Shown: piece after piece, positions 1 through 41,532 of the stretch | Layout: every line of letters begins with the position of its first letter | Position numbering within the stretch: the first letter of the stretch is position 1 | Assembly: GCA_025934395.1 (NCBI GenBank) | Contig: JAICYC010000021.1 | Coordinates: forward strand, 1 to 41,532 | Reading direction: 5' to 3' | Source of the DNA: Solirubrobacteraceae bacterium | Lineage (GTDB): Bacteria; Actinomycetota; Thermoleophilia; Solirubrobacterales; Solirubrobacteraceae | Length of the DNA stretch: 41,532 bases | The notes under the pieces: model-generated | Databases searched by the model: none | What the model was told of the DNA's origin: nothing | Seen by the model: only the letters and a program-made list of their open reading frames with translations | Position numbers and translations under genes: made by a program

Positions 1-1
1 C

Positions 2-649
2 CAGGGCCTGCCGTTCCTCGACCTCATCCAGGAGGGCACGCTCGGCCTGGTCCGCGCCGCAGAGAAGTTCGACTACCGCAAGGGCTTCAAGTTCTCCACC
101 TACGCCACCTGGTGGATCCGCCAGGCGATCGCCCGCGCCCTCGCCGACAAGGCGCGCACGATCCGCATCCCCGTGCACGTCGTCGAGAAGCTCAACAAGA
201 TCGGCCGAGCCGAGCGCAAGCTCGTCACCGAGCTCGGGCGCGAGCCCACCGCGGACGAGATCGCGGAGGTGACCGGCATCGACCCCGAGGAGGTCGACTC
301 GATCAAGCGCTCCGCGCAGGCCCCAGTGTCGCTCGAGAAGCCCGTCGGCGACGAGGAGGAGTCCGAGTTCGGGCAGTTCATCGCCGACGAGCGCGCCGAG
401 TCCCCATACGAGCGCGCCGCCGAGATCCTCACCAAGGAGGCGCTCCGCGAGGCGCTCGAGAACCTCTCCTATCGCGAACGTCGCGTGCTCGAGCTCCGCT
501 ACGGGCTCGGCGGCGAGCACCCCCGCACGCTCGACGAGGTCGGCCGCACGTTCAACGTCACCCGCGAGCGCATCCGCCAGATCGAGAACCAGTCGCTGAA
601 GAAGCTGCAGTCGCTCGCAGAGGCGCAAAAGCTCCGCGACGTAGCCTGA
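2..649 (+). CDS. rpoD: Principal RNA polymerase sigma factor, 3' part (cut by window edge)
   Basis: The frame is open from base 2, so the N-terminal part (region 1 and most of region 2) lies outside. The 215 visible residues begin in region 2.2 ([15 protein letters not shown]) and contain the core-binding and -10 melting signature [14 protein letters not shown] (region 2.3-2.4). They continue through region 3 ([11 protein letters not shown], then an acidic linker) to region 4, with [12 protein letters not shown] and the -35 recognition helix-turn-helix [20 protein letters not shown] near the C-terminus. This is the group 1 (SigA/RpoD/HrdB) pattern. A group 2 paralogue cannot be excluded without the N-terminus. 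The stop is followed immediately by a copy of the dispersed palindromic repeat. Confidence 0.95.
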
Positions 650-752
650 CCTGACGCGCGATAGCCGGCGCGAGGCTGCGTCCTCGGTCGCTTGCGTACG
701 AAGTACGCGGCGCTCCCTGCGTCCTTGCCTCGCTTGGCTCTCGCACGTCAGG
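650..752. repeat. Dispersed palindromic element, copy 1
   Basis: The element begins CCTGACGCGCGATAGCC and ends GGCTCTCGCACGTCAGG. The two ends are imperfect inverted repeats: CCTGACG, GCGA, AGCC and GCGAGGC pair in order with small mismatches. Inside is a perfect small hairpin, GCGTAC-GAA-GTACGC, at 694-708. A second copy lies at 7677-7800. Both copies sit directly at the 3' end of a gene, so a role as a transcription or mRNA end structure, or a REP/MITE-like mobile repeat, is possible. There is no T-tract. Confidence 0.85.
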
Positions 753-894
753 TCGCGCGTCCGCGCCGCGAGTCGTGGCCGGGACTCCCGGCGCCCGCCG
801 GCACGACGCGTTGGGGAGACCGCCGAGGCGCGCCGCTCGGTCCACGCGTCCAGTCGCGCTAAAGCGAGCGCTGGGCGATGCCGATTCGGACTGC

Positions 895-2049
895 ATGTTC
901 GATGTGATGGCTGCGCTGCGCGAGCTCGTGGAGAAAGAGGGCTCGGATCTGCACCTGAAGGTCGACGCAAGTCCCATCTACCGCGTTCACGGCGAGCTCG
1001 CTGCTGACGGGCACGCGGATGTGCTGACGGACGCAGACACCGAGGCTGCGCTGCGCGCGCTGCTCGACGACGAGGCGAAGCTCGAAGAGTTCGCCCGCGA
1101 CCGCGAGGTCGACTTCTCCTTCGAAATCCAGGGCGTGGCCCGGTTCCGCATCAACGCGTTCCGCCAGCGCGGCTCGATCTCGATGGTTTGCAGGGCGATC
1201 CCCCACCGGATCAGCTCGATCGAAGAGCTCGCCCTGCCGGACGTCGTCCGCGAACTCGCTCAGGAGGAGCGCGGGATCATCCTGCTCACCGGCACCACGG
1301 GCTCCGGGAAGTCCACGACCCTCGCCGCGATGATCGACCACATGAACAACACGATGAGCAAGCACATCGTGACGATCGAGGACCCGATCGAGTTCGTCCA
1401 CGAGGACAAGCGCTCCGCGATCAACCAGCGCGAAGTGGGCATGGACACGGCGTCGTTCAAGCGCGCCCTGCGCCGCGTGCTGCGTCAGGACCCCGACGTG
1501 ATCCTCGTCGGCGAGATGCGCGACGAGGAGACCGTGCAGACGGCGCTGTCCGCTGCCGAGACCGGCCACCTCGTGCTCTCGACGATCCACACGGTGGACG
1601 CGACCGAGTCGATCAACCGCATGCTCGACTTCTTCCCGCCCCACCAGCACGGCCAGGCCCGCAGCATGATCGCGGGCACGGTGCGCGGCGTGATCTCCCA
1701 GCGGCTCGTCCCCGGCGCCGACGGCGGTCGTGTGGCGGTCTGCGAGATCCTGCGGATGACCGGCCGCGTGCGCGACATGATCATGGACCCCTCGCAGACG
1801 GGCAAACTCGTCGAGGTGATCACCTCGGGCGCCTACTACGGCATGCAGACCTTCGACCAGGCCCTGTTCGGCCACGTCAAGGCGGGCCGCGTCACGTTCG
1901 AGGACGCGATGCGCGTCGCCTCGAGCCCGCACGACTTCAAGCTCCTCATGCAGGCCGACGGGCGCCGCGGCACCACGATGGAGGACGTCGCGCAGGCGGA
2001 GTCCAGCCGCGAACAGAGCTCCTCCAGCCCGTCGCTGAACGCAGCCTGA
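895..2049 (+). CDS. pilT: PilT-like twitching-motility/secretion ATPase
   Basis: This is a 384-residue GspE/PilT superfamily hexameric ATPase, which in type IV pilus systems powers pilus retraction. The start MFDVMAALRELVEKEGSDLHL is preferred because GSDLHL is the usual PilT N-terminal motif; the frame is open further upstream but reads repeat-derived and low-complexity sequence. Walker A is GTTGSGKST at residues 133-141. The Asp box and Walker B follow (DPIEFVHED, DPDVILVGEMRDEET), then the His box HLVLSTIHT. The family is usually about 340-370 residues. The C-terminal ~30 residues are Ser/Glu-rich. No other pilus gene is adjacent, so the pilus role is inferred from family only. No strong ribosome binding site is visible. 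Confidence 0.9.
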   Translation: MFDVMAALRELVEKEGSDLHLKVDASPIYRVHGELAADGHADVLTDADTEAALRALLDDEAKLEEFARDREVDFSFEIQGVARFRINAFRQRGSISMVCRAIPHRISSIEELALPDVVRELAQEERGIILLTGTTGSGKSTTLAAMIDHMNNTMSKHIVTIEDPIEFVHEDKRSAINQREVGMDTASFKRALRRVLRQDPDVILVGEMRDEETVQTALSAAETGHLVLSTIHTVDATESINRMLDFFPPHQHGQARSMIAGTVRGVISQRLVPGADGGRVAVCEILRMTGRVRDMIMDPSQTGKLVEVITSGAYYGMQTFDQALFGHVKAGRVTFEDAMRVASSPHDFKLLMQADGRRGTTMEDVAQAESSREQSSSSPSLNAA

Positions 2050-2162
2050 CCGAGCAGCGCCCGGCGTCCGCCGCCAGAGCCTCGCCGGTCCGGGATATCG
2101 CCATCTGCACGCCGTCCCGGCGCGGTAGACCGAGCGGCGGCCTCCTCCGGCCCGGCTGCGCC

Positions 2163-2168
2163 TAGGCT
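2163..2168 (+). promoter_or_regulatory. -10 box, probable leaderless promoter
   Basis: TAGGCT ends 6 bases before the ATG at 2175. No Shine-Dalgarno sequence fits between, so the transcript probably begins at or next to the start codon. Confidence 0.45.
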
Positions 2169-2174
2169 CCGGCC

Positions 2175-2393
2175 ATGCGGCTTCTTCGCCACGTGATCCG
2201 CGCGGTCCGCGCAGTGGCAACGGACACGCGCATTCCCCGGCCCCTGCGCTGGGCTGCTGCGCTGGGGCTGCTTCCGATCCCCGGCCCGTTCGACGAGGCT
2301 GTGCTGCTCCTCGTCGCCGTACCTCTCTGCGTGTTCTACAGGCAGCCCCTCGCAGAGGCGTGGCGAGCGACCGCGACGGGCCCTGCCGAATGA
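2175..2393 (+). CDS. Small hydrophobic protein of unknown function
   Basis: 72 residues: a basic N-terminus (MRLLRHVIRAVRAVATDTRI), then WAAALGLLPIPGPFDEAVLL and LLVAVPLCVFY, which form one or two membrane segments, and a short polar tail. The L-x-P-I-x-G-P-F-D-E spacing is reminiscent of the DUF1232/YkvA type of small membrane proteins (Pro-Ile/Val-Pro...Asp-Asp), but I cannot assign the family. Support for a real gene is the -10 box TAGGCT six bases upstream of the ATG and a coherent hydrophobicity pattern. It stands alone between pilT and the HxlR regulator. Confidence 0.55.
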   Translation: MRLLRHVIRAVRAVATDTRIPRPLRWAAALGLLPIPGPFDEAVLLLVAVPLCVFYRQPLAEAWRATATGPAE

Positions 2394-2461
2394 CGCCCCC
2401 CGACGGCCCGCAGACGCGGCGCCTGCGCATCCCAGAAGGGTGATCGAGGCGGCCTGGCGTC

Positions 2462-2482
2462 ACTTCATTTGGTAAAGTAATG
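2462..2482 (+). promoter_or_regulatory. AT-rich start region of the HxlR gene
   Basis: The stretch ACTTCATTTGGTAAAGTAATG is strikingly AT-rich against its surroundings. It holds interlaced short inverted repeats (ACTT/AAGT and CATT/AATG) and ends in the start codon. HxlR-family regulators commonly bind their own promoter, so an operator/promoter here is plausible but not proven. Confidence 0.35.
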
Positions 2483-2845
2483 ATTGAGATGGCGACTGAC
2501 GAGACGTGTCCGGTCTGCGCTACCGCCGAAATCGTGTGCGGGAAGTGGACGCTGCTGGTGATCCGGGACCTCGCCGAGGGCCGTGCGCGCTTCTGCGAGC
2601 TGGAACGCTCGCTGTCCGGCATCAGCCCGCGCACGCTCTCGCTGCGCCTGCGTGCCCTGGAGGAGGAGGGGATCGTGGCGCGGCACACGTTCCCGGAGGT
2701 TCCTCCACGCGTCGAGTACGCGCTCACCGAGAAGGGCCGCGCGCTCGTGCCGATCATCGACGACATGCGCTCCTACGGCGAAGAGTGGCTCGCCGCTGAG
2801 TGCGTGGACCGCTCCGCACGCAGCAACACGCTCGCCGCGGCCTAG
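2480..2845 (+). CDS. HxlR-family winged-helix transcriptional regulator
   Basis: 121 residues, normal for the family. It has the N-terminal Cys pair (TCPVCATAEIVCGKW, with the conserved GKWTLLVIRDL helix), the recognition region FCELERSLSGISPRTLSLRL, the wing region EEEGIVARHTFPEVPPRVEYAL, and the closing ALTEKGRALVPII. Members sense electrophiles or redox stress through an N-terminal Cys, or other small ligands, and often control adjacent oxidoreductases. The neighbour downstream is not an oxidoreductase, so the target is unknown. A second ATG nine bases downstream (MATDET) is an equally good start. Confidence 0.9.
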   Translation: MIEMATDETCPVCATAEIVCGKWTLLVIRDLAEGRARFCELERSLSGISPRTLSLRLRALEEEGIVARHTFPEVPPRVEYALTEKGRALVPIIDDMRSYGEEWLAAECVDRSARSNTLAAA

Positions 2846-2909
2846 CCCGCGTCCACGCCGGCCTGAAACCTCGGCTGCGCGCGCAGGATCGTTCCGCTGC
2901 GCCGCGAAC

Positions 2910-4313
2910 GTGGATCGGACCGTGCAGTCGATCCACCTTGAGAGTGCGCTCGTTGAGTTCCTGGAGGAGGCCGCTGCGATGCTGCATGCGGACGTGGCCG
3001 CGGGCAGCGAGGTGCCGTTCGAGGTGGAGACGACCGGGTCGCGGGCGGGTGGCGGGCGCCCCGCGCTCTACTGCTACCGCCCTCTGACCGCCGATTACAT
3101 CGCCGAGCGCCAGCCTGCGCTGCAACGACTGGAGAGCCACGACCGCGCGATCGAGCAGCTGCTCGGGTTCGACGGGCTCGACCGGTACCTGCTGGCAGCC
3201 GGGGTGGACACCGGGCGCGCGAGCCGACCGGCGCGTGCACGGATGGCGCTGCGGGCGCTGCTCGCCGAGGCCTGTGCGGACCAGAGCGACTTCGAGCTGC
3301 GCCCCGAGCGGGTGCGCGCTGCGGTGGCGCGCCTGGAGGCCTCAGCGGATGCGGATGCAGGCGGGGTGACGCTGATCGCCACGCTCCACGGCCTGACGAT
3401 CTCCTCCGAGCAGATCCAGCTCACGGGCGGCCTGTCGATCGCGCACCCGTCCGCGTTCGCGGGCCTCCCCGAAACGGCACGCGCCGCCTCCGACGGCGCC
3501 GCCGAGCACCTCCTGGCGGTGCTGGGCTCGCAGGACGTCGAGCCCGCGCATGCGATCGCGCAGGGCTGCGCCGTGATGCGGGACCTCGTGCGCGCCCTCC
3601 GGCTGTTCGGCGACGGACGCGTCGCGATCGGCGCGCTCGCGTGGGTTCGCGTGGGCACCGGATCGTGGACCCCGATACCGCTCGGGGCGAATGGGCGGCC
3701 CCACGGGGTGCTGCTCGTCATGCCCGAGCAGGAGGACGAGCTGCGCGCGTTCTGCAACCTCGTCTCGCGCCGCGCGCCGATCGACAACGAGATCGCGTGG
3801 GCGCTCCGCCGCTACGAGCTCGGCTGCGACCGCAGCGACCCGCTCGAGGCGCTCACTGACCACCTGGTCGCGCTGCGCGTGCTGCTGGAGCCGGAGGGGC
3901 CGCACAGCGCGATGCTCCCCGGCAGGCTCGCCGCGCTCTGCGCCACGCCCGAGGACTGCGTAGCCCTCACCGAGCGAGCGCTCGCGGCGATCGCCCTCGA
4001 GCGCGCCGCGATCGCCGGCAGGGCTGCGAGCGGCCCCGGCAACATTGCGCTCGCAGGCGAGATCGCCGACCATCTCCGCGCGCTCCTGCGCGACGTGATC
4101 TGCGGACACCTCGAGCCCGACCTGGTCACGCTCGCCGACGAGATCCTGCTCGAACGCGTCGAGCCCGCACCGGAAGCGGAGCCCGCGCAGTCCGCCCCTG
4201 CGCCCACCCGGGCCCGCGGGCATGCGGGCCCGCGCTTCACCCGCGGAGCGTCAACCGAGCAGGTGCTCGGCGACCCGCGAGAGGCCGAGGAGATCCTGGA
4301 CCTCTTCGTCTAG
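2910..4313 (+). CDS. Uncharacterised protein with possible HEPN (Apea-like) C-terminal domain
   Basis: About 467 residues, read from GTG 2910 (another GTG at 2922). Upstream the frame overlaps the HxlR gene and loses protein character. The N-terminal half is mixed alpha/beta (VQSIHLESALVEFLEEAAAM; LHGLTISSEQIQLTGGLSIA). The C-terminal half is helical: WALRRYELGC, LEALTDHLVALRVLLEP, LPGRLAALC, then IALERAAIAG and a final helix. This order resembles Apea-like HEPN domains (ARRF...D.L.D...ALE.LL...R.A.L...R..I.HG), but the usual R-x4-6-H is not seen. The last ~45 residues are Pro/Ala/Arg-rich, read through a terminator hairpin, and overlap the 3' end of the convergent ArsA gene by 63 bases. Function unknown. 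Confidence 0.7.
   Translation: MDRTVQSIHLESALVEFLEEAAAMLHADVAAGSEVPFEVETTGSRAGGGRPALYCYRPLTADYIAERQPALQRLESHDRAIEQLLGFDGLDRYLLAAGVDTGRASRPARARMALRALLAEACADQSDFELRPERVRAAVARLEASADADAGGVTLIATLHGLTISSEQIQLTGGLSIAHPSAFAGLPETARAASDGAAEHLLAVLGSQDVEPAHAIAQGCAVMRDLVRALRLFGDGRVAIGALAWVRVGTGSWTPIPLGANGRPHGVLLVMPEQEDELRAFCNLVSRRAPIDNEIAWALRRYELGCDRSDPLEALTDHLVALRVLLEPEGPHSAMLPGRLAALCATPEDCVALTERALAAIALERAAIAGRAASGPGNIALAGEIADHLRALLRDVICGHLEPDLVTLADEILLERVEPAPEAEPAQSAPAPTRARGHAGPRFTRGASTEQVLGDPREAEEILDLFV
4209..4232. terminator. Bidirectional terminator-type hairpin between convergent genes
   Basis: Perfect 9-bp stem CGGGCCCGC / GCGGGCCCG with a 6-base loop GGGCAT. It lies 18 bases past the ArsA stop (minus strand) and inside the 3' end of the plus-strand gene. 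There is no T-tract, as is usual for GC-rich actinobacteria. Confidence 0.55.
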
Positions 4314-5381
4314 GTGCGGCACCACGATCGGACTGAGCTCGCCGATCGCGTCGGCCAGCTCGCGCACGGTCCGCTCGTCGCGCTGCACGAGCGTGTCGAA
4401 ATCGGCGAGGTTCGCCGCCACGCGCGCGCCGAGCCGCCCGCCGAGCGCGTCCGAGAGCAGCGCGTCCGCGTCCTTCAGGGAGCGGCCGCCCAGTCCGTCC
4501 GCGTGTACGCGGTTGACGATCAGGCGCGCCCCCCGCATCTTCGCCTGCGCCAGGCGCCGGGCCAGGAACCGCGCCTCTTCGGCGGGCTCCGGCTCGGGCG
4601 AGCTCACGATCAGGAAGCTCGTCTCCGGCGCCCGAAGGAGCGCCTGGACACCGCGCGTGCGCTCGCCGAAGCCGTCGATCACGCCCGAGAGCGAGCGGAA
4701 GAACGTCGACAGGTCCGCGAGCATGTCGACCCCCGTCACGCGCGCGAAGATCGCGAACACCAGCGCGGTGCCGCGGCCGAACAGGCGCGCGGTGAGCCCG
4801 CCCGGCGCCAGGAACACCTGCAGTGCGCGGCCCTCCAGGAAGCCCAGCAGGCGCGTGGGCGCGTTGAGGAAGTCCAGCGCGTTGCGCGAGGGCGGCGTGT
4901 CGAGCACGATCACGTCGAAGTCGTGCTCTTCGTAGAGCTCGTAGAGCTTCGCGATCGCGCTCAGCTCGTGCGACCCCGCCACCGCCGTCGACAGCTCCCG
5001 GTACACCCGGTTGGCGAGGATCTCCTCGCGCGAGCGCTCGTCGGGCGCGAGCCGCGCGACGATCTCGTCGAACGTCCGCTTCGCATCGAGCATCATCGCC
5101 CACAGCTCCCCCTTGCAGCTGACGCCCTGCGCGCGCAGCTGTGCCGGCGCGATCCGCTGCGGCTGGCTGGAGAGCTCATCCATCCCGAGCGCCGCCGCCA
5201 GACGCCGCGCGGGATCGATCGTCACCACCGCCACGCGGCGGCCTTCACGGGCGAGCCCCAGCGCGAGCGCGGCTGACGTGGTGGTCTTGCCCACGCCGCC
5301 CGCCCCCACGCACACGACCACCCGCTTGTCGGCCAGTTGCGCACGCAGTGACGCGCTGTCGCTCGCGGCGCTGCGGGGCAT
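4251..5381 (-). CDS. ArsA/Get3-type P-loop ATPase
   Basis: 376 residues. The deviant Walker A GAGGVGKTTTSAALALG (residues 26-42) is followed by TIDPARRLAAALG, the A-loop typical of ArsA-like ATPases. DVIVLDTPPSRNALDFL is switch II/Walker B, and LIVNRVHADG belongs to the nucleotide-base region. The length fits a single-domain member (dimeric, like Get3 or the actinobacterial Rv3679/Rv3680 pair), not the double-domain arsenite pump subunit. No arsB or arsR is adjacent, so arsenite export is unlikely; a membrane-protein or envelope role is inference. The gene is divergent from parA. A -10 box TACGAT lies six bases before the ATG, pointing to a leaderless mRNA. Confidence 0.9.
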   Translation of the reverse strand: MPRSAASDSASLRAQLADKRVVVCVGAGGVGKTTTSAALALGLAREGRRVAVVTIDPARRLAAALGMDELSSQPQRIAPAQLRAQGVSCKGELWAMMLDAKRTFDEIVARLAPDERSREEILANRVYRELSTAVAGSHELSAIAKLYELYEEHDFDVIVLDTPPSRNALDFLNAPTRLLGFLEGRALQVFLAPGGLTARLFGRGTALVFAIFARVTGVDMLADLSTFFRSLSGVIDGFGERTRGVQALLRAPETSFLIVSSPEPEPAEEARFLARRLAQAKMRGARLIVNRVHADGLGGRSLKDADALLSDALGGRLGARVAANLADFDTLVQRDERTVRELADAIGELSPIVVPHLDEEVQDLLGLSRVAEHLLG

Positions 5382-5387
5382 CCGAGG

Positions 5388-5393
5388 ATCGTA
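5388..5393 (-). promoter_or_regulatory. -10 box of the ArsA-type gene, leaderless
   Basis: On the minus strand TACGAT is followed by six bases (CCTCGG) and then the ATG at 5381. No ribosome binding site can fit. Confidence 0.5.
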
Positions 5394-5470
5394 GTGGCGT
5401 GCAGGAATCGTCCGGAGCCGTGCGAATACCCACCGGACGGCTTTCCTGCAACCGACTCATCGGAGCCACC

Positions 5471-6238
5471 GTGGACGGCAAGGCCAAGGTCATCGCGTTC
5501 GCCAACCAGAAGGGCGGGGTGGCCAAGACGACAACGACGCTCAACCTCGCCGCGGCCTTCGCGGAGGAGGGCCACCGCGTGCTGTGCGTGGACATGGACC
5601 CGCAGGGCAACCTGACCATGTCGCAGGGCATCGACCCCGACACGCTCGAACGCTCGATGTACGACGTGCTCGTGCACAAGGTGTCGATCCGCGAGGTGAT
5701 CCGCCGCCGCGAGATCGACGTCGCGTGCGCCTCGATCGACCTGGCGGGCGCCGAGATCGCGATGTCGACGATGATCGGCCGCGAGCGAACGCTGCAGAAG
5801 GCGTTCGAGGCGATCCTCGACGACTACGACTTCATCTGCATCGACACCCCGCCGAGCCTCGGCCTGCTGACGATCAACGCCCTCACCGCCGCCAACAAGG
5901 TGATCGTCCCCGTGCAGTGCGAGTATCTCTCGATGCGCGGGCTGATCCAGCTGCAGAACACCCTCGCGATGATCCGGGAAAACCTCAATCCGGACGTCGA
6001 CATCGAGGGTATCCTCCCCACGTTGGTCGACACGCGCACGATCCACGCCAAGGAGGCGATCGAGATCCTCGAGGAAAACTTCGGCGACCGCGTGTTCGCG
6101 TCCCGAATCCGCAAGACCGTCCGCTTCGCCGAGGCGCCCGTGAAGGGGATGTCGGTGCTCAAGTACGAGCCCGACGGGGTTGCGGCACAGTCCTACCGCC
6201 AACTCGCGCAGGAGGTATTGAGCCATGGACAACGCTAA
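5471..6238 (+). CDS. parA: ParA/Soj-family chromosome partitioning ATPase
   Basis: 255 residues from GTG 5471, chosen because GGAG lies six bases upstream and the family fold begins at once (KVIAFANQKGGVAKTTTTLN). The deviant Walker A KGGVAKTT is at 14-21 with the signature lysine. Walker A' is CVDMDPQGNLT and Walker B is FICIDTPPSLGLLT. RTIHAKEAIEIL and VKGMSVLKYEPDGVAAQSY match Soj-type ParA C-termini. Family members form DNA-bound dimers and move ParB-bound origins or other cargo. No parB is next door. Its last 14 bases overlap ftsZ, and the ftsZ ribosome binding site (AGGAGG, 6210-6215) lies inside it, so the two are translationally coupled. Confidence 0.93.
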   Translation: MDGKAKVIAFANQKGGVAKTTTTLNLAAAFAEEGHRVLCVDMDPQGNLTMSQGIDPDTLERSMYDVLVHKVSIREVIRRREIDVACASIDLAGAEIAMSTMIGRERTLQKAFEAILDDYDFICIDTPPSLGLLTINALTAANKVIVPVQCEYLSMRGLIQLQNTLAMIRENLNPDVDIEGILPTLVDTRTIHAKEAIEILEENFGDRVFASRIRKTVRFAEAPVKGMSVLKYEPDGVAAQSYRQLAQEVLSHGQR

Positions 6239-7691
6239 GCGCGCGAGCATGCGCGAAGGCCCGCTCGCGGCGCTCTTCCGCAAGACCGAAGAGGACGAGC
6301 AGGGCGGCGAGGCCGCCTCCGCGCCCGAGCAACCGCCGCGCAAGGCACGCGCGAAGACCCCCGCCCCGCCCGCGCATCCGCGCGAGACGGGCCTCCCGCA
6401 CCCTGCGCTGCGGGCCGAGGAGCAGGAGCTGCTCGCCGACGAGCCGCACGTGCCATCACCGCGCGAGCGCCTGCGCCACGCGTTCTCCTCCGAGATCCCC
6501 GAGAACCTGATGGACCGGAACGCGCCCGCCCCGCGCGAACCGCGTGAGATGTCGCTCGACCGGTACGCCGCGGAGCTGCGCGCAGACCGTCCCGCGCCCG
6601 AGCCCGGCCAGCCCGTGATCCGCGTCGTGGGCGTCGGCGGCGGCGGCGTGAACGCCGTCAACCGCATGGTCGAGGCCGAGGTCGAGGGGATCGAGTTCCT
6701 CGCCGTCAACACCGACGTGCAGTCGCTGCAGCAGTCCACCGCCGACATCACGCTGCACATCGGCGCCGAGCTCACACGCGGGCTCGGATCGGGCTCCGAC
6801 GCGAACGTCGGGCGCCAGGCCGCGATGGAAGACTACGACCGGATGAAGGCCCTGCTGAAGGGGTCCGACATGATCTTCATCACCGCCGGCGCTGGCGGCG
6901 GCACCGGCACCGGCGCCGCCCCGATCGTTGCGCGCATCGCGCGCGAAGTGGGGGCGCTCACCGTCGCGATCGTCACGAAGCCGTTCGGCTTCGAGGGCAG
7001 CCGTCGCAGCGGGCAGGCCGAGCATGGCGTCGCCGCGCTCGCCGACGAGGTCGACACGCTGATCGTCGTCCCCAACAACCGCCTGCTCGACGTGCTCGAC
7101 AAGCAGACCGCGATGGTGGAGGCGTTCCGCGTCGCCGACGACGTGCTGCGCCAGGGCGTCCAGGGGATCTCCGACCTCGTCACGCTCCCCGGCCTCATCA
7201 ACCTCGACTTCGCCGACGTGCGCACGATCATGAGCTCCGCCGGAGCTGCGCTCCTCGGGATCGGCATGGGCGTGGGCGAGAACCGCGCCACCGAGGCTGC
7301 CATGCAGGCCGTCTCCTCGCCGCTGCTCGAAACCTCGATGGACGGCGCGCGCTCGATCCTGCTCTCGATCACCGGCGGCGAGAACCTCTCCCTGTGGGAG
7401 GTCAACGAGGCCGCCAAGTCCGTGTCCGCTGCAGCCCATCCCGACGCCAACATCATCTTCGGCGCGATGGTCGACGAGAAGCTCGACGACCAGGTATGGG
7501 TGACCGTCGTCGCCACCGGCTACGGCGACGAGGGCCGGCGCAAGAGCGTCGAGCGCTACCGCGAGCCCGCCGGCGAGGTGCGCGTGCAGCGAACCAGCGC
7601 CACGACAAGCGGCGGCGGTGAGCGTGTCGGGCGGCGCAGCCGCGCGCTGGACGACCTGGACATCCCAGAGTTCATCCCTGACGCGCGATAG
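6225..7691 (+). CDS. ftsZ: Cell division protein FtsZ with long N-terminal extension
   Basis: 488 residues; the tubulin-like GTPase forms the cytokinetic ring. The conserved core begins near residue 131 (VIRVVGVGGGGVNAVNRM). The tubulin signature AGAGGGTGTGAAPIVA is at 221-236 and the T7 catalytic loop NLDFADV at 326-332. The C-terminal partner-binding peptide DDLDIPEFI is at 476-484. Residues 1-130 are an unusual charged, Pro/Ala-rich extension with two better-ordered patches (MREGPLAALFRKTEED; SLDRYAAELRADRP). The final PDAR and the stop codon are encoded by the dispersed palindromic repeat starting at 7677. The gene overlaps parA by 14 bases, a position outside any mur/fts cluster, so a second FtsZ elsewhere in the genome is possible. 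Confidence 0.96.
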   Translation: MDNAKRASMREGPLAALFRKTEEDEQGGEAASAPEQPPRKARAKTPAPPAHPRETGLPHPALRAEEQELLADEPHVPSPRERLRHAFSSEIPENLMDRNAPAPREPREMSLDRYAAELRADRPAPEPGQPVIRVVGVGGGGVNAVNRMVEAEVEGIEFLAVNTDVQSLQQSTADITLHIGAELTRGLGSGSDANVGRQAAMEDYDRMKALLKGSDMIFITAGAGGGTGTGAAPIVARIAREVGALTVAIVTKPFGFEGSRRSGQAEHGVAALADEVDTLIVVPNNRLLDVLDKQTAMVEAFRVADDVLRQGVQGISDLVTLPGLINLDFADVRTIMSSAGAALLGIGMGVGENRATEAAMQAVSSPLLETSMDGARSILLSITGGENLSLWEVNEAAKSVSAAAHPDANIIFGAMVDEKLDDQVWVTVVATGYGDEGRRKSVERYREPAGEVRVQRTSATTSGGGERVGRRSRALDDLDIPEFIPDAR

Positions 7692-7800
7692 CCGGCGCGA
7701 GGCTGCGTCCTCGGTCGCTTGCGTACGAAGTACGCGGCGCGTTCCTGCCTGTGCCCAGTGATGGGTACGTCCTTGCCTCGCTTGGCTCTCGCACGTCAGG
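7677..7800. repeat. Dispersed palindromic element, copy 2 (within ftsZ 3' end)
   Basis: The first 63 bases are near-identical to copy 1 (650-752) and the right arm is again GGCTCTCGCACGTCAGG. The inner hairpin GCGTAC-GAA-GTACGC lies at 7721-7735. This copy has about 22 extra bases holding a second hairpin (7751-7768): a 7-bp stem GTGCCCA/TGGGTAC with one G-U pair closed by a GTGA loop, a GNRA tetraloop if transcribed. The first 15 bases are coding for FtsZ and include its TAG stop. Confidence 0.85.
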
Positions 7801-7801
7801 A

Positions 7802-7840
7802 CGCGCGAGCCGGGCGGGCGCGAGGCGGCGTCCTCGGCCG
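7802..7840. repeat. Degenerate left half of the palindromic element
   Basis: GCGCGAGGCGGCGTCCTCGGCCG (7819-7841) closely resembles the left arm GCGCGAGGCTGCGTCCTCGGTCG of copies 1 and 2. It directly abuts copy 2, suggesting an older or partial copy. Confidence 0.4.
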
Positions 7841-7880
7841 ACGCCGGATAATCGCCGCATGTGTGAGCGATCGGTCGGCC

Positions 7881-9374
7881 ATGCCCCAACGGGGGCTCCT
7901 CGTGGCTGAAGGCAGCCGCGGCGTGGTCGCGGCGGGTCACCCGCTCAGCGCGCAGGCGGGTGCGCGCGTGCTTCGCGAGGGGGGCAACGCGATCGATGCG
8001 GCGATCGCGGCGATGCTCACGTCGTTCGTCGCCGAGCCGCTGCTGACGGGGCTCGGCGCGGGTGGCTACATGCTCGTGGCGGGCGCGGGTCGCGAGCCCG
8101 CGCTGCTGGACTTCTTCGTGGAGGCGCCCACGCGCCTCGGGGACGGCTCGGAGGCGGAGCTGCACGCGATCGACGTGTCGTTCGGGGATGCGGCGCAGGT
8201 GTTCCAGGTGGGCCCCGCGTCGTGTGGCGTGTACGGCACCCCCGCGGGCGTGTGCGAGGCGGCACGCCGCTGGGGCTCGATCCCGCTGCCCGAGCTCGCA
8301 GCGCCGGCGGCGGCGCTGGCGCGCGAAGGGGTTCCGCTCAACCACGCGCAGGCGTACGTGGCGCAGATCCTCGCCGACGTGCTCACCTCCACGCGCGAGG
8401 TCGCTGCGCTGTGGGCGCCGGACGGCCGCGTGCTGCGCGAGGGCGAGGTGCTGCGCGACCCTGACCTCGCCGACGCGCTGGACCTGCTGGGCGCGGAGGG
8501 CGCTGCGCCGTTCTACTCGGGCGCGATCGGGGCGGCGATCGTGGCGTGGCTGTCCGAGCGCGGATCCTCGCTCTGCGGGGATGACCTCGGTGCCTACCGC
8601 GCCGTGGGCCGGGAGCCCGTGCGGGTTGCCTATCGGGACCGCGAGGTCCTCACGAACCCGCCGCCGTCGGCGGGTGGCACGCTGCTCGCCTACGCCCTCG
8701 GGCTGCTGAACCGAACCGGCTCGCCGCCGCCGCTCGGCGAGATCGTCGGCGCGATGGCCGCCGCGCAGACGGAGCGGACCGCGGAGTTCGTGGAAAGCCT
8801 CGACCAGCCGAGGTTCCTGCAGGGGTTCCTGTCCTCGCGGCTCGGCTCCACCACGCACATCTCCGTGCTCGACGCCGACGGCTGCGCGTGCAGCGCCACC
8901 TGCACCAACGGCGAGGGCTCCGGCGTGGTCGTGCCCGGCACGGGGATCCATCTCAACAACGTGATGGGGGAGGCCGACCTGAACCCGCTCGGCTGGCATC
9001 GCCACCCGCGAGGACGGCGGATGCCGAGCATGATGGCGCCCACGGTGGTGATGCGCGACGGCGAGGTTGAGCTGGTGCTCGGCAGCGCGGGGTCCAACCG
9101 CATCCGCTCCGCGTTGCTGCAGACGATCGTGTCGGTGGTCGACCGGGGGATGGGCGCACGCGAGGCGGTCGAAGCGCCGCGCGTGCACTTCGAGGACGGA
9201 ACCGTGTTCGGCGAGCCCGGGATCGATCTCACGCAGCTCGCGGACGACCTGCACACGGTGCCCTTCCACGAGCGCAACCTGTTCTTCGGCGGGGTCCAGG
9301 CCGCGCTCAGCCGCGACGGGCGCTTCAGCGGCGCCGGCGACCCGCGGCGCGGCGGAGCGGCGGTGAGCGCGTGA
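7881..9374 (+). CDS. ggt: Gamma-glutamyltransferase family protein
   Basis: 497 residues from ATG 7881 (MPQRGLLVAEGSRGVVAAGH). It is an N-terminal nucleophile hydrolase that cleaves itself and transfers or hydrolyses gamma-glutamyl groups (glutathione and related substrates). The maturation site is RLGSTTHISVLDADG; Thr324, the first of the TTH pair, is the expected nucleophile of the small subunit. Further motifs are GGNAIDAAIAA near the N-terminus, GIHLNNVMGE, RRMPSMMAPTVV and LGSAGSNRIRSA. No obvious signal peptide, so probably cytoplasmic. It is shorter than E. coli Ggt (about 580). GATAAT at 7847-7852 is a candidate -10 box; an in-frame GTG at 7863 would then be an alternative leaderless start. 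It is coupled to the next gene by a GTGA overlap. Confidence 0.88.
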   Translation: MPQRGLLVAEGSRGVVAAGHPLSAQAGARVLREGGNAIDAAIAAMLTSFVAEPLLTGLGAGGYMLVAGAGREPALLDFFVEAPTRLGDGSEAELHAIDVSFGDAAQVFQVGPASCGVYGTPAGVCEAARRWGSIPLPELAAPAAALAREGVPLNHAQAYVAQILADVLTSTREVAALWAPDGRVLREGEVLRDPDLADALDLLGAEGAAPFYSGAIGAAIVAWLSERGSSLCGDDLGAYRAVGREPVRVAYRDREVLTNPPPSAGGTLLAYALGLLNRTGSPPPLGEIVGAMAAAQTERTAEFVESLDQPRFLQGFLSSRLGSTTHISVLDADGCACSATCTNGEGSGVVVPGTGIHLNNVMGEADLNPLGWHRHPRGRRMPSMMAPTVVMRDGEVELVLGSAGSNRIRSALLQTIVSVVDRGMGAREAVEAPRVHFEDGTVFGEPGIDLTQLADDLHTVPFHERNLFFGGVQAALSRDGRFSGAGDPRRGGAAVSA

Positions 9375-9829
9375 GGCGCGCGGTGCGGCTCCCGGCGACG
9401 CCGCTCGTCCGCGCGCCGCTGGCCGTGCGCGCGGCACTGCTCCTGGCCGCCACGCTGCTGCTCGGGGGATGCGGCGGGGTGCGCGCGGCTGATCTGTTCC
9501 TCGTCACGCGCACCGGACCCTCGCCGGGGCAGCGCCTGGAGCTGCTCGTCAACGAAGAAGGCGGCGTGACGTGCAACGGCGGCGCCGTGCACAAACTCGA
9601 CGACGCCCAGATCGTGCGGGCGCGGGGGATCCAGGAAGACCTCCACGACCCAGCGAGCAGATCGATGCGCCTGCCGGCGCGGGCGGGGTCGGTGTTCGCC
9701 TACAGCGTGCGCGACGAAAACGGCACGGTCACGTTCGCGGACAACTCGGCGGGGCAGCCGCACGTGCTGCGCCAGCTCGCGCTGTTCGTGCTGCAGACCG
9801 CGCAGCAGGCCTGCGGCCTGCCGCAGTAG
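9371..9829 (+). CDS. Putative lipoprotein of unknown function
   Basis: 152 residues from GTG 9371, which overlaps the ggt stop by four bases (GTGA). A basic start, hydrophobic stretch RAALLLAATLLLGGC and lipobox LLGGC put the lipidated Cys at residue 34. The mature part is polar with no motif I recognise (FLVTRTGPSPGQRLELLVNE; NGTVTFADNSAGQPHVLRQL). Two further Cys (CNGG near residue 65, and QQACGLPQ at the end) could form a disulphide. The family is not recognised. Cotranscription with ggt suggests a shared envelope or peptide-metabolism role, which is inference only. Confidence 0.75.
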   Translation: MRRAVRLPATPLVRAPLAVRAALLLAATLLLGGCGGVRAADLFLVTRTGPSPGQRLELLVNEEGGVTCNGGAVHKLDDAQIVRARGIQEDLHDPASRSMRLPARAGSVFAYSVRDENGTVTFADNSAGQPHVLRQLALFVLQTAQQACGLPQ

Positions 9830-9838
9830 CTGCTGCGC

Positions 9839-10075
9839 CTACTCCTCGTCTTCGGCGGGAGTGCTCAGCGCCATCTGCTCGGCGATCCGGATGAGGCCGA
9901 TCAGCGCGTGCGGGCGCATCTCGCTGCTGCGCATCGCCACCTCCGAGCCGTGCGGGCCGATCACCTCGACGATCGTGCACACGTCGCCGATCTCGCAGTC
10001 GTTGCCGAACCGCATTTCGAGCGCTTCCATCTGGGCAGCTACGACGTGACCGATCTTGGTTGCGTCGAGCGTCAT
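9839..10075 (-). CDS. Short conserved protein of unknown function
   Basis: 78 residues from MTLDATKIGHVV. This ATG has GGAGG five bases upstream; an ATG 12 bases earlier (10087) gives an 82-residue version. The middle, CEIGDVCTIVEVIGPHGSEV, reads like a small beta-rich domain. It is followed by a helix (LIGLIRIAEQM) and an acidic end (AEDEE). No signal peptide or membrane segment. It lies downstream of the Lon-N-domain gene on the same strand with a gap of about 100 bases. No function can be assigned. Confidence 0.7.
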   Translation of the reverse strand: MTLDATKIGHVVAAQMEALEMRFGNDCEIGDVCTIVEVIGPHGSEVAMRSSEMRPHALIGLIRIAEQMALSTPAEDEE

Positions 10076-10166
10076 CCTTGCCTCCATCCCGTTCCCTTTC
10101 CCGCGTCCGTTTCTCCATCGACTGAACGTGGGTCGCGTGCCGGGTTTTTCAGGCGGGCGCGGAGGA

Positions 10167-10186
10167 GCTAGGCAAAGCTAGGCAAA
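10167..10186. repeat. 10-bp tandem duplication across a stop codon
   Basis: GCTAGGCAAA occurs twice in tandem (10167-10176, 10177-10186). The second copy holds the stop codon of the Lon-N-domain gene (read on the minus strand), so the stop context is duplicated. Confidence 0.8.
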
Positions 10187-10819
10187 CCTCACCTTGCCGT
10201 TCGAGCGGGCGCGCGCCTGCGCACGCTCGAGCAGCGAGATCCGTTCGATCGCCGACTCCAGCAGCACCGCCAGACGGCGCATCCGCTCGCTCTCGGAGCG
10301 CAGCTCGAGCAGCTCCTGCTTGGCGTCGGTGTCGAACTCGACCGTCGCCGCCATGCGGTAGGCGCTCATCTCGTCGAGCTCGTCCTGGGCGATCTCGCGG
10401 TCGGTCGCCTGACGCACGAGCTCGCGGTAGAGCTCGCGCGCGGCGCGAGCCGCCTCCGGCTCGGACTCGGGCTCGTCGTCGTGGAGGAACTCGATCACGC
10501 CCGCGGGGAACGGCAGGCTGTCCTGGCGTTCGTGCAGCAGGAACGGCCGCTGGCCGCGGACGAGGATGTTCATGCGCCCGTCCTCGGTCCGCTCGAGCAC
10601 CTGCTCGATCTCGCACGAGCAGCCGATCGGCTTGAGCTCCTCGTCGGAGAGCCACAGGATCCCGAACGAGCGCTCGAGCGTGCCCGGCGCCCCCGTGAGG
10701 CAGTGCTCGATCATTCGCCGGTAGCGGTCCTCGAAGATGTGCAGCGGAACGCCCTCACTCGGCAACGCAACGATCCCGAGCGGGAACAGCGGGTAGCCGC
10801 TGTGCTTGTCCTCGCTCAC
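10178..10819 (-). CDS. LON substrate-binding (N-terminal) domain protein
   Basis: 213 residues from GTG 10819. YPLFPLGIVALPSEGVPLHIFEDRYRRM is the classic beginning of the Lon N domain. The rest continues with FGILWLSDEELKPIGCSCEI, the NILVRGQRPFLL strand and a helical C-terminal bundle (residues ~115-205). There is no AAA or protease domain, so this is a stand-alone LON-domain protein of the type widespread in actinobacteria and cyanobacteria. Its biochemical role is unproven; substrate or adaptor binding is assumed from Lon. The -10 box TACACT lies six bases before the GTG, so the mRNA is probably leaderless. Confidence 0.9.
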   Translation of the reverse strand: MSEDKHSGYPLFPLGIVALPSEGVPLHIFEDRYRRMIEHCLTGAPGTLERSFGILWLSDEELKPIGCSCEIEQVLERTEDGRMNILVRGQRPFLLHERQDSLPFPAGVIEFLHDDEPESEPEAARAARELYRELVRQATDREIAQDELDEMSAYRMAATVEFDTDAKQELLELRSESERMRRLAVLLESAIERISLLERAQARARSNGKVRFA

Positions 10820-10825
10820 TGGGCA

Positions 10826-10831
10826 AGTGTA
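10826..10831 (-). promoter_or_regulatory. -10 box of the LON-domain gene, leaderless
   Basis: The minus strand reads TACACT, six bases, then the GTG start at 10819. Confidence 0.5.
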
Positions 10832-10864
10832 AGAGCGCGCGCCGGTCGCGGCAGCCGCGGTCGC

Positions 10865-11782
10865 TCAGGCGGGCTTCTGCGCCGCGATCATCAGGTTGTA
10901 GAAGATCGCAGCCGGCAAGCGTGACTCGAGCAGCCGCCGGTCGAGCTGCTGGAGCATCAGGTAGCCCCGGTAGGCGTACATCTTCCATGCCCACGGCACC
11001 TCTTCGGGGTCCGCGGTCGCCTCGAGCGTGCGGTTGGTCCAGCCGAACCAGTTCGCGAGCAGCTCCTCGCCGCTGACGCGAACCGAGCGAAAGCCCGCGG
11101 CCCGCGCCAATCGCGCGAGCTCCGACGGCGCGAACGCGTGCACGTCCACGACGCCCTCGAGCGCTTCGTCGTCGTCGTCGCTGCTGTGCGCCCGCGCAGC
11201 GCTCGCGCGCAGCGCCGCCCGCCACAGCGGCGCGATCGTCCGTGCGAACCGCTTCGGCACGGTCGCCAGGCGGTCGCCGTAGCGCGAGGGCTCGCCCGCG
11301 AACAGCAGCGTGCCGCCGGGCGCGAGCACGCGCGCGAACTCCGAGAAGGCGAGCTCGAGGTGGGGGATGTGGTGCAGCACCGCGTGCCCGAGCACGAGGT
11401 CGAAGCTCCCATCGGCGAACGGCAGGCGCTCGGCGTCGGCGGGCGTGGTCGTCACCTCCAGCCCGAGGCGCGAGGCGTTCTCCGTGAGCGTGCTGAGCAT
11501 CCCCGGCGAGATGTCGCTGCATGTGGCCTCGCCGATCAGGCCCGCCTGCATCAGGTTGAGCGTGAAGTAGCCCGTCCCCGAGCCGATCTCCAGCGAGCGC
11601 TCGAAGCGTGGCGGCTCCCCGCGCAGCGCCTTGCGCACCTTCGTGGTGACCTGCTCCTGGCCCATCGCGCCGAAGTCGATGCCCCACTTGGAGTCGTAGT
11701 GGACCGCCGCCACGTCGTGGTAGCGCGCGTTGGCGTCGCGGATCTGCTCTGCGCTGATGGCTGGCGCCACGGGCCGCACCAT
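10865..11782 (-). CDS. SAM-dependent methyltransferase, MGLP-locus type (Rv3037c-like)
   Basis: 305 residues, class I methyltransferase. SAM motif I is SLEIGSGTGYFTLNLMQAG, motif II region CSDISPGMLSTLTENA, then ADAERLPFADGSFDLVLGHA and LHHIPHLELAFSEFARVLAPGG. The start region HYDSKWGIDFGAMGQ and the C-terminal part (LLANWFGWTNRTLEA; FYNLMIAAQKP) remind me strongly of the mycobacterial Rv3037c family, which maps in the 6-O-methylglucose lipopolysaccharide gene region. That similarity is from memory. It diverges from an Rv3030-like methyltransferase. A TATA-containing sequence abuts the ATG; GTG at codon 5 is an alternative leaderless start. Predicted role: O-methylation of a polysaccharide or its precursor. 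Confidence 0.85.
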   Translation of the reverse strand: MVRPVAPAISAEQIRDANARYHDVAAVHYDSKWGIDFGAMGQEQVTTKVRKALRGEPPRFERSLEIGSGTGYFTLNLMQAGLIGEATCSDISPGMLSTLTENASRLGLEVTTTPADAERLPFADGSFDLVLGHAVLHHIPHLELAFSEFARVLAPGGTLLFAGEPSRYGDRLATVPKRFARTIAPLWRAALRASAARAHSSDDDDEALEGVVDVHAFAPSELARLARAAGFRSVRVSGEELLANWFGWTNRTLEATADPEEVPWAWKMYAYRGYLMLQQLDRRLLESRLPAAIFYNLMIAAQKPA

Positions 11783-11787
11783 ATACT
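11782..11787 (+). promoter_or_regulatory. -10 box for the plus-strand methyltransferase
   Basis: TATACT (5 of 6 to TATAAT) lies in the 50-base divergent intergenic region. It would start transcription about 40 bases before the GTG at 11833. The same AT-rich spot on the other strand reads TATATG at the start of the minus-strand gene, so this is probably a compact divergent promoter. Confidence 0.4.
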
Positions 11788-11832
11788 CGCGCCCCCGAGC
11801 GCGCCCCCAGGCGAGCGCGCGGGGATCCAGCC

Positions 11833-12606
11833 GTGACCGACACCCTCTACGTCCAGCGCGACCAGCCGAGCGGGGTGCCCCCGCTGGAGCTCACCGGCGA
11901 GCGCACGCTGCCGGACGTCCCGGCCGAGAACTACTGGTACCGCCGACACCTGGTCGTCTACGAGTGGATCGCCCAGCGCGTGCGGGGCATGCGGGTGATC
12001 GACATGGCATGCGGGGAGGGCTACGGCTCCGCGGTGCTCGCGCGCACCGCCGCGAGCGTGGTGGGCGTGGACGCCAACCCGGAGGCGCACGAGCACGCGC
12101 GGCTGCGCTACCGCGCCTCGAACCTCCGTTACGAGCGCGCTCTTGTTGAAACCTACGGCGAGCCCGCCGACAGCGTGGTGTTCCTGCAGACGATCGAGCA
12201 CGTCCAGGACGCGGGCGCGGTGCTCGGCCACTTCCGCAAGCTGCTGGAGGGCGCGGGGACCGTGTTCGTCTCCACGCCCAACGTCCTCACGCTCGCTCCC
12301 GAGGGAGCGGAGCGCTCGGACAACCCGTGGCACGTGCACGAGTACCGCCACCGCGAGTTCGAGGAGCTGTGCGCGAGGAGCTTCGCGCGGGTCGAGATGT
12401 ACGGGCTGTTCCACGCGCGCAAGCTGCGCGTGCACGAGCTCGCGCTGCGCGCAGGCTGGGACGCGATCCACAGCCGGCTGTCGCTCACAGGCGCCTTCTA
12501 CGACCGCTTCACGCCGGCGATCAGCACGTCCGACTTCGTGCTGCGCCCCGCCGCGCGCGCCAACATGGACGCGGCGCTCGACTTCCTCGCCGTATGCCGT
12601 CCGTGA
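11833..12606 (+). CDS. SAM-dependent methyltransferase, Rv3030-like
   Basis: 257 residues from GTG 11833. The N-terminal block LELTGERTLPDVPAENYWYR and RRHLVVYEWIAQRV is, from memory, the hallmark of mycobacterial Rv3030 and its actinobacterial relatives. SAM motif I is VIDMACGEGYGSAVLA, the acidic residue sits in VVGVDANPEAHEHARLRY, and the post-I region is VFLQTIEHVQDAGAVLGHF. Its stop overlaps the following GH57 gene (a GTG or upstream ATG start), exactly as Rv3030 precedes Rv3031. Predicted to methylate sugar units of an intracellular polymethylated glucan. The substrate is inferred from context, not from the sequence. Confidence 0.88.
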   Translation: MTDTLYVQRDQPSGVPPLELTGERTLPDVPAENYWYRRHLVVYEWIAQRVRGMRVIDMACGEGYGSAVLARTAASVVGVDANPEAHEHARLRYRASNLRYERALVETYGEPADSVVFLQTIEHVQDAGAVLGHFRKLLEGAGTVFVSTPNVLTLAPEGAERSDNPWHVHEYRHREFEELCARSFARVEMYGLFHARKLRVHELALRAGWDAIHSRLSLTGAFYDRFTPAISTSDFVLRPAARANMDAALDFLAVCRP

Positions 12607-14045
12607 GCGGCCGCGACCGCGGCGCGCTGGCGATCGTCCTCCACACCCACATGCCCTACGTCGAGGGCTTCGGCACCTGGCCGTTCGGCGAGGAGTGGCT
12701 GTGGGAGGCGATCGCATGCTGCTACCTGCCGCTGCTCGCGCTGCTCGACGAGGGTGCGCCGCTGACGCTGTCGCTCACGCCGGTGCTGTGCGACCAGCTC
12801 GAGGTGGAGGGGATCGGCGAGCGGTTCGCAGCGTTCGTGCGAGATGTGCGCCGCGCCACCCACGCCGACGACGCGGCGGGGCTGCGCGAGGGCGGGCACG
12901 GGCGCCTAGCCGCCGAGCTAGATCGCGCCGCGGCGGACTACGAGCACGCGCTGGAGAGGGTGCAGGACCTCGGCGGCGACCTGCTCGGCGCGCTCGCGCC
13001 GCACGCGCAGTGGACGTCGGCGGCAACGCACGCGGTGCTGCCGCTGCTGGCCTCCGAGGCGTGCCTGCGGCTGCAGCTGCGCACCGGGATCGAGTCGCAC
13101 CGGCGCCGCTTCGGCGATTGGGGCGGCGGTTTCTGGCTGCCGGAGTGCGGATACGAGCCCGCGCTCGCGCACGGCCTCGCCGACGCCGGTGTGCGCGCGG
13201 CCTGCGTGGAGCTGACCGGACGCGAGCCGCTCGGCTCGAGCGCGCACCTCGCACCCCTGCGCGACGAGTCGGGCGTCACGCTCGTGCCGATCGACCGCGC
13301 GACGATGTCGCTCGTGTGGAGCGACGGGGGCTATCCCGCAGCGGGCGCCTACCGCGACTACCACCACCACACCGTCCATCACCACAACCCGTGGGCGAAC
13401 TCGGGCGAGGCCTACGACCACGCCGCTGCGCTGGCGCTCGCGCGCGAGCACGCAGCGGACTTCGTCGCACGCACGCGCACGCGGCTCGCCGACGCGCAGG
13501 GCAGCGGAGCGGGTGCGCTGCCCGGCGGAGGCCTCGTGGTGTGCGCGCTCGACACCGAGCTGCTCGGCCACTGGTGGTACGAGGGCGGGGAATGGCTGCG
13601 CGCGGTGGTGCGCGAGTGCGAGGAGCAGGGCCTCGCGCTGGTGCGGCTCGACGACGCGCTCGCGGAGATCGAGCCGCTGCCGGCGTCCGGGCGCGAGCGT
13701 GCGCTCGCGTGGCCGCCCACCACCTGGGGCCGCGCGGGCGACCTCTCGACCTGGTCGGGGCCCGCGGTCGCCGACATGGCGTTCGCCGCGCGAGAGGACG
13801 AGCTCGCGGTGCTCGCCGCGGGCCACGCCGCCGGCGATGCGGCGGTGCGCGAGCTGCTCGCGCTGCAGGCGAGCGACTGGCCGTTCATGGTCTCCCGCGA
13901 GATCGCGGTGCCTTACGCGCGCGAGCGCTTCGCGGGCCACCGCGCCGCGCTGCAGGCGGCGCTGCACGCCGGTCCGCGGGCCGGCACGAGCGCGCTCGGC
14001 AACCTCGCCGCCGACGCGCACACGGCCACGCTGCTCGCCGCCTGA
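12594..14045 (+). CDS. GH57 1,4-alpha-glucan branching enzyme (Rv3031-like)
   Basis: 483 residues. GH57 motif 1 is HTHMPYV near residue 17. The catalytic nucleophile is Glu184 in GFWLPECGYEP and the general acid Asp320 in VVCALDTELLGHWW. Family members cleave an alpha-1,4 bond and reattach the chain through alpha-1,6. The C-terminal helical part (LALQASDWPFMVSREIA) is typical of GH57 branching enzymes. An unusual His-rich loop, DYHHHTVHHHNPW, lies at 255-267. The ATG at 12594 is used; GTG 12603 would give the familiar GTGA overlap with the methyltransferase. The stop is one base from the stop of the convergent acyltransferase. Predicted to shape the glucan backbone that the flanking enzymes methylate and acylate. 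Confidence 0.92.
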   Translation: MPSVSGRDRGALAIVLHTHMPYVEGFGTWPFGEEWLWEAIACCYLPLLALLDEGAPLTLSLTPVLCDQLEVEGIGERFAAFVRDVRRATHADDAAGLREGGHGRLAAELDRAAADYEHALERVQDLGGDLLGALAPHAQWTSAATHAVLPLLASEACLRLQLRTGIESHRRRFGDWGGGFWLPECGYEPALAHGLADAGVRAACVELTGREPLGSSAHLAPLRDESGVTLVPIDRATMSLVWSDGGYPAAGAYRDYHHHTVHHHNPWANSGEAYDHAAALALAREHAADFVARTRTRLADAQGSGAGALPGGGLVVCALDTELLGHWWYEGGEWLRAVVRECEEQGLALVRLDDALAEIEPLPASGRERALAWPPTTWGRAGDLSTWSGPAVADMAFAAREDELAVLAAGHAAGDAAVRELLALQASDWPFMVSREIAVPYARERFAGHRAALQAALHAGPRAGTSALGNLAADAHTATLLAA

Positions 14046-14046
14046 G

Positions 14047-14736
14047 CTACTCCCAGCGCATCTGTCGCGGTCTGTCGCGCATCCGGATCACGCGCGCGGG
14101 CACGCCGCCGAGCACGGTGTCTGCGCGAAACGAGCGCGTCACCACCGCGCTCGTACCGATCACGGAGTTGTTTCCCACCGCCGCGCCCCGCAGGATGCAC
14201 GCGCCGTAGCCGATCCACACGTTGTGCCCGATCTTCACGTTGCGCTTGTAGATGCCCTGCAGACGGATCGGGCGCTCCACCTCGGTCACGCCGTGGTCGA
14301 AGTCGATCAGCATCACGCGGTCGGCGATGATGCACTCGCGTCCGATCTCGACGCGCTGGTAGGCGGAGATGGTGCACTCCTGGCCGATCACCGTCTTCGC
14401 GCCGATGCTCACCTCGCCCTCGTGGACGCGCACCTTGCAGCCGTGCCCGAGCCACGCCCAGCGGCCGATCCGCAGCGTTGCGTCCGGCCCGATCTCGAGC
14501 TGGACGCCGGGGCAGATGAAGCAGAGCCCGTCGGTCTGCAGGCGCCCGCGGAAGCGCAGCTTCAGCACGGCCAGGCGGGCGAGCAGCCGTGCGTAGCGGG
14601 TGTTGAGCATCCCGTGCGCGCTCATGAAGCGCAGCAGCGCGAGCGGGCCGCCGCGGGGGGGAGCGGGCGGCGGGCGCAGGCCGTCGCGGAAGGTCGCCTC
14701 GCGCCCCACGGTGCTCCGGTCGGTCAGCAGCTCCAT
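14047..14736 (-). CDS. Left-handed beta-helix (hexapeptide) acyltransferase
   Basis: 229 residues. After a Pro-rich start comes a helical lead-in (LLRFMSAHGMLNTRYARL), then many hexapeptide rungs: LEIGPDATLRIG, VSIGAKTVIGQECTIS, VEIGRECIIADRVMLIDFDH and VKIGHNVWIGYGACILRG, ending GGVPARVIRMRDRPRQMRWE. The loop with IDFDHG supplies the catalytic His of the O-acetyltransferase family. It sits tail-to-tail with the branching enzyme. Together with the two methyltransferases, it matches the acyltransferase (Rv3034c type) of the mycobacterial MGLP locus; that match is recalled, not computed. The -10 box TACGAT lies nine bases before the ATG. Confidence 0.85.
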   Translation of the reverse strand: MELLTDRSTVGREATFRDGLRPPPAPPRGGPLALLRFMSAHGMLNTRYARLLARLAVLKLRFRGRLQTDGLCFICPGVQLEIGPDATLRIGRWAWLGHGCKVRVHEGEVSIGAKTVIGQECTISAYQRVEIGRECIIADRVMLIDFDHGVTEVERPIRLQGIYKRNVKIGHNVWIGYGACILRGAAVGNNSVIGTSAVVTRSFRADTVLGGVPARVIRMRDRPRQMRWE

Positions 14737-14745
14737 CGCCGCGCA

Positions 14746-14751
14746 ATCGTA
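14746..14751 (-). promoter_or_regulatory. -10 box of the acyltransferase gene
   Basis: The minus strand reads TACGAT, nine bases, then the ATG at 14736. A near-leaderless arrangement. Confidence 0.4.
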
Positions 14752-14846
14752 CGGGAGGCTCCCGCGCGCCCGCGCGGGCGCGTCGGCGCGGGCGCCGCAG
14801 TTCGCGAGCAGGACGGCCCGCGCGCCCTGCGATGATTGCCCGCTCG

Positions 14847-15815
14847 ATGGCCGACCCCACCCTCGCCAAGCGCCTGCTCGACGGCGACCGCCGCGCCCTC
14901 GCGCGCGCGATCACGCTCGTTGAGAACGACCGTCCGGAGGGCTGGGAGCTGGTGCGCGAGGTCTACCCCCACACCGGCAGCGCCGAGGTGGTCGGCTTCA
15001 CCGGGCCGCCCGGCGTGGGTAAGTCGACCCTGATCGGCGCGCTCACCGCCGCGCGCCGCGCCGCCGGCCGTTCGGTGGGCGTGCTGTCGATCGACCCGTC
15101 CTCGCCGTTCACCCAGGGAGCGCTGCTCGGCGACCGCATCCGCCTCACCGACCACTTCCTCGATCCGGGCGTGTTCATCCGCTCGATGGCCAACCGCGGC
15201 GCCCTCGGCGGCCTCTCGGAGGCGGCGCTCCAGGCCGCGCTGCTGCTCGATGCCGCCGGCCGCGAGGACGTGTTCGTGGAGACCGTCGGCGTCGGCCAGG
15301 CCGAGATCGACATCATCGACCACGCCGACACGATCGTGCTCGTGCTGATGCCCGGGTCGGGCGACTCGATCCAGGCGCTCAAGGCGGGCGTGATGGAGAT
15401 CCCCGACGTGATCGTCATCAACAAGGCCGACCACCCGCTCACCGACACGATGGTGCGCGAGATCCGCGGCGTGCTGTCGCTGGCGAACCTCGACCGCACC
15501 CCCGAGGAGGTGCGTGGAAGCTGGCGCGTGCCGATCCTGCGCACCGAGGCGGCGCGCGGGGAGGGCATCGACGAGCTCGTCGCCGCGCTCGACCAGCACG
15601 CCGGGCACATCCGCGAGCAGGGCCAGCTCCAGGAACGCCGGCGGCGCAACCTGCGCAACGAGGTCCTCGCGATCGCCACCGCGCGCATGCGCCGCCGGCT
15701 CGAGGAGGAGCTGCGCGAGGACCCCGAGTTCAAGCGCCTGCTCGACGAGGTGGTGGAGCGCCGGCTCGATCCCGCCACCGCAGCCACGGAGCTGCTCGAC
15801 CGGGAGACGACCTAG
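14847..15815 (+). CDS. meaB: MeaB/ArgK-type GTPase chaperone of a B12-dependent acyl-CoA mutase
   Basis: 322 residues from MADPTLAKRLLDGDRRALARAI. An ATG 15 bases upstream (14832) is in frame, but family members begin like the shorter form. Walker A is GPPGVGKS at 53-60, switch sequence VLSIDPSSPFTQGALLGDR, base-binding INKADHPL, and FVETVGVGQAEIDI is diagnostic of the MeaB/LAO-AO group. MeaB gates cobalamin loading and protects methylmalonyl-CoA mutase. No mutase large subunit is in the window, but a separate B12-binding domain protein is encoded at 22083. The C-terminal 60 residues form a coiled dimerisation arm. The older name, arginine/ornithine transport ATPase, should be avoided. Confidence 0.92.
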   Translation: MADPTLAKRLLDGDRRALARAITLVENDRPEGWELVREVYPHTGSAEVVGFTGPPGVGKSTLIGALTAARRAAGRSVGVLSIDPSSPFTQGALLGDRIRLTDHFLDPGVFIRSMANRGALGGLSEAALQAALLLDAAGREDVFVETVGVGQAEIDIIDHADTIVLVLMPGSGDSIQALKAGVMEIPDVIVINKADHPLTDTMVREIRGVLSLANLDRTPEEVRGSWRVPILRTEAARGEGIDELVAALDQHAGHIREQGQLQERRRRNLRNEVLAIATARMRRRLEEELREDPEFKRLLDEVVERRLDPATAATELLDRETT

Positions 15816-15832
15816 CGCGCGACCCAGCGCGC
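15815..15832. terminator. GC hairpin after meaB
   Basis: GCGCGC-GACCCA-GCGCGC: a 6-bp all-GC stem beginning at the last base of the meaB stop codon, in the 106-base gap before the convergent EEP gene. There is no T-tract, so it is a weak call. Confidence 0.35.
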
Positions 15833-15921
15833 GGGAGGGCGGCCGGCTCCAGAAAGGCCGCTGATCGCGCAGTAAGCGGTCCATGCACGCGGCTCGTGAG
15901 CGCGCACGCCCGGGTCGCCGC

Positions 15922-16617
15922 CTATGGCGTGGGCGTGCCGGGGCGGAGCGTCACCGCGAGCGGCAGGTGATCGGAGAGCTGCACGCGCCCAGCCTCCACG
16001 CGCACCTCGCGTGCGAGCCGCTGCGCCTCACCGCATGCATGCAGCCCGAGCGCGAACAGGTGGTCGACGTCGCGCCAGGCGACGTGCTCCGCCCCGCCGG
16101 CGGGCCGGGGCTCGCGCAGGTTCAGGTCGCCGCCCAGCACCAGCGGCCCGCCGCGCGCGAACGCGAGCGCAGCAACCCACAGGCGGCGCAGCTCGTCCTC
16201 GGCGAGCGGCACGCGCGCGCTGCCGTGGTGGTTGACGACGGTCGTCCCGCACCCGAGCCGCACGAGCTGCGCCACGCGCCGCTCGGGCCAGGTGCGGAGC
16301 CGCAGCGCGGCGTGCTCGGCGATCGCCCCGCGAGTCAGCACCGCGTTCGCGCCGCCCCCGTTGGACTTGATCGCATCCGGGTGACGCTCGGCCACGAGCC
16401 GGCGCAGCGCGGGCAGGGCGTTGCGCGAGGTCAGCGCGCGCCGCTGCTCGGCATCGCAGGCGCGTGCGAGCGGCTCGGCCCACCACGGCGGCACCTCCTG
16501 CAGCAGCGCCACGTCCCACCGCCACCCGGCGAGCATCCGGGCGAACTCGTCGCTCAGGTCGCGTCCCGCGGGGGGAACCGAGCGCCCGTGGAACAGGTTC
16601 CAGGTGAGGACCGTCAG
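15922..16617 (-). CDS. Endonuclease/exonuclease/phosphatase-family protein, start defective or non-canonical
   Basis: The frame reads a complete EEP fold: LTVLTWNLFH (motif with the metal-region Asn), WDVALLQEVPPWW (catalytic Glu), VVNHHGSARVPL, PLVLGGDLNLREP (Asp-x-Asn) and VQLSDHLPLAVTL (Asp-His). The first canonical start is ATG at 16536, which would delete the TWN strand. The homologous reading continues in frame to 16617, where only CTG is available, and an in-frame stop lies upstream at 16661-16663. A GTG overlapping the acyl-CoA dehydrogenase stop (16643) is one base out of frame. So this is CTG-initiated, a genuine frameshift, or a one-base sequence error. The substrate (nucleic acid, phosphoinositide or other phosphodiester) is unknown. 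It probably follows the dehydrogenase in one transcript. Confidence 0.75.
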   Translation of the reverse strand: MTVLTWNLFHGRSVPPAGRDLSDEFARMLAGWRWDVALLQEVPPWWAEPLARACDAEQRRALTSRNALPALRRLVAERHPDAIKSNGGGANAVLTRGAIAEHAALRLRTWPERRVAQLVRLGCGTTVVNHHGSARVPLAEDELRRLWVAALAFARGGPLVLGGDLNLREPRPAGGAEHVAWRDVDHLFALGLHACGEAQRLAREVRVEAGRVQLSDHLPLAVTLRPGTPTP

Positions 16618-16639
16618 CGGCGAGCGCTCGCGCGTGCCC

Positions 16640-17791
16640 TCACGCTCCGAGCGCGCGCGCGATCACCATCTGCTGCACCTCGTCGGTTCCCTCGCCGATC
16701 GTGAGGATCTTCGCGTCGCGGTAGAACCGGCACACGGGGTACTCCTCGATGAAGCCGTAGCCGCCGTGGATCTGCACCGCCTCCTCGCTGCAGCGCACCG
16801 CGAGACGCCCCGTCTTGAGCTTCGCCTGCGCGGCGGTCAGCGTGAAGTTGCGCCCCGCGTCCTTCTCCAGCGCGGCCTTGTGCACCAGCAGCCGCGCCGC
16901 TGCGATCTCTGTGGCCATGTCGGCGAGCTTGCCCTGGATCGCCTGGAACTTCGAGATCGGCTTGCCGAACGCGCGGCGCTCCTTTGCGTACTTCAGCGCC
17001 TCGTCGAGCGCGCCCTGGGCGAGCCCCACGCCCATCGCCGCCACGCCGATCCGGCCGATGTCGAGGATGTGCAGGAACTGGCGGAAGCCGGCGCCCCGCG
17101 GACCGAGCAGGTTCTCCTCGGGGACCGTGCAGTGCTCGAAGGTGAGCGGGCGCGTGTCGGACGCGTTCCAGCCCATCTTGCGATAGGGCTCGCCCTGCTC
17201 GTAGCCCGGGGTGCCGTTGGGGACGAGGATGTTCGAGATCTCCTTGCCGCCGTCGGCGGCCTCTGCGCCCGTCACCGCCGTGATCGCAACGACCCCCGAG
17301 ATGTCGGTGCCCGCGTTGGTGATGAACTGCTTCGCGCCGTTGATCGTCCAGGCGCCGTCGCGGAGCTCCGCGCGCGTGCGCGTGTTGCCCGCGTCAGAGC
17401 CGGCCTCGGGCTCGGTCAGCCCGAACGCTCCGAGCACCTCGCCGGAGCACAGCCGCGGGAGCCACTCGCGCTTCTGCTCCTCGCTGCCGAACAGGTAGAT
17501 CGGCTGGGTGCCCAGCGACGTGTGCGCGCACAGCGTGATCGCAACGGAGGAGTCCACGCGCGTGAGCTCCTCCACGGCGAGCGCGTACGCGAGCGTGTCG
17601 CCGCCCCCGCCGCCGTACTCCTCGGGGAACGGGATCCCCATCAGGTTGAGCTCTCCGAGCTTCGCCACGATCTCGTAGGGGAACGCCTTGCGGCGGTCGA
17701 GCTCCTCGGCCACAGGCGCGACCTCCCCCTCCGCGAAGTCGCGGACCGTGCGCCGGATCAGCTCGTGGTCTGGGGAGAGCTCGAAGTCCAC
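16640..17791 (-). CDS. Acyl-CoA dehydrogenase
   Basis: 383 residues from GTG 17791 (VDFELSPDHELIRRTVRDFA), the usual family start. An ATG at 17812 would add seven residues and overlap the aminopeptidase stop. It is a flavoprotein catalysing alpha,beta-dehydrogenation of acyl-CoA, with electrons passed to ETF. Signatures are FGLTEPEAGSD (first PROSITE-type motif), SVAITLCAHTSLGTQPI, QIHGGYGFIEEYPVCRFYRD and the catalytic base Glu367 in IGEGTDEVQQMV, the position used by short/medium-chain enzymes. It follows pepA on the same strand. EtfB, EtfA and ETF-QO, its predicted electron acceptors, are at 22.6-26.2 kb. Substrate chain length cannot be read from the sequence. Confidence 0.94.
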   Translation of the reverse strand: MDFELSPDHELIRRTVRDFAEGEVAPVAEELDRRKAFPYEIVAKLGELNLMGIPFPEEYGGGGGDTLAYALAVEELTRVDSSVAITLCAHTSLGTQPIYLFGSEEQKREWLPRLCSGEVLGAFGLTEPEAGSDAGNTRTRAELRDGAWTINGAKQFITNAGTDISGVVAITAVTGAEAADGGKEISNILVPNGTPGYEQGEPYRKMGWNASDTRPLTFEHCTVPEENLLGPRGAGFRQFLHILDIGRIGVAAMGVGLAQGALDEALKYAKERRAFGKPISKFQAIQGKLADMATEIAAARLLVHKAALEKDAGRNFTLTAAQAKLKTGRLAVRCSEEAVQIHGGYGFIEEYPVCRFYRDAKILTIGEGTDEVQQMVIARALGA

Positions 17792-17795
17792 CGTG

Positions 17796-19304
17796 TCAGC
17801 CCTGCGCGGCATAGGAGCGCGCCAGCTCCACCAGCAGCCGCACGCCGTAGCCGGAGGCGCCCTTGCCCACGTACTCCCGCCCGAGCTCCCAGGCGGAGCC
17901 CGCGATGTCGAGGTGCGCCCAGGGCACCTCGCCCACGAAGTTCGACAGGAACGCGCCGCCCACGATCGTGCCCGCCTTGCGTGCCTCGGGCGCGTTGTCG
18001 AGGTCGGCGTAGGTGCCCTTGATCAGCTCGTCGTACTCGGCGTGCAGCGGCAGCCGCCACACGGTCTCTCCCGTGCGCTCGCCCGCCTGCACGAGGCGCT
18101 CGACGAGCTCGTCGTCGTTGCTCATCAGGCCCGCGTATGTGGAGCCGAGCGCGACGATCACCGCGCCCGTGAGCGTCGCGAGGTCGACGATCCGCTCCGC
18201 GCCCTCTGCGCGCGCGTGGCACAGGCAGTCCGCCAGCACCAGCCTGCCCTCGGCGTCGGTGTTGTTGATCTCGATCGTCTTGCCGTTGGACGCCGTGACG
18301 ATGTCACCCGGCTTCACCGCACCCCCGCTCGGGAGGTTCTCCGTCGCCCCCACCACCGCCACGAGGCGGATCGGCAGCCGCAGGCGGGCGATCGCCGCGG
18401 TCGCGCCGATCACCGCCGCGCCGCCGGACATGTCGAACTTCATCTCCGACATCTTCGCCCCCGGCTTCAGCGAGATGCCGCCGCTGTCGAACGTCACGGC
18501 CTTGCCCACCAGCCCCAGCACCGGGCCGCGCGCTCCGGCGCCCTGCGTGCCGTCGCCCGGGGCGCCGTTCCCCGAGGCGCCGTCCCCCGACGGTCCGTCG
18601 TATCGGAGCGTGATCAGCGCCGGCTCCTGCTCGGAGCCCTGCGCGACCGCAGCGAACGCGCCCATCCCGCGCGCCACGATCTGCTCACGCCCCTCGACCT
18701 CCACCGACAGACCGTCGATCTCCTGGGCGAGCGAGCGCGCGTGCTCGGCGAGCGCGGTCGGTGTGAGGTCGTTGGCAGGCCTGTTCTGCAGATCGCGCGC
18801 GCCGTTGACCGCGTCGGCGACGAGCGCCGCGGCTGCCACCGCCTCGGCGTCCACCGACGTGCCCGCGATCACCAGCCGTTCGAGCGCCCGGGGAGGCGCG
18901 TGCTCGCCCTCGGGGCGCTCGGACTTGTTGCGCTCGTACCGGTAGTCGCGCAGGATCGTGCCCTCCACCAGGGCTCCCGGGATGGCGGCGTCCTCGCCGG
19001 GCACCAGCCAGCACAGCGTGCTCGCCGAGAGCTCGCGCGCTCGCGCGGCCACGACCGCCGCCGCCGCACGCGCGTGCTCGTGGTCGAAGTCCTCACGCGC
19101 GCCGAGCCCCACGACGATCCAGCGCGCGCCCTCCGCGTGCACCACCGCGAGCGCCCGGGGAGCGCGGCGCGCCTCGCCCGAGGCGAGCAGCTCGCCGACC
19201 TCCGCGGGCACCCCCGCGGGCGCGTCCTCGCCCTCGAACACCCCCAGCGCGAACGTGTCTGCGAGTCCCGCAGCGGGGCGCTCGGTGGTTGCGCTGACGT
19301 CCAT
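17796..19304 (-). CDS. pepA: Leucyl aminopeptidase (M17 family)
   Basis: About 502 residues from ATG 19304 (MDVSATTERP); GTG 19313 is three codons earlier. It is a dinuclear-metal, hexameric exopeptidase. The catalytic domain has GLVGKAVTFDSGGISLKPG (metal Lys/Asp region), MSEMKFDMSGGAAVIGA, and the signature NNTDAEGRLVLAD with its catalytic Arg and metal Asp/Glu. The C-terminus is WAHLDIAGSAW. Between the N- and C-domains there is a Gly-rich insert of five pentapeptides (G-[DNA]-G-x-x) encoded by a 15-bp tandem repeat. TATATC on the minus strand lies nine bases before the ATG. The gene is followed almost immediately by the acyl-CoA dehydrogenase. Confidence 0.94.
   Translation of the reverse strand: MDVSATTERPAAGLADTFALGVFEGEDAPAGVPAEVGELLASGEARRAPRALAVVHAEGARWIVVGLGAREDFDHEHARAAAAVVAARARELSASTLCWLVPGEDAAIPGALVEGTILRDYRYERNKSERPEGEHAPPRALERLVIAGTSVDAEAVAAAALVADAVNGARDLQNRPANDLTPTALAEHARSLAQEIDGLSVEVEGREQIVARGMGAFAAVAQGSEQEPALITLRYDGPSGDGASGNGAPGDGTQGAGARGPVLGLVGKAVTFDSGGISLKPGAKMSEMKFDMSGGAAVIGATAAIARLRLPIRLVAVVGATENLPSGGAVKPGDIVTASNGKTIEINNTDAEGRLVLADCLCHARAEGAERIVDLATLTGAVIVALGSTYAGLMSNDDELVERLVQAGERTGETVWRLPLHAEYDELIKGTYADLDNAPEARKAGTIVGGAFLSNFVGEVPWAHLDIAGSAWELGREYVGKGASGYGVRLLVELARSYAAQG
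18535..18600. repeat. 15-bp tandem repeat inside pepA
   Basis: Units at 18550-18564, 18565-18579 and 18580-18594, with diverged partial copies on either side, share the pattern CCGTyCCCCGrsGCG. On the coding (minus) strand they give pentapeptides GDGPS, GDGAS, GNGAP, GDGTQ and GAGAR. This is an in-frame, probably length-variable linker. Confidence 0.8.
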
Positions 19305-19313
19305 CGCCGCCAC

Positions 19314-19319
19314 GATATA
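19314..19319 (-). promoter_or_regulatory. -10 box of pepA
   Basis: The minus strand reads TATATC, nine bases, then ATG (19304). No ribosome binding site is visible, so this is near-leaderless. Confidence 0.4.
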
Positions 19320-19386
19320 CGGCTGCGCCGTGCCTCGCGGGTCCGCGCCGGCGCCCCTGCGGCGGGGTCCGCGGCGGACGGTCCAC

Positions 19387-19392
19387 TACCAT
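19387..19392 (+). promoter_or_regulatory. Candidate -10 box for the thiolase operon
   Basis: TACCAT lies 51 bases before the ATG at 19444. AGGAG at 19427-19431 is the likely ribosome binding site in the leader. Confidence 0.3.
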
Positions 19393-19443
19393 TCTCGTCC
19401 TTCCCCGCACTGCTGCACGACCCCACAGGAGACTCCGATTCCC

Positions 19444-20615
<1,172 letters not shown>

Positions 20616-20619
<4 letters not shown>

Positions 20620-21470
20620 GCGCGGCGGGCGCGTCGAGCAACGGGTCCGCCCCGCACGCGCCGGACGGCGCCGCCCGGGGCGCCGCGTTCTTCGACCTCG
20701 ACAAGACGCTGATGGCCGGGTCGTCGGGGATCTTCTTCGCGCGCGCGGCCTACGAGAGCGGCATGATCAGCCGCCGCCGTCTGGCGCGCGACGCCTACGA
20801 GAACTTCCGGTTCCGCCTCCTGGGCTCGACCGACGATCGCGCCGACGACGTGCGCAAGCGGGTGGGGCAGATGATCGCGGGCGTGCGGGTGCGCGACCTC
20901 GAGCGGCTCTCGCCGCGCGTGCTCGCAGGCGTGCTACCGCGCCTGTACCCGGAGATGCTCGACCGCGCCTACGCCCACCAGGACGAGGGCATGCCCGTCT
21001 ACATCCTCACCGCCGCCTCGCAGGAGATGGCCGATCTGCTCGCACGCGTGCTCGCCTTCGACGGCGGTATCGGCTCGCGCTCGGAGATCGTCGACGGCCG
21101 CTACACGGGGCGCCCGGCGGGACCGTTCAACTACCGCGAGGGCAAGGTGCTCGCGATGGCGGAGGTGGCCGAGCGCGACGGCATCGACCTGGCCGTCTCG
21201 TGCGCGTACTCGGACTCGGAGTCAGACCTGCCGATGCTGCGCGCGGTGGGCCACGCGGTGGTGGTCAACCCCGACACCGCGCTGCGGCGGATCGCGCTGC
21301 AGGAGGGGTGGGAGATCCTCGAGCTCGACCAGCTCGCGCGACGGCTGAAGCTGCTCGCCCTCGGCGGCGCGGCGGTTGCGGCGGCGGCGCTCGCGCCCGC
21401 ACCCGCACGGCAGCGCGTCCGCGGGCTGGGGCGGCCGCGGCGGGGCGCCGGCGCCGGGGGAGGCGCGTGA
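20616..21470 (+). CDS. HAD-IB family phosphatase (SerB-like)
   Basis: 284 residues from GTG 20616, overlapping the thiolase stop by four bases (GTGA). HAD motif I is AAFFDLDKTLMAGSS, with nucleophile Asp27 and acid Asp29. Motif II is VYILTAASQEM (Thr/Ser) and motif III/IV AYSDSESDLPMLRAVGHAV. The helical cap around residues 45-115 (FRFRLLGSTDDRADDVRKR) fits the IB subclass found in phosphoserine phosphatase relatives. A hydrophobic C-terminal helix (LLALGGAAVAAAALAPAP) may anchor it at the membrane. In actinobacteria such proteins often accompany lipid acyltransferases. The substrate is unknown; a phosphorylated lipid or sugar is inference. Confidence 0.88.
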
Positions 21471-21994
21471 TCGCGCCCGCCTACCGGCGCCAGCTCGGGC
21501 GGCTGATGGGCCGGCTCGCGTTCCGCAAGCTGCTCGGTCAGCGGCTGCGGTGCGCGGCGTGGCGCGCGCTCGGCGCGCGCATCGAGGACAACGTCAAGAT
21601 CGGCGCGCGGGTGTGGATCCGCTGGCCCGCCAACGTCAGCATCGGCTCGGGCACCAAGCTCGGCGGGCGCATCTGGCTGGACGCAGGCGGCGGCATCGAG
21701 ATCGGGCGCAACGCGCTGATCACCGACGAATGCTCGGTGCTCTCGGTCGAGCACGACCTCGACAGCCCGCGCTTCCAGATGGAGCGCTCGAAGGTGCGGA
21801 TCGGCGACTACACGTGGCTTCCCTACCGGGTGATCGTGATGCCGGGGACGACGATCGGCGACTACGCCGTGGTCGGCTCGGGCAGCGTGGTGACGGGCGA
21901 GGTCGCGCCCTACGCGGTGGTGGCGGGCAACCCCGCGCGCGAGATCCGCAAGCGCGCGGACGTGCCTTACCACTACGTGCCCAGCACCATGTGA
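21467..21994 (+). CDS. Hexapeptide-repeat acyltransferase (WcaF/LacA type)
   Basis: 175 residues from GTG 21467, overlapping the HAD gene stop by four bases, with GGGGGAGG just upstream as ribosome binding site. The N-terminal helix LMGRLAFRKLLGQRLRCAAW is followed by beta-helix rungs: VKIGARVWIRWPANVSIGSG, IEIGRNALITDECSVLSVEH (catalytic His), VRIGDYTWLPYRVIVMPG, TIGDYAVVGSGSVVTGEVAP and VVAGNPAREI, the classic ending of CoA-dependent sugar O-acetyltransferases. The acceptor is unknown. It is unrelated in detail to the acyltransferase at 14047, which is longer and has a different N-terminus. Confidence 0.88.
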   Translation: MIAPAYRRQLGRLMGRLAFRKLLGQRLRCAAWRALGARIEDNVKIGARVWIRWPANVSIGSGTKLGGRIWLDAGGGIEIGRNALITDECSVLSVEHDLDSPRFQMERSKVRIGDYTWLPYRVIVMPGTTIGDYAVVGSGSVVTGEVAPYAVVAGNPAREIRKRADVPYHYVPSTM

Positions 21995-22004
21995 GGGCGC
22001 TCTC

Positions 22005-22010
22005 TAGAAT
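22005..22010 (+). promoter_or_regulatory. -10 box upstream of the B12-binding protein gene
   Basis: TAGAAT lies 72 bases before ATG 22083, in an otherwise very GC-rich gap. It is one of several TAG-type boxes in the window. Confidence 0.4.
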
Positions 22011-22082
22011 CCCGCGCGGCCTGGCGCTGCGGCGCCGCGCGCGGTCGCGCGCGTGGGCTCCGACGCCCGGCACGCAACAGCA

Positions 22083-22505
22083 ATGTCCGCAAACGCCTCC
22101 AGCACCCAGAGCAAGATCCGCGTCGTCGTGGCCAAGCCCGGCCTCGACGGGCACGATCGCGGCGCGAAGATCATCGCGCGGGCGCTGCGCGACGCGGGCA
22201 TGGAGGTCATCTACACGGGCCTGCACCAGACGCCCGAACAGATCGTCGAGACGGTGATCCAGGAGGACGCCGACGCGGTCGGCCTCTCGATCCTCTCGGG
22301 TGCGCACATGACGCTCGTGCCGCGGGTGGTCGAGCTGCTGCGCGAGCAGGGGGTCGACGACGTGGTGGTCACCGTCGGCGGCACGATCCCCGCAGATGAC
22401 ATCCCGGAGCTCAAGAGCCTCGGCGTGGCCGAGGTGTTCACGCCGGGCGCGCCCACGCAGGCGATCGTGGACTTCATTCGCGGCGCCGCCGCCGGCCGGC
22501 ACTGA
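22083..22505 (+). CDS. Cobalamin-binding domain protein, methylmalonyl-CoA mutase C-terminal type
   Basis: 140 residues from [11 protein letters not shown] (a GTG at 22053 is also in frame). It is essentially one Rossmann-like B12 domain: [20 protein letters not shown] contains the DxHxxG motif whose His replaces the lower axial ligand. Then come [37 protein letters not shown] and [20 protein letters not shown]. Archaea and many bacteria encode this small subunit separately from the mutase large subunit; together with MeaB (14847) it indicates a split, adenosylcobalamin-dependent acyl-CoA mutase. The large subunit is not in the window. Which mutase (methylmalonyl-, ethylmalonyl-, hydroxyisobutyryl-CoA) cannot be told from this subunit. 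Confidence 0.92.
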
Positions 22506-22521
22506 TTGACTCGTCAGTCAA
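22506..22521. promoter_or_regulatory. Palindromic operator candidate before etfB
   Basis: TTGACT-CGTC-AGTCAA, a perfect 6-bp inverted repeat spaced by four bases. It starts right after the preceding stop codon and lies 13 bases before the TAGCAT box. The form suits a TetR- or GntR-type dimer. Regulators of acyl-CoA oxidation in actinobacteria commonly bind such sites; which one acts here is unknown. Confidence 0.5.
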
Positions 22522-22534
22522 CCGCGCGAACAGG

Positions 22535-22540
22535 TAGCAT
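22535..22540 (+). promoter_or_regulatory. -10 box of the etfBA operon
   Basis: TAGCAT, followed by a leader of about 30 bases with AAGGAG (22557-22562) ahead of the ATG at 22574. Confidence 0.45.
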
Positions 22541-22573
22541 CGCACCCAACAGACCCAAGGAGTTGCTCAAGAG

Positions 22574-23365
22574 ATGAAGATATGCGTCCTCGTCAAGGAG
22601 GTTCCGGACGCCGCCGTCGAGAAGAGGATCGACACCTCGACGGGGCGCATGGACCGTAGCGGCGAGAAGAACCTGAACCCCTACGACACGCACGCGATCG
22701 AGGCCGCGATGCAGATCAAAGAGGGCGGCGCCGTGCCCGTCGAGGAGGTCGTCGCGGTCACGATGGGCCCCGAGAGCGCCGTGCGCGCGCTGCACAAGGC
22801 CGTCTCGCTCGGCGCGGACCGCTCCGTGCACCTCAGCGACCCCGCCGTGGCGGGCTCCGACGTGGCAGCCACGGGCTACGCGCTCGCCAAGACGCTGCAG
22901 AAGGAGAGCCCCGACCTGGTGCTGCTCGGCCAGCAGTCAGACGACGGCGAGTGCTACACGATCGGCGCGGTCGTGGCCGAGCACCTCGGCATGCCCTCGC
23001 TCACCCAGGTGATCAAGATGGACGTGGAGGGCGAGGCGCTGCGCTGTGAGCGCCAGGCCGAGTACGGGTACGACACCGTGCAGGTGAAGCTGCCCGCCGT
23101 GATCTCCGTCGGCGACGCGATCAACGAGCCGCGCTACCCCTCGCTGAAGGCGATCATGGGCGCCAAGAAGAAGCCGCTGGAGACGGTCACCACGGGCGAC
23201 GTTCAGATCGACGCGAGCAAAGTGGGCGGCGAGAACTCCGCCGCGCAGTGGGTCGCCGCCAAGGCGCCCCCCGCGAAGGCCGCCGGCGAGATCATCGAGG
23301 ACGAGGACACCGGGGAAACGGTCGAAAAAATCGTCAGCTGGCTCGACGAGCGCAAGCTCATCTAA
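22574..23365 (+). CDS. etfB: Electron transfer flavoprotein beta subunit
   Basis: 263 residues. The start MKICVLVKEVPDAAVEKRID follows AAGGAG. The AMP-binding ETF beta fold is clear: NPYDTHAIEAAMQI, VVAVTMGPESAVRALHKAVS (family signature region), LVLLGQQSDDGECYTIGAVV and the docking segment LPAVISVGDAINEPRYPSLKAIMGAKKKP. With EtfA it takes electrons from acyl-CoA dehydrogenases and hands them to ETF-QO. The C-terminal tail (IIEDEDTGETVEKIVSWLDE) is typical of actinobacterial members. It is followed 16 bases later by etfA, with AAGGAGG between them at the end of this gene. Confidence 0.96.
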   Translation: MKICVLVKEVPDAAVEKRIDTSTGRMDRSGEKNLNPYDTHAIEAAMQIKEGGAVPVEEVVAVTMGPESAVRALHKAVSLGADRSVHLSDPAVAGSDVAATGYALAKTLQKESPDLVLLGQQSDDGECYTIGAVVAEHLGMPSLTQVIKMDVEGEALRCERQAEYGYDTVQVKLPAVISVGDAINEPRYPSLKAIMGAKKKPLETVTTGDVQIDASKVGGENSAAQWVAAKAPPAKAAGEIIEDEDTGETVEKIVSWLDERKLI

Positions 23366-23381
23366 GGAGGAGCCCACCGAA

Positions 23382-24362
23382 ATGTCCAACATCCTGGTCT
23401 ACGCGCTGCACTACGACGGCGCGATCAACAAGAACTCGCTGGGCGCGGTCTCCGAGGGCGCGAAGCTCGCCGCCGAGCTGGGCGGCGAGGCCCACGCGCT
23501 CCTGCTCGGCGAGAACGTCCCGCAGGACGTGGCCGCCTCGCTCGGCAGATACGGCGCCAAGAAGGTGCTGATCGCGGAGGGCCCCGAGGGGCTCGCCCAG
23601 CCGCTCGTCGACGCGATGGCGAAGGCGATCACCGACGGCGGCTACAAGTACGCGCTGTTCGGCGGCGGCCTGCTCGGGTTCGAGATCGGCGCGGGCCTGG
23701 CGGCTCGCCTCGGCGCGGGCGTGGCGATGGAGGTCACCGCGGTGCGCGCCGAGGGTGGCGAGCTCGTCGCCGAGCGCCCGATCCTGGGTGACTCGGCGAT
23801 CTCCGAGATCAAATACCGCTCGCCCGTCGGGATCATCATCGGGCGACTGAACGCGTTCGAGGCGAAGGACACCGGCGGCGCGGACGCCCCGGTCGAGCAG
23901 CTCAGCTTCGAGCTCTCGGCGCACTCGACGCAGGCGACGATGGTCACGCGCGGCGAACAGCGCGGCGCGGACGTCGACATCGAGGGCGCCGACATCCTCG
24001 TCGCGGGCGGTCGCGGCCTCGGCAAGGCCGAGGGCTTCGAGCTCTGCGAGCAGCTCGCGGCGGCGTTCGGCGGCAACAGCGCCGTGGCGGCGACGCGCGC
24101 GGTGGTCGACGCGGGCTGGTACCCCTACGCGGCGCAGATCGGTCAGACCGGCAAGACGGTCGCGCCGAAGCTGTACCTCGCAGCGGGCATCTCCGGCGCG
24201 ATCCAGCACAAGGTGGGTATGCAGAGCTCCGAGAACATCGTGGCGATCAACAAGGACGCGAACGCCCCGATCTTCGAGTTCTCCGACCTCGGTGTGGTCG
24301 GCGACCTGAACAAGATCCTGCCCAAGCTGACCGAAGCGGTGAAGGCCAAGAAGGGGAGCTGA
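23382..24362 (+). CDS. etfA: Electron transfer flavoprotein alpha subunit
   Basis: 326 residues. The N-terminal domain begins [20 protein letters not shown]. The C-terminal FAD domain carries [42 protein letters not shown] and the signature [21 protein letters not shown], followed by [23 protein letters not shown]. All expected FAD contacts of the family are present and the length is normal. It is the second gene of the etfB-etfA-ETF-QO operon; AAGGAGG lies directly upstream. It forms a heterodimer with EtfB in the cytoplasm. Confidence 0.96.
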
Positions 24363-24405
24363 CCGGACCCGGGCGGCTGCGCCAACCAGAGGAGCGTGAT
24401 CGGCG

Positions 24406-26163
24406 ATGTCATCTCAGAACGGCTCTCGCAACGGCAAGGTCTCGCCGGCGGCGTACCCGCCGCCGGTGGACTCCCGGAAGGAGTTCATCAAGCACGGGCT
24501 CGACCCCGAGGACGAGCTGATCGAGGTCGGCGTGGCGATCGTCGGCGGTGGCACCGCCGGGCTGGCCTGCGCCAACCGGCTGCTGCAGCTGCTCGGCGAC
24601 GACCCCGAGATGATGGAGCGTCTCGGCGAAGTGCCGGTCGCGGTGGTGGAGAAGGCGAAGACGTGCGGTGGGCACAACCTCTCGGGCGCGGTGATGCGGC
24701 CCGGACCGCTGCAGGAGCTGTTCCCCGAGCTGACCCGTGAGCAGTGGCGCCAGCAGGGCTTCGCGTTCGGAGAGGTGACGAAGGAGTCGGTGTACATGCT
24801 CACCGGCCCGAAGACCAAGCTCCCGGTCCCGATCCCGGCGGTGCCCAACTTCAAGAACCACGGGAACGAGGTCGTCTCGGTCTCGGCGCTGGCCCGTTAC
24901 CAGCAGCAGCAGGCCGAAGAGGGCGGCGCGTACGTCCTCACCGAGACATCGGCAACGCAGCTCGTCGTCGACGAGGGCCGCGTGGTGGGCGTTCGCTCCG
25001 GGGACAAGGGACGCGGCAAGGACGGCGAGCCGCTCGGCAACTTCGAGCCCGGCACCGACATCAAGGCGCGGGCCGTCGTGCTCGCGGAGGGCTGCTGGGG
25101 ACACCTCACCGGCGCCGCCATCCAGGAGTTCGGCCTCGCCGAGGGCCGCGAGCCGCAGGTGTGGGAGCTCGGCGTCAAGGAGGTGTGGAAGGTCAAGAAG
25201 CCTCTCGACCGCGTGATCCACACGTTCGTGCAGCCCTGGCCGCTGAAGGTCGCCGCCAAGTACGGGCAGCTGGGGGGGACGTGGATCTACCCGATGAAGG
25301 ACGAGAAGACCGGCGAGGACCTCGTCTCGATCGGGTTCGTGGTCGATCTGAACTACCGCGACGCCACCACCTCCGCGCACGACCTGCTGCAGACGTTCAA
25401 GACCCACCCCCTCGTGAGGGACATCCTCGAGGGCGGCGAGCGGGTGGCCTGGGGCGCCAAGGCGCTGCCCGGCGGGGGCTACTGGTCGATGCCCAAACTG
25501 TCGATGCCGGGGGCGGTCCTCGTGGGCGACGCCGGCGGGATGGTCGACACTGCGGCGCTGAAGGGGGTCCACCACTGCATCAGGTCCGGGATCCTCGCGG
25601 CAGAGTCGATCTACGCGGCGCTCAAGCGGGGCAGCAGCGACTTCTCCGACTACGAGGACGCCGTCGAGCGCTCCACGATCGGCACCGAGCTCTACCAGGT
25701 CCGCAACACGCGCCAGGCGTTCCAGAAGGGCTTCCTCGTCGGCAGCGCGCTGGCGGGGCCGTCGATCATGTCGAAGGGCAAGGTCCCTCCGGGGCGCCAG
25801 GAATGGCACCGCGACGACACCGAGCCGGTGTTCATCGGCAACACCAAGGACCGCTATCCCAAGCCGGACGGCAAGTACACGTTCGACAAGCTCTCCTCGG
25901 TCTTCATCACCGGCAACGCCACGCGCGACGACGCGCCCAACCACATCCGCGTCCAGAAACACGTGCCGCGCGAGCTCGCCGAGACGTGGCGCTGGATGTG
26001 CCCGGCGGGGGTCTACGAGATCCCCGAGGACGCGCCGGAGCACGGCGAGGTCGACGTGATCGTCAACTACACCAACTGCGTGCAGTGCGGCGCGATCACC
26101 GCCAAGGGCGGCCGCCTGACGACACCCGAGGGCGGCGACGGGCCGCTCTACCAGGTCACCTGA
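24406..26163 (+). CDS. Electron-transfer flavoprotein:ubiquinone oxidoreductase-like flavoprotein (ETF-QO/FixC)
   Basis: 585 residues with AGAGGAG upstream of the ATG. It passes electrons from reduced ETF to membrane quinone. The FAD dinucleotide fold is [18 protein letters not shown] (residues 43-60), followed by [10 protein letters not shown] and the FAD-binding [20 protein letters not shown] typical of ETF-QO. The C-terminal ferredoxin-like part has [11 protein letters not shown] (Cys532) and NCVQCGAIT (Cys558, Cys561). The fourth cluster ligand expected at 564 is Ile, so the usual 4Fe-4S set C...CxxCxxC is incomplete. Length and order otherwise match mitochondrial and bacterial ETF-QO. 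It is the third gene of the etf operon, followed by a terminator-type hairpin. Confidence 0.93.
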
Positions 26164-26171
26164 GCGAAAAG

Positions 26172-26205
26172 CGCCTGCAGCGCCGAAACCCGGCAGGTGC
26201 AGGCG
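26172..26205 (+). terminator. Terminator-type hairpin after the etf operon
   Basis: Outer stem CGCCTGCA / TGCAGGCG (8 bp) enclosing a small inner stem GCCG / CGGC, followed by TGTTAT. It begins 8 bases after the ETF-QO stop. Confidence 0.55.
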
Positions 26206-26220
26206 TGTTATGACGGTGTG

Positions 26221-26787
26221 ATGCAGATCCTGAGAGCGAAGGTGGGCACGGCACCCCGGCGCCTGGCAGCGGCGCTTGCGTGCGGGCTCGCGCTGCTCGC
26301 GTGCGCCGCCGGCGCCGCCGCGGCCGCGACCGCGCCGACGGGGGCGCTCAGGACGCCCGCTGCCAAGCTGCCCGCGTCCGCGACGCTCGAAAGCTGCGTC
26401 ACCACCGGCGAACAGGCGGAACGCTCGGCCACGTTCGCGGGCGAAATGACCGCCGTGCCGGGCACGACACGGATGGCGATGCGCTTCGAACTGCTCGAGC
26501 GAGGCGAAGGCGAACCCGCGCCGCACGCGGTCACCTCCCCGGGGCTCGGCACGTGGCTGCGCGCCTCGCCCGGGATCAAGACCTTCAAGAACCTCGACAA
26601 GGTGATCGACCTGTCGGCGCCCGCCGCCTACCGCGCGCAGATCCGCTTCCGCTGGATCAACGCGCACAACCGCACGGTGAAGACGCTCGAACTCCGCACC
26701 CCCCGCTGCGCCCAGCCTGCGCTCGCGAGCCCGCCGCCCGGGGCAGCCGGGAACGCGGGCACCGGCGCGATGCTCAGCGGCGGATGA
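26221..26787 (+). CDS. Exported protein of unknown function
   Basis: 188 residues from ATG 26221 (MQILRAKVGTAPRRLAAALA); an in-frame GTG at 26197 lies inside the upstream hairpin and is unlikely. The Sec-type signal peptide (ALACGLALLACAAGAAAAATA) has probable cleavage near residue 35. The mature domain is about 110 residues of predicted beta sandwich (SATFAGEMTAVPGTTRMAMR; AQIRFRWINAHNRTVKTLEL). Two Cys (ESCVTTG and PRCAQP) could form a disulphide. The tail is Gly/Ala/Pro-rich. The family is not recognised; the strand pattern suggests a CARDB/Ig-like extracellular domain, weakly. TGTTAT lies nine bases before the ATG as a possible -10 box. Confidence 0.7.
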   Translation: MQILRAKVGTAPRRLAAALACGLALLACAAGAAAAATAPTGALRTPAAKLPASATLESCVTTGEQAERSATFAGEMTAVPGTTRMAMRFELLERGEGEPAPHAVTSPGLGTWLRASPGIKTFKNLDKVIDLSAPAAYRAQIRFRWINAHNRTVKTLELRTPRCAQPALASPPPGAAGNAGTGAMLSGG

Positions 26788-26848
26788 GCGCCCGCGTCCG
26801 GGACGCGCGCGGCACGATCGACCGTGCAGCCGCGCTCGGGTCGGCCGC

Positions 26849-26854
26849 TAGAAT
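26849..26854 (+). promoter_or_regulatory. -10 box of rpmE
   Basis: TAGAAT followed by nine bases (GTGGCGACC) and the ATG at 26864. No Shine-Dalgarno sequence, so near-leaderless. Confidence 0.45.
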
Positions 26855-26863
26855 GTGGCGACC

Positions 26864-27091
26864 ATGAAGGAGAGCATCCACCCCACCTACCAGCAGGTCC
26901 ACGTCACGTGCACCTGCGGCAACGAGTTCATAACGCGCTCCACGCGCGACTCCCTGCACGTGGAGGTCTGCTCGAACTGCCACCCCTTCTACACCGGCAA
27001 ACAGAAGCTGATGGACACAGGGGGCCGCGTCGAGCGCTTCCAGCGCCGCGTGGCGAAAGGGCGCCTGCACGCCGCCCGGTCGGCCAAGTAG
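26864..27091 (+). CDS. rpmE: 50S ribosomal protein L31, zinc-binding type
   Basis: 75 residues: [20 protein letters not shown], the C-x-C pair, then [20 protein letters not shown] with the C-x-x-C pair and the L31 signature HPFYTG. All four zinc ligands are present (C+ form), so a zinc-independent C- paralogue may exist elsewhere. The C-terminus [14 protein letters not shown] is normal. It opens the conserved run rpmE-DUF1385-prfA-prmC-tsaC-glyA. Confidence 0.97.
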
Positions 27092-27133
27092 CGGGGTGCC
27101 GGCCGCCGTCCGCCGAGACCGTCGGCCGCGATC

Positions 27134-28237
27134 GTGACCACGACCGCAACCCAGCTCCCCGCCGAGGACACGCGCGCGGCGCCGCCGTCACAGGCCGAGA
27201 ACGGCTCGTCCGCCGGCGCCGCAGAGCCGAGGCTGGGTGCAAGCGAAGAGCTCGGCCTGCAGGCCGGGCGGGATGCACCCCTCGGCGGCCAGGCGGTGCT
27301 CGAGGGCGTGATGATGCGCGGCGTCTCCACGTGGGCGGTGGCGGTGCGCAAGCCCACCGCCGAGCAGCTCGCGGAGGGCGTCTCGCCGCAGGAGGGCTCG
27401 GCCGGCGAGGTCGAGGTGACCACGTTCCCGCTGGAATCCGCCGCTCGGCGCCACCGTGCGCTGCGCATTCCGATCCTGCGCGGGGTGGTCGCGCTCGGGA
27501 GCTCGCTGGCGATCGGCTTCCGCGCGCTCGAGGTCTCTGCGAACGCGCAACTGCCCCCCGAGGAGGGTGAGGACCCGCAGGAGATCTCCAAGGGCCTGTG
27601 GGCGGGCACGGTGGTCGTCGCGCTCGCACTCGCCGTCGTGCTGTTCTTCCTCGTGCCCGTCGGGTTGACCAGCCTCATCAAGCACCAGCTCGGGTCCTCG
27701 CTGTTGTTCTGGCTCGTGGAGGGGCTGCTGCGAACAGCGATCTTCCTGGGCTACATGGCGGCGCTCTCGCGCGTGCGCGACCTGCGCCGGGTGTTCGAGT
27801 ACCACGGCGCCGAGCACAAGACCATCTCCTGCTACGAGGCGGGCCTCGAGCTCACGCCGCCGAACGCGCAGCGCTTCTCCCGCCTGCACCCCCGCTGCGG
27901 CACGAGCTTCCTGCTCGTCGTGATGATCGTCGCGATCTTCGTGTTCGCGCCGATCGGGCTGCCCGCGTGGTACTGGCTGCTGCTGACGCGCATCCTCGGC
28001 GTGCCGCTGATCGCGGGGATCTCCTTCGAGCTGATCAAGTTCGCGGGCCGCAACCGGTCGCGTGCATGGGTGCGAGCGGTGATGTGGCCCGGGATGAAGC
28101 TGCAGCTGCTCACCACCCGTGAGCCCGACCACGACCAGCTGGCCGTCGCGATCGCGGCGCTCGAGGCGGTGCTCGCACGCGAGAAGCCCGGCGATCTCTC
28201 CGCGGAGGACCTCGTCGGGCTCGAGGTGGTGGCCTAG
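27134..28237 (+). CDS. DUF1385-family membrane protein
   Basis: 367 residues from GTG 27134. Family hallmarks are LGGQAVLEGVMMRGVSTWAV and YHGAEHKTISCYEAGLELTP with LHPRCGTSFLL. Four to five membrane segments: around 158-182, 187-210, 258-278 and 282-305. The first 45 residues are a variable Ala/Glu-rich extension. Function is unknown, but across Firmicutes and Actinobacteria it is a constant neighbour of rpmE and prfA, hinting at translation or metal (His/Cys-rich AEHKT, HPRC) biology; that is inference. Its stop overlaps the 3' end of the convergent tetR by four bases. Confidence 0.92.
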   Translation: MTTTATQLPAEDTRAAPPSQAENGSSAGAAEPRLGASEELGLQAGRDAPLGGQAVLEGVMMRGVSTWAVAVRKPTAEQLAEGVSPQEGSAGEVEVTTFPLESAARRHRALRIPILRGVVALGSSLAIGFRALEVSANAQLPPEEGEDPQEISKGLWAGTVVVALALAVVLFFLVPVGLTSLIKHQLGSSLLFWLVEGLLRTAIFLGYMAALSRVRDLRRVFEYHGAEHKTISCYEAGLELTPPNAQRFSRLHPRCGTSFLLVVMIVAIFVFAPIGLPAWYWLLLTRILGVPLIAGISFELIKFAGRNRSRAWVRAVMWPGMKLQLLTTREPDHDQLAVAIAALEAVLAREKPGDLSAEDLVGLEVVA

Positions 28238-28848
28238 CCGGGCACCACCCGCGAGACCAGCTCCGTCCACCCCTCCTTCAACCGCTCCATCGGCAGTTCG
28301 CGCGCGAGCCCCAGGTACACGTAGAAGTCCGCGCCCAGCGCGACGAGCAGGGTCTCCGCGAGGTACTCGGCGTCACACCCCGGGTCGGCCTCCCGCAGCA
28401 GCAGCGTGACGTGCAGCCGGCTCACCTCGTAGGGGGGTGAGCTGAACCGCTCCGGCCCGATCTCCGCCGCGGCGAGGACCTCGGCGTGGTCGGCGATGAA
28501 GTCCAGCCGCCCGTGGCCGAACGCGATCAGCCGCTCGCGCGCGGGCGCGCCCGGCCCGAGCGGAGGCTCGCCCCTGATCAGCGCTTCCTGGAAAGCGCTC
28601 TCCCGCTCGCTCAGGACCGCCAGCGCGAGCGCCGAGCGCGACCCGAACCGGCGGAACAGCGTGCCCTTGCCGACGCCCGCGGCGGCTGCGATGTCCTCCA
28701 TCGAGGTGCACGACACGCCGCGCTCGGCGAACAGCCGCTGCGCAGCGCACAGGATCCGCTGGCGGTTTCGCGCCGCGTCGGCGCGCTCGACCGCCGCCGG
28801 GGCGAGCACCGGCAGCTCGATCGCGGGCGTCTGCTGCTCGGTCGGCAT
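28234..28848 (-). CDS. TetR-family transcriptional repressor
   Basis: 204 residues. The N-terminal helix-turn-helix reads RILCAAQRLFAERGVSCTSM, EDIAAAAGVGKGTLFRRFGS, a standard TetR DNA-binding domain at about residues 28-75. The ligand domain is helical with no recognisable specificity. The gene diverges from yceI. Two related palindromes, CGGACCGTAGTCCG (28867-28880) and CGGACCACGGTCCG (28909-28922), lie in the intergenic region. The -10 box TAGAAT lies six bases before the ATG, so the repressor mRNA appears leaderless and self-regulated, with the first palindrome just upstream of the -10 box. Confidence 0.92.
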   Translation of the reverse strand: MPTEQQTPAIELPVLAPAAVERADAARNRQRILCAAQRLFAERGVSCTSMEDIAAAAGVGKGTLFRRFGSRSALALAVLSERESAFQEALIRGEPPLGPGAPARERLIAFGHGRLDFIADHAEVLAAAEIGPERFSSPPYEVSRLHVTLLLREADPGCDAEYLAETLLVALGADFYVYLGLARELPMERLKEGWTELVSRVVPG

Positions 28849-28854
28849 GCCCTC

Positions 28855-28922
28855 ATTCTATCGAACCGGACCGTAGTCCGATTATGTGCTACAGTGGATC
28901 CAAGTAAACGGACCACGGTCCG
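28855..28922. promoter_or_regulatory. Divergent tetR/yceI control region with two operators
   Basis: Operators CGGACCGTAGTCCG (28867-28880) and CGGACCACGGTCCG (28909-28922) lie exactly 42 bp apart, four helical turns, so on the same DNA face. The tetR -10 box (minus) is TAGAAT at 28855-28860. Between the operators are TACAGT (28890-28895, plus) and CATAAT (28881-28886, minus), other -10 candidates. The layout fits repression of both genes by the adjacent TetR protein. Confidence 0.75.
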
Positions 28923-28995
28923 AAACGATCGGGAACCACAAGCTCTCGATCCGGGGCCGATCCCTTCCCACCACGACACACAGGAGCGATCCGAG

Positions 28996-29553
28996 ATGAG
29001 CGTTGCAGCCCCCCAGACCATCAACACCGGCACGTGGACGATCGACAAGGTCCACTCGCACGTGGGCTTCGCCGTGAAGCACATGGTCGTGTCGACCTTC
29101 CGCGGGACCTTCGAGGACTACGACGGCGCGCTGAGCGTCGCCGATGACGGAACCCCCCGGCTCGAGGGGCGCGTGAGCGTGGACTCGATCAAGGTCAAGG
29201 ACGAGAACCTCGCCGCGCACCTGGGCTCGCCGGACTTCTTCGACACGGCCAACCACAGCGAGATCACGTTCCGCTCGACGGGCGTGGACGTCGGCGAGGA
29301 CGGCCGCCTGGAGGTCGAGGGCGAGCTGAGCATCAAGGGCCACACGCACCCGGTGACCGGGCGCGGCAGCATCACCGGCCCCCACGAGGACATCGCCGGC
29401 AACGACAAGGTCGGCGTAGAGCTCGAGGCCGTGATCGACCGCCGCGAGTACGGCCTGGAGTGGAACGCTCCGCTGCCGAAGGGCGGCTTCGCCCTCGACA
29501 ACGACGTGAAGCTCGAGATCTCGCTCGAGCTGGTGCGTGAGGGCGCGCGATGA
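28996..29553 (+). CDS. YceI-family lipid-binding protein
   Basis: 185 residues, with AGGAG upstream of ATG 28996. The YceI lipocalin-like beta barrel is clear: GTWTIDKVHSHVGFAVKHMV, VSTFRGTFEDYDGALSV, VSVDSIKVKDENLAAHLGSP, DFFDTANHSEITFRSTGV and LSIKGHTHPVTGRGSI. There is no signal peptide, so it is cytoplasmic, as in many actinobacteria. YceI barrels bind isoprenoid quinones or similar lipids; the ligand here is unknown. It is coupled (ATGA) to an NADPH-dependent FMN reductase and divergent from tetR, suggesting an inducible response to quinone-like or electrophilic compounds (inference). Confidence 0.93.
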   Translation: MSVAAPQTINTGTWTIDKVHSHVGFAVKHMVVSTFRGTFEDYDGALSVADDGTPRLEGRVSVDSIKVKDENLAAHLGSPDFFDTANHSEITFRSTGVDVGEDGRLEVEGELSIKGHTHPVTGRGSITGPHEDIAGNDKVGVELEAVIDRREYGLEWNAPLPKGGFALDNDVKLEISLELVREGAR

Positions 29554-30113
29554 GCACCGTGCTCGGCATCTCGGGGAGCCTGCGCCGCGACTCGCACAAC
29601 ACGCGACTGCTGCGCGGTGCCGGCACCCTGCTGCCGCGGGACGCCGAGCTGGTCGTGTTCGACCGGCTCGGCGAGATCCCGCCGTTCAACGAGGACCAGG
29701 AGCACGACCCGCCCGAGCCGGTGCGGGCGCTCAAGGCGGCGATCGCGGGCGCGGACGCCCTGCTGCTCGCCACACCCGAGTACAACCACTCGCTCCCCGG
29801 CGCGCTGAAGAACGCGCTCGACTGGGTCTCGCGCCCGTTCGCGGACAACCCACTGCAGGGCAAGCGCGCCGCCGTGCTCGGCGCGAGCACAGGGCTGTTC
29901 GGCGCGGTGTGGGCGCAGGCCGAGGCGCGCAAGGTGCTCGGGGCGATCGGCGCAAGGGTGGTCGATCGCGAGCTGCCCATCGGGCAGGCCGCCGAGGCAC
30001 TCGGCAGCGATGGGCTGCCGCTGCACCGCGACGCCGTCGATGCCCTGTCGGCGACGCTCGACGAGCTGCTCGAGCGCGTGCCCGCCGAGACCGCGGCCTC
30101 CATCGCCGCCTGA
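29550..30113 (+). CDS. NADPH-dependent FMN reductase (flavodoxin-fold quinone reductase type)
   Basis: 187 residues, ATGA overlap with yceI. The FMN phosphate loop is GISGSLRRDSHNTRLLRGAG; the isoalloxazine loop is LLLATPEYNHSLPGALKNAL followed by DWVSRP, the usual signature of the ChrR/AzoR/ArsH-like FMN_red family; GKRAAVLGASTGLFGAVWAQ closes the fold. It reduces quinones, azo compounds or metals using NADPH. With YceI and TetR it forms a compact regulon. A strong hairpin follows three bases after the stop. Confidence 0.92.
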   Translation: MSTVLGISGSLRRDSHNTRLLRGAGTLLPRDAELVVFDRLGEIPPFNEDQEHDPPEPVRALKAAIAGADALLLATPEYNHSLPGALKNALDWVSRPFADNPLQGKRAAVLGASTGLFGAVWAQAEARKVLGAIGARVVDRELPIGQAAEALGSDGLPLHRDAVDALSATLDELLERVPAETAASIAA

Positions 30114-30115
30114 CC

Positions 30116-30150
30116 ACGCGCGCGCCGGCGCCGCAGCGGCGCCCGCGCGT
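30116..30150 (+). terminator. Strong hairpin after the yceI operon
   Basis: ACGCGCG pairs with CGCGCGT and GGCGCCGC with GCGGCGCC, separated by a 4-base bulge (CGCC) on the left arm only: 15 bp in all, nearly all GC. It begins three bases after the FMN-reductase stop and ahead of the prfA promoter. Confidence 0.6.
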
Positions 30151-30188
30151 CGCGCAGGCGGAGGCGCCGCGCGCCCGCGCGCGTGAGC

Positions 30189-30194
30189 TAGCCT
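30189..30194 (+). promoter_or_regulatory. -10 box of prfA, leaderless
   Basis: TAGCCT, seven bases, then the GTG start at 30202. There is no room for a ribosome binding site. Confidence 0.5.
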
Positions 30195-30201
30195 CGGGGC
30201 C

Positions 30202-31263
30202 GTGATCGAGGACCTCGTGGATCAGATCGAGTCCCGCTTCGCGGAGCTCGGCGAGCAGATGACCGACCCGGAGGTGATCGGCGACCGTGAGCGCTACGCG
30301 GAGGTGGGGCGCGCCTACCGCCAGCTCGAGCCCGCGGCGAAGCTCGCCGCGGAATGGCGTCTGGCCAGCGACGACGCGGCGGGTGCAGAGGAGCTGCTGG
30401 CCGAAGCGGGCGAGGACTCCGAGCTGCGCGAGCTGCTCACGACGGCGCGGGCGCGGATCGAGGAGCTCGTCGAGGAGATCCGCCTGGCGATGGTAGAGCG
30501 CGACCCCAACGACGACAAGAGCGTGATCGTCGAGATCCAGGGCGGCGCGGGCGGCGAGGAGGCGGGCCTGTGGGCGGGCGACCTCTACCGGATGCTCACC
30601 CGCTACGCCGAGCGACGCGGCTTCACGGTCGAGCCGCTCGAGGCGGGAGAGGGCAAGTACACGTTCGCGGTGAAGGGATCCCACTCGCCCCAGGACGGCG
30701 CCTACTCGGTGTTCAAGTACGAGGGCGGCACGCACCGCGTGCAGCGGATCCCCGCAACGGAGTCCCAGGGACGGATCCACACCTCCACGGCCACCGTGGC
30801 GGTGCTGCCCGAGGCTGAGGACGTTGACGTGGAGATCGACCCGGGCGACCTGCAGATCGACGTGTACCGCTCCTCGGGCCCGGGCGGCCAGTCGGTCAAC
30901 ACGACCGACTCGGCGGTGCGCATCACGCACAAGCCCACCGGGCTGGTGGTCTCGATGCAGGACGAGAAGTCCCAGCTGCAGAACCGCGAGAAGGCGCTGC
31001 GCGTGCTCCGCGCGCGGCTCTACGAGCGCGCGCTCGCCGAGCAGCAGGCCGAGCTCGCCGCCGACCGCCGCTCGCAGGTGGGCACGGGCGACCGCTCGGA
31101 GAAGATCCGCACCTACAACTACGGCGAGCGCCGCGTCACCGACCACCGCATCAAGCTCACGCTCCACAGCCTCGACCAGGTGCTCGAGGGCGAGCTCGGC
31201 GAGTTCACCGACGCGCTCCAGGCGGACGAGCGTCGCCGGCGGCTCGAGCGCGCCGCCGCGTGA
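30202..31263 (+). CDS. prfA: Peptide chain release factor 1
   Basis: 353 residues from GTG 30202. The stop-codon reading motif is PAT at 184-186 (RIPATESQGRIHTST), which marks RF1 and not RF2. The peptidyl-tRNA hydrolysis motif GGQ is at 228-230 (SSGPGGQSVNTTDSA). The N-terminal coiled-coil domain (1-100) and C-terminal RTYNYGERRVTDHRI are normal. It reads UAA and UAG. Its GGQ glutamine is the substrate of the next gene, prmC, with which it overlaps by GTGA. Confidence 0.97.
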   Translation: MIEDLVDQIESRFAELGEQMTDPEVIGDRERYAEVGRAYRQLEPAAKLAAEWRLASDDAAGAEELLAEAGEDSELRELLTTARARIEELVEEIRLAMVERDPNDDKSVIVEIQGGAGGEEAGLWAGDLYRMLTRYAERRGFTVEPLEAGEGKYTFAVKGSHSPQDGAYSVFKYEGGTHRVQRIPATESQGRIHTSTATVAVLPEAEDVDVEIDPGDLQIDVYRSSGPGGQSVNTTDSAVRITHKPTGLVVSMQDEKSQLQNREKALRVLRARLYERALAEQQAELAADRRSQVGTGDRSEKIRTYNYGERRVTDHRIKLTLHSLDQVLEGELGEFTDALQADERRRRLERAAA

Positions 31264-32096
31264 GCGGCACGGCGGCGCGGGACGCGCTCGACAGCGCGCG
31301 CATCGCGATCGCCGCAGCGGGCTGCGAGACCCCCCGCCTCGACGCGGAGCTCCTGCTCGCGCACGTGCTCGGCGTGGAGCGCGAGCGCCTGCTCCTGGAC
31401 GATCTGAGCGTGCGGGGTCCGGCGGTGCGCGCCTTCCAGGACGCCGTGCGCCGCCGCGCGGTGCTGCGCGAGCCCGTCGCCTACATCGTGGGCCGCCGCG
31501 GCTTCAGGCGCTTGGAGCTCGCCTGCGACCCGCGCGCGCTCATCCCGCGGCCGGAGACCGAGCTGCTCGTCGAAGCCGCGCTCGAGCTGCCGCACGGCGC
31601 GCGCGTCCTGGACGTGGGGACCGGCAGCGGCGCCGTGGCGCTCGCGCTCGCCGACGAGCGGCCGGATCTCGAGGTGAGGGGCAGCGACAGCAGCGTCCCC
31701 GCGCTCGCGCTGGCGCGCGAGAACGCCGGGCGACTCGGGCTCGACGTGGGCTTCCTGGAGGCCGACCTGCTCGCAGGCGTGCCCAACGGGCTCGACGCGG
31801 TGGTGGCGAACCTCCCGTACGTCGCCCTCGGCGAGCGCGACTCGCTCGCGCCGGAGATCCTGCGCCACGAGCCCGCCGAGGCGCTGTTCGCCGGAGCGGA
31901 CGGCCTCGATGCGATCCGTGCGCTCGCGGCACAGCTCGCGCAGCGCGCGCATGCGGGCGTGCGGTTCGTGGCAGTCGAGCACGGCGCGGGCCAGGCGCGG
32001 GCGGTGCGGGAGTTGCTCCAGGAGGCCGGGTTTGGGATCGTGCAATCGATCCGCGATCTGGCGGGTATCGAGCGAGTTGCAAAGGGAGCGAGATGA
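31260..32096 (+). CDS. prmC: Release factor glutamine methyltransferase
   Basis: 278 residues from GTG 31260, overlapping the prfA stop. The N-terminal helical domain (ETPRLDAELLLAHVLG; EPVAYIVGRRGFRRLEL) and IPRPETELLVE are typical PrmC. SAM motif I is VLDVGTGSGAVALALA. The catalytic NPPY is NLPY here (184-187), a substitution also common in other actinobacterial members. It N5-methylates the Gln of the RF GGQ motif. Its stop overlaps the tsaC start (ATGA), with AGGGAG upstream. Confidence 0.94.
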   Translation: MSGTAARDALDSARIAIAAAGCETPRLDAELLLAHVLGVERERLLLDDLSVRGPAVRAFQDAVRRRAVLREPVAYIVGRRGFRRLELACDPRALIPRPETELLVEAALELPHGARVLDVGTGSGAVALALADERPDLEVRGSDSSVPALALARENAGRLGLDVGFLEADLLAGVPNGLDAVVANLPYVALGERDSLAPEILRHEPAEALFAGADGLDAIRALAAQLAQRAHAGVRFVAVEHGAGQARAVRELLQEAGFGIVQSIRDLAGIERVAKGAR

Positions 32097-32731
32097 GCTA
32101 TTCGACGATCGAGGACAGCGACGCGGAGCAGCTCGCCGGCTGCCTGCAGGCCGGCGGCGTGGCGGTGTTCCCGACGGAGACCGTGTACGGGATCTGCTGC
32201 GATCCCGAGGACGAGGACGCCACGCAGCGCCTCTACAAGCTGAAGGGACGGCCCGCGCGGCGGGCGTGCGCGGTGATGTGGTTCGCGCTGGAGCCCGCGC
32301 TCGAGGAGCTCGAGCACGAGCTCGTGGGCGCTGAGGAGCGCGCGCTGCGCGCGTTGCTGCCGGGCCCCGTCACCGTGCTGCTGCCCAACCGCGCGCGGCG
32401 CTTCGCCGCGGCCTGCCGCACCGACCTCTCCACCCTCGGGCTGCGCGTGCCGCAGCTCCCGGACGCGTTCGCCGCGCTCGCGCAGGTCGAGCAGCCCGCG
32501 CTGCAGACCAGCGCCAACATGTCCGGCGAGCCCGACGCGCGCACGCTCGACGCGGTCCCGGAGACGATCCGCGAGGGGGCCGACGTGGTGCTCGACGGCG
32601 GGGAGCTCGGCGGCACACCCTCGACGGTGATCGACCTGCGCGACTACGCCACCACGCGGCGCTGGCACATGCTGCGTGAGGGGGCGATGCCGGGCGAGGA
32701 GGCGCACGCGCGGCTCGATGCGCTCCGGTAG
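32093..32731 (+). CDS. tsaC: Threonylcarbamoyl-AMP synthase (TsaC/Sua5/YrdC family)
   Basis: 212 residues from ATG 32093, coupled to prmC by ATGA. The YrdC core is GGVAVFPTETVYGICCDPED, then RLYKLKGRP (basic active-site patch), LLPGPVTVLLPN, LGLRVPQLPDAF and the signature LQTSANMSGEPDA, ending STVIDLRD. It makes threonylcarbamoyl-AMP from Thr, bicarbonate and ATP for the t6A37 tRNA modification. Only the YrdC domain is present (TsaC length), without the Sua5 C-terminal domain. Its place after prfA-prmC is conserved in many bacteria. Confidence 0.93.
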   Translation: MSYSTIEDSDAEQLAGCLQAGGVAVFPTETVYGICCDPEDEDATQRLYKLKGRPARRACAVMWFALEPALEELEHELVGAEERALRALLPGPVTVLLPNRARRFAAACRTDLSTLGLRVPQLPDAFAALAQVEQPALQTSANMSGEPDARTLDAVPETIREGADVVLDGGELGGTPSTVIDLRDYATTRRWHMLREGAMPGEEAHARLDALR

Positions 32732-32742
32732 GGCGCTCCTGC

Positions 32743-32748
32743 TAGCCT
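32743..32748 (+). promoter_or_regulatory. -10 box of the glyA leader
   Basis: TAGCCT lies just upstream of the ZTP aptamer, so transcription would begin near 32755 and the aptamer would sit at the 5' end of the mRNA. Confidence 0.45.
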
Positions 32749-32754
32749 CGTTGG

Positions 32755-32833
32755 CGACGACCGCGACTGGCGCCTAGAGGTGGAAGCGACCACCGTGAAG
32801 CGGTCCGCACAGCAGCCGCGCGCCTGGGCACGA
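32755..32833 (+). promoter_or_regulatory. ZTP (pfl) riboswitch controlling glyA
   Basis: The two diagnostic conserved blocks of the pfl RNA are present in order: CGACTGGCG (32764-32772) and GCGCCTGGGCA (32820-32830). The first is followed by AGGTGG...CCACCG (32777-32795), which forms a hairpin. This class binds ZTP/ZMP, the folate-shortage alarmone, and commonly stands before glyA in actinobacteria. Between the aptamer and the GTG (32860) lies GAGGAGGAG, the ribosome binding site, so control of translation initiation is likely. Expected effect: more serine hydroxymethyltransferase when 10-formyl-THF is scarce. Confidence 0.9.
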
Positions 32834-32859
32834 GATCGTCTTCGAGGTGAGGAGGAGCT

Positions 32860-34182
32860 GTGTCCGAGTTGAGTCCCGACTACTTCAACCGTCCACTTGC
32901 GGAGGTCGATCCGGAGGTCGCTGCGGCGCTCGCGGGCGAGCTGGGGCGCGAGCAGGACACGCTCGAGATGATCGCCTCCGAGAACTTCGTCCCGCGCGCG
33001 GTGCTCGAATGCCAGGGCTCGGTGCTGACGAACAAGTACGCCGAGGGCTACCCGGGTCGCCGCTACTACGGCGGCTGCGAGTGGGTGGACGTCTCCGAGC
33101 AGCTCGCGATCGACCGCGCGAAGGCGCTGTTCGGCGCCGAGCACGCGAACGTCCAGCCGCACTCGGGGGCGCTCGCAAACACCTGTGCCTACCACGCGCT
33201 GCTCTCGCCGGGCGACACGATCATGGGGCTCTCGCTCGACCACGGCGGCCATCTCTCCCACGGGATGAAGATCAACGTGTCGGGGAAGCTGTACGAGATC
33301 GCCGCCTACGAGGTGGATCGCGAGTCGAGCCTGATCGACATGGACGAGGTCGCGCGGATCGCGCGCGAGCGCAGGCCGAAGCTGCTGCTGGCAGGCTGGT
33401 CGGCCTACCCGCGCGAGCTCGACTTCGCACGCTTCCGGGAGATCGCCGACGAGGTCGGAGCGGTGCTGATGGTCGACATGGCGCACTTCGCGGGGCTCGT
33501 CGCCGCGGGCATCCACCCCAACCCGTTCGACCACGGCGCGGACGTGGTCACGACCACCACGCACAAGACGCTCGGCGGCCCCCGCGCGGGCGTGATCCTG
33601 TGCAAGGAGGAGCTCGCCAAGAAGATCGACTCGGCGGTGTTCCCCGGCCAGCAGGGCGGACCGCTGGAGCACGTGATCGCAGCGAAGGCGGTCGCGTTCA
33701 AAATCGCTGCGAGCGAGCTGTTCGCCGAGCGCCAGCGCCGCACGGTCACCGGCGCCAGGGCCCTCGCGCGCGAGCTGCTCGGAGCGGGCCACGGGGTCAG
33801 CGTGCTCACGGGGGGCACCGACGTCCACCTCGTGCTCGTCGACCTCCGCGACGCCTCGCCGGAGCTGACCGGCAAGCAGGCCGAGGACCGCCTGCACGAG
33901 ATCGGGATCACGGTCAACCGCAACGCGGTCCCGTTCGACCCGCGTCCGCCGATGCAGGCGTCCGGGCTGCGGATCGGCACGCCCGCGCTCGCCACGCGCG
34001 GCCTGCAGGAGGAGGACTTCGAAGAGGTGGGCAGGATCCTCGCGCTCGCGCTCACCCCGGAGCACGACGCGCCGGGGATCGGCGGGCCCGAAGGCGAGCT
34101 CGCGCAGCGCGTGGCGGCGATCGTGGAGCGCTATCCGCTCTACGAGTCGCTTCCCGCGGCGGCGGCCGCGACGGCCGCCTAG
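32860..34182 (+). CDS. glyA: Serine hydroxymethyltransferase
   Basis: 440 residues from GTG 32860 behind GAGGAGGAG. PLP-dependent fold type I; it interconverts Ser plus THF and Gly plus 5,10-methylene-THF. [20 protein letters not shown] (catalytic Glu/Asn region), [38 protein letters not shown], and the PLP lysine Lys236 in [15 protein letters not shown] are present. The C-terminal [20 protein letters not shown] is also normal. Preceded by a ZTP riboswitch with its own promoter, which fits its role as main one-carbon supplier. Confidence 0.97.
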
Positions 34183-34235
34183 AGGCCTCGCCGGAGCGCC
34201 CGAGCGCGCCTGCCGACCTACATCCCTGCGATGCT

Positions 34236-34241
34236 TAGCCG
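34236..34241 (+). promoter_or_regulatory. Possible -10 box of the WecA-type gene
   Basis: TAGCCG, six bases, then ATG at 34248. The last base deviates from TANNNT, so this is weaker than the others. Confidence 0.3.
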
Positions 34242-34247
34242 TAGGCG

Positions 34248-35609
34248 ATGGCGCATCCGACTGAGCTCGACGCGCTCTACGCGTTCCTGACGGCGGCGGC
34301 GATCGCGGCGTTGCTGACGCCGCTCTCGAAACGGGTCGCGTGGCGCGTGGGCGCGATCGACGAGCCGCGCGAGCGCGGCCTCTCGGACCGCGCCACGCCC
34401 CTGCTGGGCGGCCTTGCGATCTTCGCCGGCGCGGCCGTGGCGGCGCTGATCTGGCTCCCCACGGGCTACGTGACGGGCGCAGAACACCAGTACAAGCTGT
34501 GGCACGGCGTGCTGCTCGCCGCGGCGGTGATCACGGCCGTGGGCGCGCTCGACGACCGCTTCGACCTGCCGCCCGGAGCGAAGCTGCTCGGCCAGGTCGC
34601 CGCGGCCGCGATCGCCGTCCACTACGGCGTGGCGGTGAAGTCGATCACGCTGCCGTTCGTCGGCGCCCTCGCGTTCCCGAACGCGGGGATCACGAACGCG
34701 GGACCGCTGCTCACGGTCGTGGGGCTGGTGGCGATGATGAACGTGGTCAACTTCTCCGACGGGGTCGACGGGCTCGCGGCAGGCGTGTGCATGATCATCG
34801 CCGCCACGATGGCGGTGATCGCGTTCGACCTCGACCGCCAGCAGCCCGGCGTGCTGGCGGCGATCACCGCCGGCGCGGCGCTCGGGTTCCTGTTCTTCAA
34901 CTTCCCGCCCGCGTCGAGCTTCATGGGCGACTGCGGCGCGAACCTGCTCGGCCTCCTGATGGGGGTGATAACCGTCGAGGCGGCCGTCAAGACCGCCGCC
35001 GTGGTGTCACTGGTGCTGCCGCTGATCCTGCTCGCCGTGCCGTTCCTGGACACCACGTTCGTGGTGCTCAAGCGCCTGAAGTACCGGCAGCCGATCTACC
35101 GCTCCGACAGCGAGCACTTCCACCACCGCATGGCCCGGATCGGCTTCTCGAGCAGGCGCACGATCGCCTATCTCTACGGCTGGACGCTGATGCTCGCCGG
35201 CCTCGCGCTGGCGCTGCGCTTCATCCCCTACAGCGACCACAAAGGCCGCTACGACACCGGCTGGACGCTCGTGATCGTCGCGCTCGGGCTCGTGGTGGTG
35301 GCGGCGAGCGTGTACCTCGTCTACGTGCTCGAGATCCTCAAGTTCCGGCGGCTCGACTCGATCCGCCTGCGCCGCCTGCGACCTGAAGCCTCACCAGCGG
35401 AAATCGCGATGGATGTCGCCAAGCACCTGGAAACCGGTGAGTTCGACGCGGTGCACGATCCCCGGCACGCGAAACGGAAGCGGATGGTGGACGTGGTGGG
35501 GCCGGGGGCTGAGCAGCCCGTCGGCGAGGGACAGGTGGATCAGCACGGCGTAGGCACAGACCACGAGCGCAGCGACACGCAGGCGCCGGTCACCGCAGAC
35601 GGCGGCTAG
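34248..35609 (+). CDS. WecA/TagO-type polyprenyl-phosphate sugar-1-phosphate transferase
   Basis: 453 residues, a multi-pass membrane enzyme of the MraY/WecA superfamily (about 10-11 helices), which loads the first sugar phosphate onto undecaprenyl or decaprenyl phosphate. Catalytic motifs are VGALDDRFDLPP (Asp-Asp), NVVNFSDGVDGLAAG, SSFMGDCGANLLG and the cytoplasmic HFHHRMARIG (His-x-His-His), which marks the WecA branch over MraY. The core ends near residue 380 (35387). The remaining ~73 residues overlap the 3' end of the convergent mannosyltransferase by 219 bases; the first of these (AEIAMDVAKHLETGEFDAV) look protein-like, while the end does not. Likely initiates a cell-wall polysaccharide linkage; the order after glyA is conserved in actinobacteria. 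Confidence 0.92.
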   Translation: MAHPTELDALYAFLTAAAIAALLTPLSKRVAWRVGAIDEPRERGLSDRATPLLGGLAIFAGAAVAALIWLPTGYVTGAEHQYKLWHGVLLAAAVITAVGALDDRFDLPPGAKLLGQVAAAAIAVHYGVAVKSITLPFVGALAFPNAGITNAGPLLTVVGLVAMMNVVNFSDGVDGLAAGVCMIIAATMAVIAFDLDRQQPGVLAAITAGAALGFLFFNFPPASSFMGDCGANLLGLLMGVITVEAAVKTAAVVSLVLPLILLAVPFLDTTFVVLKRLKYRQPIYRSDSEHFHHRMARIGFSSRRTIAYLYGWTLMLAGLALALRFIPYSDHKGRYDTGWTLVIVALGLVVVAASVYLVYVLEILKFRRLDSIRLRRLRPEASPAEIAMDVAKHLETGEFDAVHDPRHAKRKRMVDVVGPGAEQPVGEGQVDQHGVGTDHERSDTQAPVTADGG

Positions 35610-36914
35610 CGGCAGTGGCCAGATCGCGTACCACGGCAGCAGCCACGCTGTGCAGAGGAGCAGGGCGATCGCCGTCCAGCCCACGCCCGCGCGCCAGTCG
35701 CCGCCGCGCGCCGTCCGCCGCAGCGCGAGCACCAGCACCACCGCGAACACACCCAGGAACAGGTGCCGCCACCACGCGGGCGGCGTCGAGCCGAGCCCGA
35801 GCATGCGCGCACTCTCGGCTGGGATGCTGTGCTTGGCGACGAGCTGCTGCTGCTCGCCGATCGCGTCCAGGAAGCCGAACGCGTGCGTTCCGAACGCGAT
35901 CAGCGCGATCACGGCGAGCACCAGCAGGCCGAGCGCGGCGGCGCCCCCGAGCGCCCAGCGCTCCCTCCCGCGCCGCGGCGAGAGCGCGAGGAACGGGAGG
36001 GCGAGCGCGGCTGTGATCTTCACGCCCACGCCGGCCGCGACCGCGCCGACGGCGGCGCGGTCGCGCGAGAGTCGCGCGCCCGCCGCCGAGGCGGCGGGGC
36101 GCGCGAGCGCGACCGCCCCCGCGAACGCGAGCAGCAGCAGCGTGTCGTTGTGCGCGCCGCCCACCGCCAGCGCGAGCACCACCGGGTTGAGCCCCACGAA
36201 CGCAGCCGCCCAGCGCCGCGAGTGCCCCGCGGCGCCGGCGGCGCGCGCGATCAGCGCCACCGCCCCGAGGCTGCTGAGCGCGGCGATCCCTTTGAAGACC
36301 CACACGTCCGCCGCCACGCCCAGCGGCGCGATCGCATAGGAGAGGAGCGTGAACAGCGGCCCGTAGGGGGAGTGCTGGAAGGGCCAGCCGATGAAGTGGA
36401 ACGTGGGGTCGGTGGGCGCCTGCGAGGGGAAGTGCGTATACGGGTCCAGGCCGTGCAGGGCGCCGAGGCGGCCGAACGCGATGTACCCGAACACGTCCTG
36501 GGAGATCAGCGGCGGGCCGAGCGAGTAGATCACGTGCGCGAGCACGATCGCCCCGGCGAGCAGCGCCGGCGCCAGCGACCGCGCGCCGAGCAGGGCGAGC
36601 GCATAGCCGCCGCACATGACGAGCATGAGCGTCTGAAAGCGGTCGCCCGGCAGCCCCACGCGCAGGCCCGAGAGCGGGCCGGCAAGCCACCCGGGCCAGC
36701 CGCCGGTGCGCGCGGGCACGTACTGCGTGGGTGCGCTCGCGGCGCCGGCGGCGAGCAGCAGCGAGGACGCGAGCACGGCCGCGAGGCCGAGCGTGCCCGA
36801 CGCGCGCAGCAGGCCCTGGGGCACGAGCGCCCGCTCGCCGCCGGCGCGACGCTGCTGGGGTCCGCCTGCCGCGGGAACGCTCCGGATCGGTGTCGTCGCC
36901 TCCAACGGCCCCAT
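35391..36914 (-). CDS. GT87/MptB-like polyprenol-phosphate-mannose dependent mannosyltransferase
   Basis: 507 residues from ATG 36914 (MGPLEATTPIRS). About 11-13 membrane helices. The diagnostic loop is PLISQDVFGYIAFGRLGALH, then GLDPYTHFPSQ and WPFQHSPYGPLFTLL, with the Asp of SQDVFGY as the likely catalytic residue. GLNPVVLALAVGGAHNDTLL and VAAGVGVKITAALALPF are also family-typical. These GT-C enzymes add mannose or another sugar from a polyprenol phosphate donor to lipoglycans or wall glycans outside the membrane. It converges on the WecA-type gene and overlaps its 3' end. The last ~35 residues (His/Arg-rich, PHHVHHPLPF) are in that overlap and look less conserved. Confidence 0.88.
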   Translation of the reverse strand: MGPLEATTPIRSVPAAGGPQQRRAGGERALVPQGLLRASGTLGLAAVLASSLLLAAGAASAPTQYVPARTGGWPGWLAGPLSGLRVGLPGDRFQTLMLVMCGGYALALLGARSLAPALLAGAIVLAHVIYSLGPPLISQDVFGYIAFGRLGALHGLDPYTHFPSQAPTDPTFHFIGWPFQHSPYGPLFTLLSYAIAPLGVAADVWVFKGIAALSSLGAVALIARAAGAAGHSRRWAAAFVGLNPVVLALAVGGAHNDTLLLLAFAGAVALARPAASAAGARLSRDRAAVGAVAAGVGVKITAALALPFLALSPRRGRERWALGGAAALGLLVLAVIALIAFGTHAFGFLDAIGEQQQLVAKHSIPAESARMLGLGSTPPAWWRHLFLGVFAVVLVLALRRTARGGDWRAGVGWTAIALLLCTAWLLPWYAIWPLPLAAVCGDRRLRVAALVVCAYAVLIHLSLADGLLSPRPHHVHHPLPFRVPGIVHRVELTGFQVLGDIHRDFRW

Positions 36915-36953
36915 TGTGACCGCGCGTTTGCAGCAGTCGTCGTCCGGTACCGC

Positions 36954-36959
36954 TAGCCT
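36954..36959 (+). promoter_or_regulatory. -10 box ahead of a ~90-base leader
   Basis: TAGCCT, with the gene start at 37058. Unlike most TAG-box genes here this one would have a long leader, which holds a hairpin-prone segment and a 12-bp direct repeat. Confidence 0.4.
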
Positions 36960-37016
36960 TTGTCCGCACCCACACGCGCCGGGAGAGCCGTGTGCGGGCG
37001 CAGTCACGCTGCAGTC

Positions 37017-37050
37017 GCCGGGCGTAACCCAGCGGAGAGCCGGGCGTAAC
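37017..37050. repeat. 12-bp direct repeat in the leader of the fusion glycosyltransferase gene
   Basis: GCCGGGCGTAAC occurs at 37017-37028 and 37039-37050, a 22-bp period (two helical turns), ending seven bases before the ATG. The GTAAC core repeated on one DNA face could be a response-regulator site (MtrA-type regulators of actinobacteria bind GTAAC-like direct repeats), or a translational element. Confidence 0.6.
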
Positions 37051-37057
37051 ACCCCAT

Positions 37058-39040
37058 ATGCGTCGTCGCCACCGTAAACGCTCCACGCGCACCGAGCCCC
37101 TACGTGCCCTCGACGGGGCCCAGCGCGTACTGATCCTGTCCGCCGACGTGGGCGAGGGGCACGCCGCCGCTGCGCGCGCGCTCGCGGAGCAGATCGAGGC
37201 CTCGCCGGGGTCCGCCTCGGTGACCGTGATCGACGGGCTCGCGGCGATGGGGCACGTGCTCCGTCCCGTGGTCGAGGACGGCTACCGCGTGCAGCTGCGG
37301 TTCTTCCCGTGGACCTACACCGTCATCTACTGGCTGCTCGAGCACGTGCTCCCGGTGCGCTGGCTGGCCAAGCGACTGCTGTGCATGTTCGGCGGCGGGC
37401 CGCTCGCCCGGGAGATCGCACGCCACGAGCCCGACGTGATCGTCTCGACCTATCCGGCGGTCACCGTCGTGCTCGCGCGCCTGCGCCGCAAGGGCATCGT
37501 CACCGCGACCACGATGGCGACGATCACCGACCTGACAGGCCTGTTCTTCTGGGCACAGCCGGGGATCGACATGCACCTCGTGATGTACGGCGAGTCGATG
37601 GAGCTCGTCGAGGAGATCGCCGGCCGCGACAGCGTCCGGCTGGTGCGGCCGCTGATCTCCGCCGAGTTCCTGGAGCCGCGGTGCGCGATCGAGGCGCGCC
37701 GGGCGCTCGGCCTGCGAGAGGACGGCCGCGTGGTGGTCGTCTCCGGCGGCGGCTGGGGGGTGGGGGACATCGCGGGCGCGGTGCGCGAGTTCACCCAGGT
37801 CAGGGACGTGACCGGGATCGTGTGCCTGGCGGGCCGCAACGAGCAGCTCGCCGAGCGGCTCCGCAGGATGTTCGCCGACGAACCCGCGGTGCACGTGCTC
37901 GGATTCACCGAGCGCATGCCGGAGGTGCTTGCTGCTGCGGACGTGCTGGTGCACTCCACCGGCGGCGTCACGTGCCTGGAGGCGCGCGCGGCGGGCACGC
38001 CGGTGGTCTCCTACGGGCTGCCCGTGGGCCATGCGCGCATCAACACCCGCGCGATGGCCGAGCTCGACCTGGTGCGGCTCGCCAACGACAAGCGGGAGCT
38101 CCGCGAGCACGTGCAGGCGACGTTCGCAGAGCGAGACGCGCAGGAGCAGGGCTCGGGGGACACCGAGCCGTCCGCGCTCGAGGTCGTGCTGAGCGCGCCG
38201 CGGCGCGTGCGGCCGATCCCGCGCTGGCGTCTGCGCACCGCCGCGTTCGCCACGCAGGCGGCGCTGTCGCTGGGCATCGGCGCGTGGATGATGTCCACCG
38301 ACGAGGTCACGGCGCTCGCGCAGAAGATGCTCGGCGTGCACCCGCTCTCGCACGTCGTCACCCACGAGCGCGAGGTGGGGCTGATCGTGCACGCCCCCGC
38401 GCGCGTGGGCGAACAGCTCGCGGGGACCCTCGCGCGCCAGGGGATCCACGTGACGTTCGCCGACGACGCCGGCGTCCCATCGCGCGCGCGTATCGGTCGC
38501 TACAACGCGCTCGGCGACGAACTGCTGCCCGAAGTGAACAGCGGCGCGTTGTTCCACTGGGTGCGCACGCGGAGCCTGCTGCGCTCGCAGGCGCGAGCGC
38601 TGGGCCTGCACAGCCGCTTCTACTACCTGCAGCCGCGCGGCGGGCTGTCGGTGGGCCAGCTCGTGCTCGCCCGCACCGCCGACGCCACGCCGGTCAAGGG
38701 CGCGCTGCGGATCTCGGCGACCGACCCGCTGCCTCAGCGCACGATGCGCGCGGGAGACGTGATCGTGGTCGAGCTGTCCGGCTCGCCCTCATCGCTGCGC
38801 GGGCTCGAGCGGATCGTGTCCTGGCTCGCGTCCGAGCGGCTCGGAGTTGAGCCGCTCTCCTTGCTCACGCGGTCCGCCGACGAAGAAGTCAGCGCGAGCA
38901 GCAGCGGCGACCTCGCCAGCAGCGCCGCGCCCGCGACGAGCAGCGCGAGCGAGACCGCGAGCGGGACGCCGCCCAACGGCGTGTCGCTGAAGTGCTCGCC
39001 GAGCAGGAGCGGCGCGAGCACCACCGGCACGACCGTCTGA
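37058..39040 (+). CDS. MGDG-synthase-like glycosyltransferase fused to a degenerate NodB domain
   Basis: 660 codons. Residues 20-345 are a GT28/MurG-like glycosyltransferase: [20 protein letters not shown] (the MGDG synthase N-terminal signature), [33 protein letters not shown], and the donor-binding [20 protein letters not shown] with [13 protein letters not shown] hydrophobic helix at about 393-412 follows, then residues 438-603 align along their length with NodB polysaccharide deacetylases. But TFDDGP is replaced by LIVHAP (442-447), RPPYG by LQPRG and the LLHD strand by VVELS, so it should be catalytically dead. From about residue 605 the frame runs antisense through the convergent transporter gene and looks non-conserved. 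Likely a membrane-anchored cytoplasmic glycolipid or wall-glycan transferase with an outward lectin-like domain (inference). Confidence 0.85.
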
Positions 39041-39741
39041 ATCACGAACACCACCGGCGCCACCTGGATCGCGGGACGCGACTGCAGCGCGCTCATCTCG
39101 CTGAGCGTCGCCACGCCCGAGGCCGCCGCCGTGGCCGCCGCCCAGGCGAGCGCCACCCACAGGTGGCCGTTGGACAGGTCATCGGAGGCGAGCTTCGTGG
39201 CCACGCCGCTCCACGCGAACGCGAGGCCCGCGCCGAGCATCGTGATCTCGGCGGCGCGGATGCGCAGCACGCTCAGCGCGTAGGGGAGCAGGCCCGCCGC
39301 ACCGAGCCCCACGAGCACGAGCGTGAGCGTCGCGTCCTCGGAGGTGTGAGTGGTGCTCCGCGGGGGCGCGCACAGCGCCGCGCCCACGACCCCCACGACG
39401 ATCGCGCACACCGCGATGTACTCGTTGCGGCCCGGGCGCTCGTCGAGCAGGTGCTCGGCGATCAGCATCAGCACGAGCAGCCCCGCGGCGAGCGCCGGCT
39501 GCACCACCACCAGCGGCGCCAGCAGCAGCGCCACCACCTGCAGCGGGAAGCCGAGGATCGTGAGCCCCGTTCCCATCAGCCAGCGCGCGCTGCGCACGAG
39601 CCGGACGGCGAGCGCGAGGCGCAGGTGCTCGTCGTGCGGCGCCTCGCGGGCGTCCATCGCCTGCACCGCGACGCCTAGGCTGTAGAGCGTCGAGGCGCCG
39701 ACCGCCGCCGCGATTCCCAGAACAAGCTCGAGCATGTCCAT
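38734..39741 (-). CDS. DMT-superfamily (EamA/NIPA-like) transporter
   Basis: 335 codons, with about nine to ten membrane helices: [109 protein letters not shown] and [18 protein letters not shown]. The paired four/five-helix repeat and the [20 protein letters not shown] segment fit DMT transporters, near the NIPA-like group. The substrate is unknown; a lipid-linked sugar or metabolite is suggested only by neighbours. After about residue 285 the frame is polar, Ser-rich and lies antisense to the fused glycosyltransferase (307-base overlap). The start overlaps the divergent deacetylase start by eight bases; ATG 39735 is an alternative. Confidence 0.85.
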
Positions 39742-40453
39742 CGACGATCATCGCAGCCCCCGCGTACCGCTCGCAGGCGCCGTCGCGGGCGCGGCGCTCG
39801 GGGCCTACCTGCTCCCCGGCGCCGCCGGGCTCGCCCGCGCGCTGCGCGCGCCGCTCGGGATCGAGGAGCGAACGGCGAGCCGCACCGGGTTCGCGCTCAC
39901 CTTCGACGACGGCCCGCATCCGCGCGGCACCCCGGCCGTGCTCGACGTGCTCGCGCGCGGGGGCGTGCGAGCGACGTTCTTCCTCGTGGGCGAGCAGGTC
40001 CGCCGCGACCCCGCGCTCGCCGCGGAGGTTCTCGCCGCCGGGCACGCTGTCGCGCTCCACTGCGACAGGCATCGCAACCTGCTGCGCCTCGCCCCGTGGC
40101 AGGTGCGCCAGGATCTCGCCCGCGCTCTGGCGACGATCCAGGACGCCACCGGCGTGAGCCCTTCGCTCTACCGCCCGCCGTACGGGGTCGCGAACGCCGC
40201 CGCGCTGCGGATCGCCTCCCGGCAGGGCTGGCGCACGCTGCTGTGGACCCATTGGGGGCGCGACTGGGAGGCGCGCGCCACGCCGGAGTCGATCGCCGCG
40301 CGCGTCACCGCCGGCGCGGGGGAGGGGTCGGTGCTGCTGCTCCACGACGCCGACGACTACTCCTCTCCGGGCAGCTGGGAGCGAACAGCCGCCGCGCTGC
40401 CGCGCGTGCTGGAGACGATGGCCTCGCGCGGGCTCGCAGCCGTCGATCCCTAG
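39734..40453 (+). CDS. Polysaccharide deacetylase (NodB/CE4)
   Basis: 239 residues. The N-terminal membrane anchor AVAGAALGAYLLPGAAGLA is followed by a full NodB domain outside the cell: motif 1 FALTFDDGPHPRG (Asp58 base, Asp59 metal), motif 2 ALHCDRHRN (metal His109 and His113), motif 3 LYRPPYGVANAAA, motif 4 LLWTHWGRDWEA, and motif 5 VLLLHDADDYSSP. Motif 2 is H-C-D-R-H rather than the common H-S/T-x-x-H, a small oddity. It removes acetyl groups from peptidoglycan or another N-acetylated glycan. No other start codon is available, so it overlaps the divergent transporter at the 5' end. Confidence 0.92.
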   Translation: MSIDDHRSPRVPLAGAVAGAALGAYLLPGAAGLARALRAPLGIEERTASRTGFALTFDDGPHPRGTPAVLDVLARGGVRATFFLVGEQVRRDPALAAEVLAAGHAVALHCDRHRNLLRLAPWQVRQDLARALATIQDATGVSPSLYRPPYGVANAAALRIASRQGWRTLLWTHWGRDWEARATPESIAARVTAGAGEGSVLLLHDADDYSSPGSWERTAAALPRVLETMASRGLAAVDP

Positions 40454-40461
40454 GCCCGCCC

Positions 40462-40488
40462 GGGAGCGCCGCGCGCGGGGCGGCGCCC
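40462..40488. terminator. Hairpin after the deacetylase gene
   Basis: GCGCCGC (40466-40472) pairs with GCGGCGC (40480-40486), extended by two G-C pairs across a bulged A; loop GCGCGGG. It begins nine bases after the stop and ends 11 bases before the next -10 box. No T-tract. Confidence 0.4.
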
Positions 40489-40499
40489 GCGCGGACGAC

Positions 40500-40505
40500 T
40501 AAAAT
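40500..40505 (+). promoter_or_regulatory. -10 box of the PAP2-like gene, leaderless
   Basis: TAAAAT, seven bases, then the in-frame TTG at 40513. The only AT-rich spot in the gap. Confidence 0.5.
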
Positions 40506-40512
40506 TCATCGC

Positions 40513-41352
40513 TTGGCAACCGCTGTCACAGTGAAGGAGCGCGGCGGCTCGGCCACGCCGCCGGGCGCGCTGGCGGCTCCGCTGCCACGCGCGCACCAGG
40601 TGCGCCGCACCCGCTGGTGGTTCGAGCTGCTCACGATCGCGTGGCTCGCGTGGGTCTACGACGCGATCACGAACCTCGCACCGCTGCGCCTCCCCGCCGC
40701 GCTCGCCCACGGGCGTGACGTGCTCTCGCTCGAGACGACGCTGCACATCGACCCCGAGCGCGGGCTCGACCGCTGGCTCGCCGGTCACCACACGCTCGGG
40801 CTCTGGATCTCCGACTACTACGACAACGCGCACTTCATCGTGACGCTCGGGCTCCTGGGCTTCCTGTGGTGGAGGCGCGCCGACATCTACCGGCCCCTGC
40901 GCAGCGCGCTCGTGCTCGTGAACCTGCTGGGCTTCCTGGTGTTCTGGCTCTACCCGGTGGCGCCCCCGCGGATGCTCGCGGGGTTCACCGACGTGGTCGC
41001 CGCCACCGGCGCGATCGGATCGTGGCACACGGGCTCGCTGGCCTCGCACGCGAACGAGCTCGCGGCGATGCCCTCGCTGCACATCGCGTGGGCGGGGTGG
41101 TGCACGCTCGCGCTGTGGCAGATCAGCGCACGCCGGTGGGTGCGCGCGCTAGCGATCGTCTATCCCCTCGCCACCACCTTCGCGGTGCTCGCGACGGGCA
41201 ATCACTACGTGCTGGACATCGTCGCCGGCTGGCTCGTGCTCGGCCTGGCGCTCGCGATCGTGCGCGCCGGCGCGCCCCTCGGGAGCCGCCTCAGGGCGCG
41301 CATGCGGCTCCCGCGAGCCTCGCATACGCCCGGCGCGCGCCCCGCGGGCTGA
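40513..41352 (+). CDS. PAP2-superfamily membrane enzyme, AUR1-like
   Basis: 279 residues if started at TTG 40513, which sits seven bases after TAAAAT; GTG 40531 is the alternative. Six membrane helices (about 40-58, 95-118, 128-146, 185-203, 208-228, 232-250). PAP2_3/AUR1-type motifs: WISDYYDNAHFIVTLGLLGF early, FWLYPVAPPRML, the catalytic ELAAMPSLHIAWAGW (Ser-x-His) and TGNHYVLDIVAGW (His nucleophile region). AUR1-like bacterial proteins transfer or remove head-group phosphates on lipids (inositol phosphate or lipid-linked phosphate). Its partner lipid is unknown. The context of WecA, mannosyltransferase and deacetylase suggests envelope lipid or glycan work. Confidence 0.85.
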   Translation: MATAVTVKERGGSATPPGALAAPLPRAHQVRRTRWWFELLTIAWLAWVYDAITNLAPLRLPAALAHGRDVLSLETTLHIDPERGLDRWLAGHHTLGLWISDYYDNAHFIVTLGLLGFLWWRRADIYRPLRSALVLVNLLGFLVFWLYPVAPPRMLAGFTDVVAATGAIGSWHTGSLASHANELAAMPSLHIAWAGWCTLALWQISARRWVRALAIVYPLATTFAVLATGNHYVLDIVAGWLVLGLALAIVRAGAPLGSRLRARMRLPRASHTPGARPAG

Positions 41353-41532
41353 CGCGCGCCGGCGCGCAGCGCGCGAGCGCGAACGCGGGCCGCCCGGCTA
41401 CCTCGCAGGTAGTCGTAATGCCTGTCACAAACTTGTTACGAAGTCGGCGACGGGGTAGACTCCACGGCGCCATCACAGACCGTCGGGCAAGGGCTCGACG
41501 ACCCGGCTGCACAGAGCGCCGGGATTGTCCCG
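41353..41532 (+). promoter_or_regulatory. Non-coding right edge with a strong promoter
   Basis: No gene is visible. It holds a 14-bp GC palindrome GCGCGCCGGCGCGC (41354-41367) right after the PAP2 stop, an inverted repeat CTACCT-CGC-AGGTAG (41398-41412), and the best promoter of the window: TTGTTA (41433-41438), 17 bases, TAGACT (41456-41461). Transcription would start near 41468 and leave the window; the gene it serves begins beyond the edge, with a leader of at least 65 bases. Confidence 0.65.

What the first reader, a model, noticed from the sequence alone, without database searches (positions are those of the whole stretch)
10865..14736. A compact MGLP-like locus outside the mycobacteria
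Four contiguous genes resemble, by recalled sequence signatures, members of the M. tuberculosis 6-O-methylglucose lipopolysaccharide region: the minus-strand methyltransferase (Rv3037c type), the plus-strand methyltransferase with LTGERTLPD...ENYWYRR (Rv3030 type), the GH57 branching enzyme (Rv3031) and a hexapeptide acyltransferase (Rv3034c type). The two central genes are fused by overlap as in mycobacteria. The partner glycosyltransferase (Rv3032) is missing here. This suggests a polymethylated, acylated intracellular glucan in a deep-branching actinobacterium.
Basis: partly seen in the sequence, partly recalled or inferred. Interest (0 to 1): 0.72.

Follow-up and report, generated by a model that had tools for sequence, protein, structure and literature searches.

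The report
Methylated-glucan gene cluster outside mycobacteria
A soil-type actinobacterium only distantly related to the tuberculosis bacillus carries the same core set of genes that mycobacteria use to build an unusual methylated and acylated sugar polymer, which suggests that this polymer, or a simpler form of it, is older and more widespread than mycobacteria.

Summary
The nearest named loci are mostly Solirubrobacterales. Each gene has its counterpart in the mycobacterial 6-O-methylglucose lipopolysaccharide (MGLP) cluster, compared through an unnamed mycobacterial-type genome, G074. The set is not peculiar to this genome. The Rv3030-type methyltransferase lies beside GH57 in 18 of the 19 best other loci. 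The Rv3037c-type methyltransferase and Rv3034c-type acyltransferase track it across 80 genomes: 31/35 versus 2/45 and 32/35 versus 2/45. The 'missing' Rv3032-type glycosyltransferase is on another contig of the same genome, in one clade with copies lying close behind GH57 in 38 of 62 named loci. A GpgS-type synthase is present, but it is nearer to a mannosyl enzyme and is common in genomes without the cluster. The octanoyltransferase OctT was not found. Best reading: an old actinobacterial pathway for an O-methylated, O-acylated alpha-glucan, related to MGLP but without octanoyl priming. No chemistry was tested. The central genes overlap by 13 nt and are not fused.

The parts
10865..11782 (-). 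class I SAM-dependent methyltransferase, Rv3037c type (305 aa)
   Evidence: 39-41% identical to the best hits in four f29 (mycobacterial-type) genomes; 455 bits to profile A3, which includes it, and the only match in its genome at E<=1e-20; AlphaFold model pLDDT 92, top Foldseek hit 6uv6 AtmM, named D-glucose O-methyltransferase
11833..12606 (+). SAM-dependent methyltransferase, Rv3030 type (257 aa), invariant LTGERT and ENYW motifs
   Evidence: 36% identical to the G074 row; GH57 adjacent in 18 of the 19 best other loci
12594..14045 (+). GH57 alpha-glucan branching-enzyme-like protein, Rv3031 type (483 aa); E184 and D320 in place, appears to lack the tyrosine-tipped loop
   Evidence: 33% identical to the G074 protein; overlaps the preceding gene by 13 nt
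14047..14736 (-). left-handed beta-helix (hexapeptide) O-acyltransferase, Rv3034c type (229 aa), invariant DFDH motif
   Evidence: best hits in 8 of 8 other genomes lie on the contig of the Rv3030-type gene; 305 bits to profile A4, which includes it, versus 110 for the next match in its genome
14832..15815 (+). MeaB-type GTPase; context gene (propionyl/methylmalonyl-CoA metabolism)
   Evidence: Pfam MeaB 293 bits; downstream of the cluster in many of the named loci
16640..17791 (-). acyl-CoA dehydrogenase; context gene, with reciprocal-best counterparts near the cluster in 5 other loci
   Evidence: Pfam; (cluster 7: L024, L025, L026, L028, L033, window)
22574..24362 (+). EtfB and EtfA; context genes, with counterparts beside the Rv3030-type gene in three f29 loci and one f15 locus
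   Evidence: Pfam; (clusters 11 and 12: L035, L039, L040, L041, window)

Best explanation
The locus is the Solirubrobacterales version of an old actinobacterial gene set for an O-methylated, O-acylated alpha-glucan, homologous to the mycobacterial MGLP cluster. Proposed working: a GT4 glucosyltransferase of Rv3032 type, encoded elsewhere in this genome, extends an alpha-1,4-glucan chain. The GH57 enzyme, with both catalytic carboxylates but apparently no branching loop, trims, transfers or branches it. The Rv3030-type enzyme methylates glucose units (6-O, by analogy with mycobacteria). The Rv3037c-type enzyme adds a second kind of methyl group, perhaps the chain-end cap. The hexapeptide transferase esterifies the chain with short acyl groups from acyl-CoA. 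Priming may use a glycosyl-glycerate made by a GT81-type synthase on another contig, but the octanoyl step of mycobacteria is missing. Shown: the genes, their orthology, synteny, co-occurrence and key residues. Inferred: every reaction, the order of steps and the product.
For: Orthology: window MT(-) has its best hit within 14 kb of the Rv3030-type gene in 7 of 8 other genomes that I chose (the eighth, G096, is on another contig), at 200-233 bits against at most 129 for the runner-up. The acyltransferase has its best hit on the same contig as that gene in 8 of 8, at 103-144 bits against at most 46. Synteny: MT3030-GH57 adjacent in 18 of 19 loci. In 80 named loci, counting those with room: GH57 adjacent 61 of 72, MT(-) divergent and adjacent 61 of 76, acyltransferase(-) downstream 43 of 46, GT4 close downstream 38 of 62. 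GT4 in trans in the own genome, 411 bits against 110 for the next, in one 45-row clade (100/100) with the cis copies. In G055 GH57 and GT4 lie together on another contig. Co-occurrence (35 genomes with MT3030 at >=80 bits against 45 without): MT(-) 31 and 2; GT4 27 and 3; acyltransferase 32 and 2; leaving out genomes used to build the profiles 21/25, 17/25 and 22/25. Gene distances correlate, r 0.82-0.90. GH57 E184 and D320 align with identical residues of Thermus 3p0b (catalytic role recalled).
Against: No chemistry; the paper listings seen show no methylated glucan from this order. OctT was not found. The GpgS-type gene is nearer to the mannosyl enzyme 3f1y (249 bits) than to glucosyl ones (187-197 bits); two cluster-bearing relatives (G121, G055) have no GpgS above the cut-off; and GpgS is no more than weakly associated with the cluster. 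Five otherwise positive genomes (G129, G140, G118, G097, G085) have no GT4 match at E<=1e-70. In the GT4 tree the join of mycobacterial-type and other copies against the outgroup has only 96/71 support, with long branches. The cluster is patchy: none of 9 sampled genomes of the same class outside the order has a strong MT3030. Sampled genomes are related, so the Fisher values are not independent tests. Class I methyltransferase and hexapeptide folds do not show the substrate.
Confidence: 0.7

Rival explanations
1. The GH57 and GT4 genes make or remodel an ordinary glycogen-like glucan, and the two methyltransferases and the acyltransferase modify something else (a lipid, a quinone precursor or a cell-surface glycan) and are only neighbours.
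For: Pfam and NCBIfam call the methyltransferases only generic class I enzymes. The nearest folds of the (+) methyltransferase include BioC, UbiG and small-molecule enzymes. Five positive genomes lack the GT4 at threshold. In G055 the GH57-GT4 pair is on a different contig from the methyltransferases.
Against: The methyltransferases and the acyltransferase co-occur and stay together with GH57 across many families, distances correlate, and in mycobacteria the counterparts are linked to a methylated, acylated glucan (PMC4555173 passages; PMC2674218 first part; PMC4995917 passage).
Confidence: 0.15
2. The locus makes a polymethylated polysaccharide of another type, for example primed by mannosylglycerate or with mannose in the chain, closer in spirit to the methylmannose polysaccharides.
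For: The own-genome synthase is closest to a mannosyl-3-phosphoglycerate synthase (3f1y), and GpgS is only weakly associated with the cluster. A methylmannose polysaccharide is reported from Streptomyces griseus and mycobacteria (PMC9883506 passages).
Against: The GT4 groups with the Rv3032-type copies, though at 96/71 against the outgroup, and GH57 matches alpha-glucan enzymes. PMC9883506 (passage) reports only 28-33% identity between ManT and Rv3032/Rv1212c. I did not search for the methylmannose gene cluster.
Confidence: 0.1
3. The organism makes true MGLP, with glucosylglycerate at the reducing end and an unrelated enzyme doing the octanoylation. This is a special case of the best explanation and does not exclude it.
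For: A GpgS-family gene above the NCBIfam cut-off overlapping by 4 nt a HAD phosphatase ORF. The GT4 gene overlaps an acyl-CoA ligase gene, so acyl-CoA supply is plausible.
Against: OctT not found, and the synthase looks mannosyl-like. The phosphatase reaches no NCBIfam cut-off, only a general HAD family of Pfam.
Confidence: 0.15

Closest known systems
Mycobacterial MGLP cluster Rv3030-Rv3037c
   Same: Counterparts of both methyltransferases, the GH57 protein and the acetyltransferase-like gene. Rv3030-type and GH57 genes adjacent on one strand, the acyltransferase and the second methyltransferase on the other. The Rv3032-type gene is in the genome.
   Different: The GT4 gene is in trans, the second methyltransferase lies upstream and divergent instead of downstream, identities to G074 are only 33-40%, and OctT was not found.
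Clusters of the same genes in unnamed actinobacterial families f20 and f26
   Same: All five genes in one stretch in 5 loci (L025, L026, L028, L029, L032).
   Different: They also hold a GalT-like gene between GT4 and the acyltransferase (Pfam), and keep GT4 in place.
GH57 glycogen branching enzymes (T. thermophilus 3p0b, T. maritima AmyC 2b5d; species recalled)
   Same: Sequence family and both aligned carboxylates.
   Different: 483 aa, and appears to lack the tyrosine-tipped loop; PMC10346327 (passages) puts loop-less enzymes in the 92% group, whose tested member had the highest alpha-1,4-transglycosylation.
Rv3032 pathway as surveyed for bacterial energy reserves (PMC6686919, passages)
   Same: Rv3032 homologues and GH57 were both counted across bacteria; Rv3032 was reported as more widespread than GlgA.
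   Different: In the passages I read, enzymes were counted by domain models; the methyltransferases, the acyltransferase and gene order are not treated.

Membership tests
MGLP biosynthesis (mycobacterial type) | Rv3030-type methyltransferase | tested here: met
   no H37Rv sequence of it was available, the comparison is with mycobacterial-type G074
MGLP biosynthesis (mycobacterial type) | Rv3031-type GH57 beside it | tested here: met
MGLP biosynthesis (mycobacterial type) | Rv3032-type GT4 in the cluster | tested here: not met
   not in the cluster; present in trans at G000:C5:6215-7426
MGLP biosynthesis (mycobacterial type) | Rv3034c-type acyltransferase | tested here: met
MGLP biosynthesis (mycobacterial type) | Rv3037c-type methyltransferase | tested here: met
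MGLP biosynthesis (mycobacterial type) | GpgS (glucosyl-3-phosphoglycerate synthase) | tested here: inconclusive
   318.6 bits over a cut-off of 262, but the closest solved structure is a mannosyl-3-phosphoglycerate synthase
MGLP biosynthesis (mycobacterial type) | GpgP of mycobacterial (Rv2419c) type | not tested
   only the RsfS neighbourhood of the own genome was read, where none was called; a HAD phosphatase ORF overlaps the synthase
MGLP biosynthesis (mycobacterial type) | OctT (Rv2418c) | tested here: not met
   no match at E<=1e-3 in G000, G100, G121 or G055; strong only in 4 of 34 genomes, all family f29. The own genome is 91% complete, so absence is not proven
MGLP biosynthesis (mycobacterial type) | product: 6-O-methylglucose glucan with octanoyl-glycerate end | not testable with these tools
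   needs chemistry
Canonical GH57 branching enzyme | catalytic Glu and Asp | tested here: met
   E184 and D320 aligned with 3p0b and kept in the aligned cluster proteins shown; catalytic role recalled
Canonical GH57 branching enzyme | flexible loop with conserved Tyr | tested here: not met
   gap at that place in the pairwise alignment with 3p0b (loop position from recall), short in 18 of 19 cluster GH57 proteins; PMC10346327 passages

The most novel reading that the evidence does not exclude
An O-methylated, O-acylated cytoplasmic alpha-glucan is an ancestral trait of a large part of the Actinomycetota, and mycobacterial MGLP is a late elaboration of it that gained octanoyl priming. The polymer's first role would then predate mycolic-acid metabolism. 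Gene context with acyl-CoA dehydrogenase, B12-mutase, MeaB and Etf genes hints that it handles short acyl-CoAs.
Probability: 0.45. Interest if true: 0.75.

Novelty: new variant of a known kind. Interest (0 to 1): 0.6.

Why it matters
MGLPs are described as a product of mycobacteria (PMC2674218) and a few Nocardia strains (PMC4555173), and their role is still unclear. [quoted passage not shown] The biochemistry could be worked out in harmless cultured soil bacteria, and steps whose enzymes are assigned only by context (Rv3031, Rv3034c, Rv3037c) could be tested on distant counterparts. The set also separates into a co-inherited core (two methyltransferases, GH57, GT4, acyltransferase) and parts that do not follow it closely (GpgS, OctT).

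Tried and rejected
Rejected: 'fusion' of the two central genes (a 13-nt overlap). Rejected: 'Rv3032 missing from the organism'. Rejected as a marker: GpgS; 22 of 34 with and 37 of 80 without, Fisher p = 0.10. In that comparison G033 stood among the 80 'without', and the 80 also hold G024 and G052 (see below). Structure prediction of the two methyltransferases gave class I-like models. The (-) enzyme's top Foldseek hits include AtmM and RebM, which I recall as O-methyltransferases of glucose-bearing natural products, but TM-scores are about 0.45-0.6 and many N-methyltransferases score alike, so this is a hint only. The (+) enzyme gave an uninformative list. Profile searches of solved structures found only other methyltransferases for both families.

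Known weaknesses: the 'EtfB' and 'EtfA' query labels were shifted by one gene (they are the B12-binding protein and EtfB); I draw nothing from those columns. The gene finder is home-made and mis-called some genes (for example an antisense ORF over GpgS in L057, put right, and wrong ORFs over the cluster genes of L064, L069 and L075). The co-occurrence thresholds (80, 300 and 190 bits, and E<=1e-70 for GT4) were set after seeing scores. Two of the 45 'without' genomes (G024, G052) have the other three genes, so they probably bear the cluster with a lost, divergent or unassembled MT3030. Of the 35 'with', G033 and G103 have none of the others, so their MT hits (101 and 81 bits) are probably paralogues; G064 is 62% complete; G129 shows only a fragment of MT(-). 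The 45 'without' genomes were the first 45 in handle order of those below 80 bits, not a random draw; the GpgS comparison used the first 80 of 115. The 80 named loci are the best 80 of at least 566 confirmed, so all are close relatives. The genomes were chosen by me among positives.
Full report
What is there. The window is the whole of contig C7 of a 3.0-Mb, 151-contig assembly that is 91% complete. Four genes stand at the stated places: MT(-) 10865-11782, MT(+) 11833-12606, GH57(+) 12594-14045 and hexapeptide transferase(-) 14047-14736. Pfam gives methyltransferase, methyltransferase, Glyco_hydro_57 plus BE_C, and Hexapep. None of the NCBIfam matches shown reaches its curated cut-off (the best 25 are shown for two of the proteins). 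The named loci most similar to the (+) methyltransferase are mostly titled Solirubrobacterales or other Thermoleophilia. A few titles there (Chlamydiae, Bifidobacterium breve, Dormiibacterota) look like labelling errors.

Are they the MGLP genes? Its locus L035 shows, in order, counterparts of mnmA and iscS, further genes, etfA and etfB, then MT, GH57, GT4 and hexapeptide transferase (Pfam support for the mnmA and iscS families). In G074 GpgS lies near genes that look like glgM and glgC, and rsfS is followed by a histidine phosphatase and a GDSL-type gene taken as GpgP and OctT. The Rv names are put on by gene order from recall; PMC2674218 (first of three parts read) and PMC4995917 (one passage) give the content of Rv3030-Rv3037c. 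The window MT(-) has its best hit within 14 kb of the Rv3030-type gene in 7 of 8 other genomes, at 200-233 bits; the runner-up reaches at most 129. In G096 the hit is on another contig. The acyltransferase has its best hit on the same contig in 8 of 8, at 103-144 bits against at most 46. Identities to G074 are 40% for MT(-) and 33% for the acyltransferase, 36% for the (+) methyltransferase and 33% for GH57.

It is not a local oddity. The (+) methyltransferase reaches 80 bits in 35 of 149 sampled genomes of the phylum, the own genome included. In the 19 highest-scoring loci besides the own genome, GH57 is adjacent in 18. In longer stretches of 20 genomes, 10 show MT-GH57-GT4 in a row and one more (L038) shows it with a small predicted ORF between. 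Five loci of families f20 and f26 hold MT, GH57, GT4, a GalT-like gene, acyltransferase and the second MT together. In the 80 named loci, counting only those with enough sequence, GH57 is adjacent in 61 of 72, MT(-) is divergent and adjacent in 61 of 76, the acyltransferase lies downstream on the minus strand in 43 of 46, and GT4 lies close downstream in 38 of 62.

The missing glycosyltransferase. A profile of ten cluster GT4 proteins finds one outstanding match in the window's genome, G000:C5:6215-7426(-), at 411 bits against 110 for the next. In a maximum-likelihood tree it falls, with the trans copies of G100 and G121 and the G055 copy, in one clade with the in-cluster copies of named Solirubrobacterales (45 rows, support 100/100). 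So the gene most likely left the cluster and was not lost. The deeper join with the mycobacterial-type copies has 96/71 support, and the program warns of long branches. In G055 the GH57 and GT4 genes sit together on another contig, away from the methyltransferases. In the window's genome GT4 overlaps by 4 nt a fatty-acyl-CoA ligase gene, and in G121 it follows three genes with alpha-amylase (GH13) domains.

Co-occurrence. Among 80 genomes, 35 with a (+) methyltransferase at or above 80 bits and 45 without, the Rv3037c-type enzyme at or above 300 bits is in 31 and 2, GT4 at E<=1e-70 in 27 and 3, and the acyltransferase at or above 190 bits in 32 and 2. Each profile was built from sequences of ten of these genomes; without those the counts are 21/25, 17/25 and 22/25. 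The genomes are related, so these are not independent trials. GpgS behaves differently: over its cut-off in 22 of 34 and 37 of 80 (p = 0.10). OctT is strong in only 4 of 34, all family f29, with weak relatives in five more. Pairwise distances in the five gene trees correlate at r 0.82 to 0.90, though shared ancestry of the hosts alone would give part of that. The cluster is patchy: 4 of 4 sampled genomes of the same family or order (own included) but 0 of 9 other genomes of the class have a strong match. Five positive genomes (G129, G140, G118, G097, G085) show no GT4 at threshold.

How it may work. In GH57 two carboxylates align with identical residues of 3p0b (E184 in WLPEC, D320 in LDTEL), while the stretch that holds the tyrosine-tipped loop in 3p0b is mostly gapped (residue roles and loop position recalled). 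Among 19 aligned cluster GH57 proteins one, L040, has a longer insert there, and the others are short. PMC10346327 (abstract and passages) reports that loop-less enzymes are the 92% majority and that the one tested had the highest alpha-1,4-transglycosylation. PMC4555173 (passages) states that Rv3032 and Rv3030 have genetic support in MGLP extension and 6-O-methylation, and that Rv3031 and Rv3034c are assigned by context. I therefore propose a GT4-built alpha-glucan, remodelled by GH57, methylated by two enzymes and esterified by the hexapeptide transferase. PMC2674218 (first part) gives acetate, propionate and isobutyrate as non-reducing-end acyl groups in MGLP. Acyl-CoA dehydrogenase, B12-binding mutase subunit and Etf genes stand near the cluster here and, some of them, in distant families, which would suit short acyl-CoA donors but may be chance.

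Priming is the weak point. The genome has a gene above the GpgS cut-off (318.6 bits against 262), overlapping by 4 nt a HAD phosphatase ORF. Its closest solved structure is a mannosyl-3-phosphoglycerate synthase, 3f1y, at 249 bits, against 187-197 for the glucosyl enzymes and unnamed chains below it. Relatives G121 and G055 have the cluster methyltransferases but no GpgS over the cut-off. OctT was not found in a 91%-complete assembly. So this works like MGLP synthesis, but it fails one tested membership feature (OctT) and another only in its place (GT4 in trans); I do not call the product MGLP.

Literature. Searches for the Rv numbers and MGLP terms, alone or with Nocardia, actinobacteria, Thermoleophilia, Solirubrobacter, Rubrobacter and Streptomyces, listed no paper whose title or shown abstract describes the cluster outside mycobacteria and their relatives; for only the top 10-20 of 76, 175 and 2,437 papers were listed. 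PMC9041414 (one passage) looked for the Rv3032/Rv3031 pathway in the genus Defluviicoccus and did not find it, citing a 2011 review that I did not see. PMC6686919 (passages) already reports that Rv3032 homologues are widespread. PMC3089613 (passages) treats Rv3031 only within mycobacterial envelope genes. Prior notice of the wider distribution is therefore possible.

Verdict. Observation confirmed; interpretation right in kind and too narrow in scope. A known kind of pathway in a variant form, with a good case for an old actinobacterial origin.

Noticed in passing
window 5471-7691: A ParA-like ATPase gene overlaps by 14 nt an FtsZ-family gene with about 130 residues before the tubulin domain; the FtsZ-like gene lies upstream of the cluster in many of the named loci.
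   Followed up: partly
window 20616-21994: A HAD hydrolase gene overlaps by 4 nt a second hexapeptide transferase gene of 175 aa, a distant relative of the cluster acyltransferase.
   Followed up: no
window 2910-4313: A 467-aa ORF with a good coding score and no Pfam match at E<=0.001.
   Followed up: no
L171:4557-7426: In the window's own genome the relocated GT4 gene overlaps by 4 nt a fatty-acyl-CoA ligase gene, suggesting a sugar-acyl operon.
   Followed up: partly
L121:10795-12004: The GH57 gene beside an intact GT4 was called as two pieces of 197 and 162 aa: a frameshift, an assembly error or a decaying gene.
   Followed up: no
L067, L120, L130: Contigs titled Chlamydiae, Dormiibacterota and Bifidobacterium breve carry Solirubrobacterales-like versions of the cluster genes, so the record titles are probably wrong.
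   Followed up: no
L025, L026, L028, L029, L032, L034: A GalT-like gene (Pfam GalP_UDP_transf, tested in L025) belongs to the cluster in families f20 and f26; its part in the pathway is unknown.
   Followed up: no
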